From a virus: a stretch of 64,000 nucleotides of DNA. Numbering within the stretch: the stretch's first letter is position 1; the number at the start of each line of letters is the position of its first letter. A program made the position numbers and the translations under genes. The stretch is taken from IMG/VR virus record IMGVR_UViG_3300024999_000086, positions 1-64,000 of that record; one strand, written 5' to 3'. Positions 1 to 64,000 of the stretch are shown here, piece by piece. Below the pieces are notes generated by a model. That model was not told the DNA's origin and made no database searches. It was given only the letters and a program-made list of their open reading frames with translations.

Positions 1-1
1 G

Positions 2-415
2 GCTTTTGTCAAGCTTGTGCTGGAGACCCCGCAGTATTCCGGGACGATGGCGGCATCGTGGAACATGACCGTGAACCGGTCGAGTTTTAGGGTCTCCGGA
101 AACTTCCCGTTCCCGGACAATCCTTATCAGAAGGGGGACCTGCCGGCGGTGATGGAAGCGCTGTCCAATGCCCACGGGAAGTCACACTCGTTCAAGGACC
201 GGTTCGAGGCCCACGGTTGGACGATTCAGGTGGCCAACGGCGTGGACTACGCCATGGACGTGAATGAGGGCCGGGTCAAACTGCGGTCACAGTTTGGCCA
301 CAGCCCTGGGTTTGTTGAGCAGTTTATGATGCGGGTTGACGCCGCGGTGGCCAACACGGAATCGGAGTGGAACTACTACGCCAACACTGATTTTCTCGGG
401 GTAGGTGCGGCATGA
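2..415 (+). CDS. Tail completion / neck protein (HK97 gp10-like), 5' partial
   Basis: The reading frame is open to the left edge of the window. A GTG at 17 could be read as a start, but the codons before it (AFVKL) continue the family-like sequence, so the gene is probably cut by the window. The segment around 'TPQYSGTMAASWNMTVN' resembles HK97 gp10-type neck proteins, which attach the tail to the head-connector ring. It overlaps the next gene by 4 nt (ATGA), as expected for coupled neck and tail genes, and the tail terminator follows directly. Family assignment rests on this short motif and on gene order. Confidence 0.55.
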   Translation, partial: AFVKLVLETPQYSGTMAASWNMTVNRSSFRVSGNFPFPDNPYQKGDLPAVMEALSNAHGKSHSFKDRFEAHGWTIQVANGVDYAMDVNEGRVKLRSQFGHSPGFVEQFMMRVDAAVANTESEWNYYANTDFLGVGAA

Positions 416-819
416 CCTTTGAAGAGTTGCGGGAGACAATCATCGACCTCTTCAAGACGGCACATGATGCCGCGTATCCGACGACCTTGGTCGATTACCC
501 GAATAAGCCCAAGGTCGACATCGAGACTCAGGTCGATCCCTGGGTCAAGGTCGAACTGGCGATCAACAACCAGCGGCAGTTGTGCCTGGGGAGTAACTTC
601 ACCCGGGTGAGTGGGTGGCTGTATGTCGTTGCCAATGTTCGGACCGGAGACGGGACGAAGTGGCAGACGCAGTACACTGATTTTTTGGATACCAATTTCA
701 GTGTGGAGGTGCTCGATGACATCACCTTCAGAGAGCTTGTCCCATTGCCAGGGGTGAGTTATCCGGCTTGGCACACGGTACGAAACGTGTTGCCATTCAC
801 TTTTGAAAAATACAATTAA
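412..819 (+). CDS. Tail terminator-like protein (DUF4128 type)
   Basis: A 135-residue protein starting at an ATG that overlaps the previous stop. It has an N-terminal helix (MTFEELRETIIDLFKTAHDA) followed by alternating strands, the size and order typical of tail terminators, which cap the tail tube and join it to the neck. It lies between the neck protein and the tail tube protein, the standard siphophage position. Residue-level identity to a family was not checked, so the name rests on size, fold impression and position. Confidence 0.55.
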   Translation: MTFEELRETIIDLFKTAHDAAYPTTLVDYPNKPKVDIETQVDPWVKVELAINNQRQLCLGSNFTRVSGWLYVVANVRTGDGTKWQTQYTDFLDTNFSVEVLDDITFRELVPLPGVSYPAWHTVRNVLPFTFEKYN

Positions 820-830
820 CGGAGGGTCTT

Positions 831-2138
831 ATGCCTGCTTCTGCAAGTGCTGCTCAAATCCGGTATCTCGAGGAAACCGTCCGCGGGACGACTCCTACTG
901 GGAACCCGACTGAGCTCAGGGTTACTGGTGAATCCTTAAACCAGAGCATCGAGTCCGCCGCCAGCCAGGAGCTCCGCGATGACCGGATGACTCCTGACAG
1001 TATTCTGACTGGCGGCCAGGTTGGTGGAGCGCTAAACTTCGAGATGTCGTTTGAAACTTACGACCCATTTCTTGAAGCGCTGCTCGCCGGAACTTTTACC
1101 ACGATTGGAACGGATAGCACTGCCGAGATCTCGGATGCTACGCTTTCCTCGGTGGATAACAGCATCAACTCTGTGGCCGGGGATATCCCTCACACCTTGA
1201 TCTCCAAGGGGCAGTGGGTCCGGATCGCTTCCGCACGGACTGCTGCAAACGTGGGTATTTACCGGGCGTCGACGTCTACCGCGGCGACGGCGAATAAACT
1301 GATCTTCGAGACTGCGGTCAAGACGGTCACCACGGATGCCACTGCCCATATGACAACCATCTCTTCATCCAGGTTGAAGAATGGGGTTGCTGATCTGCGG
1401 ACGTTCTCGATCGAGAAAGAGTTCACTGACGTTGACCAGCACTTTATGTACACCAGTTGTGGCGTTGAGTCCGCCAGCTTTGACTTCTCGACAGGGTCGA
1501 TGCTGACTGGTTCGCTGAACTTCCTCGGACAGACCAGCGAGCGGGACACTGACACGATGTTTCCGTCCGGGCTGGGTTCGGTTGTTGCAGCGACGACTTC
1601 GCCGGTTATGAACTCTGTGCAGGGAACTACGGTTCTTCTGGATGGGGCTTCTCTCGGGGAGTCTTGTGCTGAGTCTTTTTCTCTGAACATCGGGACCGGG
1701 CTCCGAGGCATTCGGTGTCTGGGTAGCGGGCTCGGGTTCTCTGACCTGATCCAAGGCACCTTTGAGATCACAGCCAACCTCAACATCTTCTTCGGCGCGG
1801 ACTCCTCGGCATCTGTCTACGACAAGATGCTGTTGAACCAGTCGCTGTCGTTCTCGATCGCTGTGTCCGATGCGAATGGAAAGGGTTATGCCTTCAACAT
1901 CGATCGGGCGAAATTGACCAGCTCCGAGATTGTGGCCGGCGGGATCAACACCGACGTTATCATGAACTTGGGCCTGACGGCAACGATTGACACGGTCTCC
2001 AACGCGATGATTAGTATCGATCGCTTTGGTGACACCGGTCCGAGCAGTGTTGCCAGCGCCAGCCCGAGCTCCTCGGTCTCTTCGAGCCCAAGCTCCAGTG
2101 CCTCTTCGAGCGCTTCTTCCAGCCCAAGTGCTTCCTAA
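831..2138 (+). CDS. Major tail tube protein with Ser-rich C-terminal tail
   Basis: A 435-residue protein with a good ribosome-binding site (GGAGG). The N-terminus (ASAAQIRYLEETVRGTTP) and the 'SGGxxxFEMSFETYDPFLEALL' type region match phage tail tube proteins that polymerise into the hollow tail. It precedes the tail-assembly chaperone, as usual. The last about 33 residues are a low-complexity Ser/Pro/Ala tract, the first of several mucin-like tracts on virion proteins here. By analogy with tail tubes carrying C-terminal extensions, the tract may protrude from the tail surface and be glycosylated (inference). Confidence 0.75.
   Translation: MPASASAAQIRYLEETVRGTTPTGNPTELRVTGESLNQSIESAASQELRDDRMTPDSILTGGQVGGALNFEMSFETYDPFLEALLAGTFTTIGTDSTAEISDATLSSVDNSINSVAGDIPHTLISKGQWVRIASARTAANVGIYRASTSTAATANKLIFETAVKTVTTDATAHMTTISSSRLKNGVADLRTFSIEKEFTDVDQHFMYTSCGVESASFDFSTGSMLTGSLNFLGQTSERDTDTMFPSGLGSVVAATTSPVMNSVQGTTVLLDGASLGESCAESFSLNIGTGLRGIRCLGSGLGFSDLIQGTFEITANLNIFFGADSSASVYDKMLLNQSLSFSIAVSDANGKGYAFNIDRAKLTSSEIVAGGINTDVIMNLGLTATIDTVSNAMISIDRFGDTGPSSVASASPSSSVSSSPSSSASSSASSSPSAS
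2038..2135 (+). repeat. Ser/Pro-rich low-complexity coding tract (tail tube C-terminus)
   Basis: In-frame repetition of AGC, TCC, TCG and GCC codons encodes SPSSS and SASSS units at the end of the tail tube protein. The same units recur in the tail-tip protein and in two virion genes at 16.7-18.2 kb. Confidence 0.85.
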
Positions 2139-2154
2139 CAGCCAACCTCAGTGT

Positions 2155-2190
2155 AACCCCAAGAGGACGTCAGTCCTCTTGGGGTTTTTC
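2155..2190 (+). terminator. Rho-independent terminator after tail tube gene
   Basis: A perfect 12-bp stem (CCCCAAGAGGAC with GTCCTCTTGGGG), extended by an AA/TT pair near the base, a 4-nt loop (GTCA) and a downstream TTTTTC. It follows the tail tube stop by about 17 nt. Partial termination here would make the tube transcript more abundant than the downstream chaperone and tape measure. The stem also contains the 3' end of the convergent regulator gene. Confidence 0.85.
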
Positions 2191-2346
2191 TTCGGCCATC
2201 TTCCCGAACAAATCGTGCCCTTCGATCAGTCTCTGGATCACTGCGGAGTTATTCAAGCCTGACTTGCTGCGGATCATTGCCAGTTTTCTCAGATGGAACG
2301 GAGTCAGGGTAATCTGCAGCATCTTGTTGCCTTTCTTAATCGCCAC
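2170..2346 (-). CDS. Small ribbon-helix-helix (Arc/MetJ-like) regulator
   Basis: A 58-codon gene on the opposite strand to the tail operon, starting with GTG after an AGAGG ribosome-binding site. The predicted order is a short strand (KMLQITLTP), helix (FHLRKLAMIRSKSG) and helix (NNSAVIQRLIEGHDLF), the ribbon-helix-helix fold of small dimeric repressors. Its stop codon lies within the terminator hairpin of the convergent tail tube gene. Its promoter is divergent from, and overlaps, the promoter of the tail-assembly chaperone, so it may repress that promoter or itself. It was found by reading the gap between two tail genes. Confidence 0.65.
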   Translation of the reverse strand: MAIKKGNKMLQITLTPFHLRKLAMIRSKSGLNNSAVIQRLIEGHDLFGKMAEEKPQED

Positions 2347-2386
2347 GTTGTACCTCTTCAGTAAAAGTTAATAACCTAATGATCTT

Positions 2387-2415
2387 CTTATATACGATTC
2401 TGCTTGATATTGCAA
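2387..2415 (-). promoter_or_regulatory. Sigma70-like promoter for the ribbon-helix-helix gene
   Basis: On the minus strand TTGCAA (2415-2410), a 17-nt spacer and TATAAG (2392-2387) lie about 40 nt upstream of the GTG start. The -35 box overlaps the spacer of the divergent plus-strand promoter, and an inverted pair CTTG/CAAG (2403-2416) covers both. Confidence 0.45.
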
Positions 2416-2432
2416 GTTTCTTAGGGTATCTT
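2404..2432 (+). promoter_or_regulatory. Sigma70-like promoter for tail chaperone/tape measure genes
   Basis: TTGATA (2404-2409), a 17-nt spacer and TATCTT (2427-2432), 37 nt upstream of the chaperone ATG, in an AT-rich non-coding stretch after the tail tube terminator. The -10 box is imperfect, so this is a candidate only. Confidence 0.4.
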
Positions 2433-2468
2433 TAAAATAACTTTAAACCTTCTACAGGAGAACTAATT

Positions 2469-2879
2469 ATGCTGGACATCGACAAGGTATTCGGTTTTGA
2501 CAAGAAGATGGCTGAGGACGGCGTGAAGATGATTCTCGACGTCAAGGGGGAGCAGTTCTTTCTGGTGCGCCGGATACCCAATCCGGATTACGAGCGGCAA
2601 CTGGGCCAGGAGTATCGTCGGTGGGAAAAGGTCCTCAAGATGAAGACGCCGGAAGCCGAAGAACTTTCCCAGAAGCTGATGGCTGAGGTACTGGCCCGAA
2701 CCGTGCTGATCGGCTGGAGCGGGATTTCGAACAAAGGCAAGAAGCTGGAGTTCAACGTCGAGAACGCCACCAAGCTGATGCTTGAGTATCCGGCTCTGCG
2801 TTCTGCCGTGGTCGAGTTCGCTCAGGAGCCCAGCAACTATCGCCCAACTGACGACGTGGCCGAAGTAAAAAAGCCCTAA
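2469..2879 (+). CDS. Tail assembly chaperone, short form (gpG-like)
   Basis: A 136-residue acidic/helical protein with an ACAGGAG ribosome-binding site. It sits between the tail tube and tape measure genes, the invariable place of the lambda G/T-type chaperones that coat the tape measure during tail assembly. It ends ...EVKKP at a TAA. A canonical slippery heptamer lies 4-10 nt before the stop, and the -1 frame is open for a further 127 codons, so a longer fusion protein is also made. Function is assigned from position and the frameshift arrangement. Confidence 0.8.
   Translation: MLDIDKVFGFDKKMAEDGVKMILDVKGEQFFLVRRIPNPDYERQLGQEYRRWEKVLKMKTPEAEELSQKLMAEVLARTVLIGWSGISNKGKKLEFNVENATKLMLEYPALRSAVVEFAQEPSNYRPTDDVAEVKKP
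2867..2873 (+). promoter_or_regulatory. Programmed -1 frameshift site (A AAA AAG)
   Basis: The zero-frame codons GTA AAA AAG place the heptamer A AAA AAG exactly in the X XXY YYZ phase used for -1 slippage, the same heptamer as in E. coli dnaX. The -1 frame then runs without a stop to 3256. A possible downstream stem pairs TCCCC (2880-2884) with GGGGA (2909-2913). Confidence 0.8.
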
Positions 2880-3256
2880 TCCCCTACATTGATTGGTCTG
2901 TTGAGTGGGGGGAACATATAGCCGTGCTTGAGAATGTTGCCAAATCCGGCAGCATTCCTCAAGCACTTCGAAACCGTCCAACAGTGGAGTGGTGGCACAT
3001 TTCACTGGTACTGGACTTTTCCAGGCTTCACCAATCAAGAACTTATGGTATGTCAGGGGCTAATCCGCTTGACTTGCCTTCTATTATTGCCTACAATGAA
3101 GCAGTCAGTAAAGAACCAATGGAGTTCTTTATTGACATCATGCAGGAGTTGGACAGCACTTTTCTCAAAGCTGAGAGAAAAAAGGCAGAAAGAAAAGGCA
3201 AAACGACAAAAGTACCGAACTCTTCAAGTACCAAGGGTCGGAAACCTGGGCGGTAA
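2873..3256 (+). CDS. Tail assembly chaperone, frameshifted C-terminal part (gpT-like)
   Basis: The -1 frame continues from the slippery site as ALIPYIDWSVEWGEH and ends with a basic tail (KKAERKGKTTK). Joined to the first 135 codons it gives a chaperone of about 262 residues. In lambda-like phages the T domain contacts the tail tube protein while the G domain binds the tape measure. A GTG at 2924 lies in this frame, but the open frame upstream of it and the canonical slippery site favour frameshifting over independent initiation. Confidence 0.75.
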   Translation, partial: ALIPYIDWSVEWGEHIAVLENVAKSGSIPQALRNRPTVEWWHISLVLDFSRLHQSRTYGMSGANPLDLPSIIAYNEAVSKEPMEFFIDIMQELDSTFLKAERKKAERKGKTTKVPNSSSTKGRKPGR

Positions 3257-3259
3257 TTC

Positions 3260-6200
3260 ATGGGCCAGATAGATATCGGCGTTTCCGTTTCTCAGAGGGC
3301 CCTTCAGGACATTGACAAACTTGCTGCTGGTCTGCAGAAGACTGGTAAAATCACGGATAAAACCGCAGCCAGCTTCAAGGCCGGCAGCAAGACTATTTCC
3401 GAATTTCTTCAGCAAGTAAAAGCTCTTCAGACAGGGTTTTCTGGGGTACTCAAGATGCTCCAAGCTGGAGGAGCCGGGTTTTCTGAGTATTTGACTCAGG
3501 TTCAAAAAGCTACCCGAGAATCAGCAGCACTCCGATCAGAATTCAAAAAGCTCACAGTTGACGGTTTTTCATACAAAAAATCTCTTGATGGGGTTCTCTC
3601 AACCCAGTTAGAGTTAATTCTTAACCAGAAGGCTGAGACCATCGCGTTGGGGAACCTGAGTTCCCAGATGAGTAAAGCTGCGGCACTCCGGGCCAAGACT
3701 ATTGCGTTACTCGATGGGACTGCCCTGGCCTCCGCTAAGGTTGTGGCTGTTAAAGAAGCTGAGCTCGCCATTGCTGAGGCCACGACTGTTTCAATAGCTC
3801 GTGAAGTTTTGGCTATGAAATCTTTGGTGATTGCTGAAGCTCAGTTAACAGATTCACAACGTTTGGCAGCACTGGTAACGGCCGGGCTGGCAGTTGAATA
3901 TGATGCAGTAGCTGTAGCCACTGCAGCTCAAGCGAAGGCGGCGTTAGCAGCTGGGGCTGCTTCGGCAAAGAATGCTGCTCAGAATAAAGTTGAATCTCTG
4001 GGGCTGAGAGAATTATTTGATGCCAGGGTCAAGATGAATGTGGCTACCGCAGCATCGATTCGTGCCAGAGAGATGGAAAATGCTGTGGCAGCCAAGTCAG
4101 TTGCATCAAAGACTCAGTTATTTAATATAGAAGCAGAACTAGCCTATCTTCAGGGGGCAGAAGCAAAGGCAGTTGCTGCTACGACAATCACACTTGAGCG
4201 AAAACTGGCTGTTGAGAGGTATTTATTCGAGACCGAGGCTCAGGTAACCGCAGGGACAATCGGGTTGACTCGGGCCGTAATTGAACAGACTCGGGTAGAA
4301 GCAGCTAACCAAGCTGTGGCTTTGGGCCTCGCGGTTGCCTATGATGCCCAGACTGTGGCTTATCAAGCAGCAACCGGGGCGGTGAATGCTAATCTAGGTG
4401 CGCAGTATTCAGCGGCTAAGGCTGCCAGCACTAATGCAGTGGCAAACAGTCAGTCAGCGGCAGCGACGACCCAAGCAGGTCGGGCAGCCGCAGGGGCCTC
4501 AGGGGCCTTCACGACCTACGGGTCGGCTGTCAGAGGCGCGGCCGGCGCTATGAGCATGCTCTGGTTTGCCTATGGACAGTTGCTGCCGTTGATGGCTGCG
4601 TTTGCCGGGGTCCGGGCAGCGAAGGAAGCAATGAGCCTGGGCGTGGCCTTCGAGTATGCCACGACCTCCATCCAGTCGTTGTCCAAGGACGTTGAAGGGG
4701 CGTTGATGCCTCTTGACGAGATCCAGCAGCGGTTGATGGCAATGGAGGGGTTGCGTCATACGCCGACGGAACTCGCCGCGGGGATGCGGGAATTTGCCAA
4801 GGCTGGTGTGGCCCCGGCCGAGGCCCTGCGTGATCTGGCAACGATGAGCAAGTTTGCCACGATTGCTGATATGGAACTTGGGGAAGCAATCAAGGACGTG
4901 ATCGGGCTCACCTTGGCGTTCCAACCGACGATGAAAGCAGCGACTGGGAAGTTGTTCACTTTTGCAGATGCCGCAAATATGGTGGCTGCGGCCGCAATGC
5001 TGTCTATCACTGAAGTTGATGAGATGAGCAATGCATTCTCGCATGCGGCGGAACTTGGGATCGTTTCTAAGATGCGATTCGAGGAAGTTGCCGCATCTCT
5101 GGCGATTATGGCCAATGCCGGGATCAGAGGGACAAAAGCAGCAACATCTCTCAGGACTGGTATGCTGAAGTTGCAGACGGCCGGCGACCCTGTTCATAAG
5201 ATGTTTGAGAAGCTTGGTCGTAAGTTCAATGCTTTTAACGAAGATGGGAGTGTTAAGAACGTTGTTGAGACTTTCAAAGAGTTGAATAAGGCTTTGGCAG
5301 GGGTTGCTGACGAGAAGCGGATTGCGATTTTTACCAAACTCTTTACTGCCCGATCGATGAAGGCCGGGGCAGTGCTTTCTCAGCAGGTCAAGGAGCTCGA
5401 CGCATTTATTCTGAAGCTTCGTCAGGCTGCGGAAGGGGTTGGGTTCATTGAGGAAAAGTATCAGGATCTTGCGCATACAGCCAGGGCTGAACTCGATTAC
5501 TTGAAAGTTGCTCTGGAGAAAATGCTTCTCAAACCAGTCAATGTTGAAGGGTTGTCCGAAGCTATATCATCAATTAGAATGGTTGTTACTGATATCAGCC
5601 CAATATTTGCTGTTTTCGCTTCGGTTATCGGGGCTATTGGCCATGACTTCATTAATTTGATTGAGTTGGCAATAAGTTTTGTTAAACAACTGTGGGATTT
5701 GGTTGATGGTGGAATTTCGTTTGCAGAAGTTGTAGATTTGCTGAAGACCAGGTTTACTGACCTTGTAGGATTTATTTCAAATCTTAATATTGTAAATCTG
5801 TTTAGAGAACAGTTTTATTCAATTGATGTATTATTCATAAATTTAGGCGCGACAGCAAAAACAGCCGCTGTAACAATCCAAGGAGTTTTTGAGTCTTTGG
5901 GTTCTATGCTGATGGTTATCTTTGGTAGCGCAATCAATTGGGTCATTGACAAAATCTTCTACATTCCTGACGCGATCAATCGAATGATTACGATGATCGG
6001 TCAGGCGACGAAAGATATTCCACTGTTGTCAAGTTTTTATTCTCCGGCAATGTCGGCTATTGGGGATAACCTCACTCAAGCGGCCTCGGCAGTAAAAGAA
6101 GCCTTTAAGATTGATCTTTCTGCTGAGAATGCTCAACTCAAAGAGTCTGGGGATCTTTATGCTTCAAGGATTGCGGCTATCAAAGCGTCCACAGATGCCT

Positions 6201-9200
6201 TGTTGGCAGAAAAAGCGGCACATTATGAAGCTTCCATAGCGGTTGACCGACTGGCCTCTTCTTATGGTGTTCTAGCTGATCAACAGCAGAGACTCCCATC
6301 TTTGGGGAATCCAGCCGCGGGTGGAAATCTAGCATCAAAAACTCTGGGGTATTACTTTGGCGCAGGCTCTTCAGGTATGTCTCAAGGATCTGCAGAATCT
6401 CCAGACTGGTTGAAGGACAGCGAGCAAAAACTACTGGATAATCTGCTGCCAATGCGGAAGGCTCGGGAGGAGTATGAGAAAGGTGTAGAAGCAATTCTAG
6501 CCCTGCAAAAGAAGCTCGAAGGGACTGCACAGGCTATATCAAAGGCTGATGTTGGCACGATGATGAGTAACCTGGCAGCCAAAACTATTGGCGCTGGCAA
6601 AGCGTTTAAAGGTTCTGCTGAGAGTATTAGAGACTTTAATACTAGAGTCCGTGAAGCTTTTGGGGACACTTCTCAGTCGTATCTTTCTGAGTATCAAAAG
6701 TTACAGGAGAAGATATCAGACACATCTTCAAAGTTAAAGTCTGCTGCTGAGAAGGAGTTTGGTATTGGCACCCCTGAAACAGCTGAACGGATGAAGGTCA
6801 TTAACTCTGAGATGGTCAAAGCCTACGAGAATGCTGATAATCTTGAGAAGGTTGCTCTTGATGATTTCAGTAAAAAGATGGAGGAGGCTTTTGGTGATGC
6901 CTCTACTGGAAAGCTCTCTGCTTTTGATAAGATGATGGAGAAGATCGATGACACCGTTATTAAGATGGAGTCTGAGATCAAGAAAAAGTTTGAGGGAGAC
7001 GACAACGGTCTGGCCCGGATGAGAAAAGAGCTTGGGCTCTTAAAAACTGAAGCTCAGGAAACGGCTGAAGAACTCCGGAAATCAGATTTGAAGAATAACC
7101 TAGAGGAGATTGAAGCGGCTTTTGGCAATCATGCCCAGCGCAATATGTCAGAGTTTGACAAAGAACTGGCAAAGATTAATAAAACTTATACAGACCAGAA
7201 AGACGCGATTGCCAAGAAATACCCACTGGAACAGGCGACCAATGCCACGATTGAAGATCGAGCCGCAGCAATGGCAAAGCTTGATGAGCAGTATCAATTG
7301 GCAATCCAGAATTCTGACATCCTTATCAAAAAAAGTAATAACCTGTGGGACGGATTTGCTCTCGGGGTCAAGGACGCGATCGCAAGCACCAAGACTCTGG
7401 GGGAAGTCGGCTACGAAGTGGCTGGGGAACTGAAGAATGCTTTTCACGACACCTTCGTCGCCGCAATCAAAGGTGACTTCGAGAGCATCGGCGACCTTTG
7501 GGACAGCCTTCTTGACCGGATGCTGGACCTGTTCATCAATTGGATCGCTGATCTTATTGCTCGCTGGGCTATGGCCCAGATAGGCAACGTGATCATGGGC
7601 GCTTTCGGGAGCGGCGGAGGCAGCGGCTTTGGTGCAGTTCTTGGCTCCTTGGGGGCGGCTCTGGCTGGGAATCGGGGCGGCAGTAACGGTGGCGTTGGCG
7701 CAGTTGGTACACTGGGCACCGTAGCAGGCACCGGTTATCAGATGTACACTGGGGAGAGTCTTTCGGCTGCGATTGCCAAGGGGCTGTATAATTATGCCTT
7801 CCCGAGGTCAACCATTGCTCCATACACTCCAGGGTCAGGGCAACCGTTGGGCAGTACAGGTTCTCCTTCTGGGGCTTCTCCAGGAGCAGCTAGCGCTTGG
7901 CAGACGAGTCAGAATACCTATGGAGTTTTGTCTTCACAGGCGGGGTCTCTGGCGCCTCAGGCGACCACGGCGCTGGGTTGGACCTATGGGGCAACCCCGA
8001 CTGTGGCCAGCCAAGTGGCCCAGTATGGTTCCTATGGCGTACTGCAATCTCAAGCTGCTGCGCCTGTAGCTCAGTCAGCAGCCCCCGCGGCGTCAAGTTT
8101 CAGCTCCTACGCAGGCATTATCGGGGCAGTTGTTTCCATGGCAATCATGGCGTACAGCAGTCAGAAAAAGAAGATGATGCCGGACGAAGCCGACATGTTC
8201 AACAAGGCTGGGTTCCGGCCGGAGACCTTTGCTTCGCTGATCGGTAACGAATTTCAGAAGACGGTCATCCCTTATTTCGGAGAGACGAATGCGAAATGGG
8301 ACCAAGCCTCGAATTCACTGATCATGCTGGCAGACGCCGATAAAGCAAAGTCCGCCCGGGAGGATAACTATTTCAAAAAAGACCCCTATGTGACGCCCGG
8401 TGCCCTTGGTATGCAGTGGGATGAGACTGCTCCTACTTGGAAAAAGAGTAACTCGGCAATACGAGAAGCGCTGCAGTTGTTGTTTGATGATGCTCAGTCT
8501 TTGGAGCGCATGGCGCTTAATATTGGGAAGCCAGAGACATTTGAGGAATTTGCGGTAGCCCTCGAGAAGCTGAATGTCGCTATTGACCCGTCTACGGCCG
8601 AAGGGCTGTGGGAGTGGGCCGAGGCCTCGACTCCGTCCTTTGACAAGATGAAAAAGTCTTTGACGGACCTTAACCTGAGCAGTGGTGAAATGCATCGAGC
8701 ACTGATCCTGCTCGAAGATGCAGCCGGCTCGGCGTCAGGTTCCTCTGAAGAACTCGAGAAGTATTTGCGATCGCTGGGAAAAACACAAGAAGAAGTGTCC
8801 CAAGTTATGGCCGATTACACCGGATCGGCAATCAGCAGGATGAGGGCTGCCGGGGAAGAATACCTGGCGGCTACAAATCCGGTGCTTTATTCTTTGTCTA
8901 TGATTTCTCAGCAGATGCAGGAAGTCTATACTGACACTTCGATGCTGACCAGCGCCGTGGGCGTGTTTGGGGACGAAGCCAACACAGCGAGCAATGCAAT
9001 CTACACGTTGAACTCCGTAATGGGGTCTTTGGACTATTCTCTGCAGGATTTGGATTCCTCGGCTACTCAGGCGGGGAATGCCATCGGCGACGCCGCCTAC
9101 GATATTCAAGCAGCGCTTCGCGTGATCACTGAGGGCAGCATATCGACCGGCACCACTGGGGTCGGGACTGCTGAAGGTTCGGCTACAGGAGGACTTCTCC

Positions 9201-10549
9201 GCGGCGGGTCCGGGGTCAGGGATGATCTGTACATCGGGACAATCGCCGGCCGGCCACAGATCGCAATGGGCGGTGAGTACGTCATCAATCAGCGCTCTAC
9301 TCAGAAACACCTCTCGCTGCTGGAAGCGATCAACGCTGACAAATATCTGATTGGGGGCCCAACCCCGCCGGCAAGTCCGCCCGGGAGCACTCCGAAGCCG
9401 GGATCCCTGCTGAGCGGTGTCAGATCATCAAAGACTCCGGAGGATCTGCAGTCGCTGGTTGATATGCTGGATGATGTGACCCGGTCCATGCGCTTGATGA
9501 GTGGCACAGACCTGGCTAAGGAGATCTTAGAGATTCAGTATCGTTTCTACGATATGATCGAGGAGGCGAAGAAGCTTGGCGCCTCGGAGCAAGATCTGGC
9601 AAAGATCCGACGCCTGCAGGCGATGGAGATCGAGGAAGCAAACAAGAAGGTGGCCCAGGCCCGGTTCGAGTTCATGCGTGGGATCAACGACGAGATCAAC
9701 AATTTCGGGATGACTGATCTTGAGATTGCTCTGCGCGGGACTCGTCGAGAGATGCAGGAGCAGATCGCTGCAGCGAAAGCTCTGGGGCTCGGTGAGTCTG
9801 AACTGATGAAGATCAGGCAGTTGCAGCAGCTTAAGGCCGCTGAGCTTATTGAGGCCCATCGTAAAGAACAGGCAGAGTTCATGCTCAACATCACTGACCA
9901 GATCAAGATGATGGGTATGACGGAGTCAGAGAAGTCCTTATTCCAGCTTAATCGTGAGATGGAGGACATGATCCTTCAGGCGAAAGAGCTTGGTCTGGGT
10001 GAGTCTGAACTGGCAAAGATCCGGGAGCTCTACGGACTCAAGTCTTTGGAGGTGATGAACCAAGGATTGCTGGAGGCGGTCACGGCGATTGGATCGTTTA
10101 AGGATTCCATGGGTGGGATCGAAAGTGCTGCGTTGAAGTCGTCCACAGCGCAACAGAAGCTCTTCGACATCCTGACTCAGGCCAAGGCCGGCGACTTTAA
10201 AGGCGTTGAGACTATCGGCGAGGTCCTGAAAGATATCTCGATCGATAAGTCGAAATATGCTACGGCTGCGGACTACGCTCGGGATTATTGGAAGACGATG
10301 GGCGCGGTCAACCAGATCGAGAAGTTGACGAATAACAAGATCGCAGGCATCAACACAGAAGTTCCAACGATCAGCAGCCGCGACGCCGAGGCCAACCGCA
10401 AGAGCCAAGACGAGGTCAATACCAGGCTGGACGACCTCAGGGCGTCAGTAGTTGCCGGCAACGTCCAGAACTTGAAGAATACCCAGAAAACTGCCCGGAT
10501 GCTTGACCGATGGGAATCCATTGGTATGCCGGCAACCAGGGTGGCGTAA
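3260..10549 (+). CDS. Tape measure protein
   Basis: A 2,429-residue protein, by far the largest in the window, directly after the chaperone. The N-terminal half is Ala-rich coiled coil. A TP901-type core (AMEGLRHTPTELAAGMREFA and following, about residues 455-700) is visible. Hydrophobic segments lie near residues 424-452, 780-815 and 1615-1635. Three degenerate repeats beginning EAFGD or EAAFGN occur about 77 residues apart (near 1130, 1208 and 1285). Three more repeats near the C-terminus share the pattern 'AKxLGxxExxLxKIRxL' (about 2090-2280). The motif GGEYVINQRST near residue 2010 is common in such proteins. It sets tail length and is probably ejected with the DNA. Confidence 0.9.
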   Translation: MGQIDIGVSVSQRALQDIDKLAAGLQKTGKITDKTAASFKAGSKTISEFLQQVKALQTGFSGVLKMLQAGGAGFSEYLTQVQKATRESAALRSEFKKLTVDGFSYKKSLDGVLSTQLELILNQKAETIALGNLSSQMSKAAALRAKTIALLDGTALASAKVVAVKEAELAIAEATTVSIAREVLAMKSLVIAEAQLTDSQRLAALVTAGLAVEYDAVAVATAAQAKAALAAGAASAKNAAQNKVESLGLRELFDARVKMNVATAASIRAREMENAVAAKSVASKTQLFNIEAELAYLQGAEAKAVAATTITLERKLAVERYLFETEAQVTAGTIGLTRAVIEQTRVEAANQAVALGLAVAYDAQTVAYQAATGAVNANLGAQYSAAKAASTNAVANSQSAAATTQAGRAAAGASGAFTTYGSAVRGAAGAMSMLWFAYGQLLPLMAAFAGVRAAKEAMSLGVAFEYATTSIQSLSKDVEGALMPLDEIQQRLMAMEGLRHTPTELAAGMREFAKAGVAPAEALRDLATMSKFATIADMELGEAIKDVIGLTLAFQPTMKAATGKLFTFADAANMVAAAAMLSITEVDEMSNAFSHAAELGIVSKMRFEEVAASLAIMANAGIRGTKAATSLRTGMLKLQTAGDPVHKMFEKLGRKFNAFNEDGSVKNVVETFKELNKALAGVADEKRIAIFTKLFTARSMKAGAVLSQQVKELDAFILKLRQAAEGVGFIEEKYQDLAHTARAELDYLKVALEKMLLKPVNVEGLSEAISSIRMVVTDISPIFAVFASVIGAIGHDFINLIELAISFVKQLWDLVDGGISFAEVVDLLKTRFTDLVGFISNLNIVNLFREQFYSIDVLFINLGATAKTAAVTIQGVFESLGSMLMVIFGSAINWVIDKIFYIPDAINRMITMIGQATKDIPLLSSFYSPAMSAIGDNLTQAASAVKEAFKIDLSAENAQLKESGDLYASRIAAIKASTDALLAEKAAHYEASIAVDRLASSYGVLADQQQRLPSLGNPAAGGNLASKTLGYYFGAGSSGMSQGSAESPDWLKDSEQKLLDNLLPMRKAREEYEKGVEAILALQKKLEGTAQAISKADVGTMMSNLAAKTIGAGKAFKGSAESIRDFNTRVREAFGDTSQSYLSEYQKLQEKISDTSSKLKSAAEKEFGIGTPETAERMKVINSEMVKAYENADNLEKVALDDFSKKMEEAFGDASTGKLSAFDKMMEKIDDTVIKMESEIKKKFEGDDNGLARMRKELGLLKTEAQETAEELRKSDLKNNLEEIEAAFGNHAQRNMSEFDKELAKINKTYTDQKDAIAKKYPLEQATNATIEDRAAAMAKLDEQYQLAIQNSDILIKKSNNLWDGFALGVKDAIASTKTLGEVGYEVAGELKNAFHDTFVAAIKGDFESIGDLWDSLLDRMLDLFINWIADLIARWAMAQIGNVIMGAFGSGGGSGFGAVLGSLGAALAGNRGGSNGGVGAVGTLGTVAGTGYQMYTGESLSAAIAKGLYNYAFPRSTIAPYTPGSGQPLGSTGSPSGASPGAASAWQTSQNTYGVLSSQAGSLAPQATTALGWTYGATPTVASQVAQYGSYGVLQSQAAAPVAQSAAPAASSFSSYAGIIGAVVSMAIMAYSSQKKKMMPDEADMFNKAGFRPETFASLIGNEFQKTVIPYFGETNAKWDQASNSLIMLADADKAKSAREDNYFKKDPYVTPGALGMQWDETAPTWKKSNSAIREALQLLFDDAQSLERMALNIGKPETFEEFAVALEKLNVAIDPSTAEGLWEWAEASTPSFDKMKKSLTDLNLSSGEMHRALILLEDAAGSASGSSEELEKYLRSLGKTQEEVSQVMADYTGSAISRMRAAGEEYLAATNPVLYSLSMISQQMQEVYTDTSMLTSAVGVFGDEANTASNAIYTLNSVMGSLDYSLQDLDSSATQAGNAIGDAAYDIQAALRVITEGSISTGTTGVGTAEGSATGGLLRGGSGVRDDLYIGTIAGRPQIAMGGEYVINQRSTQKHLSLLEAINADKYLIGGPTPPASPPGSTPKPGSLLSGVRSSKTPEDLQSLVDMLDDVTRSMRLMSGTDLAKEILEIQYRFYDMIEEAKKLGASEQDLAKIRRLQAMEIEEANKKVAQARFEFMRGINDEINNFGMTDLEIALRGTRREMQEQIAAAKALGLGESELMKIRQLQQLKAAELIEAHRKEQAEFMLNITDQIKMMGMTESEKSLFQLNREMEDMILQAKELGLGESELAKIRELYGLKSLEVMNQGLLEAVTAIGSFKDSMGGIESAALKSSTAQQKLFDILTQAKAGDFKGVETIGEVLKDISIDKSKYATAADYARDYWKTMGAVNQIEKLTNNKIAGINTEVPTISSRDAEANRKSQDEVNTRLDDLRASVVAGNVQNLKNTQKTARMLDRWESIGMPATRVA

Positions 10550-10550
10550 T

Positions 10551-12131
10551 ATGAAAGTCATAAAGCCTATCGCGGTTACGGATGCAACCCTGTATGGGTG
10601 TTCAGAGCCTGAAGATGACTATGCTGCCTGGGCAATTGGGACGACCTATGGTGCCGGGGACAAGGTTATAGTTCTCAGTACGCACAAGATCTATGAGTCT
10701 CTGCAGGCGGCAAACACCGGAAACGATCCGACGACCGCAACAGACTGGTGGCTGGATCTGGGCCCGACGAACCGCTGGAAGATGTTTGACAAATCAGTGG
10801 GGTCGGTCACTGCCGCGAATAACTTCCTGATCGTGATGGTCAAACTGACCGATGCTGATTTTGTGGACTCTCTGGCTCTGCTGGATATCGTTGCCAATCA
10901 CGTAGTAATTGAACTCTTGGACGATGCTGTTTATGGGACGATGAGCCCAAGTGCCTCGGCCTCAGCAACAGCGAGCCCGTCAGGGGCAGCAAGTTTGAGT
11001 TCTTCTGTGTCGTCTAGCCCGACGACAAGCCCCTCGAGTAGCGCGTCTTCGAGCCCGAGTACATCAGCGTCTTCGAGCCCAAGCTCTTCGCCATCGTCCA
11101 GCCCGACGACGAGCCCGAGTACATCAGCGTCTTCGAGCCCGAGTTCTTCACCTTCGTCCAGCCCGACAACGAGCCCGAGCGCTTCAGTATCAGGGAGCCC
11201 GACGACTAGCCCAAGTTCGTCAGAAAGCGCAAGCCCGAGTTCTTCAGCCAGCAGCAGTTTGAGTGCTTCAACCAGCCCGTCTGGAGGACCAAGTGTCAGC
11301 GCCTCTGGGGGGCCCAGCACCAGCTCCAGCCTGTCAAATAGCCCATCAGCATCGCCGAGTGCCAGCGGGGGCAACTATCTGACCGACGGTGACGGGAACT
11401 TCTTGGTTGATGGGGCGGGCAACAGGTTGAAAGACGGCGGCGTCGGGGATGACGGTGGGGCCTCGTCTTCAGCTTCGTCGAGCGTATCCTCAAGCCCGAC
11501 GACAAGTTTGAGTTCTTCTGTGTCGTCTAGCCCAACAACAAGCCCGAGCTCGTCAGAGAGTGCAAGCCCAAGTTCGTCAGCCAGCGCCAGCCCTTACCCG
11601 GTTGGAGTGCTCTGGCACTATGAGACTGATTTGATATCTGCTCCGGATGAGACTGACAATGACTGGTATCAATATTTCTTCTCAGCACTGGAGAATCTCG
11701 AAGATTATTTGCTTCTGAATATGCCGACTTACACCAATGCAATCCTTAAAGTTACTCTAACCGGGACGACTGTAGAGGTGGGGACGTTCGCATTTGGAAA
11801 GTCAGTTTACATTGGGGAGACTCAGTGGGGGCTGCAGTTGGGTATACTGGACTATTCGACAAAAGAGACTGACGACTTTGGGGTGACTTCTGTTGTTGAA
11901 CGGGTTTATGCCGACAAGATGGAGTGTGATCTTTTTCTGGAACACAGCATGGTGAGGATGGTTAAGAAATTCCTTTCAAGTGTCAGGGCTACCCCCTGCG
12001 TTTGGATGGGCACCGAGGTCAGTACATTTTCCGAGTTAACAATTGTTTATGGATTCTATAAGAATTTTGATATAGTACTACAAGATTACGGTGGGAGTAT
12101 CTGCTCTCTCGAAATCGAAGGTTTAACTTAA
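10551..12131 (+). CDS. Tail-tip protein with N-terminal carbohydrate-binding module and internal Ser-rich insert
   Basis: The ATG at 10551, one base after the tape measure stop, is preferred to an earlier one inside the tape measure gene. Residues about 20-75 read AAWAIGTTYGAGDKV..HKIYESLQA..DWWLDLGPTNRW, like CBM5/12-type modules at the start of a widespread siphophage tail protein. The C-terminal part (DFGVTSVVERVYADKMECD, RATPCVWMG, YGFYKNF, SLEIEGLT) matches the rest of that protein. Between them lie two mucin-like Ser/Pro/Thr tracts, roughly residues 131-270 and 305-350, separated by a short Gly/Asp-rich stretch (YLTDGDGNFLVDG). The insertion inside a conserved protein is the odd feature. 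Confidence 0.65.
   Translation: MKVIKPIAVTDATLYGCSEPEDDYAAWAIGTTYGAGDKVIVLSTHKIYESLQAANTGNDPTTATDWWLDLGPTNRWKMFDKSVGSVTAANNFLIVMVKLTDADFVDSLALLDIVANHVVIELLDDAVYGTMSPSASASATASPSGAASLSSSVSSSPTTSPSSSASSSPSTSASSSPSSSPSSSPTTSPSTSASSSPSSSPSSSPTTSPSASVSGSPTTSPSSSESASPSSSASSSLSASTSPSGGPSVSASGGPSTSSSLSNSPSASPSASGGNYLTDGDGNFLVDGAGNRLKDGGVGDDGGASSSASSSVSSSPTTSLSSSVSSSPTTSPSSSESASPSSSASASPYPVGVLWHYETDLISAPDETDNDWYQYFFSALENLEDYLLLNMPTYTNAILKVTLTGTTVEVGTFAFGKSVYIGETQWGLQLGILDYSTKETDDFGVTSVVERVYADKMECDLFLEHSMVRMVKKFLSSVRATPCVWMGTEVSTFSELTIVYGFYKNFDIVLQDYGGSICSLEIEGLT
10944..11595 (+). repeat. Two mucin-like Ser/Pro/Thr coding tracts in tail-tip gene
   Basis: The codon pairs AGC-CCG, TCG-TCC and ACG-ACG are reiterated to encode SSPTTSPSSSASSSP-type units. 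The segments 10944-11370 and 11458-11595 are separated by a non-repetitive linker. Near-identical DNA blocks recur inside each tract and in the genes at 17.3-18.2 kb. Confidence 0.85.
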
Positions 12132-12142
12132 AGAGGCCCAGC

Positions 12143-12943
12143 ATGACTATCTCAGCCCTTCCATCAGCCCCAAATAAAAATACTGACAGTGCTTCAGCGT
12201 TCAACACAAAAGCGAATGCCTGGGTCGCAGCATTATCAACGTTCGTGACCGAGGCCAACGCCTTGGAGGCCAACGTCAACAGTCGAGAGACTCTGGCGAC
12301 TGCCGCGGCGGTAACTGCTTCGGCAGCCTCAGCGACGGCGACGACAAAAGCCGCAGAATCGTTGGCCAGTGCGGCGACGGCTGTGGCTGCTCCGGGGACG
12401 AGCGCGACGAGTACGACCAGCCTGACGATTGGTACCGGGTCGAAGTCACTGACGATCCAAGCAGGGAAATCTCTGGTCGTCGGGATGAAGGTTATCATCG
12501 CCTGGACAAACTCTCCCACGTATTATATGTATGGGACGATCACAGCCTACAATTCTACCACTGGGTCACTGGTGGTCATGTCTGAGGCATTCAGTGGCGC
12601 AGGGACAACTTCAGCGTGGACGATCTCCTTGACGGCGCCGGCAGTTGGTCTTGGCCTCGGGCAGACTTGGCAGGAAATGGGGAGTGCCAGGGCTTTTAAT
12701 ACAACATATACAAACACAACAGGCAAACCACTTGTGGTCTCTGTTACTGGGTACACAACAGATGAAAATCCATTAGCCGGGTTGTCTTTGTATGTTGATT
12801 CTACGTTGCTTGGAATATCAGCACAAGTAAGTACTATTACAACACACTATGTAGTGATTTCAGGTATAGTGCCAATTGGGTCAACATATAGAGTAACAGC
12901 TTTAGGTTCTATATTCAAGACTTCTTGGGCCGAACTGCGATAA
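12143..12943 (+). CDS. Putative tail fibre protein
   Basis: A 266-residue protein with an AAGAGG ribosome-binding site just after the tail-tip gene. Residues 1-90 are an Ala/Thr-rich helical stalk (NTKANAWVAALSTFVTEANALEA and following), typical of phage fibres near the tail tip. The remainder is predicted beta structure with Gly/Thr/Ser-rich strands (GTGSKSLTIQAGKSLVVG) and a jelly-roll-like C-terminus. This architecture fits a trimeric side or tip fibre. No receptor specificity can be inferred. Confidence 0.6.
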   Translation: MTISALPSAPNKNTDSASAFNTKANAWVAALSTFVTEANALEANVNSRETLATAAAVTASAASATATTKAAESLASAATAVAAPGTSATSTTSLTIGTGSKSLTIQAGKSLVVGMKVIIAWTNSPTYYMYGTITAYNSTTGSLVVMSEAFSGAGTTSAWTISLTAPAVGLGLGQTWQEMGSARAFNTTYTNTTGKPLVVSVTGYTTDENPLAGLSLYVDSTLLGISAQVSTITTHYVVISGIVPIGSTYRVTALGSIFKTSWAELR

Positions 12944-12978
12944 CAATGAAATCTACAACAAATAGTCGGAGAACCGCT

Positions 12979-13842
12979 ATGAAGAGATTTTTAATAACAG
13001 CAATACTCTTGCTGACGGCTTGCAGCACAGCCCGGGCCGACTTTGACATCACGGCCTTGCCTGATCACACGGCGCCGGCGGCAGCAACTGACGGGCTGGT
13101 GGTCTACAAGTACTCTGCGGCAGAGGGCAGCCGAGTGCAGGAGGTCAAGGCCTCGGCCGACGCCGGGCAGTGTCTGTCGGGGACGTGGACCTGGGTTGAT
13201 TTTCAACCGCTTGACACTTCCCTGACTCAGATCTCCGGGTTGACGCTTTCTCAAGGCGACATCCTTTACTATGACGGATCAGCGATCACGAACCTTGGTC
13301 CGGGGGACGCCGGCAAGCTGTTGCAGACAAACGGGGTTGGGGCCAACCCCACTTGGACAAGTGCAATCGCCTTGGATGTTTTTGGTTTGCCAAACGGTGT
13401 GGCCCCGACGGTTGACGAAACGGGCGAAACCGCGATCGACACCACCAGCGATCAACTTCTTTATTACGGTGGGGCGAAGCGAGTACTGACGTATAAAGAG
13501 CCACTATGCATCACCGTTGAAAATCTCGCTGCTGCCGATGATGATTATGCCTATTTTTCCTGGCCTTATGCAGTGACCATCACTGGGCTGTGGTGCCATT
13601 ATCGAGGTACTGGTTCAACTCCGGCGACAATCACCTTGGAAGACGGGGCCGGGAATGCAATGACTATTACCGATACAGCCGCGACTTGTGCGGCATCAAC
13701 AACGACTGCAACACCAAAGACTGTCACAGCGGCAAATGGGCTTACGGCATATGAGATGCTGGCTTTTAACGTAACAAATGCAGTGAGCCCGGAGACAGAC
13801 GAATATACGATATGTGTCAGTTATACTGTGGATGCCGACTGA
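12979..13842 (+). CDS. Fibre-like protein with lipoprotein signal peptide
   Basis: The start at 12979 is chosen because a GGAGA site lies 8 nt upstream and the protein then begins with a classical signal peptide, MKRFLITAILLLTACSTARA, containing a lipobox (LTAC). The mature 270 residues are beta-rich and Thr/Ala-rich, like phage fibre distal parts (SQGDILYYDGSAITNLG and VGANPTWT motifs are common in such fibres). The stop overlaps the next start (TGATG). Export or membrane anchoring of a protein encoded among tail fibres is unusual. Confidence 0.55.
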   Translation: MKRFLITAILLLTACSTARADFDITALPDHTAPAAATDGLVVYKYSAAEGSRVQEVKASADAGQCLSGTWTWVDFQPLDTSLTQISGLTLSQGDILYYDGSAITNLGPGDAGKLLQTNGVGANPTWTSAIALDVFGLPNGVAPTVDETGETAIDTTSDQLLYYGGAKRVLTYKEPLCITVENLAAADDDYAYFSWPYAVTITGLWCHYRGTGSTPATITLEDGAGNAMTITDTAATCAASTTTATPKTVTAANGLTAYEMLAFNVTNAVSPETDEYTICVSYTVDAD

Positions 13843-14585
13843 TGAAGTATTTATTGGCAGCAGTCCTTATACTGCTCACATGGTCAGACAGTTTTGCGGC
13901 GAGCGGTATTCTCGTGCGCAGGAGTACCGCTTGTACTACTCCTGCGAATGGGGATGAGCTGAGTGAGGGCTTTGAGGGAGGCTACGAAGCCGCGGGTTGG
14001 ACAGAGACAGTAGGCACAGGCGGGACGCTGACCGAGAATTACACTCTGACGGGAACTGCGCCGGCAGGGTCATGCCTTGTGGGCCTTTATTCTGCAGCCA
14101 TCGCCGGTGCAAGTAACATGACTTACGCCACCTGGGACGCAGGAGCACCAATATCTAGGGCCGGAAGTCTTGATATTACCGGGAGTATCAGGGTCAACTC
14201 AAGCACACTCCCCGCCAACGACGATGCACTTACTGTTCTGCACTGGAGTAACTATAGCACCAGTGATGCTGCTGGCTTGGCAATGGTTAAACTCATCGAC
14301 GATAACGGAACGTTGATGATTAAAGCTCAAGGCGCAGGGAATAGCGCCGAGGTTGCTATCACAACTGGAATTTGGTACAGTTTTGTTCTGCACCTTGATG
14401 GTACCGCGGCAAGTTCGTATTTTCAGATAGACGCCGGAACAACTTGCGATGCTGCTAGCGAATGTACTTTCGCCAGATTTGATTCTGCTGATGGGCAGTA
14501 TTTGCACACTGGGCCTGGATATCAACTCGATACAGACGAAGCAGCCGCAATAGAATGGGGGGGCATATGGGTAAATACGCCGTAA
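13842..14585 (+). CDS. Secreted lectin-like (LamG/ConA-fold) protein
   Basis: A 247-residue protein starting at the ATG overlapping the previous stop. It has a Sec signal peptide (MKYLLAAVLILLTWSDSFAA) with an SFAA cleavage region. The mature part has paired Cys residues and a beta-sandwich-like sequence. The segment WYSFVLHLDGTAASSYFQID resembles LamG/concanavalin-like sugar-binding domains. Position among fibres suggests adhesion, but the fold call is an impression from pattern only. Confidence 0.45.
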   Translation: MKYLLAAVLILLTWSDSFAASGILVRRSTACTTPANGDELSEGFEGGYEAAGWTETVGTGGTLTENYTLTGTAPAGSCLVGLYSAAIAGASNMTYATWDAGAPISRAGSLDITGSIRVNSSTLPANDDALTVLHWSNYSTSDAAGLAMVKLIDDNGTLMIKAQGAGNSAEVAITTGIWYSFVLHLDGTAASSYFQIDAGTTCDAASECTFARFDSADGQYLHTGPGYQLDTDEAAAIEWGGIWVNTP

Positions 14586-16639
14586 TTTTTCTGATACTCC
14601 TTTTTCCATCATTGGCTCTGGCCTATTCGCCTGTTGCCAGGTTCGACGTAGTTCCATACCAGCGGATTGAGTATGGGGCTTCACTTAATGTCGGAGTTGC
14701 GGCATTTTCTAAGCCAGGGATTGCATCAGTTGACTTTGTTGCATCTGGCCAGGGGTATAGTGGAGGAACAAAGACAGCAACCTCCATGACCTTGAATTCG
14801 ACCACGGATACCTGGGAATACTGGGTTAATTTCCCCGCCTCTGAGTTTACCGGAAACGGGGCTATTACTATCACCGCCACCGTTACCGACAACGAGGCCA
14901 ATGAAAGAGTATTGACCCTATCTTTGCTGGTCTATGGGGCCTCTGCTTTCACTCCAGTGACAGCTTGGGTTGATCCAGCGGGCAACAATACTACCTGCAT
15001 GGTAAACGATGAAGGGGCACCATGCTTGACCGTAGCCGGGGCAATAACCAAAATCCAAGCGGCAAATGGCGGCGTTTCGGACGGTGCGATTATCTATCTC
15101 GAGGAGGGCACTTACTCGGTAGCCTCTACATCAGCAAGCACGTCAAGCCAATGGTTAACAATCACGAAAGACGATACTGCGGCAGTTGCAAATGTAATAA
15201 TCAATACTGGACAGATAACAACCGGGTATCTCAAATATGATAGCGTGACTCTGCAAAGTCTGGGCAGTGCCCTGTATGTCGCCAATAGTAGTTCAACACG
15301 GTTATGGACGAATAGTTGTAGAAGAATTGGTTCTGGAAGAGGTACTGTCAATACAAACCCAGTGCATCTCAGCGACGAGAACAATCATTATAGTACTAAT
15401 GACTACACCTATGATGCTGACTATGCCTATAGGAAGGCAGCATTGGTCAGAGGTGCCACAATCTCGTTTATTGGTAATGATGTATTTGAGAATACACCTT
15501 TTATTGTCAACTGTACTGCTGATGATGTCGATAATATTGACAACCCGTCATGGCACGCAGATGCATTTCAAACTTTTACAGGGACAACGCTTGCCCCTCC
15601 GGATAACAGAATTGTCTATAATTACAAGGCAACAGACTTACATTATGAAGCTATTTTTATGCGGTCTGATACTGGAACTGCAACGGACAACGCATTTGTA
15701 AATGTATTTCTTGAGATGCGCGATCCTTGTACAGTTAATGAAACTGGCAGCTGTGTTTTTACTGATTTTCAGCTTTATTACAACTGGGATCACCTGATAA
15801 TGTGGAACAATACATTTATAGGTGGACATAGCACAATATCACCAACATCAACCCTTACAAATGTTTCCTGGGTTGGTAATGTTTTCTGGCAGTTTGCTCA
15901 AGACACAGACATCAGCAACCTGGCTATTACTCAACTTGCGAATGGGAATGCTGGTGGGAACGAGGTTTTGTATAACCATTATGAGTATGTAAAACTTGAG
16001 ACAGGTGAGTGCACACCAAATAGTAAATTTACACAAGCGGGGTATACCTGCCCAAAAAATTATACAAAACGTCCTGACTCTGGAGCAACCGCTACCTATT
16101 CAACAGGCGGGGGGGTAACTGACGGCGACTATACATCGGAAACCTTTACTTATCCTGTTGGTGACACCCTGACATATAAATTCTCTCCACGAGTTCCAGT
16201 TGATATTTACAACGTAGCTCGCGGAACCTTGTCCAGCATTGGGGCCGTAGAGCCGGTGTTTTCTGGGCCCGTTCGTTCAGCCGGTGCCCCGTCTTCGACG
16301 GTCAGTTATGCGGCAACGACTACGATATCATTGTTTACTGCAACAACCGCAACATGCAAATATGGGACTGTAGCAGAGACTGACTATAGTTCAATAGCTA
16401 ACACGTTTGAGTCTACTGCATCTCAGTGGCATACTCAAACAGGGGTGGCTGTGTCTCCAGGAACTAACACCTTTTATGTAAGATGTACTGATGGATCTCA
16501 TGAAAATCTTACTGACTATGTTATCAGCTTTAATATGTTGAGTCAAAGTTCTGCCCGAGTGGGATTAAGTTTGACTGGTACCGGGAAGTTTACTCCCTCA
16601 ACGATAGGAACCGGGAAGTTGATAATCTCAGCGCCTTAA
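14567..16639 (+). CDS. Secreted parallel beta-helix (pectate-lyase-like) protein
   Basis: A 690-residue protein whose ATG at 14567 follows a G-rich ribosome-binding site and overlaps the previous gene by 19 nt. It begins with a signal peptide (MGKYAVIFLILLFPSLALA). An Ig-like domain spans about residues 20-125. A right-handed beta-helix follows (NNTTCMVNDEGAPCLTVAGA, then the polysaccharide-lyase-like HADAFQTF near residue 325). The gene is visibly AT-richer than its neighbours, suggesting separate acquisition. In phages such folds form receptor-binding or polysaccharide-degrading tailspikes; catalytic residues were not identified. Confidence 0.55.
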   Translation: MGKYAVIFLILLFPSLALAYSPVARFDVVPYQRIEYGASLNVGVAAFSKPGIASVDFVASGQGYSGGTKTATSMTLNSTTDTWEYWVNFPASEFTGNGAITITATVTDNEANERVLTLSLLVYGASAFTPVTAWVDPAGNNTTCMVNDEGAPCLTVAGAITKIQAANGGVSDGAIIYLEEGTYSVASTSASTSSQWLTITKDDTAAVANVIINTGQITTGYLKYDSVTLQSLGSALYVANSSSTRLWTNSCRRIGSGRGTVNTNPVHLSDENNHYSTNDYTYDADYAYRKAALVRGATISFIGNDVFENTPFIVNCTADDVDNIDNPSWHADAFQTFTGTTLAPPDNRIVYNYKATDLHYEAIFMRSDTGTATDNAFVNVFLEMRDPCTVNETGSCVFTDFQLYYNWDHLIMWNNTFIGGHSTISPTSTLTNVSWVGNVFWQFAQDTDISNLAITQLANGNAGGNEVLYNHYEYVKLETGECTPNSKFTQAGYTCPKNYTKRPDSGATATYSTGGGVTDGDYTSETFTYPVGDTLTYKFSPRVPVDIYNVARGTLSSIGAVEPVFSGPVRSAGAPSSTVSYAATTTISLFTATTATCKYGTVAETDYSSIANTFESTASQWHTQTGVAVSPGTNTFYVRCTDGSHENLTDYVISFNMLSQSSARVGLSLTGTGKFTPSTIGTGKLIISAP

Positions 16640-16743
16640 AATAATATTGGTGACCCCTTCAATAACGTTCGAAAAAGGGGTATATAGAAATATGGGAGCA
16701 ATCCTAATGCCCATGGAAGAAACGTAATCACAGGAGAAAAGCA

Positions 16744-17415
16744 ATGGAACTTCAAGCCCCGTATCACTTGTTCGGAAATGTCCGAGGCAACAGCTATGTC
16801 AGGGTCGACCCGGTCACCGGCCTTGTGACGTTCAAAGGGCTGGCCAGGCCTTATCTCGGGCTGTGGATTCCATTGACAGCCATGGAGCCGACGTCGGCCC
16901 CGGATTACGACGCGACCAACTTCGGGTACCTTTTCCCGAACAACAGCACCACAGAGTTCCTGACCGCGAACATTGCCCTGGACCATGACTACGCCCCCGG
17001 GACGTCGCTTTATCCCAGGATACTCTGGCACCAGGCTGCAGCGACGCCCCCGGCGTGGAAGATCTCCTACCGGTGGTTGAATCCTGGTGAACAGGTGGGC
17101 GCCTTCACCACGGCGACGGCAACCGGGCAGGAGTACACCTACATCCAAGGCACAATCCTGCAGACATCATATTTCCCGACTATCCCGGGCGCGGGCAAGA
17201 AGATGGGCAGCATTCTGCAGGTCAAGCTCTACCGCGACGACGCGGTATTGGCCGGCGATGCTCTGGCGATCGCCTTTGGCGTGTTCAAAAAGGTCGACAG
17301 CCTGGGGTCGCAGACGTTGACGTTGAAGAGTGTCCCGGGCGCCCAGGTGTCGTCGTCACCGTCAGCTTCAGCTAGCGCCAGCCCGAGCGCTTCACCATCA
17401 GCTTCAGCTTCCTAA
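16744..17415 (+). CDS. Virion beta-sandwich protein with Ser-rich C-terminus
   Basis: A 223-residue protein with an AGGAGAA site 5 nt upstream. Residues 1-195 look like a single beta-sandwich (PRILWHQAAATPPAWKISYRW is typical of a recurrent phage structural family). The last about 25 residues are SPSASAS repeats like those of the tail tube. It forms a pair with the next gene, immediately upstream of the glycosyltransferase block. It may be a virion decoration or fibre component; no enzymatic motif is visible. Confidence 0.5.
   Translation: MELQAPYHLFGNVRGNSYVRVDPVTGLVTFKGLARPYLGLWIPLTAMEPTSAPDYDATNFGYLFPNNSTTEFLTANIALDHDYAPGTSLYPRILWHQAAATPPAWKISYRWLNPGEQVGAFTTATATGQEYTYIQGTILQTSYFPTIPGAGKKMGSILQVKLYRDDAVLAGDALAIAFGVFKKVDSLGSQTLTLKSVPGAQVSSSPSASASASPSASPSASAS
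17342..17412 (+). repeat. Ser/Ala/Pro-rich coding tract
   Basis: Short in-frame repetition encoding SSSPSASASASPSAS at the C-terminus of the upstream virion protein. Codon reiteration is the same kind as in the other tracts. Confidence 0.8.
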
Positions 17416-17426
17416 GGGGGTAGCCA

Positions 17427-18164
17427 ATGAGTCAAGTATTGATTGCGCCGACAACGGCGGCAGCGGAATACAAGATGAAGATTCCGCAGAACCGGTTCAA
17501 CATGACGATCCAGGTCGACGCCAGCATCGGCGCCGCGGAGGTGGTTGAACTTAAGCAGTTGGATACGGATCAGCAGTGGCGGGCGATTGTTCTCGGCGGG
17601 GCACCCCTGGTCCTGTCAGCGTCCAACACTCAAATCAGCTTCACCGCGACGAATCTGATCAAACTGGTGAAGCCCATAACTGTTGCGGCCGTCGGCGTTC
17701 AGTTGCTGTCTGATCTTGGGTTTGGTGAGAACGAGGCATCTGATAGTGCCAGCACGTCAGCATCGAGCAGCGCGTCCTCGAGCCCGAGCTCAAGCGCGTC
17801 CTCAAGCCCGACGACTTCAGCTTCGTCCAGTCCGACGACTTCGCCGTCCTCGAGCGCTTCTTCAAGCCCGAGCGCTTCGCTGTCCGGCAGCGCTACGACA
17901 AGTCCGAGTTCGTCTGCGAGCGCAAGCCCGAGCGCTTCACTGTCCGGCAGTGCTACGACGAGCCCGAGTGCTTCAGCTTCAGGCAGCCCGACGACCAGTG
18001 CGAGCTCAAGCCCGACGACAAGCCCAAGCTCTTCGGCATCGTCCAGCCCGACGACTAGTGCGAGCTCTTCAGCTTCTTCGAGCCCGACGACTTCAGCTTC
18101 AGGAAGCCCGACGACAAGTCCGAGTTCTTCGGCGAGCGCTTCTCCGTCAAGTTCACCGTCTTGA
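17427..18164 (+). CDS. Small virion protein with long mucin-like C-terminal domain
   Basis: The first about 105 residues form a compact beta domain (KIPQNRFNMTIQVDASIGAA). The remaining about 140 residues are almost entirely Ser, Pro, Thr and Ala in SSSPTTS and SSASSS units. Such a protein has a folded attachment domain and a flexible, potentially heavily O-glycosylated brush. It directly precedes the glycosyltransferase gene by 15 nt. It is the most substrate-like protein in the window for that enzyme. The virion location is inferred from context. Confidence 0.55.
   Translation: MSQVLIAPTTAAAEYKMKIPQNRFNMTIQVDASIGAAEVVELKQLDTDQQWRAIVLGGAPLVLSASNTQISFTATNLIKLVKPITVAAVGVQLLSDLGFGENEASDSASTSASSSASSSPSSSASSSPTTSASSSPTTSPSSSASSSPSASLSGSATTSPSSSASASPSASLSGSATTSPSASASGSPTTSASSSPTTSPSSSASSSPTTSASSSASSSPTTSASGSPTTSPSSSASASPSSSPS
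17746..18162 (+). repeat. Long mucin-like Ser/Pro/Thr coding tract
   Basis: About 140 codons of reiterated AGC-CCG-ACG-ACG and TCG-AGC units. Blocks of 15-30 nt recur almost exactly within this tract and in the tail-tip gene, consistent with slippage or recombinational expansion. Confidence 0.85.
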
Positions 18165-18179
18165 TGAGGAGAGACTCTT

Positions 18180-19655
18180 ATGCTGAGCGTGGTTATCCCA
18201 TCCCGCAATGAGCAGGGATATTTGGAGAAGACTATCGAATCCCTCTTGGCCAACGCCGAGGGGGAGATCGAGATTATCGTTGTGCTCGACGGCTGGCTTC
18301 CTGAGAAGCCAATTGAATTTCCAGTGAACGAGCGACAGCAAGTTCACTGGATTCACAACCCGGAGGCGATCGGGCAGCGGCAGGCGATCAACCAGGCAGT
18401 CCGGACGGCTAAAGGCAAGTACATAATGAAGCTGGACGCGCACTGTGCGGTCTCGAAGGGCTTTGACTTGATCTTGGCCAGAGACTGCGAGTACGACATG
18501 ACGATGATTCCCCGGATGTACAACCTGGACGTCGTGACTTGGCAGCCGAAGCTGCACAAACGCACGGACTATATGTACATCGGCCTGGTCGACGGCAATC
18601 TCCGGGCCTGCTATTACAAGAAGCAGCCTGACAACAACAAGATGATCGACGACACCATGTGCTGCATGGGGCCCGGGTTCTTTCTGCACTTGGAGAGGTT
18701 CTGGGAACTCGGCGGCTGTATGGAGGAACACGGCGGCTGGGGGCAGCAGGGCGTGGAAGAGGCCTGCAAGGCAGCACTCAGCGGGGGCCGGATGGTGGTC
18801 AACAAGAACTGCTGGTTCGCTCACTGGTTCCGCGGCGGCGGGGTGCCAGAAGGCCACAAGAAAGGGTTCCCCTACCATATGAGCCAGCACTCGGTCAATA
18901 TCGCTCGGGCTTACAGCAACGACCTCTGGATGAACAACAAGTGGCCGAAACAGGTCCGGACCTTCCAGTGGCTCCTCGACAAATTCAATCCCCCCGGGTG
19001 GAGCAAGGAAGCTATGGCCAAGATCGGGAATCCCGCGGAAGTTTCAGTGGCGCCGGCCTCCTCGCCGGCACGGGCGTTCTTCAATCACATGATGTCCGGG
19101 AATAAGATGCCTACGTGGATGGGTTACACGGTTATCAAATATCCCAACGACCTCATCCTTTATCAGCAGAAACTCTTTGAGCAGAAGCCAGACGTCTTGG
19201 TCGAGGTCGGGACCCACAAGGGCGGCTCGGCCCTGTTCTTTGCTCAGATGATGGATTTGATCGGGCACGGGCGGGTCATCTCAATCGATCGGTCGCACGA
19301 TAAATACCCTCTGCCGCAGCATCCGCGGATCACTTATTTGACCGGGAGGTCGACGGCGACGGAGACGTTGGGAAAGGTCAAGGAGATGGTGAACGGGAGT
19401 TCCGTGATGGTCGTGCTGGACGGTGATCACAGCCGAACGCAGGTGAAGCGTGAGCTGGTACGGTATTCCGACATCGTCACGCAGGGCCAGTACCTCGTCG
19501 CCGAAGACACGGTGATGGGGGAGATGGGCATGCCTAATAACCCGGCCGAGGCCGTCGAGTGGTTTCTGAAGAGGACCGACAAAGTTCGCCGAGAGCGGCC
19601 GGAGGAGCAGTTCATGTTCTCCTGTAACAGTGGGGGCTGGCTGAAACGGATATGA
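18180..19655 (+). CDS. GT2/GT27-like glycosyltransferase fused to CmcI-type methyltransferase
   Basis: A 491-residue two-domain protein. Residues 1-240 are a GT-A glycosyltransferase: VVIPSRNE at the start, a DxH metal motif in LDAHC (86-88), then WGQQGVEEACKAALSGG (187-203) and FAHWFR (213-218). That order mirrors the DxH and 'WGGENxE...CGG...H.FR' signatures of polypeptide GalNAc-transferases that start mucin-type O-glycans on Ser/Thr. Residues about 310-491 are a cephalosporin-hydroxylase/rhamnosyl O-methyltransferase-like domain (VEVGTHKGGSALFFA, LDGDHSR, VAEDT). The gene follows the mucin-like virion genes. Donor sugar and acceptor are inferred, not shown. Confidence 0.7.
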   Translation: MLSVVIPSRNEQGYLEKTIESLLANAEGEIEIIVVLDGWLPEKPIEFPVNERQQVHWIHNPEAIGQRQAINQAVRTAKGKYIMKLDAHCAVSKGFDLILARDCEYDMTMIPRMYNLDVVTWQPKLHKRTDYMYIGLVDGNLRACYYKKQPDNNKMIDDTMCCMGPGFFLHLERFWELGGCMEEHGGWGQQGVEEACKAALSGGRMVVNKNCWFAHWFRGGGVPEGHKKGFPYHMSQHSVNIARAYSNDLWMNNKWPKQVRTFQWLLDKFNPPGWSKEAMAKIGNPAEVSVAPASSPARAFFNHMMSGNKMPTWMGYTVIKYPNDLILYQQKLFEQKPDVLVEVGTHKGGSALFFAQMMDLIGHGRVISIDRSHDKYPLPQHPRITYLTGRSTATETLGKVKEMVNGSSVMVVLDGDHSRTQVKRELVRYSDIVTQGQYLVAEDTVMGEMGMPNNPAEAVEWFLKRTDKVRRERPEEQFMFSCNSGGWLKRI

Positions 19656-20122
19656 AAAAATCAGTCCGACGATTCGTCAAACAACAGGTAGACAGGCTGG
19701 CCGCGGCCGGCGACTGTCTGGAGATCGGATCCTACGATGTTAACGGCAACCTCCGGCAGATCCTAGCCCACACCAACTACACCGGACTTGACATGCGCGA
19801 GGGGACCAACGTCGACGTCGTCGCCAACAGCAACGACTTGCCCTTTCCGGATAACCATTTCGACGTCGTCGTCTGCGTCGAGACCTTTGAACACGACAAG
19901 TTCTTCTGGAAGACCGTAGCTCAGATCAGACGGGTCCTTCGTCCTGGCGGAGTGGTGATTTTAACGGCGCCGAGTATCGACTTCGGCATCCACGAATATC
20001 CCAGTGATTACTGGAGGTTCACCGAGGCCGGCCTGAAGTCCCTTATCGAAGACTGGTGTGGGGAGATCGTTTCACATCACCATGACCGAGCAGCATTCGT
20101 TGCTGGGAGAAAATATGTCTGA
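19652..20122 (+). CDS. Class I SAM-dependent methyltransferase
   Basis: A 156-residue protein that overlaps the preceding gene by 4 nt. It has the Methyltransf_11 pattern: CLEIGSYDVNG (motif I, about residues 25-35), LDMREGTNVDVV, LPFPDNHFDVVVCVETFEH (post I and II) and VLRPGGVVILTAPS. A small-molecule or sugar methyltransferase is most likely. Between two glycosyltransferase-like genes it may methylate the glycan added to virion proteins. Substrate unknown. Confidence 0.75.
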   Translation: MKKSVRRFVKQQVDRLAAAGDCLEIGSYDVNGNLRQILAHTNYTGLDMREGTNVDVVANSNDLPFPDNHFDVVVCVETFEHDKFFWKTVAQIRRVLRPGGVVILTAPSIDFGIHEYPSDYWRFTEAGLKSLIEDWCGEIVSHHHDRAAFVAGRKYV

Positions 20123-21734
20123 TATTAGCTTGATATATTACACAGATAACCAACTTGACCCGTTTCTTTTCGCAAAGTGCCAAGAGAAACTTCTTGAGGC
20201 TGCCCAAGGAAAGCGAATCATTTCTGTTTCGCAGAAGCCTCTTGACTTTGGCGACAACATCTGCGTTGGGAATATCGGCCGGAGCCACGAGTCGCTGTTT
20301 ACCCAGGTCCTCACCGGGGCAAAAGCGGCGACCACGAAGTATGTGGCACTGGTCGAGCACGACTGCCTGTACTCTCCGGAGCATTTCAACTGGCAGCCAC
20401 CAAACGACTTTGTTTTCTGGTACAACGTCAATCACTGGTTCGTGCAGTGGGGCGGTAGCAACACTGGGCAGTACAGCTACCTGCGGCGGAAGGTCCTGTC
20501 CAATCTGATTTGCGAGCGTAACCTCTTGATCGAGGCCGTGGAAGAGAAGTTGGCAATTCTCAAGCAAGGCGCCCAAATCCGAAAGGGGTTGCCTGGGGCT
20601 TGTGAGCCTGGGGTCTGTTCAAATGAAGACGCCTTCGTCGGGATTGTAGGTAAGGACTTGGGTAAGGTCCCTGGAGACTATAGAGCCAGGGGCTTTTCAA
20701 CGGTGGTGCCAAACCTTGATATCCGGCACGGGCAAAACTTCTCTGGCGGGCGGATTGCCAAGAAGAAGTGCTACTCCCTGCCGTACTGGGGGAGCTTCCA
20801 CTCTGTAATGGGCGTGATCCCTCCCGGTGAGTGGTATCAGGAAGCGACTGTGCATGGCGTTCAGATGCCCACTCGTCGGACGAACGATACGAACGAGAAG
20901 CGATGGCACAAGTTCATCAAGCCTCTGATTGAGGGCCCCATAGTGGGGAGGATGACTGACTTGGGCTGCAACGCCGGCTTCTATTGCCGAAAGTTTTCTG
21001 ATCTGGGGTTCAAAGCAACCGGGGTCGAGCGCGACCCTGAGGTCCTTCGTCACAACTACTGGTGGGAAGAGCACGAGCCCAAGGGTGTCAGAGTCGTCGA
21101 GTCCGATATCAACGACTATTCTCCATCCTGCTCTGATTATGTTCTCCTTGCCAACGTCCACTACTGGCTGACGCCGGCACATCTGCAGACGTTGGTGCAA
21201 AAGCTCAACGACCGAGCTTTGAACGTGATCTTGATCGGGAGGTACAACACGGCCTCGGTTCACAAGTCGCCGGCTGACCTGCAGTTTTTGCGGAAGCTCT
21301 TCAGAGGTTGGCAGGAGAAACGAGTGATCAAGGGCGTCAAGCACTTTTCGGTGTTGTTCCGGAACCCGACGTTGATCTCAAGAAGTGTGGATGATCTGTT
21401 CACGAAACAGCAGTTTTTTAAGAGCAGTCGCTTTTTACCTTCATATTCTCGGTTGATTGATGATATACTGGAAGGCAAGAACGGCAATTATCAGGATTCC
21501 GAGTATCACAAATATCTTCTTTGGCGAGGATTTAAAGACAGTACTGAACTTCTCAAGCGCCACGTCGACCTTGTCGCCAGTATTCAACAGGAGGGGACCA
21601 AGGATCCGCTGTTGATCGGGCGAGTGGTCAATGGTAAATACGAGCCGGACAGACTGGTCGACGGCGACCATCGGCTGATCGTTGCAAAGAAACTGGGTAT
21701 TCAAAATGTTATTTGTCGTGTCGTCAAACAGTAG
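20115..21734 (+). CDS. Triple fusion: glycosyltransferase-like, methyltransferase, ParB-like
   Basis: The start is set at 20115, where a GGGAGA site precedes ATG. The 539-residue protein has three parts. Residues about 1-230 look like a GT-A fold with an acidic motif in EHDCLY (about residue 82) and aromatic-rich FVFWYNVNHWF. Residues about 270-400 form a SAM methyltransferase (DLGCNAGFYCRKFSDLGF, VERDPE, LANVHYWL). The C-terminal about 80 residues resemble a ParB-N/sulfiredoxin-like domain (DPLLIGRV, VDGDHRLIVAKKLG). ParB-like domains can hydrolyse NTPs or act in nucleotide chemistry. I infer a role in glycan or nucleotide-sugar processing. Confidence 0.55.
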   Translation: MSDISLIYYTDNQLDPFLFAKCQEKLLEAAQGKRIISVSQKPLDFGDNICVGNIGRSHESLFTQVLTGAKAATTKYVALVEHDCLYSPEHFNWQPPNDFVFWYNVNHWFVQWGGSNTGQYSYLRRKVLSNLICERNLLIEAVEEKLAILKQGAQIRKGLPGACEPGVCSNEDAFVGIVGKDLGKVPGDYRARGFSTVVPNLDIRHGQNFSGGRIAKKKCYSLPYWGSFHSVMGVIPPGEWYQEATVHGVQMPTRRTNDTNEKRWHKFIKPLIEGPIVGRMTDLGCNAGFYCRKFSDLGFKATGVERDPEVLRHNYWWEEHEPKGVRVVESDINDYSPSCSDYVLLANVHYWLTPAHLQTLVQKLNDRALNVILIGRYNTASVHKSPADLQFLRKLFRGWQEKRVIKGVKHFSVLFRNPTLISRSVDDLFTKQQFFKSSRFLPSYSRLIDDILEGKNGNYQDSEYHKYLLWRGFKDSTELLKRHVDLVASIQQEGTKDPLLIGRVVNGKYEPDRLVDGDHRLIVAKKLGIQNVICRVVKQ

Positions 21735-21745
21735 CAGAGGTGAGT

Positions 21746-22429
21746 ATGTTTAAAAAAATAATTTTTCTTGGGCTTCTCTTCGTCGGCGTTGCCCCGGCTG
21801 TCTTGGCACAGGGGTTCTCGACCCCGTTCGGGACCCAACCTGAGATAGCAATCAATACTGATTGTTCAGGGTTCACGACTGACGGCAAGTTATGCTGGGA
21901 CAGTGATGATGATGTTCTCTACGTCGGGAACGGAACGACAGCAGAGTTGGTTCCTGCCGGGCTTGCTTCGGCGCTGGCTGCGAACGGGGCAAACTGTTCC
22001 GCGGGGTCATACCCGCTCGGGGTTGACGCCTCCGGTGCGGTTGAGGACTGCACCGCGGCGTTGACTGAAGCTGGAGCGAAGACCGTCGGCATCAACTCCC
22101 ACACCGACGCCACCGTGGTCCTGACCGCTGCCGATTGCTACGGGGATATTAACCTCAACGGTGATGATGACGCGATTGATTTCACCCTTCCCGCTGCTGC
22201 TGCTGGGTTGGCCTGTTGCTTTGACGCCAACGGATTTGCTCAGGTAATCACTGTAGATACAGCGGACGGCACGGACTCCAGTGTGCTTGGCGGCACGGCC
22301 CTGACTGCCGGGAACGCGATTGACACTATCGGCTCCGAGGCTGAACAATTTTGCCTTGTCGGGCGGGATGACTCAACCTGGATTGTTTACCCCGGCTCCG
22401 CATACCTGGCTGACGGAGGGGCAGATTGA
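21746..22429 (+). CDS. Secreted fibre-like protein
   Basis: The ATG at 21746 is used because it follows an AGAGGTG site and gives a signal peptide, MFKKIIFLGLLFVGVAPAVLA, with cleavage before QGFS. The mature about 205 residues are Asp/Gly/Thr-rich beta sequence. LCWDSDDDVLYVGNGT is the 'data-display' type repeat seen in many phage fibres. The TGATG overlap with the next gene shows one transcription unit. Confidence 0.5.
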   Translation: MFKKIIFLGLLFVGVAPAVLAQGFSTPFGTQPEIAINTDCSGFTTDGKLCWDSDDDVLYVGNGTTAELVPAGLASALAANGANCSAGSYPLGVDASGAVEDCTAALTEAGAKTVGINSHTDATVVLTAADCYGDINLNGDDDAIDFTLPAAAAGLACCFDANGFAQVITVDTADGTDSSVLGGTALTAGNAIDTIGSEAEQFCLVGRDDSTWIVYPGSAYLADGGAD

Positions 22430-24444
22430 TGAAAGCCGTGCTTCGCATAATCCTAGCCCTGCTGCTCCTGTGCAATTCTGCACAGGCGATGGTGCCGTAC
22501 CAGTTGCCGGAACCGGACGTATTGTACGCTCCTTTCCACACCAATCTGTATTATTACAGCCTAGGAGCAAGAGGCACCGCCACCTTCACCCGAGGCAGCG
22601 CCCGAGTCTTCGAGGACTGGGAAGGCAACTACGTCCGCACCACCAACACCAACGAGGCCACGTTCAAAGCTCGGCGGGTAGCGAACCTGCTTGCTGCGGA
22701 TTCGAGCGAGGATTTCTCGGTCGCGAGTTGGACGAAGTTCGGGGCGGCTACGGTTACAGGGACGAATGCAATAAACTTCCCGGATAATTATGGGGGTGTA
22801 TCTCAAGCCATCTATGTCAAAAATACCGGACAAGTTTTTCGCTGGGCAGTTACTTTGAGCGGAAGTGGTACCACATCGGTAGTGCTATATAACACTGCAA
22901 CTGGATACACTACTACTGCTATAGGTTCCAAGGCAGTAACTCTTTCAGCAACTCCGAAAAGATTTTCCGTTGTTGGAACGAGCATATATGCAGGCGGGGG
23001 CATATTAGCCTATATTATTCGCAATGGCAACACCGCCACCCAAGTCACCGCCACCAACGCAATGTTGGAGGAAGTCACGGGCCAGTCAAACGGAAATCCT
23101 TCTGAGTACACCAGCACCCATCAATACTACGGTGGCCAGACCGTCAAGGGTGTCCAGTACCTCGCCTACGAGAACGGCAACACGGTAGACGCCAACGGAG
23201 TTGTAACCGAGGCCCAGGGCGCAGCGATACCCGATGCCCAGCTTACCGGATACCAGTATAACGGAGCTACGACGAACAAGCTTGCCGGTGCTTTCAATAC
23301 CGTTGGGCCGGATATGCTGGGGAGTGAGCTTGCTTCTGGTACGTTGACCATTGGCAAGCGATACCAGATCACGGCAAGGACGGACGCAGATTTCACGGCT
23401 GATGGTGCTGCTGATAACGTAGTTGGCACGCAGTTTACAGCCACAGATACCACAGTCACCCTTGACGCTGGCGACAAGGTCAAGGAGATCGGCGCAGCCA
23501 ACCTCGCAGGAACATTCGTCTCCGGCCTCGGCACAGGCGCACAGAATACCGCAGCAGCTACCGCAGCTATCCCCGGCCAAACTCACGGCGGGACCGGCTC
23601 AACCACCATCACCAATGTCTCAGCGGTAATCACCGCAACCAACAAATACAAAAGATTAACCCCGGCTACCAAGTGGTACGTCACCACGGCTTCGGGCGGA
23701 GATGCCACCGTGGACTTTACCGGGGCACTCTCAGCCGCAACGCATACCCTTTCCCTTGTTGCCTACGGGGCCACGGCAAGCGATGTGCTGACCCTTGGTA
23801 CAAACACGGTAGCAGGTACACCGCAGACCGTCACCACTGCGCCCGTGCTGTACTCGCAGACCTTGACCGCGAACGCCAGCGATACCATGCGGCTGACCGT
23901 AGCGGATGGCGACACGATAACTTGGTGCCTGATGCAAGCTCAGACTGGCATCGTGGCCGACTCTCGCATAATCGTAGAGGGTGCCGCTGCGAGTCGGAGT
24001 GCCGATGATTTACTAATAACTATTGCAGATGGCACAAGCTACAGAGCAAGAGAAGGAAAGATCAGCTACACACTTACCCCTGGATTTAATCAATCTAGTA
24101 TTCCTGCTGCAACTGCCGCTGTTCGGCCGGTGAGTTTGACAGCAGGCAACTCGTTCTTTTACCTGTACGGGCCAACATCTGCAAGGATCACTGATGGAAC
24201 GAATACATTAACACAAGCAATTACACCATTAACAAGTGGAACATCTGTAGATATTGCATCAACATGGTCAACCACGAAGGCCAAAATGAACAACTATAAT
24301 AGCGTTGATGGTTGGTTGACAGCAGGCACTTACGACGGGGCGTTTACCCTAGGTGCGACATACAGATTCTTTTATTCGACTTCATACCCCGCCAGCCTCA
24401 AAAACCTGCGGGTATTAGGCACCGCTGATCCGGGAGGAATGTAA
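22429..24444 (+). CDS. Secreted fibre/spike protein
   Basis: A 671-residue protein starting with a signal peptide (MKAVLRIILALLLLCNSAQA). The N-terminal region has the spike-type motif FTRGSARVFEDWEGN, followed by repeated beta-sandwich domains rich in Thr, Gly and Asn and a C-terminal domain near residues 545-670 (AGNSFFYLYGPTSARITDG). This is typical of phage fibre or spike proteins, although the Sec signal is not. No catalytic motif is evident. It overlaps both neighbours by a few bases. Confidence 0.55.
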   Translation: MKAVLRIILALLLLCNSAQAMVPYQLPEPDVLYAPFHTNLYYYSLGARGTATFTRGSARVFEDWEGNYVRTTNTNEATFKARRVANLLAADSSEDFSVASWTKFGAATVTGTNAINFPDNYGGVSQAIYVKNTGQVFRWAVTLSGSGTTSVVLYNTATGYTTTAIGSKAVTLSATPKRFSVVGTSIYAGGGILAYIIRNGNTATQVTATNAMLEEVTGQSNGNPSEYTSTHQYYGGQTVKGVQYLAYENGNTVDANGVVTEAQGAAIPDAQLTGYQYNGATTNKLAGAFNTVGPDMLGSELASGTLTIGKRYQITARTDADFTADGAADNVVGTQFTATDTTVTLDAGDKVKEIGAANLAGTFVSGLGTGAQNTAAATAAIPGQTHGGTGSTTITNVSAVITATNKYKRLTPATKWYVTTASGGDATVDFTGALSAATHTLSLVAYGATASDVLTLGTNTVAGTPQTVTTAPVLYSQTLTANASDTMRLTVADGDTITWCLMQAQTGIVADSRIIVEGAAASRSADDLLITIADGTSYRAREGKISYTLTPGFNQSSIPAATAAVRPVSLTAGNSFFYLYGPTSARITDGTNTLTQAITPLTSGTSVDIASTWSTTKAKMNNYNSVDGWLTAGTYDGAFTLGATYRFFYSTSYPASLKNLRVLGTADPGGM

Positions 24445-24611
24445 TGCCAAAGATAGAACCAAGAACCAAGCCCAAGGGCAAGTCGGTATCACAGAAGAAT
24501 ATGACCGCCCTCAAGAAGCTGCTGGAGATTAAGGGCAAGGATGTGAAGACCCTGAAAGCCACCACCGACATAGAGCTTGCCCAAGAGTTGAAGGAGGTAC
24601 TGCGTGCTTAG
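24444..24611 (+). CDS. Small basic protein, unknown
   Basis: A 55-codon gene beginning at the ATG of a TAATG overlap, with GGAGG just upstream, and ending inside the next gene's start region. The product is Lys-rich and probably helical (MTALKKLLEIKGKDVKTLKA). No family recognised. Coding is supported by the tight overlaps on both sides. Confidence 0.55.
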   Translation: MPKIEPRTKPKGKSVSQKNMTALKKLLEIKGKDVKTLKATTDIELAQELKEVLRA

Positions 24612-25005
24612 TATTCTAATAACCGTCCCGGAAGACACGATTGTAGAAGACCCATTGTGGTCCCAGGAGCACGAGGGCGTGCTGTACGAGCTGGGAAGCA
24701 TTGGCGCGGAATGGCACTCAGAGGACGGAATCAGCATCGGCACAATAGTTTACCAGGGCCGGAAGATGATTCAAGCGACCATTGAGTTGCCAAGTTCTGC
24801 CCCGGTTACGCTGCTTCAGGGATTGTTCTTGATCTACGGATTAGACTGGGAAGTACTGGCATGTCAGGAGTGGGACGGTAACACCGTATACCTCCCGGTA
24901 CAGATGGAGGTGTACAACTACCTCCCGAAACGAACCGTGATCGAAGAAGGGCAGCTTATCGACCTGACCCCTGATCCCTCATGGGTACCGATCCGCACTG
25001 GCTAG
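24604..25005 (+). CDS. Acidic protein, unknown
   Basis: A 133-residue acidic beta-rich protein starting at a GTG that overlaps the previous gene by 8 nt. It has no signal peptide, unlike its neighbours. Features include LWSQEHEGVLYELG and PVTLLQGLFLIYGLDWEVLA. It may be a fibre accessory or chaperone from its place after the spike gene (inference). No family recognised. Confidence 0.5.
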   Translation: MLSILITVPEDTIVEDPLWSQEHEGVLYELGSIGAEWHSEDGISIGTIVYQGRKMIQATIELPSSAPVTLLQGLFLIYGLDWEVLACQEWDGNTVYLPVQMEVYNYLPKRTVIEEGQLIDLTPDPSWVPIRTG

Positions 25006-25018
25006 GGGAGCTGGAAAG

Positions 25019-25609
25019 ATGCGTTTCCGCTTTAACTGCCTCCTGATAGCCGTAACATGCCTGACTGTATGGGCTGGCGGGCTTATCGGGCTGGCACGGG
25101 CAGAAGTCGTGCAGGGGTCATACTCTGAATATATCTGTGATAATGCATGGGACGTGTGGGCAATCAATGCCGGATATTACAACCGTCCGGAACGATACTA
25201 CATCATCGCCCACGGCGCGCCGCAACTGTTCCGCCCGAACTGCGGAAGACCGGATATCACCCCTGACCAGATCAGCGGCTACAGCCTGGGGTTTTTCGCC
25301 GGGTGTGATGCAATGTGTTCTAACGCGGACCATACTTTTGCTGAGTCGGTACCTGAATCGGTCGGCTACTGCAATATGTCCGAGTCGTCCTGTGATGGGT
25401 GCTGGATGGCAACAGTATCTTGGCAGGATACGTTTTACCGCAATGTGGACAGCCTTGGGGCAGGGGCGGCTTATAGCGCAGCGATGAACGCAGTGCCTTC
25501 CTGCCTGCCCTGTTTGAGGTATCACAAGAAGCGGGAGCCTGAGCAGGTGAATGAAACGCAGATTGTGATGACAACTATTATTGTTCCTTGGCTGATGAGG
25601 GAAAGATGA
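25019..25609 (+). CDS. Secreted Cys-rich protein with caspase/CHAT-like motifs
   Basis: A 196-residue protein with a signal peptide (LLIAVTCLTVWAGGLIGLARA). Two motifs fit clan CD (caspase/CHAT/gingipain) peptidases: a hydrophobic block then HG in YYIIAHGA (about residues 61-68), and a hydrophobic block then G-C in LGFFAGCDAM (about 89-98). Between and after them are GYCN, CDGCW and FYRNVDSLGAGAAYSAAMN, resembling the downstream helix of CHAT domains. Ten or more Cys suggest disulphides in the periplasm. If active it would be an exported phage peptidase. The assignment is from motifs only. Confidence 0.4.
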   Translation: MRFRFNCLLIAVTCLTVWAGGLIGLARAEVVQGSYSEYICDNAWDVWAINAGYYNRPERYYIIAHGAPQLFRPNCGRPDITPDQISGYSLGFFAGCDAMCSNADHTFAESVPESVGYCNMSESSCDGCWMATVSWQDTFYRNVDSLGAGAAYSAAMNAVPSCLPCLRYHKKREPEQVNETQIVMTTIIVPWLMRER

Positions 25610-25707
25610 CTTATATCGCTATCTACTCAATCATAGTGGTCATAGTCGCCCTGGCCGTTGGGCTATTTTATGGGCTAAAAGTTGAGAAAAGAGGGAGACG
25701 ACGATGA
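25606..25707 (+). CDS. 33-residue single-pass membrane peptide
   Basis: An ATGA overlap starts this 33-codon gene, and another ATGA couples it to the next. The product is one transmembrane helix (IYSIIVVIVALAVGLFYGL) followed by a basic tail (KVEKRGRRR), an N-out/C-in anchor or holin/antiholin-like design. It stands first in a run of tiny membrane proteins ahead of the endolysin. Confidence 0.55.
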   Translation: MTYIAIYSIIVVIVALAVGLFYGLKVEKRGRRR

Positions 25708-26378
25708 AAATCCTACCGTTGATTATTGCGCTGTTGCTGGCGTGGAATTGTGATGCCTATGCACTTGGGAGGAAGCCGCCGCCACCGGAGCCGACCCCAA
25801 TCCCAACGCCGCTCCCGGCCCCGGTGCAGGAAATCGTGATTGAGTACGGCGTCAGAAACGTTTTCAGTAATGAGGTCAATTTCCACTTCTCAAAGCCAAT
25901 CGCGGAGTATGGCCGGTTCAATTTGAACACTGCCGGGAAAAAATATGTAATAGAGGGAAATTACAAGGACAGCAATGTAGAGGTCCGCGACTCAGCCACT
26001 ACCAAAAAGCTCGTTGTTATCGCTGGCCCTGCCTACGCAACCAAGGGGGCGAGCGTGGCCTACCCCTCGAAAGACGCACTGACCAAGCCGGAAGCCACGC
26101 CAACGCCTGAGCCGCAACCTGGACTCAGCCAGCACTTCCACCATTGGAACCCTGCGGCGGTGTGGAATGGGGTTGGGTTGGTCATGTGCCCAGACTCCCC
26201 GAAATACTCTGGCTGCACATTCAACGGCGAGGCTATGACCCTGCACGGTAAGGATAAGGGCCGCTGGGTCTGGGCGCAGTACTCGAAGAACAAGGGCAAG
26301 GGCGGCACAATCATCTGTGACGGGACCAGATTTGAGGTCAAAGGCGGAAACGAAATGCAAAAGGGGGATTGCTGGTGA
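25704..26378 (+). CDS. Secreted protein with Pro-rich linkers
   Basis: A 224-residue protein with a signal peptide (MKILPLIIALLLAWNCDAYA), then a Pro-rich linker (RKPPPPEPTPIPTPLPAP), a beta domain of about 90 residues, a second Pro linker (TPTPEPQPG) and a C-terminal Trp/His-rich domain with paired Cys (QHFHHWNPAAVWNG). The modular layout suggests a periplasmic or surface-binding protein. No family recognised. Confidence 0.5.
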   Translation: MKILPLIIALLLAWNCDAYALGRKPPPPEPTPIPTPLPAPVQEIVIEYGVRNVFSNEVNFHFSKPIAEYGRFNLNTAGKKYVIEGNYKDSNVEVRDSATTKKLVVIAGPAYATKGASVAYPSKDALTKPEATPTPEPQPGLSQHFHHWNPAAVWNGVGLVMCPDSPKYSGCTFNGEAMTLHGKDKGRWVWAQYSKNKGKGGTIICDGTRFEVKGGNEMQKGDCW

Positions 26379-26581
26379 TGAGACTATTTATCGCTTTGGT
26401 ATTTGCTTTGATGCTGGCCGGCTGTGCAAACAGTAGCCGGAACCTGACCGTCCACCTGCACGACAGCGCAACGCTAATGATTTGCGGGAGCACCATCAGC
26501 CCCGAGGTCATGAAGAGCAACACCGATGAGCGGGCTTCGAACGCAACCGATGTCTCACCGACCATTCCGCTGGTCCCGTGA
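26378..26581 (+). CDS. Small lipoprotein, o-spanin (Rz1) candidate
   Basis: The start is the ATG of a TGATG overlap with the previous gene. The 67-residue product opens with a lipoprotein signal (MRLFIALVFALMLAGCANSS), lipobox LAGC. Its small size, lipidation and place among lysis-type genes fit an outer-membrane spanin subunit, though the mature part is not notably Pro-rich. The inner-membrane partner could be the coiled-coil protein at 27259-27561. Confidence 0.45.
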   Translation: MRLFIALVFALMLAGCANSSRNLTVHLHDSATLMICGSTISPEVMKSNTDERASNATDVSPTIPLVP

Positions 26582-26589
26582 GGTGCGCC

Positions 26590-26790
26590 ATGAACATATT
26601 CGAGCAGGCATGGGAGTTCTTCAGCGGGAAAAAGGTTGCTATCGGCTCAATTCTCCTGACTGCAGCGGTAATTCTGCGCGACAATTTCCCTGACCTCATC
26701 GTCTGGGCCGGTGTATTTGAGCAAATCGGCTTGGTCCTGGTTGGCGGAGGGCTGGCTCACAAGGCCGTGAAGGAGTACCGCGGTGAGTGA
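26590..26790 (+). CDS. Putative holin
   Basis: A 66-residue protein with a GAGGTG site before ATG. An amphipathic N-terminus (MNIFEQAWEFFSGKKVA) is followed by two hydrophobic segments (IGSILLTAAVILRDN and LIVWAGVFEQIGLVLVGGGLAHKA) and a charged tail (VKEYRGE). This two-helix layout is common for small phage holins. It lies about 1.6 kb before the endolysin. Confidence 0.55.
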   Translation: MNIFEQAWEFFSGKKVAIGSILLTAAVILRDNFPDLIVWAGVFEQIGLVLVGGGLAHKAVKEYRGE

Positions 26791-27205
26791 GTATGACGGC
26801 CAGATAGATACCGAGGTCTATTACCGGGACCGAATGAAATACGTCACGGCGCGGCGACATGCCTATCAAACCAAGGTGCGCCCAGACCATGACATCTACG
26901 GCAAGTTCGTATCGCTCCTGACCTGCGGGGTTCTGCTCATTGAGGAGGGTTGTCCTTGGAATGGGGCAAACGTGGTTCCTGACCGCAAATCAAACATGCG
27001 GGCGTCCCTTATCCATGACGTGCTCGTAGGCATGATTCAGGCCGGGATTCTCGACCCGAAATTCAAGACCGAAGTGGACGAAGAGTTCTATGATACCTGC
27101 CGCGAAGATGGCATGTGGCTGGTCCCGGCTATAACGGAGTTTTTCGGTGTCCAGTTCCATTCCTGGGACCGGAACCCGATCGACACGATAAAGGTTGCAC
27201 CATAA
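26783..27205 (+). CDS. DUF1353-like protein
   Basis: A 140-residue soluble protein starting at GTG and overlapping the holin candidate by 8 nt. The pattern LLIEEGCPWNGANVVPDRKS followed by RASLIHDVLVGMIQAG matches DUF1353, a family common beside phage lysis genes with a conserved HD pair. Its biochemical role is unknown. Confidence 0.6.
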   Translation: MSEYDGQIDTEVYYRDRMKYVTARRHAYQTKVRPDHDIYGKFVSLLTCGVLLIEEGCPWNGANVVPDRKSNMRASLIHDVLVGMIQAGILDPKFKTEVDEEFYDTCREDGMWLVPAITEFFGVQFHSWDRNPIDTIKVAP

Positions 27206-27258
27206 TACAAACAGGAAGCCCGCGAGCCTCAGCAGGCCGGGCGGTAAGGAGCTGGTGG

Positions 27259-27561
27259 ATGGCAGATTCGATTGAAGAAAGAGTGGTCCCTATATCTCTC
27301 CGGGTTGCGGCGGTGGTTATTTTGTTTCTCCTGGGGATTTCTGGAGCGGTGATGACATGGGCAATCAGTATCAGATCAACCGTTGACCAGAACTGCCACG
27401 ATATTTCAAGGCTCGAAACAAAGGCAGCTGAGATAGACGCGATGAAAACCGGAGTGGCGGTAATAGCCTCAGAACTTGGATATATCAAAGGGTCACTGTC
27501 CAGAATCGAGCGGGCTATTGACCGGAACGAACAAAGCCGGCAGGGGGATAATAAGGAATGA
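27259..27561 (+). CDS. Membrane-anchored coiled-coil protein (i-spanin or XhlA-like)
   Basis: The ATG at 27259 follows AAGGAG by 6 nt, and earlier in-frame starts have no site. The 100-residue product has a transmembrane helix at about residues 15-36 (RVAAVVILFLLGISGAVMTW) and a C-terminal coiled coil (ISRLETKAAEIDAMKTG..SLSRIERAIDRNE). This suits an inner-membrane spanin or holin accessory. Assignment is from topology and location. Confidence 0.5.
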   Translation: MADSIEERVVPISLRVAAVVILFLLGISGAVMTWAISIRSTVDQNCHDISRLETKAAEIDAMKTGVAVIASELGYIKGSLSRIERAIDRNEQSRQGDNKE

Positions 27562-27698
27562 GCATCCTGATGTCGATACTTGCCTTTGTGGCCGTGTGGG
27601 TCTTGTCAGCGGTTGCGCATGAAGCTGACATGGCGCGGAACTTTAAAAAGACCGGCGATGCTAAGGCATGGTTCTTTGAAATAAAGGGAAGGCGATGA
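27558..27698 (+). CDS. 46-residue membrane peptide
   Basis: An ATGA overlap with the previous gene and an AAGGA site support this 46-codon gene. It has one N-terminal hydrophobic helix (ILMSILAFVAVWVLSAVA) and a basic C-terminus ending GRR. Possible antiholin or lysis accessory; unknown. Confidence 0.5.
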   Translation: MSILMSILAFVAVWVLSAVAHEADMARNFKKTGDAKAWFFEIKGRR

Positions 27699-27823
27699 CC
27701 ACCCTGACAAAACAATACCTTGCTCTGTCCGCTGCTGTCCTTGGTTTTCTAGCCGCTTTTGTGGTGGCCTGGAACATGGAGGAATGGGTGCCGGAATGGG
27801 TGTTTCGGGTGGTTGGGGTGTAG
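27695..27823 (+). CDS. 42-residue membrane peptide
   Basis: Starts in an ATGA overlap. The product has a single transmembrane segment (YLALSAAVLGFLAAFVVAW) followed by a Trp-rich tail (NMEEWVPEWVF). It is the last of a row of very short membrane proteins and has no recognised family. Confidence 0.5.
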   Translation: MTTLTKQYLALSAAVLGFLAAFVVAWNMEEWVPEWVFRVVGV

Positions 27824-27824
27824 A

Positions 27825-28031
27825 GTGAAGTTCATTCTCTCTGCCGGTCCATCCTGCACCGGATGTCGCACATGCGAAAAATGGCTGCCTGGATTCATCG
27901 GATTGCACAATGGTAGGCAGCGGATAACAGAGCACTGGATGAACAAGGCCAGCGTAGCCCTGGCAATTGACAGGGCAGCCCGTAACTGCCCCACTGATTC
28001 AATAATCCTGGAGACGTTGGATGTCTTATAA
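27825..28031 (+). CDS. Monocluster 4Fe-4S ferredoxin
   Basis: The GTG at 27825, two bases after the previous stop, gives a 68-residue protein. It contains C11-x2-C14-x2-C17 (SCTGCRTCEKWLPGF) and C55-P in NCPTDSI near the end. This is the spacing of single-cluster bacterial ferredoxins, where CxxCxxC and a distant CP ligate one [4Fe-4S] cluster and the C-terminus often reads CPTDSI. It would carry electrons for a host or phage oxidoreductase. A ferredoxin in a phage lysis region is unusual. Cluster binding is predicted from motifs. Confidence 0.65.
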   Translation: MKFILSAGPSCTGCRTCEKWLPGFIGLHNGRQRITEHWMNKASVALAIDRAARNCPTDSIILETLDVL

Positions 28032-28110
28032 TAAGAATATTGTCGAGATCTGCCGGCTGATGTCGGAAGGCGTCGTGGTGTCACGTGAAGACTTCCAACT
28101 CGCCGTCTAG
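28021..28110 (+). CDS. 29-residue peptide, unknown
   Basis: An ATG preceded by GGAG, overlapping the ferredoxin gene by 11 nt and the next candidate gene by 26 nt. The short product (MSYNKNIVEICRLMSEGVVV) is probably helical. Coding status is uncertain because of its length. Confidence 0.35.
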   Translation: MSYNKNIVEICRLMSEGVVVSREDFQLAV

Positions 28111-28273
28111 GCCACTGGTCTGTCCTCACGGGACATCTGTCGGGCGGAACTGCCCTTATTGTTTTGCTGTCCTGCGGGTGGGGCAGGCCCAGGGACAGCT
28201 GACCTTTATCGATTTTTCGAGCTTTGATCATCGGAAGCGGGCTCCACAAGGATCCGGGAATGGCTGGAGGTAG
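28085..28273 (+). CDS. Small zinc-ribbon-like protein
   Basis: A 62-residue frame starting at GTG. CPHGTSVGRNCPYC supplies three Cys and one His in a plausible zinc knuckle. The start lacks a clear ribosome-binding site, so translation may be coupled to the upstream peptide. No family name can be given. Confidence 0.4.
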   Translation: MKTSNSPSRPLVCPHGTSVGRNCPYCFAVLRVGQAQGQLTFIDFSSFDHRKRAPQGSGNGWR

Positions 28274-28280
28274 GTGGACG

Positions 28281-28460
28281 ATGACGAAAGAAAATACCCC
28301 CATCTTGACTCTGACGAGACTGCTGCTCTATTCCTGTTCCACCTGGGAACAATATTGCTCCGACCTCGAGTACATCAAGGACTTCAGGAGAAGAAATGAA
28401 TTTTCCGGAAACATTTTTATTCGCGATGGTGTTTCTTTTCAAGGAGGAAGGCGGGACTAA
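28281..28460 (+). CDS. 59-residue protein overlapping endolysin, unknown
   Basis: The ATG at 28281 follows a strong GGAGGTAGGTGG stretch. The frame runs 65 nt into the endolysin gene in another phase. The sequence (ILTLTRLLLYSCSTWEQYCSDLEYIKDF) does not resemble a known family. The good ribosome-binding site argues for translation; the long overlap argues for caution. Confidence 0.4.
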   Translation: MTKENTPILTLTRLLLYSCSTWEQYCSDLEYIKDFRRRNEFSGNIFIRDGVSFQGGRRD

Positions 28461-28902
28461 CGCCGACCCTCTGGACCGCGGGGGCTTCACAAACTTCGGT
28501 CTTTCACAGAAACAGTATCCGAACCTTGACCTGAAGAATATCACCCGGGAACAGGCCCTCGAGATCTACTACCTCGACTACTGGATCAGCCAGAAGTGCC
28601 ACATGTTCTTGTCACCGATCGCTGTAGCGCTGTTTGATTCCTCAGTGAACTGTGGCCCGGGGACCGCGGCGAAGTGGCTGCAGAAGTCAATCAACCAAGG
28701 GAACAACTTCCTCACCGTCGACGGGGTCATCGGCCCCAAGACGATCCTGGCATCGACCGGCCCCCCGCCGTACAGAGTGGCCGGGGGGCTGATCGGTTAT
28801 CGAGTGAGTCACTATGCGGATCTTCTTGACCGGTATCCTGAGCAAGTGCGGTTTATCAAAGGGTGGAACCGCCGGGCTGGCCGGCTGTTGAATTATATTT
28901 GA
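28396..28902 (+). CDS. Endolysin, glycoside hydrolase 108 with peptidoglycan-binding domain
   Basis: A 168-residue lysozyme-like protein with an AGGAG site 5 nt upstream. The N-terminal half has the GH108 signature EGG..ADPLDRGGFTNFGLS (catalytic Glu probably residue 18). The second half (NCGPGTAAKWLQKSINQ, VDGVIGPKT) is the PG-binding-3-type domain usually paired with GH108. It cleaves the glycan backbone of peptidoglycan at the end of infection. There is no signal peptide, so it needs a holin. It ends the plus-strand block and converges with the minus-strand genes. Confidence 0.85.
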   Translation: MNFPETFLFAMVFLFKEEGGTNADPLDRGGFTNFGLSQKQYPNLDLKNITREQALEIYYLDYWISQKCHMFLSPIAVALFDSSVNCGPGTAAKWLQKSINQGNNFLTVDGVIGPKTILASTGPPPYRVAGGLIGYRVSHYADLLDRYPEQVRFIKGWNRRAGRLLNYI

Positions 28903-29081
28903 GGCAGCTTGCCCGACTGCCGGATCTCGTTGGCTTTCTTCTTGGCCCGCTTGTAGATCCTGCGGCCCTCGCTGGCGACAATCTGCAACGTCCGAGGATG
29001 CCTGAACCTCTTGGGGTCGTCGACGTTGACGTTGACGTCTCTGAGAGCCTTACGCAGTTTCTTGCTCGATTTTCCGCTCAC
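28893..29081 (-). CDS. Small basic protein, unknown
   Basis: The last gene of the minus-strand block; its stop overlaps the endolysin stop by 10 nt. It has 62 residues, starts at GTG after AGGAGG, and is strongly basic and helical (KSSKKLRKALRD, RRIYKRAKKKANEIR). It may bind nucleic acid. Family unknown. Confidence 0.55.
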   Translation of the reverse strand: MSGKSSKKLRKALRDVNVNVDDPKRFRHPRTLQIVASEGRRIYKRAKKKANEIRQSGKLPQI

Positions 29082-29245
29082 TTTTTGGCCTCCTGCATCG
29101 CTTTCAGAATTTTAGCCATCTCCCCAGCCTTCTTCAACCGGGCCTGATTGAACGCCGACGTTATCATAAAGGTGCAGATATAGAGCCAAGCCGGAACCAG
29201 GAAAAACAGCCCGAGAACGACCCCGACAAAATCAAACCATGCCAT
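29078..29245 (-). CDS. 55-residue membrane protein
   Basis: The ATG at 29245 follows GAGAGG. It has one long hydrophobic segment (FVGVVLGLFFLVPAWLYICTFMI) and a basic C-terminal helix (ARLKKAGEMAKILKAMQEAKK). It overlaps both neighbours. Function unknown. Confidence 0.5.
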   Translation of the reverse strand: MAWFDFVGVVLGLFFLVPAWLYICTFMITSAFNQARLKKAGEMAKILKAMQEAKK

Positions 29246-29720
29246 ACATCTGCCTCTCATATTTTGTTGGTTCAGGGATCCGCTTCAGGACGTGATCCCG
29301 AGGTTTACCGCCAAGACTTCCCCAGTCTGACCGGGCTTCCAGCCCCCCGGCCTGGACCTTCATACTGTTCTCGACCAGTTTGCCGACGACCCACGTCCGC
29401 GGGCTGCCAGCGCCGTGCTTGTTGACCCTCTTGGAGAATGCCTGAACAGTGATCTTCAGCTTCTCAGCGCAGAAGGCATAGGTCTGGGTGCCCCACTCAG
29501 GGGTCTGGATCTTCCGAGAAATAACCGGATCCTTGGCGCTGTGCTTCCTGAGCTTGACGTACCGGTCCCAGAGTGGCCGGCCGTCGGATACCCAGCGACA
29601 CATTACCGGGCCGGTGACGCCGACGATATCCGCGGCTGCTTGCCTTGTCGTCTCGCCCGACCTTATTTGGTCCTCGAGGTCGTCAAGGAGTTCTTTTGTC
29701 AGTCTTCTATTCAATCTCAT
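29232..29720 (-). CDS. Helix-turn-helix DNA-binding protein
   Basis: A 162-residue protein whose N-terminus (LDDLEDQIRSGETTRQAAAD, then GVTGPVMCRWVSDG) looks like the helix-turn-helix of small terminase subunits or transposase-type regulators. The C-terminal region is basic. Its location at the end of the early block, away from any large terminase, leaves the packaging role open; a transcriptional regulator is equally possible. Confidence 0.5.
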   Translation of the reverse strand: MRLNRRLTKELLDDLEDQIRSGETTRQAAADIVGVTGPVMCRWVSDGRPLWDRYVKLRKHSAKDPVISRKIQTPEWGTQTYAFCAEKLKITVQAFSKRVNKHGAGSPRTWVVGKLVENSMKVQAGGLEARSDWGSLGGKPRDHVLKRIPEPTKYERQMYGMV

Positions 29721-30115
29721 ATGTTCTCCACCGGGGTTGCTTCCTCAACTATACAGCTTGTCAAAATAATTTTGCCAAACTCTCCTGTAGCAGCATCACA
29801 AACAGCAATAAACCCCCACCGTTTTTCTCTAGACAAACGGACCCCTGTTGAATACCTGGCAATTTCACCAGTTATTTCGATTGTCCCCAGAAGAATTTCT
29901 CCGCCAAGAGCCACACGAGCGGTGTCAGCTATGCTCAAATCGAATCGCCAGAGTCCACCATCTTTTGAGTTCATCGCAAAACTCAAATTCCCAGAGACAG
30001 CAATTTGGTCACCGATACAAATACGATTCAGGGCAACAAGATTTTCCCTCACTACAGCCAGAACGTCCTTTGGCCAATTTTTCTCCACTGAAAACTCAGG
30101 TTTCTCTTTTCTCAT
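29717..30115 (-). CDS. Conserved-looking protein of unknown function
   Basis: The ATG at 30115 is preferred to the adjacent GTG because of spacing to GAGGAGG. The 132-residue product appears to be a beta-barrel (NRICIGDQIAVSGNLSF, ILLGTIEITGEIARY) without enzymatic motifs. It is AT-richer than the Rad50 gene upstream. Confidence 0.5.
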   Translation of the reverse strand: MRKEKPEFSVEKNWPKDVLAVVRENLVALNRICIGDQIAVSGNLSFAMNSKDGGLWRFDLSIADTARVALGGEILLGTIEITGEIARYSTGVRLSREKRWGFIAVCDAATGEFGKIILTSCIVEEATPVENI

Positions 30116-30124
30116 CACCCCTCC

Positions 30125-30742
30125 TCACATCATCAAGGTTGCGTTCGCGATCCGATCCACCAATTGGAAATCGTACCGCCGGTCAGCACAGTTGGTAATC
30201 TCTTCTTCGTGGCTCACGATCAGGAACTGCAAGTCGAACTCTTTCGACAGCATGCGCAGCATCTCTGCCGCTGCCGGCTGGAGGTCTTCAGACAGGTGTC
30301 GGAAAGGCTCATCCAGCAGGATGAACGGTGCCGTTGCTGACAACAGCCAGTAGCTGATCCGCAGGGTGAAGGAGGCGACGTCGGCAGCCCCGTGGCCGGC
30401 ACTCTCCAAAGGGTCGTAGTCCTCGCCGCCGCGGGAGAATAGCAGGTCGCACTCCGTCGAGTTCCTGCGCTCGACGAACTCAACCTTGAACTCGTAAGGG
30501 TCCGGGAAGATCAGCGACATCGCTTGGGTGACGATGTTTGAGATCTTGTACTTGAGCTGCTCCTGAGTCATTGCCACCGCCCGCTGGATCAGGGCTCGGC
30601 AATCAATCGTGAGCATCAGGTGTCCCTGAGCGTCCGCGAGCCTCTCATCACAGCTTTTCAACTGCTGATTGAGATCCTCAATCTTCCAGAGCTTCTTGTC
30701 GATCTTCTCCTTGAACTCGGCGAGCTTAGAGGAGTGCGGCAT
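30125..30742 (-). CDS. Rad50/SbcC-like ATPase, C-terminal lobe
   Basis: The ATG at 30742 follows GGAG and overlaps the coiled-coil gene. The 205-residue product starts with coiled coil, then carries the second half of an SMC/Rad50 head: a signature-like segment (SAGHGAADVASFTLRIS), Walker B FILLDEP (D144/E145) and an H-loop VSHEE (H178). There is no Walker A, which lies in the separate gene at 34362-35546. The two would have to assemble to make a working ATPase for end processing with the Mre11-like nuclease. Confidence 0.8.
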   Translation of the reverse strand: MPHSSKLAEFKEKIDKKLWKIEDLNQQLKSCDERLADAQGHLMLTIDCRALIQRAVAMTQEQLKYKISNIVTQAMSLIFPDPYEFKVEFVERRNSTECDLLFSRGGEDYDPLESAGHGAADVASFTLRISYWLLSATAPFILLDEPFRHLSEDLQPAAAEMLRMLSKEFDLQFLIVSHEEEITNCADRRYDFQLVDRIANATLMM

Positions 30743-30962
30743 AGCGGGTCTCCAAGTCCTTAACGGCGGAGTCGATCTCGACGTCGAGCTTGTCCAGTTC
30801 CTTGTCCATTTTCTCAATAGCCTTGTCGGCCTCAGGCACAGTGTCATAGCCCAACGTCTTCAACTGATCAAACGCTGACTCCAACTGGCCCTCGACCTTG
30901 GCCTTCTCCTTCTGCTTCTCTTCCAATACCGACTTCAACTTCTTCAGTTTCTCAAGACTCAT
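30726..30962 (-). CDS. Coiled-coil protein, probable Rad50 arm fragment
   Basis: A 78-residue, almost entirely charged coiled coil (LKKLKSVLEEKQKEKAKVEG, ADKAIEKMDKELDKLDVEI). It immediately precedes and overlaps the Rad50 C-terminal lobe gene. It is what one expects for part of the antiparallel arm of a Rad50 protein that has been broken into pieces. It has no zinc hook of its own. Confidence 0.55.
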   Translation of the reverse strand: MSLEKLKKLKSVLEEKQKEKAKVEGQLESAFDQLKTLGYDTVPEADKAIEKMDKELDKLDVEIDSAVKDLETRYAALL

Positions 30963-30988
30963 TTAACCGCTCCTTTTAGTACTCAAAC

Positions 30989-31210
30989 TTAGTCTATTGA
31001 TCTATTCCAGATAGCATCATCAATCCAAATTCCGACCTTTAAAGCTTTCTTGATCTTCTTTGTTACTTTATCAGAGGGGGGAGGAATAATAAGCAATACT
31101 TCAATCTTGACGAGAGTAACGATCTCTTGTGTAGACTCAAAAGATCCCTTTATAAAAACCTTATAAGGCTCAAACTCAGTTACGCACCCATAGGCTTTAT
31201 ATTTTTTCAT
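30989..31210 (-). CDS. Small protein of unknown function
   Basis: 73 residues with ATG at 31210 overlapping the upstream stop. The ribosome-binding site GGAGGG is part of the 21-bp direct repeat. The sequence is beta-rich with a Lys-rich C-terminal half (KVTKKIKKALKVGIWIDDAI). No family recognised. Confidence 0.5.
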   Translation of the reverse strand: MKKYKAYGCVTEFEPYKVFIKGSFESTQEIVTLVKIEVLLIIPPPSDKVTKKIKKALKVGIWIDDAIWNRSID

Positions 31211-31431
31211 CTCAAACCCTCCAGATTTTCAAGTAGATCTTCCAACACTCTGATCGTATCTTGCATGGCTTCTTTTGAATGTGCAGAAATAGCAGGATCA
31301 AGAGTCATACCGCGTAGCATATTAGCGGTACCCTGGATCAACAGAAGAGTTTCTTCCCCACATCTCTCACAGAGTATGACTGCTCCAGTTCCGCTCCTCA
31401 CCGCATGACACCTTTGACACACTATACTCAT
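31207..31431 (-). CDS. Small zinc-ribbon protein
   Basis: The ATG at 31431 is preceded by GGAG. The 74-residue product has CQRC and CERC pairs (CQRCHAVRSGTGAVILCERCG) forming a zinc ribbon, then an amphipathic helix. Its last residues NLEGLR are identical to the C-terminus of the Mre11-like protein because both genes end in the same 21-bp repeat. Confidence 0.55.
   Translation of the reverse strand: MSIVCQRCHAVRSGTGAVILCERCGEETLLLIQGTANMLRGMTLDPAISAHSKEAMQDTIRVLEDLLENLEGLR
31209..31229. repeat. 21-bp direct repeat, copy 1
   Basis: ATCTCAAACCCTCCAGATTTT, identical to 32954-32974. On the minus strand it encodes the C-terminus NLEGLR and provides the GGAGGG ribosome-binding site for the next gene. 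Confidence 0.9.
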
Positions 31432-31452
31432 AGTTGGCTCCCTGACCACAGG

Positions 31453-31752
31453 CTAGGCCGGATACAATTCCGGGTTTTTAGGGACATGGCAATAATCTTT
31501 TTTGGAGCAGGCAGCACATTGCTCAGGAATATACACTGGCACATTATCGCAGGCACAATCGGGTCCTTCGCCCGATTCAGTTAATTCAAGACAATCTGCA
31601 CAACAGCACCCCTCAATCCCGCCAACATTTTGGGGATTATACTCACAGTATACACAATGCTTGGAGAGTTGACCTGAGCCTTTCTCCGTTACCGGGCACC
31701 CCGCAAAAAGTAGTGGCTCTCTTTCATAAAAATGACAATCGAATTTATTCAT
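31453..31752 (-). CDS. Cys-rich protein
   Basis: A 99-residue protein with about 16 Cys in clusters (HCVYCEYN, GCCCADCLE, CACDN, CAACSKKDYC). It probably binds two or more metal ions. It lies within the AT-rich cassette bounded by the 21-bp repeats and overlaps the next gene by 4 nt. No enzymatic family recognised. Confidence 0.5.
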   Translation of the reverse strand: MNKFDCHFYEREPLLFAGCPVTEKGSGQLSKHCVYCEYNPQNVGGIEGCCCADCLELTESGEGPDCACDNVPVYIPEQCAACSKKDYCHVPKNPELYPA

Positions 31753-32597
31753 TTTGTTTCCCTTGATAATGGTCTGTTAAAGCGCACTCGCAATACCCTC
31801 CCATCCGTCAGGAGAATACTCCCCATCATTTCCCCATGCCCACAGCAGGAGGCATCTGTTGGAATATTCGCAGCATTGAGCGCGGCGACGATATCGGAAA
31901 TGCAGATATCAATTCCCTGGACCCTCCCGTTTAGTGGCATCGGCACTTGGCACCTGTATTCACCAACCGGGGTGCATTCAATTGGTCTCAGCCCGGAAGA
32001 GTGTGGCGGCTCGCCACACTGCCCATTATCAGTCGTATTGCACCAGTCTGCATCAACGCATTGTGCAGCTAGTTCGTCGGGACAATCTCCGACCCCACCG
32101 CATAGATATCTTTTTTTGAGTTTTTCAATTTTACGATGGCCCCACCAAATTCCACATTTGTTGCAAATTTTTATACCGACATTGCGTACATTATCACTGC
32201 CGCATTTCGGACACTTCACCTCCACCCCTCCTTCGGAAAATGCATCAGTGTTGTCAATGGTTCCTGCGTCTGGATTCATTACCATCCTATCCCCCTCCCT
32301 AGCTGTTAATGCTTCTGTCCCATGAAACCACACTGGAACGTTATCATAACCTAATATTTTCAACCTTCTATTGATGCAAGAAATACAAAGAATACCACAC
32401 TCGTCGTCACTTTCTGTTGGCTTAATTTTATTCCAGATATCATCGGCAACAACAGCTTCTATCCATGAATCGCTACCATAGACCATCCCGCAGTCATTAC
32501 AATGTGTATGTCCCATCTCGATAGTCGGGTCAATCACCATCCTTCGCAGCAGGAGGGCCACCCTATCAAGCAGCGCATAAAGTTCTTCAGTGTTCAT
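31749..32597 (-). CDS. Multi-zinc-ribbon protein
   Basis: The start at 32597 follows AGGAGA. The 282-residue product joins several Cys modules: CNDCG (about residue 33), CISC, CPKCG/CNKCG (about 128-147), and a C-terminal domain with an SCCGHG motif in a short beta region (TDASCCGHGEMMGSILLTDGR). The last domain resembles small phage proteins otherwise encoded alone, so this looks like a fusion. Function unknown. Confidence 0.5.
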   Translation of the reverse strand: MNTEELYALLDRVALLLRRMVIDPTIEMGHTHCNDCGMVYGSDSWIEAVVADDIWNKIKPTESDDECGILCISCINRRLKILGYDNVPVWFHGTEALTAREGDRMVMNPDAGTIDNTDAFSEGGVEVKCPKCGSDNVRNVGIKICNKCGIWWGHRKIEKLKKRYLCGGVGDCPDELAAQCVDADWCNTTDNGQCGEPPHSSGLRPIECTPVGEYRCQVPMPLNGRVQGIDICISDIVAALNAANIPTDASCCGHGEMMGSILLTDGRVLRVRFNRPLSRETK

Positions 32598-32607
32598 TTC
32601 AACTCTC

Positions 32608-32949
32608 CTATGATCCATAATCAATGGCGACGATCTTGCCATTTAACACTCCAAAACTGTCTCGCTTCATCTCGGCCGGTACCACATACTCACCACGTTC
32701 GCACCAGTCTTCTGGCACCTCACCCCACTCCTCGTCCGTCAGTGGCTGTGCCGTGCTCATCACAACAAGCCAGCCACCAGGGAGCGAGAACAACACCGGG
32801 CAAAGCTCAGGCCATCGGGTTGTCCAGAATAGTCGCTCCTGCATGTTCCCAAGCAGCCCCCACAAGAATGTCTGCCACGAGTGCATACTTGGGATCTTGA
32901 GAGCATAACTGCCGACAAGAAAAACAATCCTAGTAGCCCCGGTTTTCAT
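32608..32949 (-). CDS. Mini protein-kinase-like fold protein
   Basis: A 113-residue protein. The order of motifs recalls a minimal kinase fold: a strand with a Lys (VGSYALKIP), a hinge-like strand (GGWLVVMSTAQPLT), then RDSFGVLNGKIVAIDYGS, which parallels the catalytic-loop and DFG segments. It is too short for a full kinase. Known phage proteins of this style are uncharacterised. It is the first gene after Mre11 and starts beyond the 21-bp repeat. Confidence 0.4.
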   Translation of the reverse strand: MKTGATRIVFLVGSYALKIPSMHSWQTFLWGLLGNMQERLFWTTRWPELCPVLFSLPGGWLVVMSTAQPLTDEEWGEVPEDWCERGEYVVPAEMKRDSFGVLNGKIVAIDYGS

Positions 32950-32951
32950 TA

Positions 32952-33881
32952 CTATCTCAAACCCTCCAGATTTTTTCGTGCCGTGGTTAATACTTCTCTT
33001 GTCATCGCCGCCAGCTTGACGTCGGCAACTTCTTCAACGACACCGTCAAGGATCTTGAAGAAGTCAGGCCGGTCTTCTTTCCTGGCCATGGCGTCTCGCA
33101 AGCCGTTGGTGCTGACGGAGATCTCGTGCTGGGCCTGTTTCTCCAGCCTCTCGTCGTTCCAGACGTCGCTCTTGACGTCAAGATAAAGGGGTGAGATCTC
33201 CGCGGTGTCGGTGTCGATCAAATATACCCGAGGCTGATAATCCCTTTTGTCAATGCTGGCCCGAAGCATGGGCCCGGGGTTAACCAGAAAGGCACCGTCA
33301 CGCTCGGCGATGAACGGTTCGTGATAGTCACCGGAAAGCACAAGGTCAAAGTTATACAAAGTCTCCAACGTCTTCTGTGCCGGCGTGGCGTCCTTCAGGA
33401 AAAACGGCGGCTCCCCAGGGGTGATTGTCCTGTGCAAGAGGAGGACGTCGACGATGTTGTCAGTCTTCTCCATGGGCATGGGGATGTCCTGACCCCAGCC
33501 GGCGCCGTAGAATCGGACGTTGCCGATACTGATGCCCAGGGCGCCGGGCACTTCAATGCCTCCACCGACGAGCAGCGTGTAATACGGCGAGGTCTGCAGA
33601 TTCAAGTTGTGGTAGGTCATATCGTGCTGCCCGTGACAGGCCAGGACCCGGACCTTCAACAACCTGATCATCTGCAGGACCTTGTTTGTCAATTGGTACG
33701 GGATCTTCGACAATTTCGACGTATCCCAGAGGTCCCCAGAGACGGTGAGGACCGCGTCGTGTTCCTTGACCAGAGCGAGGATCTGGCTGAACTTGTCGAG
33801 CACGGTAGCCTCGTAGTCGTCGATCCGATTAACCGGCCGAGCAGTCGTCATGTGGAAGTCGGCGCCAGCTATGATTTTCAT
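32952..33881 (-). CDS. Mre11/SbcD-like nuclease
   Basis: The ATG at 33881 starts the conserved strand (MKIIAGADFHMTT). Metallophosphoesterase motifs are in order: D8/H10, SGD (48-50), GQHD (84-87), LLHRT, and GDYHEP. Length is 309 residues. Mre11 and Rad50 together process DNA double-strand ends in recombination-dependent replication, as T4 gp47/gp46 do. GQHD instead of GNHD is a conservative departure. The last residues NLEGLR lie in the 21-bp repeat. Confidence 0.85.
   Translation of the reverse strand: MKIIAGADFHMTTARPVNRIDDYEATVLDKFSQILALVKEHDAVLTVSGDLWDTSKLSKIPYQLTNKVLQMIRLLKVRVLACHGQHDMTYHNLNLQTSPYYTLLVGGGIEVPGALGISIGNVRFYGAGWGQDIPMPMEKTDNIVDVLLLHRTITPGEPPFFLKDATPAQKTLETLYNFDLVLSGDYHEPFIAERDGAFLVNPGPMLRASIDKRDYQPRVYLIDTDTAEISPLYLDVKSDVWNDERLEKQAQHEISVSTNGLRDAMARKEDRPDFFKILDGVVEEVADVKLAAMTREVLTTARKNLEGLR
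32954..32974. repeat. 21-bp direct repeat, copy 2
   Basis: Identical to 31209-31229. It ends the Mre11-like gene and supplies a ribosome-binding site for the kinase-like gene. The 1.7-kb interval between copies is visibly AT-richer than the Mre11 and Rad50 genes. Confidence 0.9.
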
Positions 33882-34075
33882 ATCAGCCCCTTTTTCTCCG
33901 CCAGCCATTCCGGAATCACCAGTATCAGAGTTCCCTCAGGAGTATACTCGGTCTCGTCGTCGATCTGTGACTTGGGGATCCAGTAATCAGTCTCGTCATC
34001 GTCGGTGATGCAGATCGCCAAATCCGTCTCGGCCACCTGCCGGCAATAAATATCAACCATCTTAACGTCGGTCAT
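33878..34075 (-). CDS. Small acidic protein, unknown
   Basis: 65 residues, ATG after GGGGGTGAT, overlapping both neighbours by 4 nt. Acidic and beta-rich (DLAICITDDDETDYWIPKSQI). It resembles small phage proteins with a 'dxxWiPkSqi' motif but has no assigned role. Confidence 0.5.
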   Translation of the reverse strand: MTDVKMVDIYCRQVAETDLAICITDDDETDYWIPKSQIDDETEYTPEGTLILVIPEWLAEKKGLI

Positions 34076-34362
34076 ATCACCCCCCGATTTTTCATTGAGG
34101 GTGCCAGCCGCGCTTTCTTGATCACCCGCTTCAGGACAAGGTAACCGATAAGGTCAAGTTCGGTATCATCGCCTTGGTACTCGTTGCCTTTGGCAATGCG
34201 ACTGAGCTTGTCGTCGATCCGAATATTGATCTGTTCCAAAGGGTCGGCCTTGGAGAATATCCTGACCGGCTCGGCCGCGGAATTTCCGTATGCCTGATTC
34301 TTCGCCAGAAGGAAATCCTTCAGGGCCTCACACTCCTGCTCGATCAGTTCTTGCATGTTCAT
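34072..34362 (-). CDS. DUF1599 (nucleotide-modification-associated domain 1)-like protein
   Basis: The ATG at 34362 overlaps the stop of the Rad50 N-terminal gene (TGATG). The 96-residue product has the order FLLAKNQAYGNSA, LEQINIRIDDKLSRIAKG and DDTELDLIGYLVL, which fits DUF1599/Nmad1, a domain repeatedly found with DNA-base modification genes in phages. It is MazG-like in overall helical pattern. No clear base-modifying enzyme is visible in the window, so its substrate is open. Confidence 0.6.
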   Translation of the reverse strand: MNMQELIEQECEALKDFLLAKNQAYGNSAAEPVRIFSKADPLEQINIRIDDKLSRIAKGNEYQGDDTELDLIGYLVLKRVIKKARLAPSMKNRGVI

Positions 34363-35546
34363 CAACAGCACTCCTCAGTAAATTTGTTTCCACACACCGG
34401 GCAGACGCCGAGGTTGACTTTAAGGTCCTCATAGGCCTCTTCAGCATCGACCAGGGCAAGCTCGGCCGCCTTCAGTTTGCCCTGCCATTTATCAACCGCG
34501 ACCAAGGCGCCACGCAGGGTAGACCTACCGGCGATCAGGTCACGCCTCTTAATCTCAAAGCCCTCAACGTCTGGCATAGCGTCGACGTCGGGCAGGACGT
34601 CGAGTTTCTCCTGAAGTTGAACTATGCGTTGACGTATCTCAACAAGGTTCTTTCGAGTCAGCCCCGTTGCGACACGAGTGTCGCACAGGTCAATCCCGAC
34701 CTCGACGTCGGAGATGCTGATCTCCGGAAAGAGCCTCAAGGTGTCCTGCAGAGTCGTGACCTTCTCTGCCGCGGCAACTAAAGCGTTTCCCCGGGTGAAG
34801 AAATCGTCACGACGTTGCTGCCGGGTGATGACTTCCTCGATCTGTGTCAATCCTGACATATCCGGAAACTGGTTAAGCTTGGTGCTGATATCAGTGATGT
34901 CGTCCATAACGCTGAGAAGCTGCCCTTTAGCTGAAAAAACCTTGCTATATGCCTCCTGCAGGCCAACCCCCTGGTCAACCAGTTCTTTCGCTTCAGGGAC
35001 CCAGGTCAGGCCCTCCAGTTGGTCCTTGATCCCAACGACCGACGTCTTGATGACGTTGACGTCGCCGTCGGCGTCTCGCACAAGAGCGTTTACGGTCTTT
35101 AACGACTCATCCATGATACTCAGGTCAGCGACCTCGTTCAGCCGCTTGGCCACGTTTCCCCCAGTTTCATCCAGAAGAAAATAGTGATGCAGCTGCCACT
35201 GGCAGTTGTCCAGAGTGACCCCGTGAAACTTACTGACCTCGGCCGGGACGTCGGTCTTCAGCGCCTTGAAGACGTCACCGTTGAGCTGGTACTGGTTCAC
35301 CTTTGGACCTCGCTCCCGAATCAAGACGTCGCCGGTGTCGTAGGTCAGAGTCACCCGCGTCGTGCCCTTGCGGTCCAGCATAAAGTTCCCTTTGGGCGCC
35401 CGGTTGAAGAACACCCACCGCAACGCCCGGACCAACGACGACTTCCCGGAGTCGCTCGACCCGGTGATCAGGGTGATCGCGTCAAGTTCAATCTCAGTGT
35501 GCCGGTGCGCTTGAAAGTTCTCAAGCAGGATCTTGGTGAGTTTCAT
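34362..35546 (-). CDS. Rad50/SbcC-like ATPase, N-terminal lobe with zinc hook
   Basis: 394 residues. The N-terminus MKLTKILLENFQAH and Walker A GSSDSGKSS (29-37) are typical of Rad50/SbcC, followed by a long coiled coil. The protein ends just after a zinc-hook motif C382-P-V-C385-G. A full Rad50 would continue down the second coiled-coil arm to the Walker B lobe. Here the frame stops nine residues after the hook, and the second lobe is encoded 3.6 kb downstream. Two such chains could still dimerise through the hook. Confidence 0.85.
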   Translation of the reverse strand: MKLTKILLENFQAHRHTEIELDAITLITGSSDSGKSSLVRALRWVFFNRAPKGNFMLDRKGTTRVTLTYDTGDVLIRERGPKVNQYQLNGDVFKALKTDVPAEVSKFHGVTLDNCQWQLHHYFLLDETGGNVAKRLNEVADLSIMDESLKTVNALVRDADGDVNVIKTSVVGIKDQLEGLTWVPEAKELVDQGVGLQEAYSKVFSAKGQLLSVMDDITDISTKLNQFPDMSGLTQIEEVITRQQRRDDFFTRGNALVAAAEKVTTLQDTLRLFPEISISDVEVGIDLCDTRVATGLTRKNLVEIRQRIVQLQEKLDVLPDVDAMPDVEGFEIKRRDLIAGRSTLRGALVAVDKWQGKLKAAELALVDAEEAYEDLKVNLGVCPVCGNKFTEECC

Positions 35547-35555
35547 TTGGAGGCC

Positions 35556-35951
35556 TCATTTAATACTTTCTATGTACAGTTCAGCTCTAGGGGCTTCTTT
35601 ATCCACGCCACCAAACCGATAAACAACTTCGCTAATAATTTTCATATTATCATCCTTAATGAGACCAAGTTCAACAAGAGCATCATCTGTAAATTTTTGG
35701 ATAATAGAGCCCACATTGCCAAGATCAAACGCTCTACCAGTGGGAGGAAATATTGTGTAAATAAACCGAAATGGTGGGACAGGAGGATCGCCCCCAGGTA
35801 GCGCCCGCCGGACATGTTCTAACATCTCTTTCTTCGCAGCATTGAGTGTAAAATGATAAGAATTTCTGTAGATATTAAGATTGAGGATAATCTTCTTGTC
35901 CTCCCTCGTTTTCCTGGGGATCATTACTTCAAGGGGCAGTATAAGTTTCAT
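35556..35951 (-). CDS. RusA-like Holliday junction resolvase
   Basis: A 131-residue protein starting after GAGGTGAT. The C-terminal half has the RusA pattern: a D-x2-N (FDLGNVGSIIQKFTDDAL) followed by LGLIKDDNMK, giving the acidic residues and Lys that line the active site. N-terminal strands (LILPLEVMIPRKT) also fit. It resolves branched recombination intermediates before packaging. Its start overlaps the end of the HNH gene by 23 nt. Confidence 0.65.
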   Translation of the reverse strand: MKLILPLEVMIPRKTREDKKIILNLNIYRNSYHFTLNAAKKEMLEHVRRALPGGDPPVPPFRFIYTIFPPTGRAFDLGNVGSIIQKFTDDALVELGLIKDDNMKIISEVVYRFGGVDKEAPRAELYIESIK

Positions 35952-36516
35952 CTATCACCTCATACTCCATAGTGGTTTTATTAAATTTTAACACACCCAT
36001 CTGCAATAAACGTTTCACACACTTTTCCAATGACCCATGAGATATATTATGTTCTCTTACACTAGTAATTACTAGATTATCTGGATCATTACTCTGCATA
36101 TCACAATCAATGTGATGAATAAGTTCCGTTGGCAAAAGATATCTACCTATAACTTTCTCCATCACCAACCTGTGTTGTGCTACAAAACCCTTTCTTGCGT
36201 GTGGGTGATCCGGAGCATACTCCAAGAGATGCCCTCCGTTTTTACCTCTCTTTGGTTTCACGCCCCCAGCCCATTTATAGTTCAATTCTCCAGTTCTACC
36301 AATTTTCCTGCATTCGGAACTGCAGTATCTTTTTTTATACTTCTTACCCGGCCCCTGCCGATATTTGAGTATCTCTTTCCCACAGGTTGCACAGTTTGTT
36401 TTTATGAAGTATTGATTACGCGATTTGCCCCGGTAAGGCATTCTTATTTTATAAATGTTATCTCGTACATGGGTTAACACACCCAAAGGGACTATAGATG
36501 GCTTTCCTGGAGGCAT
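35929..36516 (-). CDS. HNH homing endonuclease
   Basis: The ATG at 36516 lies one base after the stop of the RuvC fragment; an upstream frame extension is an alternative reading of that fragment. The 195-residue protein has a Cys pair module (CATCGKEI..CSSECRK) and an HNH core (HRLVMEK..ELIHHIDCDMQSNDPDNLVI..REHNISHG). The AT-rich composition differs from the flanking genes. Free-standing HNH enzymes of this type cut intron-less alleles and spread by repair. Confidence 0.8.
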   Translation of the reverse strand: MPPGKPSIVPLGVLTHVRDNIYKIRMPYRGKSRNQYFIKTNCATCGKEILKYRQGPGKKYKKRYCSSECRKIGRTGELNYKWAGGVKPKRGKNGGHLLEYAPDHPHARKGFVAQHRLVMEKVIGRYLLPTELIHHIDCDMQSNDPDNLVITSVREHNISHGSLEKCVKRLLQMGVLKFNKTTMEYEVIDETYTAP

Positions 36517-36517
36517 G

Positions 36518-36589
36518 CTATTTACCCCACTGGGTGAGAAGCCTAGCAAGGCAGCCGCTGATGCCCGGGTCAATCGCGAGAATAATCAT
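36518..36589 (-). pseudogene. Truncated RuvC-like resolvase start
   Basis: An ATGA overlap with the upstream gene starts a 23-residue frame whose first 17 residues read MIILAIDPGISGCLARL. This is the first strand of RuvC resolvases, with the catalytic Asp in AIDPG. It stops (TAG) right where the HNH gene begins. No continuation of a RuvC fold is seen downstream, where a RusA-like gene lies instead. Confidence 0.6.
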
Positions 36590-36789
36590 AGCTCGCCCTC
36601 CGGCATGTAGGTCGTCAGCATCTTGACCGAGGCCCTAATGGCGTGAGGTTTCTGTCCGATCGTCTCGACAATTGTATACTCAAACTGGACGTTGTCGATC
36701 CTGACGCTGTACTCGTTGAAGATCTCCTTGGCGAGTTCGTGCAGTTTCTTGTTGATAACTGCTTCTACCGACGTTGGCGTTGTTGTCAT
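36586..36789 (-). CDS. Small protein, unknown
   Basis: 67 residues with GAGGAG upstream. A helix (VEAVINKKLHELAKEIFNEY) is followed by two strands. It lies between the polymerase-linked HNH gene and the RuvC remnant and overlaps both by 4 nt. No family recognised. Confidence 0.5.
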   Translation of the reverse strand: MTTTPTSVEAVINKKLHELAKEIFNEYSVRIDNVQFEYTIVETIGQKPHAIRASVKMLTTYMPEGEL

Positions 36790-37331
36790 GGGGTCTCCTC
36801 AAGGGTTACATGTTTCCAGTTTCTGCCTGTACTGATTTGGGTTATAGTTGTTTTCTTAACTCTATACTTTTCTGACAATTGTTTATGAGAAAATTCGCCG
36901 GTGATTAACTGTTTTTTTATTTCAACAACTTGTTTATGTGTTAATTTAATATTTCCTTTTTTTAATACTCTAACAGAATGAATTCTGTTCTCTTCTGAAG
37001 TTACCCACTCTAAATTAGTTACATGATTATTTAGCTTATCTCCGTCGATATGATTAACTTCTCTACAACAATTTTGATTTAATAAAAATAACTGGGCAAC
37101 AAGTCTATGAATCCTGAACATCTGAGTGATGTTGTTTTTGCTAAGGTTAACAAATGCATATCCTGAGCCATTTACTCCTGGTGCAAGTATTTGGCCTTTT
37201 TGAACTCTCTCATACTTGGTCCCTTTGCAGCTTGTAAACTCAACAGATCGAAGCAAAGACTGGACTGTGCCATAATTGCTTACTTGATACCAACCCTCGT
37301 ATCCAGGAATGTCTTTCCACTCTTCAACCAT
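36786..37331 (-). CDS. NUMOD4/HNH homing endonuclease
   Basis: The ATG at 37331 uses a GGGAGG site inside the end of the polymerase gene; longer upstream frames overlap the polymerase and are unlikely. The 181-residue protein begins with a NUMOD4 motif (EEWKDIPGYEGWYQVSNYG), then has an HNH core (RLVAQLFL..CREVNHIDGDKLNNHVTNLEWVT) and a C-terminal helix-turn-helix (TGEFSHKQLSEKYRVKKTTI). AT-rich. It follows the DNA polymerase directly, a usual niche for homing endonucleases. Confidence 0.85.
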   Translation of the reverse strand: MVEEWKDIPGYEGWYQVSNYGTVQSLLRSVEFTSCKGTKYERVQKGQILAPGVNGSGYAFVNLSKNNITQMFRIHRLVAQLFLLNQNCCREVNHIDGDKLNNHVTNLEWVTSEENRIHSVRVLKKGNIKLTHKQVVEIKKQLITGEFSHKQLSEKYRVKKTTITQISTGRNWKHVTLEETP

Positions 37332-40300
37332 TGACAACCTCCCGCTCTGGCCACTCATATTTCTTACAGGACCCAAAGTTCGGCCCGACTTCCGGGGTAC
37401 TCTCTGTAGGAATCTCCATCCCGTCATAAGGCTGGCACACACACTCATGGAGAATCGGAACGACAACGCCGACGTCTTCCTTATGGATCCTTGTGACAAT
37501 CTCATCATGTACTGAGGTCACCGACGAACATCGATACTTGAAAAACACCTCTGAACGCCACATAGCTGCCATGATTAACTTTGTTTGTTCAGCGGCACTA
37601 CCTTGAATTTTGAAACTCCACGCCCACCGGCCGGCCTTGGCTCTGTAGAATTTGTCATTCGTTGAGAACGGGACATGAAGGTGTCGGCGCCCTCCGAGAA
37701 ACGTCAACGAGTACTTCTGCTTCTCGCATTCAGCGATGTATTTTTCGACCGCTGGCATCAGTCCTGGGAACGCCGCAGCTTTGGCGTCCATGAATGCCTG
37801 AGCCTCTTCTTCCGGAACACAGAGCATGTTGCCCAACTTCTTCGCCATGCAGAGATATGACGTGGAGAAGTTGGTCTCTTTGCCTTGGTGTCGGATTCGA
37901 CTCGCAAGCGGATCCTTAGCTTCGACAGCTGCCTCAAAAGCTTCATAAGTTTCCCAGTTCTGACCTTTCTTCTGGTCTATCCCAAACCCAGTCAGAGAAT
38001 GCAGGTCTTTCTTAACATCCCCGAGATAGCAAGAGAGAAAGTTTGGGTCCTGGCTCGCCCAAGCTTGTAAACGAAGCTCCTGCCCAGAGATATCCTGAGT
38101 ACACAGAACATGATTCTCGTCGCCCGCGGTAACCATTTCTCTAAGCTCGCGACCTTTCTTCTTGGGCATTTGAGCCAGGTTGGGCGCCCCATGGGAGAAA
38201 CGTCTTGTTGACGTCGACGACTGATTGAGGTGGTGGTGAAGCTTGCCGTCTTTCCAGTGTACAAGTACTGGATACCGTTCATAAAATAAGCTAAAGCGGG
38301 TGATGATCTTCTTCAACTCCAAGAGCGTCTTAAAGGCGTCTTCGTACTGCCCGACGTCACCAAAGGCAATGGCGTTCTTGATGGCCTCTTCGTCGGTCGA
38401 AGGTGTGCCGCCTTTACCTTCTTTGCGCATCTTGTCCGTGGGTTTGTTCCTGATCCGGATAGGCATATTCAGGGCGTCGTACATCAGCCGAGTGGCGTCC
38501 ATCGGGCTGCCGGGGTTGAAGACAGGGTCGGGCACCCACCGGGCCTCGTACTCAGCGTTGACCTTGTCCAGGTCGCCGGAGGCAATAGCCTCGGCCAAAG
38601 GCTCTTCAGTGAAGAACTTCGCCAACTCTTCCAGCTTCCGAGCTTGGCACTTGAATGGCTCGCCGTAGAGAACACCGTACATCCTCTTGATCTGGACGCC
38701 GTTGAGTTCGGTCAAGGCGTCGAAGTAGGTTCCCGGCCACCTGTGGACCTCGACGTTGACCTTGCCGTCAGGAGTTCTGATGTTGGTCTTCCACTCCAGA
38801 TCCATCAGGAACTGCCGGAACTTCCACCAGTGTTGATTGTAGGCTTCCTGGTCCCGGGCGGAAAGTTCTTCAACTTTGTCAAGGTCGCAGTCGACGCCGC
38901 GGTGCATAGCCAGGGCAGCAGTGTATTGGCAGTCCTGCTCGACTTCGACGAAGACGTCCAAAGTACGTTCATACTCCATTATGGCCGTGAACAAGTTCCA
39001 CAATGCGTCCGTACAGAGGGTGTCGTCAAGGCCGTAATTGAGGACCTCCTGCCCGGTTACTTCAAACATGCCGGACTTGCCGGCCAGGGTCTCTTCGTAA
39101 GTCAACTGGGTGTAATGTAACCACTTTTTCGACAGTGACTTCAGGCCGGTGATCGGCGTGTTCTCATCTACGTAGTTGGCAGCAATCTTGGTGTCATGAA
39201 CATTCGGGAGAAATCCGTGATCGCCAAAGGTCTGATCTTCGCCGAACTCCCGGAACAGCACAGGCAACTCGAATCCCCCAGCCCGATGGCAAAGTATTGG
39301 GGTCGTCTTCGGGATCCATCTGAGGACCTCCTTCAGGTCGTCAAGCAGGACGTTGTCCGTGTCCTTGTGCCGGATCGGGAAATAAAAACTGTGGGGCCCG
39401 GCCGTCAAACCGCAGCCGGCGAGTTCAGAGCCGAAGACGTCGATCTTCTCACCGTTCTTTGCCAACCACTCTTTCGACTCCGGCGGGGTGTCGGTCTCGA
39501 TGTCGAGCGCGACGTGCTGTGCAGACTCCAGGGCCTGGCGAATCGTCGCGGCCCTGGTCTCGATGTTGCTGTCGGTAATCAGTCGACGAGACGGCCACCA
39601 CTTCTCCATGCCCTCCTCAAACCGAAGCTTCTGCACACCACCTTCCCACTTGATTCTGTGTGCCGGCACGTGCTGAAAAGAGAACAACGCCCAGGCCGTG
39701 TACGCCGTCTGCATGTCGTCAAGGATCAACTGCAGGCATGGCAGGTCAGCAACGTCTTCCTCCAGCCGGTGCAGTTCGTCATTCTCGAGCAACTCAGCCA
39801 TCATGTCCAAGCCCTCGGCGCCAAAGGCCTCGATCAGCTTCATAAACTTCTGCGGGCCAAACCCCTTCACCGAGGGGACGTTGTCAGATTGATCGCCCTT
39901 GACCAGGACCTTCCAGACCTTGATGTGGTTGGGCTCGATCAATCCGGAGGGGTGAGGAGGGTTGAGTTGGCCCTCAAGAAAGATGTCGCCGTCAAGGCAC
40001 TGGAGGTCCCGGTCCCGCGTCCAGATAATCGTGTGCCGGAACCTGTTTGAAATCTCGGCGACTAAGTCGTCAGCCTCGTAGCCTTCCTTGGGCGTGGCTA
40101 CGATTCCACCGAAGTCCTTGATCAGGGCTTCAGCCTTTGCCATCGCCGCGGAGTACGCCGCATACCACTCCGGCGGCCGGGGCTCACGGTTGGCTTTGTA
40201 TTCGGGATAGATCTTGATCCTGTTGCCGCGGGAGTTCACCGGGTCCTTGACAAAGATCACGTCGGCCGGGCTGAACTTCAGATCCGTCAACGTCTTGACC

Positions 40301-40473
40301 AGCGTCCCTTTAAACGTGTCGTAGATGTCGGCGTCGGTCTGGACGTAGTACTTGCGGCCCTCAAAGACGATCTCAGTCTCGTCTTCTTCGTGACGAACGT
40401 ATGCGCAGGCAGTCATAATCGACGAGGCGTCGATCACGAGTCGGGCCTTGTGCACTCCGGGAAGGTCAAGCAT
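37324..40473 (-). CDS. polA: DNA polymerase I (family A) with N-terminal 5'-3' nuclease
   Basis: The ATG at 40473 follows GGAG and begins MLDLPGVHKARLVIDASS. The 1,049-residue protein has a FEN-type 5'-3' nuclease (about 1-290; YKANREPRPPEW, GYEADDLVAEI, KGDQSDNVPSVKGFGPQK), a DnaQ-like 3'-5' exonuclease (VALDIETDTP, HDTKIAANYV, YGLDDT) and the polymerase domain: motif A DISGQELRLQAW, motif B RHQGKETNFSTSYL and motif C SVHDEIV. It is full-length and looks active. The residue equivalent to E. coli F762 is Phe. It replicates the phage genome with the primase-helicase upstream. Confidence 0.95.
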   Translation of the reverse strand: MLDLPGVHKARLVIDASSIMTACAYVRHEEDETEIVFEGRKYYVQTDADIYDTFKGTLVKTLTDLKFSPADVIFVKDPVNSRGNRIKIYPEYKANREPRPPEWYAAYSAAMAKAEALIKDFGGIVATPKEGYEADDLVAEISNRFRHTIIWTRDRDLQCLDGDIFLEGQLNPPHPSGLIEPNHIKVWKVLVKGDQSDNVPSVKGFGPQKFMKLIEAFGAEGLDMMAELLENDELHRLEEDVADLPCLQLILDDMQTAYTAWALFSFQHVPAHRIKWEGGVQKLRFEEGMEKWWPSRRLITDSNIETRAATIRQALESAQHVALDIETDTPPESKEWLAKNGEKIDVFGSELAGCGLTAGPHSFYFPIRHKDTDNVLLDDLKEVLRWIPKTTPILCHRAGGFELPVLFREFGEDQTFGDHGFLPNVHDTKIAANYVDENTPITGLKSLSKKWLHYTQLTYEETLAGKSGMFEVTGQEVLNYGLDDTLCTDALWNLFTAIMEYERTLDVFVEVEQDCQYTAALAMHRGVDCDLDKVEELSARDQEAYNQHWWKFRQFLMDLEWKTNIRTPDGKVNVEVHRWPGTYFDALTELNGVQIKRMYGVLYGEPFKCQARKLEELAKFFTEEPLAEAIASGDLDKVNAEYEARWVPDPVFNPGSPMDATRLMYDALNMPIRIRNKPTDKMRKEGKGGTPSTDEEAIKNAIAFGDVGQYEDAFKTLLELKKIITRFSLFYERYPVLVHWKDGKLHHHLNQSSTSTRRFSHGAPNLAQMPKKKGRELREMVTAGDENHVLCTQDISGQELRLQAWASQDPNFLSCYLGDVKKDLHSLTGFGIDQKKGQNWETYEAFEAAVEAKDPLASRIRHQGKETNFSTSYLCMAKKLGNMLCVPEEEAQAFMDAKAAAFPGLMPAVEKYIAECEKQKYSLTFLGGRRHLHVPFSTNDKFYRAKAGRWAWSFKIQGSAAEQTKLIMAAMWRSEVFFKYRCSSVTSVHDEIVTRIHKEDVGVVVPILHECVCQPYDGMEIPTESTPEVGPNFGSCKKYEWPEREVVNG

Positions 40474-40678
40474 TTTCGAGGATCTCCAAGGCATCCTTAA
40501 TCGTTGTCGAAATGAAAAAGTCCTCATCATTCCAGCGCACCGGGATGCTCATCTTAGGGCAGCGCAATTCACTGCACATTTTTCCGATCATTTCTTGAGC
40601 TTGTTTGAGCCTCTCGGTTAGGGGGATCTCCCTCACTTTGGCCTCAAGCTCTGCTTTTCGAGCCTCACCAACTTTCAT
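40466..40678 (-). CDS. Small protein, unknown
   Basis: The ATG at 40678 overlaps the upstream TGA and has GAGGAGG in range. 70 residues, helical N-terminal half (ARKAELEAKVREIPLTERLKQ) and RCPKMSIPVRWND. It overlaps the polymerase start by 8 nt and so is probably translated with it. Role unknown. Confidence 0.5.
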   Translation of the reverse strand: MKVGEARKAELEAKVREIPLTERLKQAQEMIGKMCSELRCPKMSIPVRWNDEDFFISTTIKDALEILENA

Positions 40679-40875
40679 CACTCAGCCTCCTCAGCTTCGA
40701 CAGACAGCCAAGCCCCCTGGGCATAGACTACAAAGGGTGAGGCATCATTTTTTCGTTTATAAAACAGCAGGCTGCCCTCAGCATCAATCTCCAGTACGGT
40801 GGCTTCGATTGTTCTGTAGCTATTACCAGTTCGCCCCATCAACAGGGCAGAAAAAGTTACCAGATATCTATTCAT
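40678..40875 (-). CDS. Small protein, unknown
   Basis: 65 residues, GGAGGAG upstream. Predicted small beta-barrel (RYLVTFSALLMGRTGNSYRT, EGSLLFYKRKN). It overlaps the start of the next gene (TGATG) and abuts the previous one by a single base. Unknown function. Confidence 0.5.
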   Translation of the reverse strand: MNRYLVTFSALLMGRTGNSYRTIEATVLEIDAEGSLLFYKRKNDASPFVVYAQGAWLSVEAEEAE

Positions 40876-41114
40876 CAGCGGCTCCTCCGAGAATCCTTAC
40901 ACACGAAATCGTCCAAAATCCTGAATGCTTCGTCGAGTCTTGGGTCAATTTTCTGTTGCCGAATATGTCTCATCTCGTAGTTTATACTAGCAAGAACGCA
41001 GGCTTCCCTCAATTCTGAGGGAGAAAAATGGGCTCTCTCAATAAGTTGTTCCAAAGTATTGACCAAGTTATGATACTCAGGGTCATTCATGTATTTTTCT
41101 TTCGGTGTTTTCAT
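40875..41114 (-). CDS. Small helical protein, unknown
   Basis: 79 residues, GAGGAG site. Predominantly helical and charged (NTLEQLIERAHFSPSELREA, DEAFRILDDFVCKDS), resembling small phage and host-takeover proteins without an assigned function. It is the first protein gene after a terminator-like hairpin and a tRNA-like element. Confidence 0.5.
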   Translation of the reverse strand: MKTPKEKYMNDPEYHNLVNTLEQLIERAHFSPSELREACVLASINYEMRHIRQQKIDPRLDEAFRILDDFVCKDSRRSR

Positions 41115-41141
41115 CTGTTTCTCCTCTCAAAAGTAAAAGCT

Positions 41142-41161
41142 GGAGCCCCCAAGAGGGCTCC
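41142..41161 (-). terminator. Terminator-like hairpin after tRNA-like element
   Basis: Stem GGAGCCC/GGGCTCC (7 bp) with a 6-nt loop, followed on the minus strand by AGCTTTTACTTTTG. The T-rich tail is interrupted, so termination may be partial. It would separate the tRNA-like element from the polymerase operon. Confidence 0.5.
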
Positions 41162-41196
41162 GTAACTCCTTCCACACATGGTGAATGAGCTAAAAT

Positions 41197-41259
41197 TGGG
41201 CGGGCAGGATTCGAACCTGCGCCTGCTAGGCCTAGCTGCTCTCCTTGAGCTACCGCCCA
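41197..41259 (-). tRNA. Truncated tRNA-like element
   Basis: A perfect 7-bp acceptor stem (TGGGCGG with CCGCCCA), a D-arm GCTC-AAGGA-GAGC and a textbook T-arm GCAGG-TTCGAAT-CCTGC are present. The part between them is only about 16 nt (GCTAGGCCTAGCAGGC), too short for a 5-7-5 anticodon arm plus variable loop. Total length is 63 nt against about 76. No CCA is encoded. It is a degenerate tRNA or a tRNA mimic; no anticodon can be assigned. Confidence 0.45.
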
Positions 41260-41277
41260 ACGGTTAAAGATTAAAGT

Positions 41278-42114
41278 TTATTCAAAGTTGTAGCAGGAGA
41301 ACGTGTTGCCACTGTAGGTCTTGACGACGACGTTGGCAGTGACGACCCGCATATCTTCCGGGTTCATCCGCCCCATCTTGATCTGGACCGCGGCCTGGAC
41401 CTTGAAGCCGTTCCAGGCCTTGACCGACTCCGGCGACAAGGACAACATCGCCAGCTTGTTCATCGCCGGGCTGTCGTCCTGGAGCTTCTCGGCGCTGAGG
41501 ACGATACCAAAGAGCTCGATGTACTTCTTGATTGCGGCCTTGTCGTAGCCGGCTTCCTGAGCTTCCTTGAGCGCCTGCTGCAGAGTCATCGACCCGTCGG
41601 TACACATTTCGCCGTCGTAGGAGAATTTCAAATACTCCTTGGCTTCCTCATCGTTCGATCCCGGGGCCATCATGTAGGTGTAGTTCCAGGACACCGGTTC
41701 GATCTGGATCCAAGACCCGACCGGTTTCTTGTCCCCGTCCATAACCTGGCCGTTGCTGGCGGTATACCGCGGGATACTGCCGAAGGTCAACTCGCCCGGA
41801 GGGATGTTACCTTCGAGGGAATCCAACGGGGATACCAGGCCCAAGCCACCGGACGTTGCCGGCGGCTTCGCAGCCGGCCGAGCAGCAACAGCAGTCTCGA
41901 CGACGGGCTCGACCTTGGAATCCTCTGGAAGCAGGACCTCGGGAGTGACTTCCTTTACAGGCTCGGACGTTGGCACTGCTGCCGACGGCGAGGCACCTTT
42001 CCGCAGCCGAGTATTGGGCTTGCCGGTGGGGGTGTCAGTCGCCAGAGGGACGTCGGGCTCGGCGTTGGTGTCATCAGCAGGGGGCGGGACAGGGGTGTTT
42101 CTTTTCAAAGCCAT
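41278..42114 (-). CDS. Replication-linked protein of unknown function
   Basis: 278 residues with GAGG before ATG. The first about 110 residues are a disordered Pro/Thr/Ala/Glu-rich linker (PADDTNAEPDVPLATDTP). The C-terminal about 165 residues form an ordered domain (SWIQIEPVSWNYTYMMAPG, KFSYDGEMCTDGSMTLQQAL, AVQIKMGRMNPEDMRVVTAN). It sits between primase and polymerase genes. A single-strand-binding or accessory replication role is possible from location only; no family is recognised. Confidence 0.5.
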   Translation of the reverse strand: MALKRNTPVPPPADDTNAEPDVPLATDTPTGKPNTRLRKGASPSAAVPTSEPVKEVTPEVLLPEDSKVEPVVETAVAARPAAKPPATSGGLGLVSPLDSLEGNIPPGELTFGSIPRYTASNGQVMDGDKKPVGSWIQIEPVSWNYTYMMAPGSNDEEAKEYLKFSYDGEMCTDGSMTLQQALKEAQEAGYDKAAIKKYIELFGIVLSAEKLQDDSPAMNKLAMLSLSPESVKAWNGFKVQAAVQIKMGRMNPEDMRVVTANVVVKTYSGNTFSCYNFE

Positions 42115-42222
42115 TTTCTTACCTCATTTTCATTTTGTTAATCAGAATCAAACGCATCATCATTATCAGTTTTATATTAGCTTTTACTGTCTAAGTCAAG
42201 TGTTTTTCAATCACCTCCTCAA

Positions 42223-44904
42223 TTAATTGTGACCAATCAGTTTGATCCCTTCAAAGGACCAATCCCCTTTATGTTTGACCATGCTGTACCGCTTGCACAT
42301 GGCTTCAGTGAACGACTGCTTCTGGATTTGCCGGTTGTTGGTCCGGGTACACCACTCGCTGTAGGCCTGGAACACGACGTCGCGGCTGACGAAAGTATTA
42401 GGAATGTGCAGGACGTAGTCCTCGTCAGAGACAAAACCTGTAACAGGGTTGATCCGGATCTGCCACTGATCCATTATCCGATTGTGGGTCTGGGTATGAG
42501 TGAAGTGATTCTGTTCCAGAAGCCGGGCAGCACCCTCCAGCGCCCAGTTTAATATCCCGGGGCCCTCGGTCTCGGCGATGACCCGGCCGTAATCACTGAC
42601 CCGGTCCTTCTCGCTGATCACGGAGTCGAACCCAAGAAATAGCCATCGGCGAAGCATGCCCTCGGAAGCGTCGTCGGAGTCGATAAAGTAGTTGGAGGAG
42701 AAAATCTGGGAGCAGATCGGGATGAACGAGAACGGCGGCTCATACAGGCGCCGGGCGGAAACGAGTGAGCTGTCAACGATCTGTTTGAAAATATCCCCAG
42801 GAATCTTTCTGTTTGCCGGCAGCTCCGGCACGAGGTTGAGCAACTTCCCGGCCAACGTCGCCCGGTAGGCCCCCTCTTTAAGATCAAAGGGAGAGATCAC
42901 GCAGACATAATCCTCAGGGACGATGTGCCGGATAATATTGAACATAACGCCCTTGCCGTTGGCGCCCGGCCCTTTGAACAGAACCGCCTTGTGAAATTGG
43001 TAGTTCAGGATCCCAAATAAGATCGCACCGAAGATCTCCTGCATCAAGGGGATCTGCGTCGGGTCATTTTGAAACGCCCATTGCAGGAACCCGTCAAACA
43101 TCTGAATCGAGCACTTGGGGTCAGCGTCGAACTTGAACATGTGCCGGATCTTGTACTTGGAGTCGTGCTTGACCTCGTTGATGTTCTTACCCTCAATCAC
43201 ATAACAGGCAGAGGGGGTGGCGAAACAGGGTTGATGATTGATAAAGAACGATTCATCCCTGAGTTTATCATAAATGTGAGAAGCAATTGCCTTGTAATCC
43301 TGCTTCCGAGAGCACCTGGCGACCCCGTCAAACTTGGCGACCATCAACTGCTGCACGGTGTTGAGGTCCAGCCCCTCCCAGACGCATTTCCCGTTATACT
43401 GGTAGACCTCGCCTTCGGCGCCGACGGCGTTCTTGGGCAGTTGCTTGATATAGAGTTCAGCAATCTGGTCGTGAGTGAGATCTTCGTCGTCGTCAGGAGG
43501 AACAAGACCGGCAAGGTAGCCGTTCTCACCAGCCTTGTTCTTTTGCTCTGCAGCCTCCTTTTCCGCTTTCTTGAACTTGCTCAGGTCCTTGCGCAGGATC
43601 GTCGCACTGACGCCCAGAGCGACCTTCAGCTTGTCCAAGAGTTTCGCCTCGGCCACCGCGGAGTCTGCCGCGGACGTCACCATCCGCAACCAGTTCTCCT
43701 CGATCTCGGCGTCCGAGGCATTCTTCAGCCAGTTGTCAAACGTCTCATCATCGTGTTTGAGCCTGAACGTCCGGCCACCATGAGCAAACGAATTGCAAAT
43801 GATGCTGCCGTCTTCGTTGACGAAAATCTTGGCCTTTGACTTACCGTACTCCGGTTCCAACGGGTCCCGGAATGACATCCCGACATACGACTGAGGGTCG
43901 TTGAGGATATCCTTGACGGCGACGTAGTCGTCTTCGTCGGTCTGGAGCAAGTCCTGTGACAGAAGAAGGCCTTCGTACCGACCGTTGATAATCTTCTTGG
44001 CCGCAGGCATCGCCAGTCCTCCGGCTTTTGCCAACGACTCTGACTGCTTCTGGATGTAGATGCTCCTGACTTTGGCAATCTCATTACTGAGTTCGGCCTT
44101 CTTCTTAGCAATCAGAGATTTGACCGGCGCCAAGAAACTCGGATTGAGGATCTCGACCTTCCGCAAGTCGATTGTCTTCCCCGGGTAGAACTCTGTCTTC
44201 GGCAACCTCTGCGTCAGGCCCGACGTCAATTGGGCGCCGGCCTCAAAGACAAGCCGCTCGGGAGAGAATACCGCGGTATCGAATATCACCCGCTCCAGGG
44301 CAGTGCCGGCTGCCGAGATCATGATCCAGCCCAACTCCTTGAACCAGCACTCGCACTTCAAGGTGGTGATGAAAGCCTCGAGCCCGTCAGGGTGCTGGCA
44401 GGGAACGTAGACGTGTTGCCCGGTCAGACCTGTGAGTTCCTTCTCCCTGTCGTAGATGAACGACGATGACGACGGGCGCCACAGCATCGCCGCGTCACTC
44501 AGCGCCGGATGCAACGCCCTGAGCTTGGCGATCAGACCCTCTTTAGACAAAGGTTGTTTCTCCGGCGGGGGGTCATAATCGAAGTAGATCATGAACTCGC
44601 TGGCGAACTTGAACTCGCCTTTTGTCCTAGTAATGGCCCCGGGGTGCTTATCCTGCATCCCGGCAGCCACCAATTCTCCACTCGAAACCGACGGCACTCC
44701 CAACGTTATGGCCTGGTTCAACGCCAGGCCATCCAAGATCCCCGCAACATCCTCGAAGTCGACGTCAACGCGCTTGACGGAACCCTCCGTCAATTTGCAC
44801 TTGCTTGAGTCTTTCTTCAGTGCTCCTTCGGCTGTCAGCGAGAACTCTTTTGTCAGGATGCCTTGGTTTTTCGTGACAAGCGAAAAACTTATTGCACCTG
44901 ACAT
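42223..44904 (-). CDS. D5-like primase-helicase
   Basis: 893 residues. The N-terminal about 230 residues look like an archaeo-eukaryotic primase domain (FMIYFDYDPPPEKQP with acidic metal ligands). The C-terminal third is an SF3/D5 helicase with Walker A GPGANGKG (about residue 646), then ATLAGKLLNLVPEL, SSLVSARRLYEPPFSF and FSSNYFIDSDDASEGMLRRW (sensor 1 and arginine finger region). The last about 70 residues form a winged helix (MCKRYSMVKHKGDWSFEGIKL). This is the replicative primase-helicase. It starts in a strong AGGAG context overlapping the Cro-like gene. Confidence 0.85.
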   Translation of the reverse strand: MSGAISFSLVTKNQGILTKEFSLTAEGALKKDSSKCKLTEGSVKRVDVDFEDVAGILDGLALNQAITLGVPSVSSGELVAAGMQDKHPGAITRTKGEFKFASEFMIYFDYDPPPEKQPLSKEGLIAKLRALHPALSDAAMLWRPSSSSFIYDREKELTGLTGQHVYVPCQHPDGLEAFITTLKCECWFKELGWIMISAAGTALERVIFDTAVFSPERLVFEAGAQLTSGLTQRLPKTEFYPGKTIDLRKVEILNPSFLAPVKSLIAKKKAELSNEIAKVRSIYIQKQSESLAKAGGLAMPAAKKIINGRYEGLLLSQDLLQTDEDDYVAVKDILNDPQSYVGMSFRDPLEPEYGKSKAKIFVNEDGSIICNSFAHGGRTFRLKHDDETFDNWLKNASDAEIEENWLRMVTSAADSAVAEAKLLDKLKVALGVSATILRKDLSKFKKAEKEAAEQKNKAGENGYLAGLVPPDDDEDLTHDQIAELYIKQLPKNAVGAEGEVYQYNGKCVWEGLDLNTVQQLMVAKFDGVARCSRKQDYKAIASHIYDKLRDESFFINHQPCFATPSACYVIEGKNINEVKHDSKYKIRHMFKFDADPKCSIQMFDGFLQWAFQNDPTQIPLMQEIFGAILFGILNYQFHKAVLFKGPGANGKGVMFNIIRHIVPEDYVCVISPFDLKEGAYRATLAGKLLNLVPELPANRKIPGDIFKQIVDSSLVSARRLYEPPFSFIPICSQIFSSNYFIDSDDASEGMLRRWLFLGFDSVISEKDRVSDYGRVIAETEGPGILNWALEGAARLLEQNHFTHTQTHNRIMDQWQIRINPVTGFVSDEDYVLHIPNTFVSRDVVFQAYSEWCTRTNNRQIQKQSFTEAMCKRYSMVKHKGDWSFEGIKLIGHN

Positions 44905-45101
44905 TCCCCGGTCTCCTTAACCCAGTCTTCAAAATTGCCCACGGCACCGCCGGTAGCCTTCTTGATCTCAATCAGTACAGGAACTTCAGGAACTCGGGTT
45001 AGGTTACACCAACGAAAGACAGTCACCCGGGATTTCCCGAGCTTCCGTCCGAACTCTGATTTAGAAATATCCTGCGATTGCAGATACTCGGAAAGTCTCA
45101 C
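44889..45101 (-). CDS. Cro/CI-type small regulator
   Basis: 70 residues from a GTG start after AAGGTGG. The helix-turn-helix (ISKSEFGRKLGKSRVTVFRW) is of the Cro/XRE class. It is the first gene of the primase-helicase operon and has a good promoter about 45 nt upstream, so it may autoregulate this operon. Confidence 0.7.
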   Translation of the reverse strand: MRLSEYLQSQDISKSEFGRKLGKSRVTVFRWCNLTRVPEVPVLIEIKKATGGAVGNFEDWVKETGECQVQ

Positions 45102-45143
45102 GGGTGGCCACCTTTTGAAGAGATTTATGGAGCGAGATGATTT

Positions 45144-45173
45144 ATTCTAGGGGAATTGATACCATAAAGTCAA
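45144..45173 (-). promoter_or_regulatory. Sigma70-like promoter of the Cro/primase operon
   Basis: Minus-strand TTGACT (45173-45168), 18-nt spacer, TAGAAT (45149-45144), each five of six to consensus, 43 nt upstream of the Cro-like start in a non-coding gap. Confidence 0.6.
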
Positions 45174-45176
45174 CAG

Positions 45177-45620
45177 CTATTTCTGATTTTTTAAATAGCT
45201 GGGTTTCCCCGAGTACTTAGCCAATGCTTTGTTCGCTTTCTGGGCGATACGGCGCAGCTGAGCGACAAATCCCTCTGGAGACAGCAGCAGGTGGTGCGCA
45301 TTATGAAGGGCGATGTGGTGCTCAAAGGCATCATAGACCCGGCGCATGACCTCTTTATCCTGCAAGACAGCCATCAACCCGGGCTTTGACAGGAGAAAGT
45401 TCCGGACCAAGGCCTCCTCAGAGGCCCCCTCGTCGGCTGACATCACCATGTGGGTCGTCAAGAACATCCTGATTGCACGTTCCTTCGTCTTGGGGTCCTT
45501 GGTGGAGATGAACTCATCTTTACATTGCCGGTTGATCTCGTCCAACCTGTCTGAAGACGTTTCTATCTCTGCCGGGAGGTCCTTGTCAAACGGAATCAAG
45601 TCTGTGTTATTGTTTGCCAT
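45177..45620 (-). CDS. Helical protein, unknown
   Basis: 147 residues, largely helical with a conserved-looking core (AIRMFLTTHMVMSADEG, VMRRVYDAFEHHIALHNAHH). The start has only a weak site (AGTGAT). It ends 76 nt before the Cro-like gene. No catalytic motif recognised. Confidence 0.5.
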   Translation of the reverse strand: MANNNTDLIPFDKDLPAEIETSSDRLDEINRQCKDEFISTKDPKTKERAIRMFLTTHMVMSADEGASEEALVRNFLLSKPGLMAVLQDKEVMRRVYDAFEHHIALHNAHHLLLSPEGFVAQLRRIAQKANKALAKYSGKPSYLKNQK

Positions 45621-45641
45621 GTGGTTATCACTTTTTAAATT

Positions 45642-46082
45642 TTACATATAATCATACCGATGACTCTTACTGAGTTCATCCACTATTGCATCCCACTCCT
45701 TAGCTGGTAACGTTTCATAACATTTTTCACAAAGACGATCCGGAGGATCTCCAAAACTTGTCTCAATTTCTGATGTAGGCCGTTCTTGGTTACACGCAAC
45801 ACAGAAGAATGTGCTTCTTCCTGCCTTAGCACATGTATTACAAATACGCCGACCTTTGGAGTCAGTCGATGTTGATTCAATAACTACACCAGCCCTCTCA
45901 CATTGGGCTGCTATTGTGTTTCCTCCAGAATTATTAAAAACTCCAGAACCAACTATAGATTCACATCTTTTTAATGATGCTTCTGGAACTTCAATCATAG
46001 GTTTATTACACAATGGGCAACCGCCGACATCAAAAGCTAAAGTTATAAAGCCCCCTGTAATAACTGGTGTGTGTAAATACAT
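45642..46082 (-). CDS. Cys-rich multi-zinc protein
   Basis: 146 residues, AGGGGGAT before ATG. CPLCNKP, CNTCAKA, CVACNQE and CEKCYE pairs form at least two zinc ribbons. The gene is AT-rich like the cassette at 31-32.6 kb. Role unknown; such proteins are frequent in phage early regions. Confidence 0.5.
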   Translation of the reverse strand: MYLHTPVITGGFITLAFDVGGCPLCNKPMIEVPEASLKRCESIVGSGVFNNSGGNTIAAQCERAGVVIESTSTDSKGRRICNTCAKAGRSTFFCVACNQERPTSEIETSFGDPPDRLCEKCYETLPAKEWDAIVDELSKSHRYDYM

Positions 46083-46107
46083 AATTATCCCCCTAAGCTA
46101 CAGATTA

Positions 46108-46347
46108 CTATTTTTCACGCTCTTCCATAACCTCGTTCAGTCTATCAATAGCAGTCTGAAATCTCATCATTGCGTAGATCTCGTCAGTATGAACGAGTTC
46201 CTCAGTAGAAAAAACAATCGTAGAGCCGTAGATCCCTTTGAGCAATTGGATCTGGACCTCACCACGAAAGATACCCACGGTCATTCTGCAGTCGTCACCG
46301 AAGTTATCCTGCAGCAGCTGCAAAGCATCAAACAAATCAAGTTTCAT
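46108..46347 (-). CDS. Small protein, unknown
   Basis: 79 residues, GGGAGA site. Predicted helix-strand-strand-helix (LFDALQLLQDNFGDDCRMTV, IYAMMRFQTAIDRLNEVMEE). No family recognised. Confidence 0.5.
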   Translation of the reverse strand: MKLDLFDALQLLQDNFGDDCRMTVGIFRGEVQIQLLKGIYGSTIVFSTEELVHTDEIYAMMRFQTAIDRLNEVMEEREK

Positions 46348-46362
46348 TATTGATCTCCCATT

Positions 46363-46899
46363 CTATTGTTCGTCATCCCCAATCTCCTTGATATCTCTCG
46401 TCAGCATCAACCTCTCGAGGTCCCCAAGTTCTTGACGTCGACGTTCTTCTTCGACGGAGAACTCCGGCCGGAAATTAGGCAGTCTGAATTCCAGATTATT
46501 ACGGTTTTCCTCGATCAATTGATTGGCCTCTTCCAGGGTGTTAACCGTGAGCTCGACGCCCTCAAAACACCAACGTCCCTTCGACCTCACCATCTCGTAA
46601 CGCTTCTGCAACTGCTGGACGAGAACCACTTTCGGCGGGGCATAGCTGGCGTGGTACGTTGAGTTGCACTCGTACCAGGCGTAAAAGATATTGATGAGGT
46701 CTTCCTGGGCCAAGACCGCGCCCGGCCGCTCCTTCAACATCAGCCCCATGAACATCTCAGTGATCTCGACATCCGTCCGAAATCCGTTACTGCCAATGGG
46801 CTGGATCAGGGCGTTGTGACTATGCAAAGCATACTCCTTGATGAACTTCTGGAGCCACTTGTTGAACGGCTCCTGCGCCAGGAGCTTGTCGAGGTTCAC
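46363..46899 (-). CDS. Stand-alone winged-helix protein related to primase C-terminus
   Basis: 178 residues from a GTG after GGGGG. The segment VQQLQKRYEMVRSKGRWCFEGVEL closely parallels the end of the primase-helicase (MCKRYSMVKHKGDWSFEGIKL). The preceding region (AQEDLINIFYAWYECN) parallels the helicase's FVSRDVVFQAYSEWC. It therefore looks like a separate copy of the D5 C-terminal DNA-binding domain, with an added acidic helical tail. It may regulate or compete with the helicase at the origin (inference). Confidence 0.55.
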   Translation of the reverse strand: MNLDKLLAQEPFNKWLQKFIKEYALHSHNALIQPIGSNGFRTDVEITEMFMGLMLKERPGAVLAQEDLINIFYAWYECNSTYHASYAPPKVVLVQQLQKRYEMVRSKGRWCFEGVELTVNTLEEANQLIEENRNNLEFRLPNFRPEFSVEEERRRQELGDLERLMLTRDIKEIGDDEQ

Positions 46900-47084
46900 G
46901 CCCCCACCCTCACCTTGCTGGCTCTGTTCTCTTCCCGGGCACGGATCCCGAGCTTGACCAAGGTCGCAATCATGCTCGAGATCGTTCTGTCTTCCGCATC
47001 TGCCAATTCGCGCACCTGTTTATAGAGTTCCCGGTGCAACGACACTGACGACGTCACCCTTGTACTTTTTTCAAACCCAGACAT
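46896..47084 (-). CDS. Ribbon-helix-helix-like regulator
   Basis: The ATG at 47084 has ACGGAGAA upstream. 62 residues with strand (TRVTSSVSLH), helix (RELYKQVRELADAED) and helix (TISSMIATLVKLGIRARE), the Arc/CopG pattern. It follows a zinc-ribbon gene and may control early genes. Confidence 0.6.
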   Translation of the reverse strand: MSGFEKSTRVTSSVSLHRELYKQVRELADAEDRTISSMIATLVKLGIRAREENRASKVRVGA

Positions 47085-47085
47085 T

Positions 47086-47235
47086 TCAATCGTTCTCCGT
47101 AAAGCTTTGAGGTTGCTCTGAAATTTGCTGCAGACAATCGGCACACAAGGTGTCAAGGTCCTCGTCAACAGCCTTGATCCACTTCCCGCAGCCGGCGCAG
47201 CGGATCCTGGCGACACGCAGATCCTCGTCACTCAT
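47086..47235 (-). CDS. 49-residue zinc-ribbon protein
   Basis: Starts in an ATGA overlap with the upstream gene and ends one base before the ribbon-helix-helix start. CAGCGKWIKAVDEDLDTLCADC is a clear zinc ribbon. It is short but well supported by the tight junctions on both sides. Confidence 0.6.
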   Translation of the reverse strand: MSDEDLRVARIRCAGCGKWIKAVDEDLDTLCADCLQQISEQPQSFTEND

Positions 47236-47540
47236 CCTGCCACCTCCTCAATCTCCACAAATTCAACCACTCTTGGACCCTGCAAACATTTTGCTTCCCA
47301 CTGAAAGTCGGGCCCGACGTTGACGTCGACGTTGCGGTCCTGAAGGAACTGCATAGTGGCATCATACGATATCTTGTGCGCTCTGGCAAATTCCAGCAAG
47401 GCGCCGAGCAGCAGTTGGGTATTTTTTCGTTCGACTACCGGCCCGGACGACAGATACTCCGTCCGCTTGTTCCTCCGTAACAACCTCGCTGTCTGCAACC
47501 AGCTTGAAAATCCGGTTAAGGTCTCTTTAAAATCTTTCAC
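47232..47540 (-). CDS. Protein of unknown function
   Basis: 102 residues from GTG after GGAGG. A basic N-terminus (TARLLRRNKRTEYLSSG) is followed by a helix and a DVNVG strand. It may be nucleic-acid binding. No family recognised. Confidence 0.45.
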   Translation of the reverse strand: MKDFKETLTGFSSWLQTARLLRRNKRTEYLSSGPVVERKNTQLLLGALLEFARAHKISYDATMQFLQDRNVDVNVGPDFQWEAKCLQGPRVVEFVEIEEVAG

Positions 47541-47788
47541 TATTTTTCCTCCTCAATAAACTGGGCAACACTCTCGTCATACGGCGGCACAGAGACGTTC
47601 CAAGCCGCACAGAATTTCAGACTAATTTGGCTCAAAACATCTTCCACCTTTGTCTGGCAGATCTGGGAGTGCAAGGTTTTCTCCTCTGCCAAGATTCTTT
47701 CATAGTGATTCGTCGTCAGTATCAACCCGAACCACGTCCCCAAGCCGAACACGCCACAGATAGACAGGAACTTCAGCCACCACTTCAT
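47540..47788 (-). CDS. Membrane-anchored small protein
   Basis: 82 residues. An N-terminal transmembrane helix (LKFLSICGVFGLGTWFGLIL) is followed by a helical region and two Cys. Possible inner-membrane accessory protein; unknown. Confidence 0.5.
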   Translation of the reverse strand: MKWWLKFLSICGVFGLGTWFGLILTTNHYERILAEEKTLHSQICQTKVEDVLSQISLKFCAAWNVSVPPYDESVAQFIEEEK

Positions 47789-48165
47789 TGGTCGTCCTGA
47801 TACCTCTGAAGAAAATCACACACCCGAGCCCGGGCCGCCGGAGTCAATTGGCTGATGCAATCGCTGGGCAGATCATAGGCCCAAGATTCATCAAGGTAGT
47901 CTCTCAAATTGTCCAGAACAGCCCCAAACCACCACCCGTTAGGAAAGAAGTGTTCAATAAGATCCTGACAAACCGGGCAGACCTTATAATTCTGAGCGGT
48001 ACCGCCGCCGAAAACAACGTGCAAAGCATAACCCGAACCTTTCTCAATCGCAGACCCACACTCGAAGCACTTGTAGTCCTTGCCGGCGCGTTTGATATGT
48101 CTGACGCCCCAGTGGCAGTCCTCTGACTCTTCCATACAGCCGATAGCAGCACATGAGCAGTTCAT
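47785..48165 (-). CDS. Zinc-binding protein, unknown
   Basis: 126 residues, GAGGG upstream of ATG. A first module (CFECGSAIEKGSGY..CPVCQDLIEHFF) looks like a LIM/treble-clef-type zinc site. The N-terminus has CSCAAIGC. This resembles a recurrent phage family that marks early regions, function unknown. Confidence 0.5.
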   Translation of the reverse strand: MNCSCAAIGCMEESEDCHWGVRHIKRAGKDYKCFECGSAIEKGSGYALHVVFGGGTAQNYKVCPVCQDLIEHFFPNGWWFGAVLDNLRDYLDESWAYDLPSDCISQLTPAARARVCDFLQRYQDDQ

Positions 48166-48178
48166 TTGGGTTCCCTCA

Positions 48179-48409
48179 TCACGACTCGAACTTCGTGAAT
48201 TGTAAGCTTATTCCTGTTATTCTTGTAGCAGTTTGAATAATAAGATTCATATCAGTATCAATCTGGGCCGGCGTTGGCTTGTTGAAGCCATAGCTTTTCA
48301 TACACCAGTCAGAGGGTTCCCCACCAATCTTCCCCATCAACACCCACTCGAAACCGCCACGGGCATAGTTATTTTCACGCCTCTTCAAATACATCGAAAT
48401 TGTTTTCAC
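48179..48409 (-). CDS. Small protein, unknown
   Basis: A GTG at 48409 lies 8 nt after AGGAGG and is preferred to upstream in-frame starts that overlap the helicase gene. 76 residues with beta-hairpin (GGFEWVLMGKIGGEP) and helical C-terminus. Unknown. Confidence 0.45.
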   Translation of the reverse strand: MKTISMYLKRRENNYARGGFEWVLMGKIGGEPSDWCMKSYGFNKPTPAQIDTDMNLIIQTATRITGISLQFTKFES

Positions 48410-48455
48410 TCTCTGAGCCTCCTTTTTATAGATTGTAACACAAATAACATTTCTA

Positions 48456-49874
48456 TTACAAGAGAAAATCCTGCAACGACTTCTTGTCGCCGATGACCTC
48501 GGACAGAACTTTGTCCTTGACAATCAGATTGTAGTAGATCCTTTCCTGGATCGTGCCGGCGGCCAGGAATATGGTCACGAACTGGTTCCTGGCCTGGCCA
48601 CTCCGGTGAACCCGCCCTACTGCCTGTTTAAACGTCGGCGGATCGGGCGGGATCTCGACAAAGATCTCGTGCCGGGCATGCTGTAAGTTCAACCCGATCC
48701 CCCCCGACTTGCAGTGCGCGACCATTCTGTTGACGTCGGCCTTAAAAGCGTCCTCGCTCTTGTTCTTTTGCACTTGCGAGAAATCGCTCCAGAGCCCAAC
48801 CGCGGTCTTGCCCAGGTGCTTGAGAATCCTCCTGTTCGTATCAACAAAGTGGGCGTAGATGATGATCTTCTCCTCAGCCCCAAGTTCCTCAAGACGTTCA
48901 TCAAGCATCTCCAAGTACATCGGCGGAAACTCGGCGCCGAACATTTCAGGGTTCGTCACCATCTGCTGCAGCCGGGTAAACAGCGAATCAATTTCCTTCC
49001 CGTTCCTGGCGGCATAGGCCGGGAACTCGGAGACCGCGGTCTTGGTCATCTTGTTGTACAGCCGCAGATGCTTGGGGTCCAGGTCATACTTGATCGGGAT
49101 GTAGGTGATTGCCGGGATGTCCAGCAACTCGTCGGCGTTGGCGTCGAACCTCCGCAACTTGAAGTTCTCTTCCAGCAGGTCAAGGTTCTTAAATGCCTTA
49201 GGCTTCTTGTACTGGTCGAACTTCAGCACGTGAAGACGGTTGAACTGCTCCTCAGTCTTGTAGACGATCGGCGTCAACGTCTTGATGTAGCCATACGCCT
49301 GCGCCGGATTCGACACCGGTGTCGCGTTCAACAGCGTGAACGGTTTCACAGGGTCAATATCAAGCGGCCCGAGGGCGTTCAATTGCTTGACCGTTTCCAC
49401 GTTGTAAAGAAGCTGCCGCAATCTCTTATACGTCTGAGACTTTGGGCTCCGGAGACTGACCTCGTCACAGATCACAAACACTTTACGGTCCTTGACCTGA
49501 TGATAGATCTTATCAAAGTCCTTGAGAAATATCTGGTATCCCATTATAATAACCGACTCGGTCAAGTCCATCTTGGCCCGCTCCCCCGGGCTGCCTTGAT
49601 AGGCACAGACCGAGGGGATCCCGTCGAACTCTTGAATAAACTCATACCATTGCCTGATCAGTGTCGGCGGGCACAAGATCAGGATCTGGCAGACGTCAGT
49701 GTTGATCGTCGAGCCCAAGGCCAAGAACCACGACACGATTGTCTTCCCGGTCCCAACGTCCATCTTCAAGAGCGACATCAGGTCCTTGCTGGCGTCGAAA
49801 ATAACCTGACGTTGGAAGGGGTATGGTTCATAACGTGAAGGGAATAACGACCTCACCGTGTTGATGATGTCCAT
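48456..49874 (-). CDS. SNF2/SF2-type helicase
   Basis: 472 residues, both RecA-like lobes: Q-motif-like PYPFQRQVI, Walker A DVGTGKT (39-45), Ib-type LCPPTLIRQW, Walker B CDEV in place of DEAH, LLNATPVSNP (III), and QAVGRVHRSGQ (VI). The motif set is that of SNF2-family translocases, as found in many phage replication modules. It may remodel forks or strip proteins. No strong ribosome-binding site is visible at the ATG. Confidence 0.85.
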   Translation of the reverse strand: MDIINTVRSLFPSRYEPYPFQRQVIFDASKDLMSLLKMDVGTGKTIVSWFLALGSTINTDVCQILILCPPTLIRQWYEFIQEFDGIPSVCAYQGSPGERAKMDLTESVIIMGYQIFLKDFDKIYHQVKDRKVFVICDEVSLRSPKSQTYKRLRQLLYNVETVKQLNALGPLDIDPVKPFTLLNATPVSNPAQAYGYIKTLTPIVYKTEEQFNRLHVLKFDQYKKPKAFKNLDLLEENFKLRRFDANADELLDIPAITYIPIKYDLDPKHLRLYNKMTKTAVSEFPAYAARNGKEIDSLFTRLQQMVTNPEMFGAEFPPMYLEMLDERLEELGAEEKIIIYAHFVDTNRRILKHLGKTAVGLWSDFSQVQKNKSEDAFKADVNRMVAHCKSGGIGLNLQHARHEIFVEIPPDPPTFKQAVGRVHRSGQARNQFVTIFLAAGTIQERIYYNLIVKDKVLSEVIGDKKSLQDFLL

Positions 49875-49880
49875 ATCAAA

Positions 49881-50429
49881 TCACTTAAAGATTACTTCAT
49901 TCAGTGTCTTCACCTGCACCATCGGCAGCAGCTGCCCCGAAGTTTCTAACAGACCTTTAAGAAAGATTTCACTCTCAGGCCAGGCCTCCAGAAGCTGCTT
50001 TGTTGTATTCACCGAGTTCAAGAGCGCCCTAACCTCCTTGGCCAGTTTGTTTTTCTCGGCTAGTAGATCATATTCTCTGTTCTGCTGGGCATCCCACTGT
50101 ACCGTGAGTTTATGATCAGCAGCCAGCTTTGTTTTTGATTCCATGTCCTTATACAAGAACAGTCGAGGCACACTCATGGCCAGGCTGGCATGCCTCCCAC
50201 CAAAATACATATAGATAGCCTCCTTATTTGAGAAAGCCCGGTTGTTTGTCTGCAACTGCAATTCTTGGATCATACCAAGCTCTTTCTTGGTGTAACGGAA
50301 AGCATAACAGGCGTCAGCCAGTGCCATCTTTTGTTTCTTCAGTTCCTCCAGACGTTCACCAAATACTTTGGCCAAAATTCTTTCAACGATTGTGTCCTTC
50401 ATACTGTTTGTAAGCTTCTGTGATTTCAT
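49881..50429 (-). CDS. Protein resembling Nmad5-type phage proteins
   Basis: 182 residues, AGGAG site. The N-terminal region (MKDTIVERILAKVFGERLEE followed by a short basic stretch) resembles the start of the nucleotide-modification-associated domain 5 family. The rest is helical. The similarity is weak and by memory of the pattern; an alternative is an unrelated helical protein upstream of the helicase. Confidence 0.35.
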   Translation of the reverse strand: MKSQKLTNSMKDTIVERILAKVFGERLEELKKQKMALADACYAFRYTKKELGMIQELQLQTNNRAFSNKEAIYMYFGGRHASLAMSVPRLFLYKDMESKTKLAADHKLTVQWDAQQNREYDLLAEKNKLAKEVRALLNSVNTTKQLLEAWPESEIFLKGLLETSGQLLPMVQVKTLNEVIFK

Positions 50430-50599
50430 TTTTTGATCTCCTGCAATTTTTGTTTATCCACACACTCAAACCAAAAGAGGCCCCGGACGAGTGTTCCGCC
50501 CTGCCGCTCACAGCTGGAATAAGCTAGCCAAACGACCGTAGCAAATATTATCACCACCCAAAGCGACCCAACGACATAAAACCAGTTAGTCCTGCTCAT
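50426..50599 (-). CDS. 57-residue membrane protein
   Basis: ATG after GGGGGAGG, overlapping its neighbours by 4 nt on each side. One transmembrane segment (FYVVGSLWVVIIFATVVWLAY) and a polar tail with two Cys. Function unknown; it fills an otherwise empty 170-nt gap. Confidence 0.55.
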   Translation of the reverse strand: MSRTNWFYVVGSLWVVIIFATVVWLAYSSCERQGGTLVRGLFWFECVDKQKLQEIKK

Positions 50600-51135
50600 T
50601 CCTCCCCCTCCCGGACGTGGGCCTCAAGTTTCTCAAACGCCCGGGTAGCATCGTCACCAAACATCTGGTGAAAATCAGCCAAGCCCAGGCAGTAAACATA
50701 ACCTGTATTTTTGAACGCCGGCTTCGACCGATGCCTGAGCAGCAGGCCGGCAGACAGGCCGACGTCAAGGACGTGGCCGGCGTCACTCTCCTTGAGGATC
50801 TTGGTGACCATACATTCGCTGGGCACCATCGCGAAAACATCGTAACCGCAAAGCTGCTCAGGAATATAAGAAACCTGGCACGTCTTGCCGGTCTTCAAGT
50901 CCAGAAAGTCCAGGACCACGTCCTTATTGACGATGTCGATACCGGTGACCCTGAGGTTCGTCAGGATGTTGGGGACCTTGCTCCCGGAGAGGACGTTGTA
51001 CACGACCAAGAGCTTGCCGTGGAACACTCTGACTATCGAGAGATCGCCAAACTGCTCGAAACGGCGTTGCTCATCGAAGCTCATCTGCTCCGCGTAATAG
51101 TTACTGATTTCGTTTCGTTCCAAAAACTTTGTCAT
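50596..51135 (-). CDS. Protein of unknown function
   Basis: 179 residues, AGGAGA site. Mixed alpha/beta with strands (LSIVRVFHGKLLVVYNVLSG, GYDVFAMVPSECMVTKIL) and a C-terminal acidic helix. No motif recognised. Confidence 0.45.
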   Translation of the reverse strand: MTKFLERNEISNYYAEQMSFDEQRRFEQFGDLSIVRVFHGKLLVVYNVLSGSKVPNILTNLRVTGIDIVNKDVVLDFLDLKTGKTCQVSYIPEQLCGYDVFAMVPSECMVTKILKESDAGHVLDVGLSAGLLLRHRSKPAFKNTGYVYCLGLADFHQMFGDDATRAFEKLEAHVREGEE

Positions 51136-51383
51136 TTGATTCTCCTGTCGTAAACTTCGACGTCAACGTTGCCGTTAGGCCAACGGTTAATATAATAGGT
51201 TTTGAGCGTCCTGCCCGCGGTGTCCTTGATGTCGACCGTAGACCGGTCCGCGGTCACGCTGTGGAAATTTTCCCACTCACCTCTCAGCATGTAACAGAGT
51301 TCAGTCTCATATGTGAGCGTCCCAGGCGGGCCACAACAGCCGGCGGGCAGCAGAAGTATAGTCAGCCACAAATACTTCGTCAT
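51132..51383 (-). CDS. Small lipoprotein
   Basis: 83 residues, G-rich site before ATG. Lipoprotein signal MTKYLWLTILLLPAGCCG with lipobox PAGC. The mature part is beta-rich and ends in the recurrent 'NVDVEVYD' type segment. It could act at the host envelope, for example in superinfection exclusion (speculative). Confidence 0.5.
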   Translation of the reverse strand: MTKYLWLTILLLPAGCCGPPGTLTYETELCYMLRGEWENFHSVTADRSTVDIKDTAGRTLKTYYINRWPNGNVDVEVYDRRIK

Positions 51384-51919
51384 CCCCCCACCTCCGCAGG
51401 ATCCTTGAAATCCTTATGATACGGATTCATCTTGAGCAGGAACGATTCCTCACCCTGCTCCAACAGCGATCCGAACCTGCCTTGGATCACGTTACCTTCT
51501 CTGGATAGAGATCCACGCTGATATTTTTTCCACTGCAACGTCCGCGCCAGGACAACGTCAAGGACAAGGTCGACGTCGCCGTACCAATATTCTGTGATTC
51601 CGAGTCCCGGAAGGTCTTCAGGGTGACTCCGAAAAAACTCCAGCATCTGGATCGGGCTCAACTCCGAGCAGAGCCTATCCACGGTCCTGCCGCCAACCGT
51701 CTGCGTCAGCGTCTTTTCGTACAGATGATCTTTGTCGATCGTGAAGAACCTCGACTTGCCATCGGCCCCAGGTTCAAACTGGAATGGCACCAGACACGCC
51801 CGGGTAATAAGGTTGAATAACACAGGGGACCTGCTGAAGTATGTGCTGTAGATCCCGACCTTGACCCCGTTGACGGTCGCGTCGTAGTCCTCAAGTGGTT
51901 GGGCTGTCGCAAAAATCAT
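51380..51919 (-). CDS. Protein of unknown function
   Basis: 179 residues, AGGAGA site. Beta-rich N-terminus (VNGVKVGIYSTYFSRSP) and helical centre (DRLCSELSPIQMLEFFRSHP). No family recognised. Confidence 0.45.
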   Translation of the reverse strand: MIFATAQPLEDYDATVNGVKVGIYSTYFSRSPVLFNLITRACLVPFQFEPGADGKSRFFTIDKDHLYEKTLTQTVGGRTVDRLCSELSPIQMLEFFRSHPEDLPGLGITEYWYGDVDLVLDVVLARTLQWKKYQRGSLSREGNVIQGRFGSLLEQGEESFLLKMNPYHKDFKDPAEVGG

Positions 51920-51929
51920 GCTGTTTCTC

Positions 51930-52238
51930 CTATTTACTTCGTTTCAGGTGAGGCGGAAGGTCCTTGACGACCTCGACGTCAGGCCAGCCATAGGCTCTCT
52001 TGTAATCCTTGACCAAGAAGTCCTCCGGAGGAACCGGGCCTGTGACCAGTTTATTCCTGGGAAACTTAACCCACTCATCTTTCTTGGCGCCAAAGATGAA
52101 CGGAATCAACGCCGCCATCAATTGCCCATTCTGATTCTGTTGTGGCACCACCCGGGCAGCGTTCTTGATCATGATGTAGTCCTCGTCGTAATACACGACC
52201 TCGGCGATAACGCTGACGTAGCCGTCAACAAGAAGCAA
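51930..52238 (-). CDS. Protein of unknown function, 5' end interrupted by a stop
   Basis: Read from a TTG at 52238 this is a 102-residue protein (VDGYVSVIAEVVYYDEDYIM, EWVKFPRNKLVTGPVP). No ribosome-binding site lies before that TTG. The expected signal, AGGAGA followed by ATG, is at 52265, and its frame is the same but meets TAA after six codons. The gene therefore looks like a recently broken reading frame, or is re-initiated downstream of a six-codon leader. Confidence 0.45.
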   Translation of the reverse strand: MLLVDGYVSVIAEVVYYDEDYIMIKNAARVVPQQNQNGQLMAALIPFIFGAKKDEWVKFPRNKLVTGPVPPEDFLVKDYKRAYGWPDVEVVKDLPPHLKRSK

Positions 52239-52244
52239 CTGAAT

Positions 52245-52265
52245 TTATGCAACTTTTTCTGTCAT
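52245..52265 (-). other. Six-codon leader or nonsense-interrupted start (MTEKVA, TAA)
   Basis: ATG-ACA-GAA-AAA-GTT-GCA-TAA with a strong AGGAGA site. It is in frame with the following 102-residue frame, separated from it by ATT-CAG. Confidence 0.55.
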
Positions 52266-52285
52266 ACTGGTTCTCCTCTTGAATT

Positions 52286-52867
52286 TTAATGTAAATCAAA
52301 AACGACGTCATAACCAAGGTCAACGATATCCCAACATTTGTAGCACTCGTCACACCGGCCCGGGCATTTGAAGTAAAAATTCGGTTTCCGCTTGTCGCTC
52401 GACAGCCAAGCTCTGGGAAAATCCTCAAACCCTTTTGGGTTCCGGAGCCCGGGCCACATCGACAAGATGACCGCCAGATTCTCCGGCGGCGGCTGATCCG
52501 GAAGTAGATCCCAACGTTTTGTGAACATCATGAACTTGACGTCGGGGAAAATCTTGGCGATCTGATAAACCAAGACAGCGTAAAGAGTGCTCGGCGTATC
52601 CCCGCTGACATGCCACCGAAAATGGGTGGGTTTGTTTTCCGCCAGCCACTCACTCACTTGGGTAAAGAACTCTGCCTCACCAGAGAGTTCCAAAAAATCC
52701 AAGTTCTCCGTCCAGGCCTTCCTGGTCTGCGGATACAGCCTCATCGCCTTCTGCGCGTAGCACTGCTTGGCGCAGGGCACCCTCGGCCGGCAGGTCGTCA
52801 CCGGTGGCAGGCTGATGTTCGGGATCTTGCCCAACTTCATGTTTCCTTTTGAGATGTGCAGCCTCAT
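52286..52867 (-). CDS. GP88-like phage protein
   Basis: The ATG at 52867 has GGAGG upstream. 193 residues. The N-terminal part (KIPNISLPPVTTCRPRVPCA then CYAQKAMRLYPQTRKAW) and the Cys-rich C-terminus (FYFKCPGRCDECYKCWD) fit the gene product 88 family of phages, probably binding metal. Internal strand HFRWHVSGDTPS supports this. Function of the family is unknown. Confidence 0.6.
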   Translation of the reverse strand: MRLHISKGNMKLGKIPNISLPPVTTCRPRVPCAKQCYAQKAMRLYPQTRKAWTENLDFLELSGEAEFFTQVSEWLAENKPTHFRWHVSGDTPSTLYAVLVYQIAKIFPDVKFMMFTKRWDLLPDQPPPENLAVILSMWPGLRNPKGFEDFPRAWLSSDKRKPNFYFKCPGRCDECYKCWDIVDLGYDVVFDLH

Positions 52868-53058
52868 TCTTCCAACCTCCACTGATGGCATGAGTCTGGA
52901 ACAAAGCACATAGCAACTCGGATATCATAGCCACTCTCCATGCCTCTGCCTGACTCCATCATGTTGTGGACTACTTCCTCGTAGGCTTTGACAAGCCAGC
53001 CCCCGGGCACCCGGGCTCTCTGATGATAGTCGTCAATCTGTTCCCACTCCAATTTCAT
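52864..53058 (-). CDS. Small protein with RVPGGWLVK motif
   Basis: 64 residues, GAGGAGA site. WEQIDDYHQRARVPGGWLVK and a C-terminal MCFVPDSCHQW are typical of a small family found in many phages, perhaps a beta-barrel, role unknown. Overlaps its neighbours by 4 nt. Confidence 0.55.
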   Translation of the reverse strand: MKLEWEQIDDYHQRARVPGGWLVKAYEEVVHNMMESGRGMESGYDIRVAMCFVPDSCHQWRLEE

Positions 53059-53297
53059 TTCTGGTTCTCCTCATAACATTCTGTTTCGGGATTCCAAGAG
53101 AACCCCAGTTTTGCTGCTTCCTCCGCCTCAAGATCATCCAGCGTCGCAATCACGTCAGCCTTCAACTCAGCCAGGACAAGGTCGACGTCTTCGTCGGGCA
53201 CGACCTCGACCTTCATCCAGAATTCAGGGCCGATAATAACGTAGGGTTTGAGGCGCACGGAGCGCTTCATCCCCAGGGCCATCTCGAGGATCTTCAC
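53055..53297 (-). CDS. Small acidic protein, unknown
   Basis: 80 residues from GTG. Strand (PYVIIGPEFWMKVEVVPDED) and an acidic helix (VIATLDDLEAEEAAKLGF). Unknown. Confidence 0.45.
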   Translation of the reverse strand: MKILEMALGMKRSVRLKPYVIIGPEFWMKVEVVPDEDVDLVLAELKADVIATLDDLEAEEAAKLGFSWNPETECYEENQK

Positions 53298-53572
53298 AGC
53301 AGCGTACTCTCAAGCTTGGCGTCAAGGCTGGCAGCAAACTTGGTCAAGGCCCTGCCCCGAGTGAAGGCCTTCGTGACAGCCTCTCTGACGGCGTCTTCCC
53401 GAGTTCTGCCGACGCCAGAGATCGACAGCCCCAAGTAGGCCAAGAGCGGCGGATTAAGCCGGCACTGGAAGGCGCCTTTCGCCACCCAAATCAACCCGAC
53501 GTACTCGCCGTTAACGAGCACGGCGTGATGCGACATCGCTTTGTCGCCAGGGATTTTTTCAAAGGTTAGCAT
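53294..53572 (-). CDS. Paralogue A of a tandem pair, unknown
   Basis: The ATG at 53572 has GGAGG upstream. 92 residues. The core VNGEYVGLIWVAKGAFQCRL..LSISGVGRTREDAVREAV matches the adjacent upstream gene position by position, showing a tandem duplication. Fold looks like a double-psi or RHS-like small barrel; function unknown. Confidence 0.5.
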   Translation of the reverse strand: MLTFEKIPGDKAMSHHAVLVNGEYVGLIWVAKGAFQCRLNPPLLAYLGLSISGVGRTREDAVREAVTKAFTRGRALTKFAASLDAKLESTLL

Positions 53573-53843
53573 GACGGTGTTCCTCCACTGCTTTTTCCAC
53601 GAAGTCCGCCGCGGCATTCAGCAGCCGAGCATTCTCCCTCGCGTTGATTACTGCCTTGATTATTGCAGTCATCGGCGTGTTCCCCACCCCGTTCAGCGAC
53701 ATCGCGCTCAACCGCAAGTTCTTGGGCACCAACTGACACTGGTACCCGAGAGACATCCGCCAGACCTCGCCGACGACGTCGCCGTCGATAACAATCTGCT
53801 GTCTTGGGGCCTTCGGGGGGCCTTCTTCCTTGATCTCGATCAT
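53559..53843 (-). CDS. Paralogue B of a tandem pair, unknown
   Basis: 94 residues, AGGAGG site. IDGDVVGEVWRMSLGYQCQL..MSLNGVGNTPMTAIIKAV aligns with paralogue A, which overlaps its 3' end by 14 nt. Both carry GxxxGxxW...QC.L and GVGxTxxxA patterns. Confidence 0.5.
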   Translation of the reverse strand: MIEIKEEGPPKAPRQQIVIDGDVVGEVWRMSLGYQCQLVPKNLRLSAMSLNGVGNTPMTAIIKAVINARENARLLNAAADFVEKAVEEHRHANL

Positions 53844-53868
53844 GTTCTGGACCTCCTGTTTGATGTTG

Positions 53869-54405
53869 CTATTTTTCCTGGATCAGCTTTCCGAGGTCAA
53901 TGTTCTTCAACATCGATGCTGACAGGCTCGCCTTCAGTTTCTCATTGAGTGCCCCCTTGAGTCTCACGTCAAAGTCAGCCTGCGTTTTTTGAACAAAGTC
54001 TTTTGTATAGGCCTCGATGCGGGAGTCAATAAGCCAATCCAGCTTGGGCTTGGCGTTATAGGGGCAGGGGGTAGTCTTGACGACCTTACCGGAAGAGTCA
54101 ACACGCTCGTTCAGAAATCGGTCCAACCTGGCCTTGAGCATGTCCTTGATCGTGTCGTGGGATTCCACCGGGTCACCGTACTTGTCAGTAATCGTCACGC
54201 GCTTCTCCATAAAATCCGTCCACAAGCTGTCAATCAAGACGTCAACCCGCTGATTGATCTCTTCAGCAGCCCGGGTTTCGATCTGAGCAGCGACGTCTTT
54301 CTTCACTGTGTTGATCACTCCGGAAACAACGGCTTCACGGATTGTATCGTCAATACTGCCATCTTCACGAAGCCAATCGATGTCTACTTTGATATCAATT
54401 ATCAC
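53869..54405 (-). CDS. Helical protein, unknown
   Basis: 178 residues from GTG after AAGGAGA. Long amphipathic helices (REAVVSGVINTVKKDVAAQI, AEEINQRVDVLIDSLWTDF) and a mid-protein TITDKYGDPV strand. It may oligomerise. No motif recognised. Confidence 0.45.
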   Translation of the reverse strand: MIIDIKVDIDWLREDGSIDDTIREAVVSGVINTVKKDVAAQIETRAAEEINQRVDVLIDSLWTDFMEKRVTITDKYGDPVESHDTIKDMLKARLDRFLNERVDSSGKVVKTTPCPYNAKPKLDWLIDSRIEAYTKDFVQKTQADFDVRLKGALNEKLKASLSASMLKNIDLGKLIQEK

Positions 54406-54436
54406 TGTCTGATTCTCCTTTTGACGTTGACGTTAT

Positions 54437-54540
54437 TGGTGGGGCGAGCAGGATTCGAACCTGCGTAGAGGGTTTAACGTGGATTTTGATCTGCAGTCAT
54501 CCCCCTGCCACGAACGCGGCTACCATTACGCCACCGCCCC
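54437..54540 (-). tRNA. Atypical tRNA, probably Cys (GCA)
   Basis: GGGGCGG pairs with TCGCCCC (one G-T), followed by discriminator A and an encoded CCA. The D-arm (GCG..GGTAGC..CGC) and T-arm GCAGG-TTCGAAT-CCTGC are standard. The anticodon loop CTGCAGA gives U33 and anticodon GCA. Its stem reads TCAAA on the 3' side, but the matching TTTGA on the 5' side is split (TT and TGA) by about 13 extra bases, and the variable region is about 20 nt. Total 104 nt including CCA. The encoded CCA argues for a functional gene; the insert argues for an unusual one. Confidence 0.55.
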
Positions 54541-54551
54541 ACACGTTTCAG

Positions 54552-54902
54552 CTATTTCTTGGGTTCCCTCAAGCTGTAGTACTGGGAAACACCGGACAGC
54601 TCCACGGCGCCTTTCGATTCCAGAGCCGTGACCAAAGCCGCACCGCCGAACTCCTTGATCTTGCCGAAGGCAATCGTCGCCCGGGCGATGAATTCATCCT
54701 TGCCCATCTCGTCGACGACGGCGTTCTTGTCGACGACTTTCCAGTTCTCGCGCTCGTTGAAGATGAGGGTCCCGTACTTGGTCTCGACCTTGCCCGGAGT
54801 GCCGTGATCCTTGATGCACTTGGCCTGGGCCGTGGCAGCTTGCTCTTCCAGTTTCTTGATCTCGACTTTGATTCTGGCCAAATCGGCAAAGCATCTGTTC
54901 AT
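54552..54902 (-). CDS. Coiled-coil/alpha-beta protein, unknown
   Basis: 116 residues, AGGAGA site. N-terminal coiled coil (ARIKVEIKKLEEQAATAQAK) then TKYGTLIFNERENWKVVDKN, a pattern seen in phage proteins sometimes labelled nuclease-inhibitor-like, but not diagnostic. Unknown. Confidence 0.5.
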   Translation of the reverse strand: MNRCFADLARIKVEIKKLEEQAATAQAKCIKDHGTPGKVETKYGTLIFNERENWKVVDKNAVVDEMGKDEFIARATIAFGKIKEFGGAALVTALESKGAVELSGVSQYYSLREPKK

Positions 54903-54966
54903 AGTGATTCTCCTGTTAATAGTGATTTACTTTCTACGTTGATGTTACTGTCTTGTTACCTTCTTG

Positions 54967-55275
54967 TCAACTGTTTCTGTCTATCTCTTCACTTGAATAA
55001 GGTTCAATCTCAGCACCACACCGAGGGCACCTGTCATTGCACATGCAATCCCACTCACCCTCCCATTCAGTGACACACTTCGGGCACCGATAATAATTCC
55101 GATACCACTCAGACCCCTCAGAATTCATGATCATGTTCGACACCCAGTGCCAATAGCCGGCCCGAGTATCATTGTTATTCACCTCGTACTGCCAGTCACA
55201 AAGCGGAAACTGCGGATGCTCTCCCCAATTCCCATACTCGGTGATCAGGTCCTGCTCAGAAACAAATTCTCCCAC
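54967..55275 (-). CDS. Zinc-ribbon protein with YWHWV motif
   Basis: 102 residues from GTG after AGGAGG. NNNDTRAGYWHWVSNMI is a motif of a small conserved phage family; the C-terminus has CPKC..CMCNDRCPRCG zinc ligands. Unknown function. Confidence 0.5.
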   Translation of the reverse strand: MGEFVSEQDLITEYGNWGEHPQFPLCDWQYEVNNNDTRAGYWHWVSNMIMNSEGSEWYRNYYRCPKCVTEWEGEWDCMCNDRCPRCGAEIEPYSSEEIDRNS

Positions 55276-55287
55276 GTCACACCTCCT

Positions 55288-55518
55288 TCATTTATCTCGC
55301 CAGACCCGGATGCCACCATCTACTTTACGGGAACTGAATCTTTTCGGAGCATGCCTCTTGGTAGCCGCCGCGGTTGCCCCTCTAATGCCTTTGAACTCCT
55401 CGCCTGTGGGTACAAAAAACGAGTCACCAATCTTCATTGCTTTCCAAGGGTACTTATCAGGTCGGCCACGTCCCCGACCTCTCTCAGGTTTAGTGACCCC
55501 TTTATCAATTTTAAACAT
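55288..55518 (-). CDS. Small basic protein with PWKxMxxGDSFFVP motif
   Basis: The ATG at 55518 follows GGGAGG. 76 residues, very basic (PERGRGRGRPDKY, TKRHAPKRFSSRKV). The segment YPWKAMKIGDSFFVPTGEE is a recurrent phage motif of unknown role, probably nucleic-acid binding. Confidence 0.55.
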   Translation of the reverse strand: MFKIDKGVTKPERGRGRGRPDKYPWKAMKIGDSFFVPTGEEFKGIRGATAAATKRHAPKRFSSRKVDGGIRVWRDK

Positions 55519-55519
55519 C

Positions 55520-55711
55520 TCAAACCTCCCCAAAAAATTTGTTGATATGCCAGCCAATAAAGACCCCTGCGACAGTGTCGACCAGGTCCTTATCCCCGGT
55601 GATCTTGTCAATTGCTTGTTTAGCCGCTTCCTTCGGGGACTGGGCCTGGACGCAGAACGTCAACGGCCCCTTAACCCTGTGCATCAAGACGACTGTGAAT
55701 TTTTGGTTCAT
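55520..55711 (-). CDS. Small protein, unknown
   Basis: 63 residues, AGGAGG site. Mixed alpha/beta (KFTVVLMHRVKGPLTFCVQA, SPKEAAKQAIDKITG). The stop is one base before the next start. Unknown. Confidence 0.5.
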   Translation of the reverse strand: MNQKFTVVLMHRVKGPLTFCVQAQSPKEAAKQAIDKITGDKDLVDTVAGVFIGWHINKFFGEV

Positions 55712-55719
55712 CAGACCTC

Positions 55720-56229
55720 CTATTTAAAGTTAATCTTGATAACAACGTCGCCGTTGACGTCAACGGAGACGACACCCTCGGGCCCGGTAGCAACTTGGAT
55801 CTTGTCCCGGTATTCCTGCGCAGAAATAATCTTTTTGAGGTCAAAGATCATCTTCGCCATTCGTTTCCGTGAATCCCTCAACCGAGAAACTTCCGACCGA
55901 AGATCCCGGGCTTCCTGCCGGGCCTGCTCCAGATTAAATTCAGTAATAGCTAGGGACTCGTCCCGCTCCTCCTTGTAGATCTCGGCCAGGTTCCGGGCCT
56001 CGTCCAGGTCCGTTTCGTATTGCGAACATGCCTCCTGCAGCCGAGTCACGGACTCCTGCAGGAAACGGTTCTTGTTCTCAAGGTCCTGGACCCTGTGATA
56101 CAGCCCAAGCTCGTTTTCATATCCCACGAAGAAGTGGCCGTGGACGATCTTGTCTCCGGTTTTGACGCCCTCGGTCGAGTACAGCGCCGGAATCGATTTC
56201 AAATCTTTTTTCGTCGGTTTTGCCCACAT
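55720..56229 (-). CDS. DUF2958-like N-terminus with coiled coil
   Basis: 169 residues, AAGGAGA site. The start (KDLKSIPALYSTEGVKTGDK..HFFVG) resembles the N-terminal strand of DUF2958 proteins. It then turns into a long coiled coil (NRFLQESVTRLQEACSQYET and following) and ends VSVDVNGDVVIKI. The combination is unusual. Function unknown. Confidence 0.5.
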   Translation of the reverse strand: MWAKPTKKDLKSIPALYSTEGVKTGDKIVHGHFFVGYENELGLYHRVQDLENKNRFLQESVTRLQEACSQYETDLDEARNLAEIYKEERDESLAITEFNLEQARQEARDLRSEVSRLRDSRKRMAKMIFDLKKIISAQEYRDKIQVATGPEGVVSVDVNGDVVIKINFK

Positions 56230-56255
56230 AGCTGATCTCCTTTATGTTGTTGATT

Positions 56256-56720
56256 TTACCTGATTATTTTCACTTTCCCGCGATAACCCATCGCCCGGCA
56301 AATGGCCTTGAACGCAGCTTCCACCGCGGAATCCCCGACGCCATGGATACTGCACTTCTTGTTCATGTTGACCTTTTTCTCCTCACCGTTGGTGTAAGGA
56401 GTACCGTACAGCTCCACGCCGGCCGACCTCAGAGCCATTCCGACTGCCGCACTGACTCTGTGGTACCCGTAGCCACCAGCCTGGCCCGACCCTGACAACG
56501 ACAACCAGTCATCCTTGACCTTGCCGTGGATCCAGACGTTGCAGTAGACCGTACTTGAATTTAAACTCCGACCCATATAACAAGTGGCTGACACCGGGTT
56601 GTGGATCTCGCCGTCTTTACAGACCACGGCGTTGAACGAGGCCACGACCTCTTTCTTGTCGTAACCAGGCTTCACATTATGAAGTTCTTTGGCTGTGAAT
56701 TTTGCTTTCATTGTGTGCAT
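56256..56720 (-). CDS. Conserved phage protein, unknown
   Basis: 154 residues, GGAGG site. Gly/Ser-rich centre (WLSLSGSGQAGGYGYHRVSA) and a helical C-terminal part with GVGDSAVEAAFKAICRAMG. It recalls a family common in phage early regions but with no experimentally known activity that I can name. Confidence 0.5.
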   Translation of the reverse strand: MHTMKAKFTAKELHNVKPGYDKKEVVASFNAVVCKDGEIHNPVSATCYMGRSLNSSTVYCNVWIHGKVKDDWLSLSGSGQAGGYGYHRVSAAVGMALRSAGVELYGTPYTNGEEKKVNMNKKCSIHGVGDSAVEAAFKAICRAMGYRGKVKIIR

Positions 56721-56746
56721 CGCTGACCTCCTCTAAGTTTCTGATT

Positions 56747-56830
56747 TTAATACGGATTGTCCCAATTTTCATAGGCCCACTCGCTGATCTCACCGTCCTT
56801 ACACAACCCGTCCGTATAATCGTTCCAAGC
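56747..56830 (-). pseudogene. C-terminal remnant of a gene interrupted by the TnpB element
   Basis: Beyond the right end of the TnpB element an open frame reads AWNDYTDGLCKDGEISEWAY and ends NPY-TAA. It has no start codon of its own. The protein-like composition suggests the tail of a gene cut by insertion. Confidence 0.35.
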
Positions 56831-56990
56831 TTGAACCTCCCCACCAGCAACCTTGGGGATTCCGGACGAGACTCATATTTGACACAAGCCTCTTTCGAGG
56901 GCCGTCCCAGCCCCAAAATTGAGTACGTTGATCGCAGCATTCTGATCACGATCATGCAGAGATCCACACTCTTGACATACCCAATTTCTT
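56831..56990 (-). ncRNA. Putative omega-RNA / right end of TnpB element
   Basis: After the tnpB stop the minus strand reads GGAATCCCC-AAGGTTGCTGGT-GGGGAGGTTCAA (56862-56831, approximate). A CCCC/GGGG hairpin followed by GAGGTTCAA is typical of IS200/IS605-type right ends, where the guide-RNA scaffold ends and the guide begins. The 5' boundary inside tnpB is a guess. The sequence after 56831 would be the guide. Confidence 0.4.
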
Positions 56991-57928
56991 ACCGACAGTC
57001 CTGCCCAACCTGTAGGTCCTGACAGGCACCCACAATTTGAACAGATCCTGGTGGAATTTTTGCTAGCAGGCTCGTCATACTGCGTACCGCCGATATGGCT
57101 ACTCTTGTAAGCAAGCATTGCACGAAGCTGCCCGTGACCTGAACTTGTCACGCTTTTTCCAAATTTCTTAGCAATCCCTTTAATGTTATCTTTGCTGAAA
57201 CGGATCACAGTATTTTCAGCAACAAGTTTCCTGGAAAGTTTGTGATTCCGGTCTTTCCGTTGATTGGCAATTCGTTCATGGATTCTTGCCACGAGTTTCT
57301 TATCCTTCCCCCGCTGCGCTTGTGCCAGTCGTTTTGCTGAAGCTTCCAGTTCTCTGGGGTGCTCAACTTTCTCCCCTGTTGAGAATGTCAAGAGGCTTTT
57401 AAACCCGGGGTCAATCCCGATTTTTCCAAAACCAACCCGCTCAATTTCTTTCGGGGCAGCATCAATAAAAAGACACAAATGCCACCCGCTTGCCCTTTTT
57501 ATGAGTCGCCCACATTTGATCCGCCCTTCGGGCAAGAACTGTTTGTGGAACCGGACCAAGCCCAGTACCGGCAACTTGACGTGGCTGCCCTCCGGGCATC
57601 GGATTGGATCAGGAAAAGGGATCGACACCAGCTTGTTTCTCTGTCCTTTGAGTTTAGGTCTGCCGCCCTGTTTTCTGAAACACCGCTGCCAAGCTGCATG
57701 AACAGTGGAAAGCACCCCCTGAATACAATGCCCTGGAACCCCAACTTTTTTGGCATGGCCTGCCAAAAGATTCTGGAAATTCATGGGTGAATGATAAATC
57801 TTATCATCAGCATCTAGTTGGATCTTTCGCACTGCCCAGTTATAGACCCCGGTCAAGTGCCAGAGCCATTCGTCAAGTCTTTTTTCAAGCTTTACGTTTG
57901 GCCTGAGTTTGAGTTGTACTTGAATCAC
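56873..57928 (-). CDS. tnpB: TnpB/OrfB-like RNA-guided nuclease homologue
   Basis: A GTG at 57928 lies 7 nt after AAGGAG and is preferred to the ATG 84 nt upstream. 351 residues. Family features in order: WLWHLTGVYNWAV (N-terminal), RuvC-I FGKIGIDPGFKSLLTFS, GKSVTSSGHGQLRAMLAYK, zinc finger CSNCG..CQECG and RuvC-III HDRDQNAAINVLNFG. The RuvC-II Glu expected in an 'xxxEDL' segment is not obvious; the aligned stretch reads VIRFSKDNIKG, so activity is uncertain. No TnpA is present. Confidence 0.8.
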   Translation of the reverse strand: MIQVQLKLRPNVKLEKRLDEWLWHLTGVYNWAVRKIQLDADDKIYHSPMNFQNLLAGHAKKVGVPGHCIQGVLSTVHAAWQRCFRKQGGRPKLKGQRNKLVSIPFPDPIRCPEGSHVKLPVLGLVRFHKQFLPEGRIKCGRLIKRASGWHLCLFIDAAPKEIERVGFGKIGIDPGFKSLLTFSTGEKVEHPRELEASAKRLAQAQRGKDKKLVARIHERIANQRKDRNHKLSRKLVAENTVIRFSKDNIKGIAKKFGKSVTSSGHGQLRAMLAYKSSHIGGTQYDEPASKNSTRICSNCGCLSGPTGWAGLSVRNWVCQECGSLHDRDQNAAINVLNFGAGTALERGLCQI

Positions 57929-58055
57929 GCTTCCGCTCCTTGTCCCAGTAGGCACTCTTGCATTTTGGACAGATGCGGACATCCAGTTTCCGGGGAAACC
58001 ACCTGTGTCCACACCTCTTGCAAGTCAATTTTAAATCCTCAGTTATCATACTCAT
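57885..58055 (-). CDS. 56-residue zinc-ribbon protein upstream of tnpB
   Basis: ATG after AGGTGAT, a frame of 56 codons overlapping the tnpB start by 44 nt. CKRCGHRWFPRKLDVRIC PKC..YWD matches a very widespread small zinc-ribbon family with the CxxCGHxWxPR...CPxCKSxYWD pattern. It may belong to the phage rather than the element. Function unknown. Confidence 0.6.
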   Translation of the reverse strand: MSMITEDLKLTCKRCGHRWFPRKLDVRICPKCKSAYWDKERKRDSSTTQTQAKRKA

Positions 58056-58091
58056 AAAGTATCACCTATTAAGTAAGAAGTCAAGAATATT

Positions 58092-58283
58092 TCACTCATT
58101 ATCTAAATCTGAAATTGTTATTGGATACCCCATCCCATCAACGGCGGGAGCCTCACAGCAATTGGAGACTGCTTCAGGTCTAGAATCAAATCCCGTCGCG
58201 CCCCAAAATTCGTAGGGCCCGACGCCGAAGTCGACGACAACGACCTCACAAGGCTCCAAGCAACGGCTGCAGATGCCGACCAC
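58092..58283 (-). CDS. Small Cys-rich protein
   Basis: A GTG at 58283 follows CGGAGG by 7 nt and avoids overlap with the next gene; an ATG at 58322 has no site. 63 residues: CSRCLEPCEVV and SNCCEAPAVDG supply zinc ligands. Similar small proteins occur in many phages. Unknown function. Confidence 0.5.
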   Translation of the reverse strand: MVGICSRCLEPCEVVVVDFGVGPYEFWGATGFDSRPEAVSNCCEAPAVDGMGYPITISDLDNE

Positions 58284-58287
58284 GATG

Positions 58288-58506
58288 TCACCTCCGGAGC
58301 CTGGCTTCTTCAGCCGGCACATACCCGGCTTTTTTGAGATTACTCACACAATTGCTGTGGGCTGCCAGCGCCAGTGGCGCTCCAAGCCAGCCAAAACCCC
58401 AGGCATGGCAGGGTTGCATATCATTGGTTCTTGGGTTGACCATCGACGTGTTCATACTGACGCAACTGGTCAGAAAAAGCAGACTGATAATCACAATAGT
58501 TTTCAT
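58288..58506 (-). CDS. Small lipoprotein
   Basis: The ATG at 58506 follows GGAG. 72 residues, signal MKTIVIISLLFLTSCVS with lipobox LTSC. The mature part has two Cys and an amphipathic segment (GWLGAPLALAAHSNC). Envelope-located early protein; unknown. Confidence 0.55.
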   Translation of the reverse strand: MKTIVIISLLFLTSCVSMNTSMVNPRTNDMQPCHAWGFGWLGAPLALAAHSNCVSNLKKAGYVPAEEARLRR

Positions 58507-58510
58507 TTGA

Positions 58511-58894
58511 TTACTCCAATTTTTTGATTGTACCGTTCGTTGCCCGATAATAAATCCTGCCGGCATTGTGGAGGTCGGCGACAAGGTCGATGAGTTCCTT
58601 AATCTCAACGCTGCCAGCGGTAGCCTTACAGGAATTCACCCATTCCCGGACCTTGTTGACCCTGGAACTGATCTCTTTTGCGATCTCTTCCACCGGGGGA
58701 GTAAAGGAAAGGTAGTGCCCGAAATGGATCACAGTTGAGAACTCTCCCCAGACGAAATTATCTTGGTAATTATTAATAAAGAGGTTCCCACACTGACAGC
58801 CGGTCAGCTTCCGGGTCGTCTCCGCATTGATACTCTCGCCGTCGACCTTGACCTCTACCTTGCCGTCGGCGTCTATAATTTTCTCGATTTTCAT
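58511..58894 (-). CDS. Protein of unknown function
   Basis: The ATG at 58894 follows AGGAGG. 127 residues; CQCGNLF suggests a metal site and ISSRVNKVREWVNSCKATA is helical. N-terminal KVEVKVDGES uses the recurring GAC-GTC-type codons. Unknown. Confidence 0.5.
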   Translation of the reverse strand: MKIEKIIDADGKVEVKVDGESINAETTRKLTGCQCGNLFINNYQDNFVWGEFSTVIHFGHYLSFTPPVEEIAKEISSRVNKVREWVNSCKATAGSVEIKELIDLVADLHNAGRIYYRATNGTIKKLE

Positions 58895-59112
58895 TTTGAT
58901 CCTCCTGTTTTGAATTTTGCGATCTTGCGCAAGCCGTCGTACCGGATCAGGACCTCGGCGCATTCGTTGGCCAAGTCCGCTTTGTTGGCATATTTGCCTA
59001 CATATCGATGGGACATGTCAGTGATGATGAAATCTTTATTCAGATCCCAGTCCTTCTGAACCGCAGCCTTTGACTTGTAATCCCGTTGATATGCTGGTGT
59101 TAACGTGATCAT
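58891..59112 (-). CDS. Conserved small phage protein
   Basis: 73 residues, AGGAGG site. The order LTPAYQRDYKSKAAVQKDW, DFIITDMSHRYVGKY and ANECAEVLIRYDGLRKI resembles a common short phage family. Its leader (CAGGAGGATCAAAATG) is nearly the same as that of the preceding gene. Unknown function. Confidence 0.55.
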   Translation of the reverse strand: MITLTPAYQRDYKSKAAVQKDWDLNKDFIITDMSHRYVGKYANKADLANECAEVLIRYDGLRKIAKFKTGGSK

Positions 59113-59134
59113 TTTGATCCTCCTGTTTTAAATT

Positions 59135-59323
59135 TTAATACCCACACTCCGTGCAAATGATTTGGAGCCTCTTGCCGTTATGAATGATGAGGTTGTTGCC
59201 TAAGGATTGGTTGAAGGTCACATGATGACCGCAATCCAAAGTGAATTTCTGCCCTTTGAGGGCCTCCAACGCCCAGCGAAGTTCACTCGCCGGCTGATAT
59301 TTTGCTGTCTGCGTCTTCGTCAT
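59135..59323 (-). CDS. Small zinc-binding protein
   Basis: 62 residues, AGGAGG site. A split zinc site: CGHH near residue 31 and CTECG at the end, separated by a beta-hairpin. Unknown. Confidence 0.5.
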   Translation of the reverse strand: MTKTQTAKYQPASELRWALEALKGQKFTLDCGHHVTFNQSLGNNLIIHNGKRLQIICTECGY

Positions 59324-59335
59324 TTTGGTCCTCCT

Positions 59336-59527
59336 TTACTCTAAGATTTGCTGCCCGTTTCCGGCCAAGACCTCCGCCGCGGCTATCGCCTCCTCTTCCG
59401 TAGGGTACTCCCCGTAAAGGATGGGTATCCCGATGTCTTCGTAAATATCCCGAACTTCATCAATGCATTCGACATGAATCCAAATTTTATACACCCGATC
59501 CGGTGATTTCTCCAACTCATACCCCAT
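59336..59527 (-). CDS. Small protein, unknown
   Basis: 63 residues, GAGGAGG site. VYKIWIHVECIDEVRDIYED and a C-terminal helix with EEEAIAAAEVLAG. Unknown. Confidence 0.5.
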   Translation of the reverse strand: MGYELEKSPDRVYKIWIHVECIDEVRDIYEDIGIPILYGEYPTEEEAIAAAEVLAGNGQQILE

Positions 59528-59551
59528 TCTAAAATCCTCCTCTTTCTGAGT

Positions 59552-59743
59552 TTAAATTTTGACCCTCTCCAAGACCCACTCCCGGTCCGGGTTGTTGCGC
59601 ATCCGCTGCAACGCATAGTCCTTTGGGAACCCCCTGTAATTCCCGTTCAACCACGCTTCGTGGACGTCCGCCCGCCAGTGGCGCCCGAAGTAGGCCTTGG
59701 CCTCCCTCAAAATTTCCTTTTCAGATTCTGTTGGGGACTTCAT
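59552..59743 (-). CDS. Small helical protein, unknown
   Basis: The ATG at 59743 follows GGAGG by 8 nt and is preferred to one 15 nt upstream. 63 residues, charged and aromatic (AKAYFGRHWRADVHEAWLNG). Unknown. Confidence 0.45.
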   Translation of the reverse strand: MKSPTESEKEILREAKAYFGRHWRADVHEAWLNGNYRGFPKDYALQRMRNNPDREWVLERVKI

Positions 59744-59964
59744 GGATGATTCCTCCATGCCGGTTTACAGAGGCAGCAATAATATGGTGCCTTCGTACCG
59801 TCCAGCTTGGTCAGGAATGAGCCGCAGGGCATTTTGCCCCCGTTGGTACCCTCGACGTTGGTCGGCGCACCACAACCCCCGTTTTGCCCCGGGATAAGCC
59901 TTCTGCTTTTGATTACAATCAAGGTCCCTCCGGATTCCTGGCAAGCCTTTGTGAGATTGTTCAT
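59740..59964 (-). CDS. Small Cys-containing protein, unknown
   Basis: Start set at 59964, with GGGGTG upstream; an ATG at 59982 is possible. 74 residues; CGAPTNVEGTNGGKMPCG and CCLC are probable zinc ligands. Unknown. Confidence 0.45.
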   Translation of the reverse strand: MNNLTKACQESGGTLIVIKSRRLIPGQNGGCGAPTNVEGTNGGKMPCGSFLTKLDGTKAPYYCCLCKPAWRNHP

Positions 59965-59968
59965 GTTG

Positions 59969-60196
59969 TCACCCCACGTCATACGGATAAGGTTCGGCCA
60001 TGATGTGGCCTTTGAAAATGATCAGGACCGCGTAGTCTTTCGAGTCGCCTTCAAAGTCATCAACCTTCCGAACTTCGTCTCTTGCCGCCGCTACAGCGAA
60101 GTTGATGTTGGCTTCATCCACGAAAGCGGTATAGATGTCGAATCCGAAGTCGTCCGTGACGTAATCAGGACGTTGTAAAATTACTGTGTATTTCAT
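59969..60196 (-). CDS. Conserved small phage protein
   Basis: 75 residues, AGGAGG site. KYTVILQRPDYVTDDFGFDI and FAVAAARDEVRKVDD resemble a short family often found in siphophages, role unknown. A 15-bp palindrome lies directly upstream (60217-60231). Confidence 0.55.
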   Translation of the reverse strand: MKYTVILQRPDYVTDDFGFDIYTAFVDEANINFAVAAARDEVRKVDDFEGDSKDYAVLIIFKGHIMAEPYPYDVG

Positions 60197-60216
60197 ACTG
60201 TTGCCTCCTTTTTCTG

Positions 60217-60231
60217 GTAGTTTTAGACTAC
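60217..60231. repeat. 15-bp palindrome GTAGTTTTAGACTAC, copy 1
   Basis: Near-perfect inverted repeat, 21 nt upstream of the start at 60196. Four copies occur between 60.2 and 63.2 kb; see the others. Confidence 0.75.
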
Positions 60232-60234
60232 TTT

Positions 60235-60411
60235 TCAGTTTCTTCTTTTCTTCTCTGCCTCAAAAAATTGGGCAACCGTCGCATGCAGATCCTGTTTGAG
60301 GTACATTCCAGAGGCTATAGGCAGGCCCTTCATATACAGATCGAACATCAGGTTATTGACCAGAGTATGTGCGACCTTTTCAGTGTTGCTGAGATCTTTG
60401 ACGGTGGTCAT
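60235..60411 (-). CDS. 58-residue protein, unknown
   Basis: ATG after GAAGGTGA, overlapping the upstream gene by 32 nt. Helical (NTEKVAHTLVNNLMFDLYMKG, HATVAQFFEAEKKRR). It was found by reading the 180-nt gap. Unknown. Confidence 0.55.
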   Translation of the reverse strand: MTTVKDLSNTEKVAHTLVNNLMFDLYMKGLPIASGMYLKQDLHATVAQFFEAEKKRRN

Positions 60412-60586
60412 TGGTCACCTTCTTTTCTTTGTTGAGATATTTCCTGAGTCGATTTGCAGCTTCAACCATTGCCCAGGCAACGGCGTCTTCTTCGAAGTCT
60501 TCATGACGCTCTTCATAAGGCTTTTTCATCTGCCGAGCACAAGAGCGCAGCATTTTGATGAGTCTGTCAGTCGGAATTGGTTTCAT
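60380..60586 (-). CDS. Small helical protein, unknown
   Basis: The ATG at 60586 follows AAGGAGG. 68 residues, helical and charged (DRLIKMLRSCARQMKKPYEE, EEDAVAWAMVEAANRLRKYL). Unknown. Confidence 0.5.
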   Translation of the reverse strand: MKPIPTDRLIKMLRSCARQMKKPYEERHEDFEEDAVAWAMVEAANRLRKYLNKEKKVTNDHRQRSQQH

Positions 60587-60740
60587 ACCTTGCCCTCCTT
60601 GCATTCATCACGGCAACCATCACGGCGCCGGCTTCGATCCACCGCTCACTCATCCAAAGCTGCGGCCGGTCATACCACTGGGCCAGGATCCTGACCGCGA
60701 GCTGGATTTTGTTTTCATGCTGACGTCGGTAGAGCTTCAT
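60567..60740 (-). CDS. Small protein, unknown
   Basis: The ATG at 60740 follows GAGGA. 57 residues, helical and basic (LYRRQHENKIQLAVRILAQW, MVAVMNARRARYETN). Unknown. Confidence 0.5.
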   Translation of the reverse strand: MKLYRRQHENKIQLAVRILAQWYDRPQLWMSERWIEAGAVMVAVMNARRARYETNSD

Positions 60741-60970
60741 ACCTTCCTCGCTTTCAAAAAGGCCTGCAAGACCTTGTCCAGGTCCCCGGCGTTGTTCCTG
60801 AGCCAAAGAAGCACCTCTGCCACCCCTTTGGCGCCCTTAATTTGATGGTCGGCGTACCAGCCGTCGAAATCGAGCACGGCCTGGTGCTGATCAGCAGCCT
60901 CTTTGAATTGGAATTGCCGGCCGTCTGACGTTTGCCACAGGGACAGCCTTAATACATTGGATTTGTTCAT
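60737..60970 (-). CDS. Small protein, unknown
   Basis: 77 residues, AAGGAT site. Sequence LWQTSDGRQFQFKEAADQHQ with GWYADHQIKGA resembles a short family of phage proteins with a 'dGr.F....A..Hq..ld' pattern. Unknown. Confidence 0.5.
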   Translation of the reverse strand: MNKSNVLRLSLWQTSDGRQFQFKEAADQHQAVLDFDGWYADHQIKGAKGVAEVLLWLRNNAGDLDKVLQAFLKARKV

Positions 60971-61164
60971 GATTTATCCTTCTCAGGTTGCTTACCCAGA
61001 ACATAATCGTCAGAGAGTTTTCTTCTCAGATCCTGAATTTCAGTTATTGTCTCTCGATCACGACGAGAATGAGTCTTATTGAATGCCCTCTTCTCGACCT
61101 CTTTCTCATAGCAATTGAGAGCGTTGAGAGCTGTCAAAATCTCTGTCTTTGTCAAGTCGCCCAT
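60967..61164 (-). CDS. Small helical protein, unknown
   Basis: 65 residues, GGAGG site. Charged helix-rich sequence (EILTALNALNCYEKEVEKRA, RDRETITEIQDLRRKLSDD). Unknown. Confidence 0.5.
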   Translation of the reverse strand: MGDLTKTEILTALNALNCYEKEVEKRAFNKTHSRRDRETITEIQDLRRKLSDDYVLGKQPEKDKS

Positions 61165-61176
61165 TTCAGACCTCCC

Positions 61177-61845
61177 TCAGATTGTCAGTTTTAACCATTC
61201 TCCAAACCCCGCCAGCGTCAATTTAGCCGCAACTTGCCGGCGCCACTCTTTGACCTTAAGCTCGTGAGGATCAGCGTGTTCGACGTGATAATCAACGGCA
61301 CTCTTGGCTTCGGAAATGACATAGTCCATGTCACCGACGTAGCCCCAGCAGGAATCAATATCCTCGCCGTCGACGTCTTCAGCGACGTAGCCGTAGCAGT
61401 CACCGTTGGCCCAGGCGGAGAACTGCTCGGTAAGGGACTCCAAGTAGTTCAAAGCTCCCTGCCGTGGATCCTTTGCCCATTCCTGTTTCGCCGTCGATTT
61501 CGGAATCGCTACCATGCCTACCAGCCCCGAGTCCCAGGGGTCATTGAAGGGCTCGTTCCGGTAAGCGACGCCGCCGTGTTCAAACTTGTAGATCGGAAGC
61601 CAGTAGTGAATCTTTTCAAATTCGTGGTCAGATTCTTCGTTGTTAGCAAAACGAATCAGAAACTGGTTAATACCACACTCCGGCTCCTCCCCTCTAAGCC
61701 AGTATCTGTTGTGATCCCTTCTCGTCGACGTGAAGAACAACGTCCCCGCGGGCTGGTCGTCTTCAGTGATCGGGTTCTGGGCGTCTTCATCTTGAAAAAT
61801 CTTGATCTTGTGATTTCGGTAGTCAATGGTTTCGATTGGGTTCAT
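61177..61845 (-). CDS. Conserved phage protein, unknown
   Basis: 222 residues, GAGGAGG site. The core (HYWLPIYKFEHGGVAYRNEP, DPWDSGLVGMVAIPKSTA) is typical of a phage family with a conserved HG and PxDPWDSG motif. No function is established for it that I know of. Possible metal or nucleotide binding through its many acidic residues. Confidence 0.6.
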   Translation of the reverse strand: MNPIETIDYRNHKIKIFQDEDAQNPITEDDQPAGTLFFTSTRRDHNRYWLRGEEPECGINQFLIRFANNEESDHEFEKIHYWLPIYKFEHGGVAYRNEPFNDPWDSGLVGMVAIPKSTAKQEWAKDPRQGALNYLESLTEQFSAWANGDCYGYVAEDVDGEDIDSCWGYVGDMDYVISEAKSAVDYHVEHADPHELKVKEWRRQVAAKLTLAGFGEWLKLTI

Positions 61846-61997
61846 GCCCTGGCCCTCCTCCCAGTTCCGGATACTGAAAAGACTTGGAATTCGACGACTC
61901 GCCGGCCCTCAGGTCTAAACGTGGTGACGGCCTTGACCGGGCGCTTTTTCTTGTCCTCGAAGTATTGCACTGCACAAACTTGACGTTGCTTTTCCAT
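61842..61997 (-). CDS. 51-residue basic protein, unknown
   Basis: AAGGAGA site and an ATGA overlap with the next gene. Small, basic, beta-rich (QYFEDKKKRPVKAVTTFRPE, RRVVEFQVFSVSGTGRRARA). A 15-bp palindrome lies 34 nt upstream. Unknown. Confidence 0.55.
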   Translation of the reverse strand: MEKQRQVCAVQYFEDKKKRPVKAVTTFRPEGRRVVEFQVFSVSGTGRRARA

Positions 61998-62030
61998 TTT
62001 GATTCTCCTTTTTATCTGACTGATTTTAGG

Positions 62031-62045
62031 GTAGTTTTAAACTAC
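62031..62045. repeat. 15-bp palindrome GTAGTTTTAAACTAC, copy 2
   Basis: Perfect outside its central base. It spans the stop of the gene at 62042-62311 and precedes the start at 61997. Confidence 0.8.
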
Positions 62046-62311
62046 TCTTTCTTTGCAAACCTCGGCACGAAGCAGTTCCCCAACTCGCCGGTAACATGGT
62101 CGAGGTAGCGGTTGATGCCTGTGATGTCGTGGATGAAGTTGAAGTCGTCGGCATTCAGGAGCTTCTCCAGGTCCAACGGGCAACCGTTCATGTGGCATGC
62201 GGTGACGTCCATAATGGAGTCGAAGACCTCATAGCCTTCGAACATTTCCGCGGCCCGGGCCGCGGTCTTTTTGATCAGCACGCTGTCTTTCTCGTTTGAA
62301 TTCCAGTTCAT
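62042..62311 (-). CDS. DUF6874-like phage protein
   Basis: The ATG at 62311 follows AGGGGG. 89 residues: CHMNGCPLDLEKLLNADDFN followed by FIHDITGINRYLDHVTGELG matches a small conserved family (recalled as DUF6874). Unknown function. Confidence 0.55.
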   Translation of the reverse strand: MNWNSNEKDSVLIKKTAARAAEMFEGYEVFDSIMDVTACHMNGCPLDLEKLLNADDFNFIHDITGINRYLDHVTGELGNCFVPRFAKKE

Positions 62312-62499
62312 ATTTGGGCCCCCTTTGCATAGCATTTTTCTGCCTCGTTTCTTTGGATCGCAGTCAACATCCGTTTAGCGAGCTTGGGGTCATGGTGAAT
62401 TCTGGTTTCCAGTTCCCAGCATCGGTCACAGAGCTTTGTCCCGAGCATTGTTGTTGGCTTTCCACACCAAGTACAGGGGACTGTTTCTTCTTTGGTCAT
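62308..62499 (-). CDS. Small zinc-ribbon protein
   Basis: 63 residues, GGAGGAGG site. CTWCGKPTTMLGTKLCDRCW is a clear zinc ribbon, followed by a helix (LAKRMLTAIQRNEAEKCYA). Common among phage early proteins; unknown role. Confidence 0.6.
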   Translation of the reverse strand: MTKEETVPCTWCGKPTTMLGTKLCDRCWELETRIHHDPKLAKRMLTAIQRNEAEKCYAKGAQI

Positions 62500-62660
62500 T
62501 TACAGACCTCCTCCAAGTTAAAGTTCCCGGCAACGTACTTGACGTCTCCGTCGTCGCAGACGTAGGCGTTGACGTTGACGTCGGCGTTGACGTCGGGCTC
62601 GAGGTAGTTTAAAACTACCGCCAATGACACTCCCAAGACCAAACTAATAATGATTCTCAT
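62496..62660 (-). CDS. 54-residue exported or membrane peptide
   Basis: GAGGAGG site, ATGA overlap at the 3' end. An N-terminal hydrophobic helix (MRIIISLVLGVSLAVVLNYL) is followed by an acidic DVNADVNVNAYV stretch. The DNA for this stretch repeats GACGTCAACG three times, and the third palindrome copy is in the coding part. Unknown. Confidence 0.5.
   Translation of the reverse strand: MRIIISLVLGVSLAVVLNYLEPDVNADVNVNAYVCDDGDVKYVAGNFNLEEVCK
62604..62618. repeat. 15-bp palindrome GTAGTTTAAAACTAC, copy 3
   Basis: Lies inside the small gene 62496-62660, read as GTA-GTT-TTA-AAC-TAC on the minus strand. The only copy fully within a coding region. Confidence 0.75.
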
Positions 62661-62805
62661 GACTTAGCTGCCTCCTCTTGCTGAATTCAACGGCTTGCCG
62701 GATTTTCTCCTCGGTTTTGATTTTGGGATCTTCCGGTTTGTATGCCCTTCTGAATGCCCTGGCTTCCCGATGTTCTTTGGACGGGAATTTTATTAAAGTT
62801 CCCAT
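62644..62805 (-). CDS. 53-residue basic protein, unknown
   Basis: The ATG at 62805 follows AAGGAGA; an upstream in-frame ATG at 62868 would overlap the next gene. Basic and helical (EHREARAFRRAYKPEDPKIK). Unknown. Confidence 0.5.
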   Translation of the reverse strand: MGTLIKFPSKEHREARAFRRAYKPEDPKIKTEEKIRQAVEFSKRRQLSHENHY

Positions 62806-62836
62806 GTGGACGTTCTCCTTTTTCTGATTTGGTTTA

Positions 62837-63178
62837 TTACAAGGCGTCAAGAAGACGTTGAGCCCCATCGCGGATCTCAGCCGCTTTGAGTTTCAAGTGC
62901 TCTCTATCAAGATGGTCCCAGGCCCAAGCTCGATATGGAGATCCCTCTCCCAGGCAGCCGTTGCTGTTACCCCAAACTTCTTTCATGGGGCAGACGTCGG
63001 CGCAGACGGCGACGTCTGCCTGGTCATACCCAACTTCACCATAACTTTCCTTGACATAACTGCACATTGGACAACCAAAAAGATATTGGTCTGCGCCTGC
63101 TGGCTTCCTCTGGTTGCCAGTTTTGGCGAGTTCCGCCCACAGATCCACGCATGCTTTCAAAGCTTCTTTGAGTGTCAT
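62837..63178 (-). CDS. Paralogue 1 of a three-copy family
   Basis: 113 residues, AAGGAGA site. Key features: an N-terminal helix (LKEALKACVDLWAELAKTG), a Cys motif (CPMCSYVKES), CADVCPMKEVW, a GCLGEGSPY stretch and a C-terminal helix IRDGAQRLLDAL. The same order occurs in the two genes to the right, so all three are paralogues. The Cys residues probably bind metal. Unknown function. Confidence 0.55.
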   Translation of the reverse strand: MTLKEALKACVDLWAELAKTGNQRKPAGADQYLFGCPMCSYVKESYGEVGYDQADVAVCADVCPMKEVWGNSNGCLGEGSPYRAWAWDHLDREHLKLKAAEIRDGAQRLLDAL

Positions 63179-63196
63179 TTTTTGATCTCCTTTAAA

Positions 63197-63211
63197 GTAG
63201 TTTTAGACTAC
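63197..63211. repeat. 15-bp palindrome GTAGTTTTAGACTAC, copy 4
   Basis: Identical to copy 1. It contains the stop codon of the gene 63203-63391 and lies 19 nt upstream of the start at 63178. Confidence 0.75.
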
Positions 63212-63391
63212 CTCTACAAAATGCTTGAGTTTTCCACATTTTGTACAGGTTAAATTTTGGATTACTTTCTGATCTAGAAAGTAATAAGGAATAGTTTCTC
63301 CTGGAGTAATGCCTATGATCTTCTTTAATCGTTCAAGTTTAGACTCTGTAATGGTTTCTGAAATGAGTTTCCAGTCGTGTTCGCAAAACAT
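63203..63391 (-). CDS. Small zinc-binding protein
   Basis: 62 residues, GGAGG site. Opens MFCEHDWKLIS and closes CTKCGKLKHFVEVV, a two-part zinc site of a kind common in phages. Unknown. Confidence 0.5.
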   Translation of the reverse strand: MFCEHDWKLISETITESKLERLKKIIGITPGETIPYYFLDQKVIQNLTCTKCGKLKHFVEVV

Positions 63392-63750
63392 CAGCGGTCC
63401 TCCAGTTCATCTAATTCGTCGAGAAGACGTTGAATTCCGTCACGGATTTCTTGTGCGTAATATTTTTTGTCTGAAGTTGTCACGGCAATCTTCCGCCAGT
63501 ATGCATAAGGCGACCCCGGCCCCATACAACCTTTATTCGTTGTCCAAATTGTCTTTAACGGGCAGACCTTGCCGCAGACGTAGTCGTTGAGGTGGTTCTT
63601 GTGCACGGGCCGGCCCAAGCTGTAGACGTAATGGCATGCGGGATTACCTTTAAAATATACTGCAGCCCAATCAGGTACAGTCAGACGTTTGGTAATCATC
63701 AACTCATTCCACAGTTTAAGACTCAATTCCAGAGCTTCTTTTAGTTCCAT
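63391..63750 (-). CDS. Paralogue 2 of a three-copy family
   Basis: 119 residues. Shares with its neighbours the N-terminal helix LKEALELSLKLWNELM, CHYVYSLG, CGKVCPLKTIW, GCMGPGSPYAYW and IRDGIQRLLDELDEL. It is followed by the zinc protein 63203-63391, which separates it from paralogue 1. Confidence 0.55.
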   Translation of the reverse strand: MELKEALELSLKLWNELMITKRLTVPDWAAVYFKGNPACHYVYSLGRPVHKNHLNDYVCGKVCPLKTIWTTNKGCMGPGSPYAYWRKIAVTTSDKKYYAQEIRDGIQRLLDELDELEDR

Positions 63751-63759
63751 ATTTAATCC

Positions 63760-63999
63760 TCAATAGCTATCAATTATGCGGATGATCCCTGAAATAATTT
63801 CTTCCGCGGCGAGTTTCCGTTCGTTATCCGTTTTGGCATGGGCATAACGATAATACGGGGACCGCCATTTATTTCCCCAGCACCCTTTGGAATGGTATCG
63901 TTGGGGACGTTGACGTGGTGGGAATGGCGGATCCCATATGGACCTCATGGGGCAGATGACGTCGCAGTCGCAGTGTTTTTGATTCGAACCAAGGTCAAC
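63760..63999 (-). CDS. Paralogue 3 of a three-copy family, 5' partial
   Basis: The frame is open to the right edge. It contains CDCDVICPMRSIW before the first internal ATG, so the start lies outside the window. GCWGNKWRSPYYRY and the C-terminal helix EEIISGIIRIIDSY match paralogues 1 and 2. Confidence 0.55.
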   Translation of the reverse strand, partial: VDLGSNQKHCDCDVICPMRSIWDPPFPPRQRPQRYHSKGCWGNKWRSPYYRYAHAKTDNERKLAAEEIISGIIRIIDSY

Positions 64000-64000
64000 T

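Follow-up and report, generated by a model that had tools for sequence, protein, structure and literature searches.

GalNAc-transferase-type glycosylation of Ser and Thr is regarded as a eukaryotic trait and has been said not to occur in bacteria (PMC5504323). In GALNT1, the metal triad is formed by D209, H211, and H344 (PMC4202792), and an Asp, a His, and a distal His bind Mn both in this enzyme and in TxgGalNAc-T3 (PMC4202792, PMC11074326). Among phages, virion glycosylation has been described in mycobacteriophages (Freeman et al. 2023, via PMC12619734 and PMC11256854), whose tail tubes reportedly carry glycans at the C-terminus (PMC12619734, citing Freeman et al. 2023). Here we describe what is likely a GT27-like glycosylation cassette coupled to Ser tracts, well supported by the predicted fold, the active site, and a genomic association that runs both ways, with the chemistry inferred. 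We found no earlier description of such a system of glycosyltransferase (GT) and tract in the literature that we searched, which omits most subscription papers. What is new is that the pairing recurs in many uncultivated phages, which suggests that viral sugar-coating of virions may be widespread, an inference for which there are no bench data.

The window, that is, the whole 64,000-base stretch of DNA that was analysed, corresponds to positions 1-64000 of a virus record 72,108 bases long and encodes a tape measure protein (PF10145, E 9e-27), a DNA polymerase A, and a helicase, in addition to the features collected in Table 1. It also carries a TnpB/OrfB-like gene (56873-58012; IS605, Cas12f1-like TNB), and an ORF resembling it by eye lies directly 3' of the cassette in a related contig (L002:11609-12820).

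Table 1. Features of the putative glycosylation cassette and of its tract proteins, in window coordinates.
Feature	Coordinates	Strand	Evidence
Tail tube protein (Phage_tube_2)	831..2138	+	PF18906, E 1e-32; C-terminal Ser tract
Post-tape-measure protein	10503..12131	+	phrog_6278, E 2e-68; two Ser/Thr/Pro tracts
Small protein with short C-terminal SxSx tail	16744..17415	+	Sequence
Small protein with ~93-aa N-terminal domain and 152-residue Ser/Thr/Pro tract	17427..18164	+	
GT-A domain resembling polypeptide GalNAc-transferases	18180..19031	+	PDB profile, AlphaFold, Foldseek, residue statistics
CmcI / rhamnosyl O-methyltransferase-type domain, fused to GT	19113..19652	+	PF04989, E 3.8e-42
SAM-dependent methyltransferase	19652..20122	+	PF08241, E 4.7e-13
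Second GT-A-like domain ("IY domain"), invariant ExD	20115..20858	+	Fold model
Methyltransferase domain of ORF 20115-21734	20826..21212	+	TIGR04290, E 4.3e-07
Weak ParB-like C-terminal domain of ORF 20115-21734	21567..21728	+	PHROG, E about 1e-3

A preliminary description, made from the sequence alone, had placed Ser/Thr/Pro tracts on the tail tube, a tail tip protein, and two small proteins beside the GT, and all of these tracts were found as located. In the tail tube protein, the tract corresponds to residues 394-435 (bases 2010-2135), and the protein encoded immediately downstream of the tape measure gene carries tracts at residues 143-289 and 310-371 (bases 10929-11615). The tract of ORF 16744-17415 is limited to approximately 21 C-terminal residues (about 17350-17412), while that of ORF 17427-18164 extends over residues 94-245 (bases 17706-18161), with Ser at 78 of its 152 positions; the product of this last ORF, which adjoins the enzyme, is likely the main acceptor, its modification being inferred. 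The further claim that all four are virion proteins held only in part, as the two small ORFs have no Pfam or PHROG match and, without a family match, the virion location of their products is not confirmed.

The Ser codons of the longest of these small-protein tracts, in ORF 17427-18164, are mixed (42 TCN and 36 AGY), and comparison with the 90%-identical relative L002 reveals 12 TCN/AGY switches; selection therefore acts on Ser at the protein level. An origin of this tract as a DNA microsatellite was ruled out by the codon mixing. Conservation of the tracts is also seen at the tail tube, where a C-terminal Ser tract is present in the window phage and in the distant phage L512, as well as in the relative L511, where the tract sequence differs; the tail tubes L509 and L513, which come from GT-bearing contigs, are without one. 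A protein of the Streptomyces phage Galactica that is homologous to the body of one tract protein was also considered, and it has no such tract.

The N-terminal part of ORF 18180-19655 matches PF00535 (E 1.2e-17) and is followed by a CmcI-type domain. Its DxH motif is DAH, at residues 86-88 (bases 18435-18443), and the distal His is H215 in FAHWFR (bases 18822-18824); both motifs align with those of GalNAc-transferases, whose order the preliminary description had said they mirror. When GT relatives were collected and aligned and the family profile was run against the PDB, the top six matches were all GalNAc-transferases (GT27; best E 3e-14), the match spanning positions 5-243 of the 281 in the profile, acceptor half included, and ordinary GT2 enzymes aligned with the first 80-130 positions only. 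Similarly, for an AlphaFold model with a pLDDT of 90.8, the 50 best Foldseek matches in the PDB were without exception GalNAc-transferases from animals and Toxoplasma (E from 5e-15), so the finding that was to refute the preliminary description, a structure lacking a GalNAc-transferase-like site, did not materialize. These enzymes rank first only with a profile or a fold, not in a single-sequence PDB search, in which the ordinary GT2 enzyme 6p61 (4e-4) outranks GalNAc-T10 (0.05). Among about 220 GT relatives, D86 is conserved in 219 of 220, H88 in 218 of 219, H215 in 213 of 213, and E193 in 210 of 215.

Two departures from GT27 are worth consideration. The sugar-binding motif WGGEN of GalNAc-transferases is altered to WGQxG in the phage enzyme, and thus the donor may not be UDP-GalNAc. 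In addition, no ricin-B lectin domain was matched in ORF 18180-19655, where the CmcI domain is found instead, and because of this missing domain we class the enzyme as GT27-like and not as a GT27 member. The metal triad and the predicted fold on which this class rests are shown, the fold being a model prediction, and GalNAc transfer to Ser/Thr is inferred. In the contigs of L376 (G015) and L265 (G034), the GT matches are interrupted by in-frame stops (TAA; TAG), which could stem from decay, errors, or stop recoding.

The predicted fusion of the GT to a CmcI-like methyltransferase also held: the PF04989 (RMNT_CmcI) match covers 8-206 of 206, the CmcI structures 2bm8 and 2br3 are matched as well, and 22 such fusion ORFs were counted among the fetched loci, some of them the same record twice. 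Two further genes had been read as a methyltransferase and a GT-like/methyltransferase/ParB-like enzyme, which was confirmed, with weak GT2 and ParB-like parts in the latter (ORF 20058-21734, for which ATG 20115 is the better start). Within this ORF, the second GT-A-like domain has invariant E81 and D83, and its predicted model matches GT-A enzymes by fold; a PDB profile search by sequence gave no match. It is present in 104 of 128 GT loci, was never seen without the first GT among the loci examined, and forms a fusion with that GT in 60 ORFs elsewhere. While these domain assignments are shown, sugar methylation by the CmcI-type domain is inferred.

Near the GT loci we found many methyltransferases, along with DegT aminotransferase, epimerase, UDP-glucose dehydrogenase, sulfotransferase, and GT17 genes, the NDP-sugar genes accounting for a minority of the scanned neighbours only; this content is as would be expected of a glycan pathway. 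In one locus (L006:7989-10325), a GIY-YIG-like homing endonuclease segment, recognized by eye, separates the GT from the second GT-A-like domain without breaking the reading frame. Another GT-tract cluster contains two sulfotransferase-like genes (L003:10946-11575 and L003:13207-13767), one matched in the neighbour scan and the other recognized by eye, which suggests sulfated glycans.

The GT family is large, with at least 522 viral matches, and the 80 viral loci that we studied are the top scorers among a larger number, so that the rates given here do not cover more distant members. A protein with an alternating Ser (Ser-x-Ser-x) tract was present in 36 of the 39 viral GT loci with at least 15 kb of sequence, and the nearest tract gene lay on the GT strand in 60/60 loci, at a median distance of 354 bp. 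Clustering of the GT at 70% identity left the picture in place, with a tract in 26 of 27 clusters. The non-tract bodies of 27 tract proteins fell into 19 groups without blastp homology to each other, a comparison that left out nine more proteins whose non-tract part falls short of 60 residues; since the bodies are mostly unrelated, the association is with the tract itself. A set of 138 random viral loci totalling 1.25 Mb contained no GT, no second GT-A-like domain, and only two tracts, of Thr or Gly type, and whole-contig searches of random viral contigs gave no GT in 67 (0/17 plus 0/50 further).

In the reverse test, with contigs picked by their tracts, the GT was present in 9/16 Ser-tract and 0/33 Thr-Pro-tract contigs; Fisher tests gave 1e-22 from GT to tract and 3e-7 from tract to GT. 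Tracts were sorted into Ser-type and Thr-Pro-type by eye with the GT status visible, which qualifies the 9/16; the forward test is independent of this sorting. Of the seven Ser-tract contigs without the GT, one measures 135 kb and most others are fragments. With that qualification, the statistical coupling of enzyme and tract is shown. As a tract detector, a TCN-only codon pattern was discarded, being swamped by microsatellites and shadow frames, and an S-P-S-x pattern was added to the search. Linkage to GT2 enzymes in general was also rejected, any GT2 being present in 8/33 Thr-Pro-tract contigs and the phage GT family in none. Those eight contigs (L265, L269, L271, L285, L287, L304, L338, L374), compared with 0/17 random ones, hint that Thr-Pro tracts may have a parallel system of their own.

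Regarding distribution, DNA-similarity and tblastn searches of 50,697 catalogued phage records with the GT found no homologue, and therefore there is no cultured model; the parallel that the preliminary description drew with actinobacteriophage glycosylation remains an analogy only. Matches in genomes are mostly to metagenome-assembled genomes (MAGs) of Patescibacteria (CPR), 14 of 41 having tracts. Their flanks are part phage and part chromosomal, the chromosomal-looking ones including SH3 domains, a carbamoyltransferase, and an IS200-like transposase, and portal and head protease genes mark some CPR-binned contigs as phage. A Patescibacteria host for the window phage is plausible but has not been shown. 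Two GT relatives (L139, L142) come from contigs assigned to Nitrosotalea and Heimdallarchaeota bins.

We consider it likely, with a probability of roughly 0.8, that the phage O-glycosylates Ser tracts of its own virion with modified glycans, in the absence of biochemical or mass-spectrometry data. In the manner of GalNAc-transferases, the GT-A domain would use D86, H88, and H215 to bind a metal-UDP-sugar, and would move the sugar onto Ser (and Thr) hydroxyls in disordered Ser-x-Ser-x tracts. The putative acceptors are the small proteins 16744 and 17427 together with the tail tube and the post-tape-measure protein; that the acceptor is a peptide is inferred, as is the order of the steps. The second GT-A-like domain may then lengthen the glycan, whose sugar hydroxyls would be methylated, again by inference, by the CmcI-type domain and the other methyltransferases. 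The virion tail would finally display mucin-like capped glycans, a display that is inferred beyond the tail tube, with stability, adhesion, or shielding as plausible benefits. Thus, the earlier proposal of a tail decorated with methylated O-glycans is supported, with the modification of Ser, the identity of GalNAc, and glycan methylation still inferred.

Other explanations can be envisaged. The cluster might remodel host surface glycans for serotype conversion or superinfection exclusion, the tracts being unmodified flexible linkers in the same late operon. The GT does weakly match (E 0.0066) a GtrB-like family involved in O-antigen conversion, and proximity to tail genes is common for receptor-linked genes; however, its nearest fold is the polypeptide-acceptor GT27 and not a lipid-linked GT2, it associates with the tract whichever protein carries it, and no GtrA/Gtr partner was noticed, without a specific search. 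We regard this possibility as very unlikely. No more credible is a Patescibacteria system acting on secreted or surface host proteins, of which phages would carry auxiliary copies. The CPR MAGs with tracts and the chromosomal-looking flanks speak for it, but in the window one tract belongs to the tail tube and others lie next to the tape measure gene, a phage hallmark (tail, terminase, or portal; four Pfam models, with one contig counted by a match below the curated cut-off) is present in at least 18 of 38 large GT contigs, and some CPR-binned contigs are themselves phage.

A third possibility is compatible with virion glycosylation as preferred here and differs only in that the first sugar would not be GalNAc; it might be, for instance, a hexose, GlcNAc, or an amino or uronic sugar from the clustered NDP-sugar genes. 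The change at the sugar-binding motif and the UDP-glucose dehydrogenases, DegT, and epimerases of some clusters favour it, whereas the catalytic domain as a whole is most like GT27 and NDP-sugar genes make up a minority of the scanned neighbours only, and we see no reason to prefer either answer. A bolder reading, which we find unlikely, is that these enzymes are a large undescribed prokaryotic-virus branch of the GalNAc-transferase lineage making true mucin-like virions, perhaps sharing ancestry with, or being the source of, eukaryotic mucin-type O-glycosylation.

If virion glycosylation is confirmed, hundreds of uncultivated phages would hold a testable prokaryotic counterpart of GalNAc-transferase-type glycosylation and a natural set of enzyme-acceptor pairs, and there would be a reason for the widespread Ser tracts in metagenomic virion proteins. 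With CAZy GT27 (animals, Toxoplasma), the phage GT has in common the GT-A fold, the DxH and distal His, the W-G and H-x-F-R motifs in matching order, and, by inference, Ser/Thr/Pro-rich disordered substrates; it differs in lacking the ricin-B lectin domain, in its altered WGGEN, in having a methyltransferase or a second GT-A-like domain fused to it, and in occurring in phages and CPR contigs. Bacterial serine-rich repeat (PMC7948813) and SD-repeat glycoproteins (SdgA/SdgB, PMC3794999) similarly rely on dedicated GTs for the Ser of long Ser-rich repeats, but these are cell-wall adhesins and not virion proteins. Their GTs belong to other types. Mycobacteriophages share phage-encoded GTs with this system, and their glycans at the C-termini of the capsid and tail tube recall the position of the tract, but their GTs are not described in PMC12619734 or PMC11256854 as GT27-like with long SxSx tracts. 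The window record combines, around a glycan that is itself inferred, a phage-encoded GT and an acceptor-like tract on a known virion protein, the tail tube.
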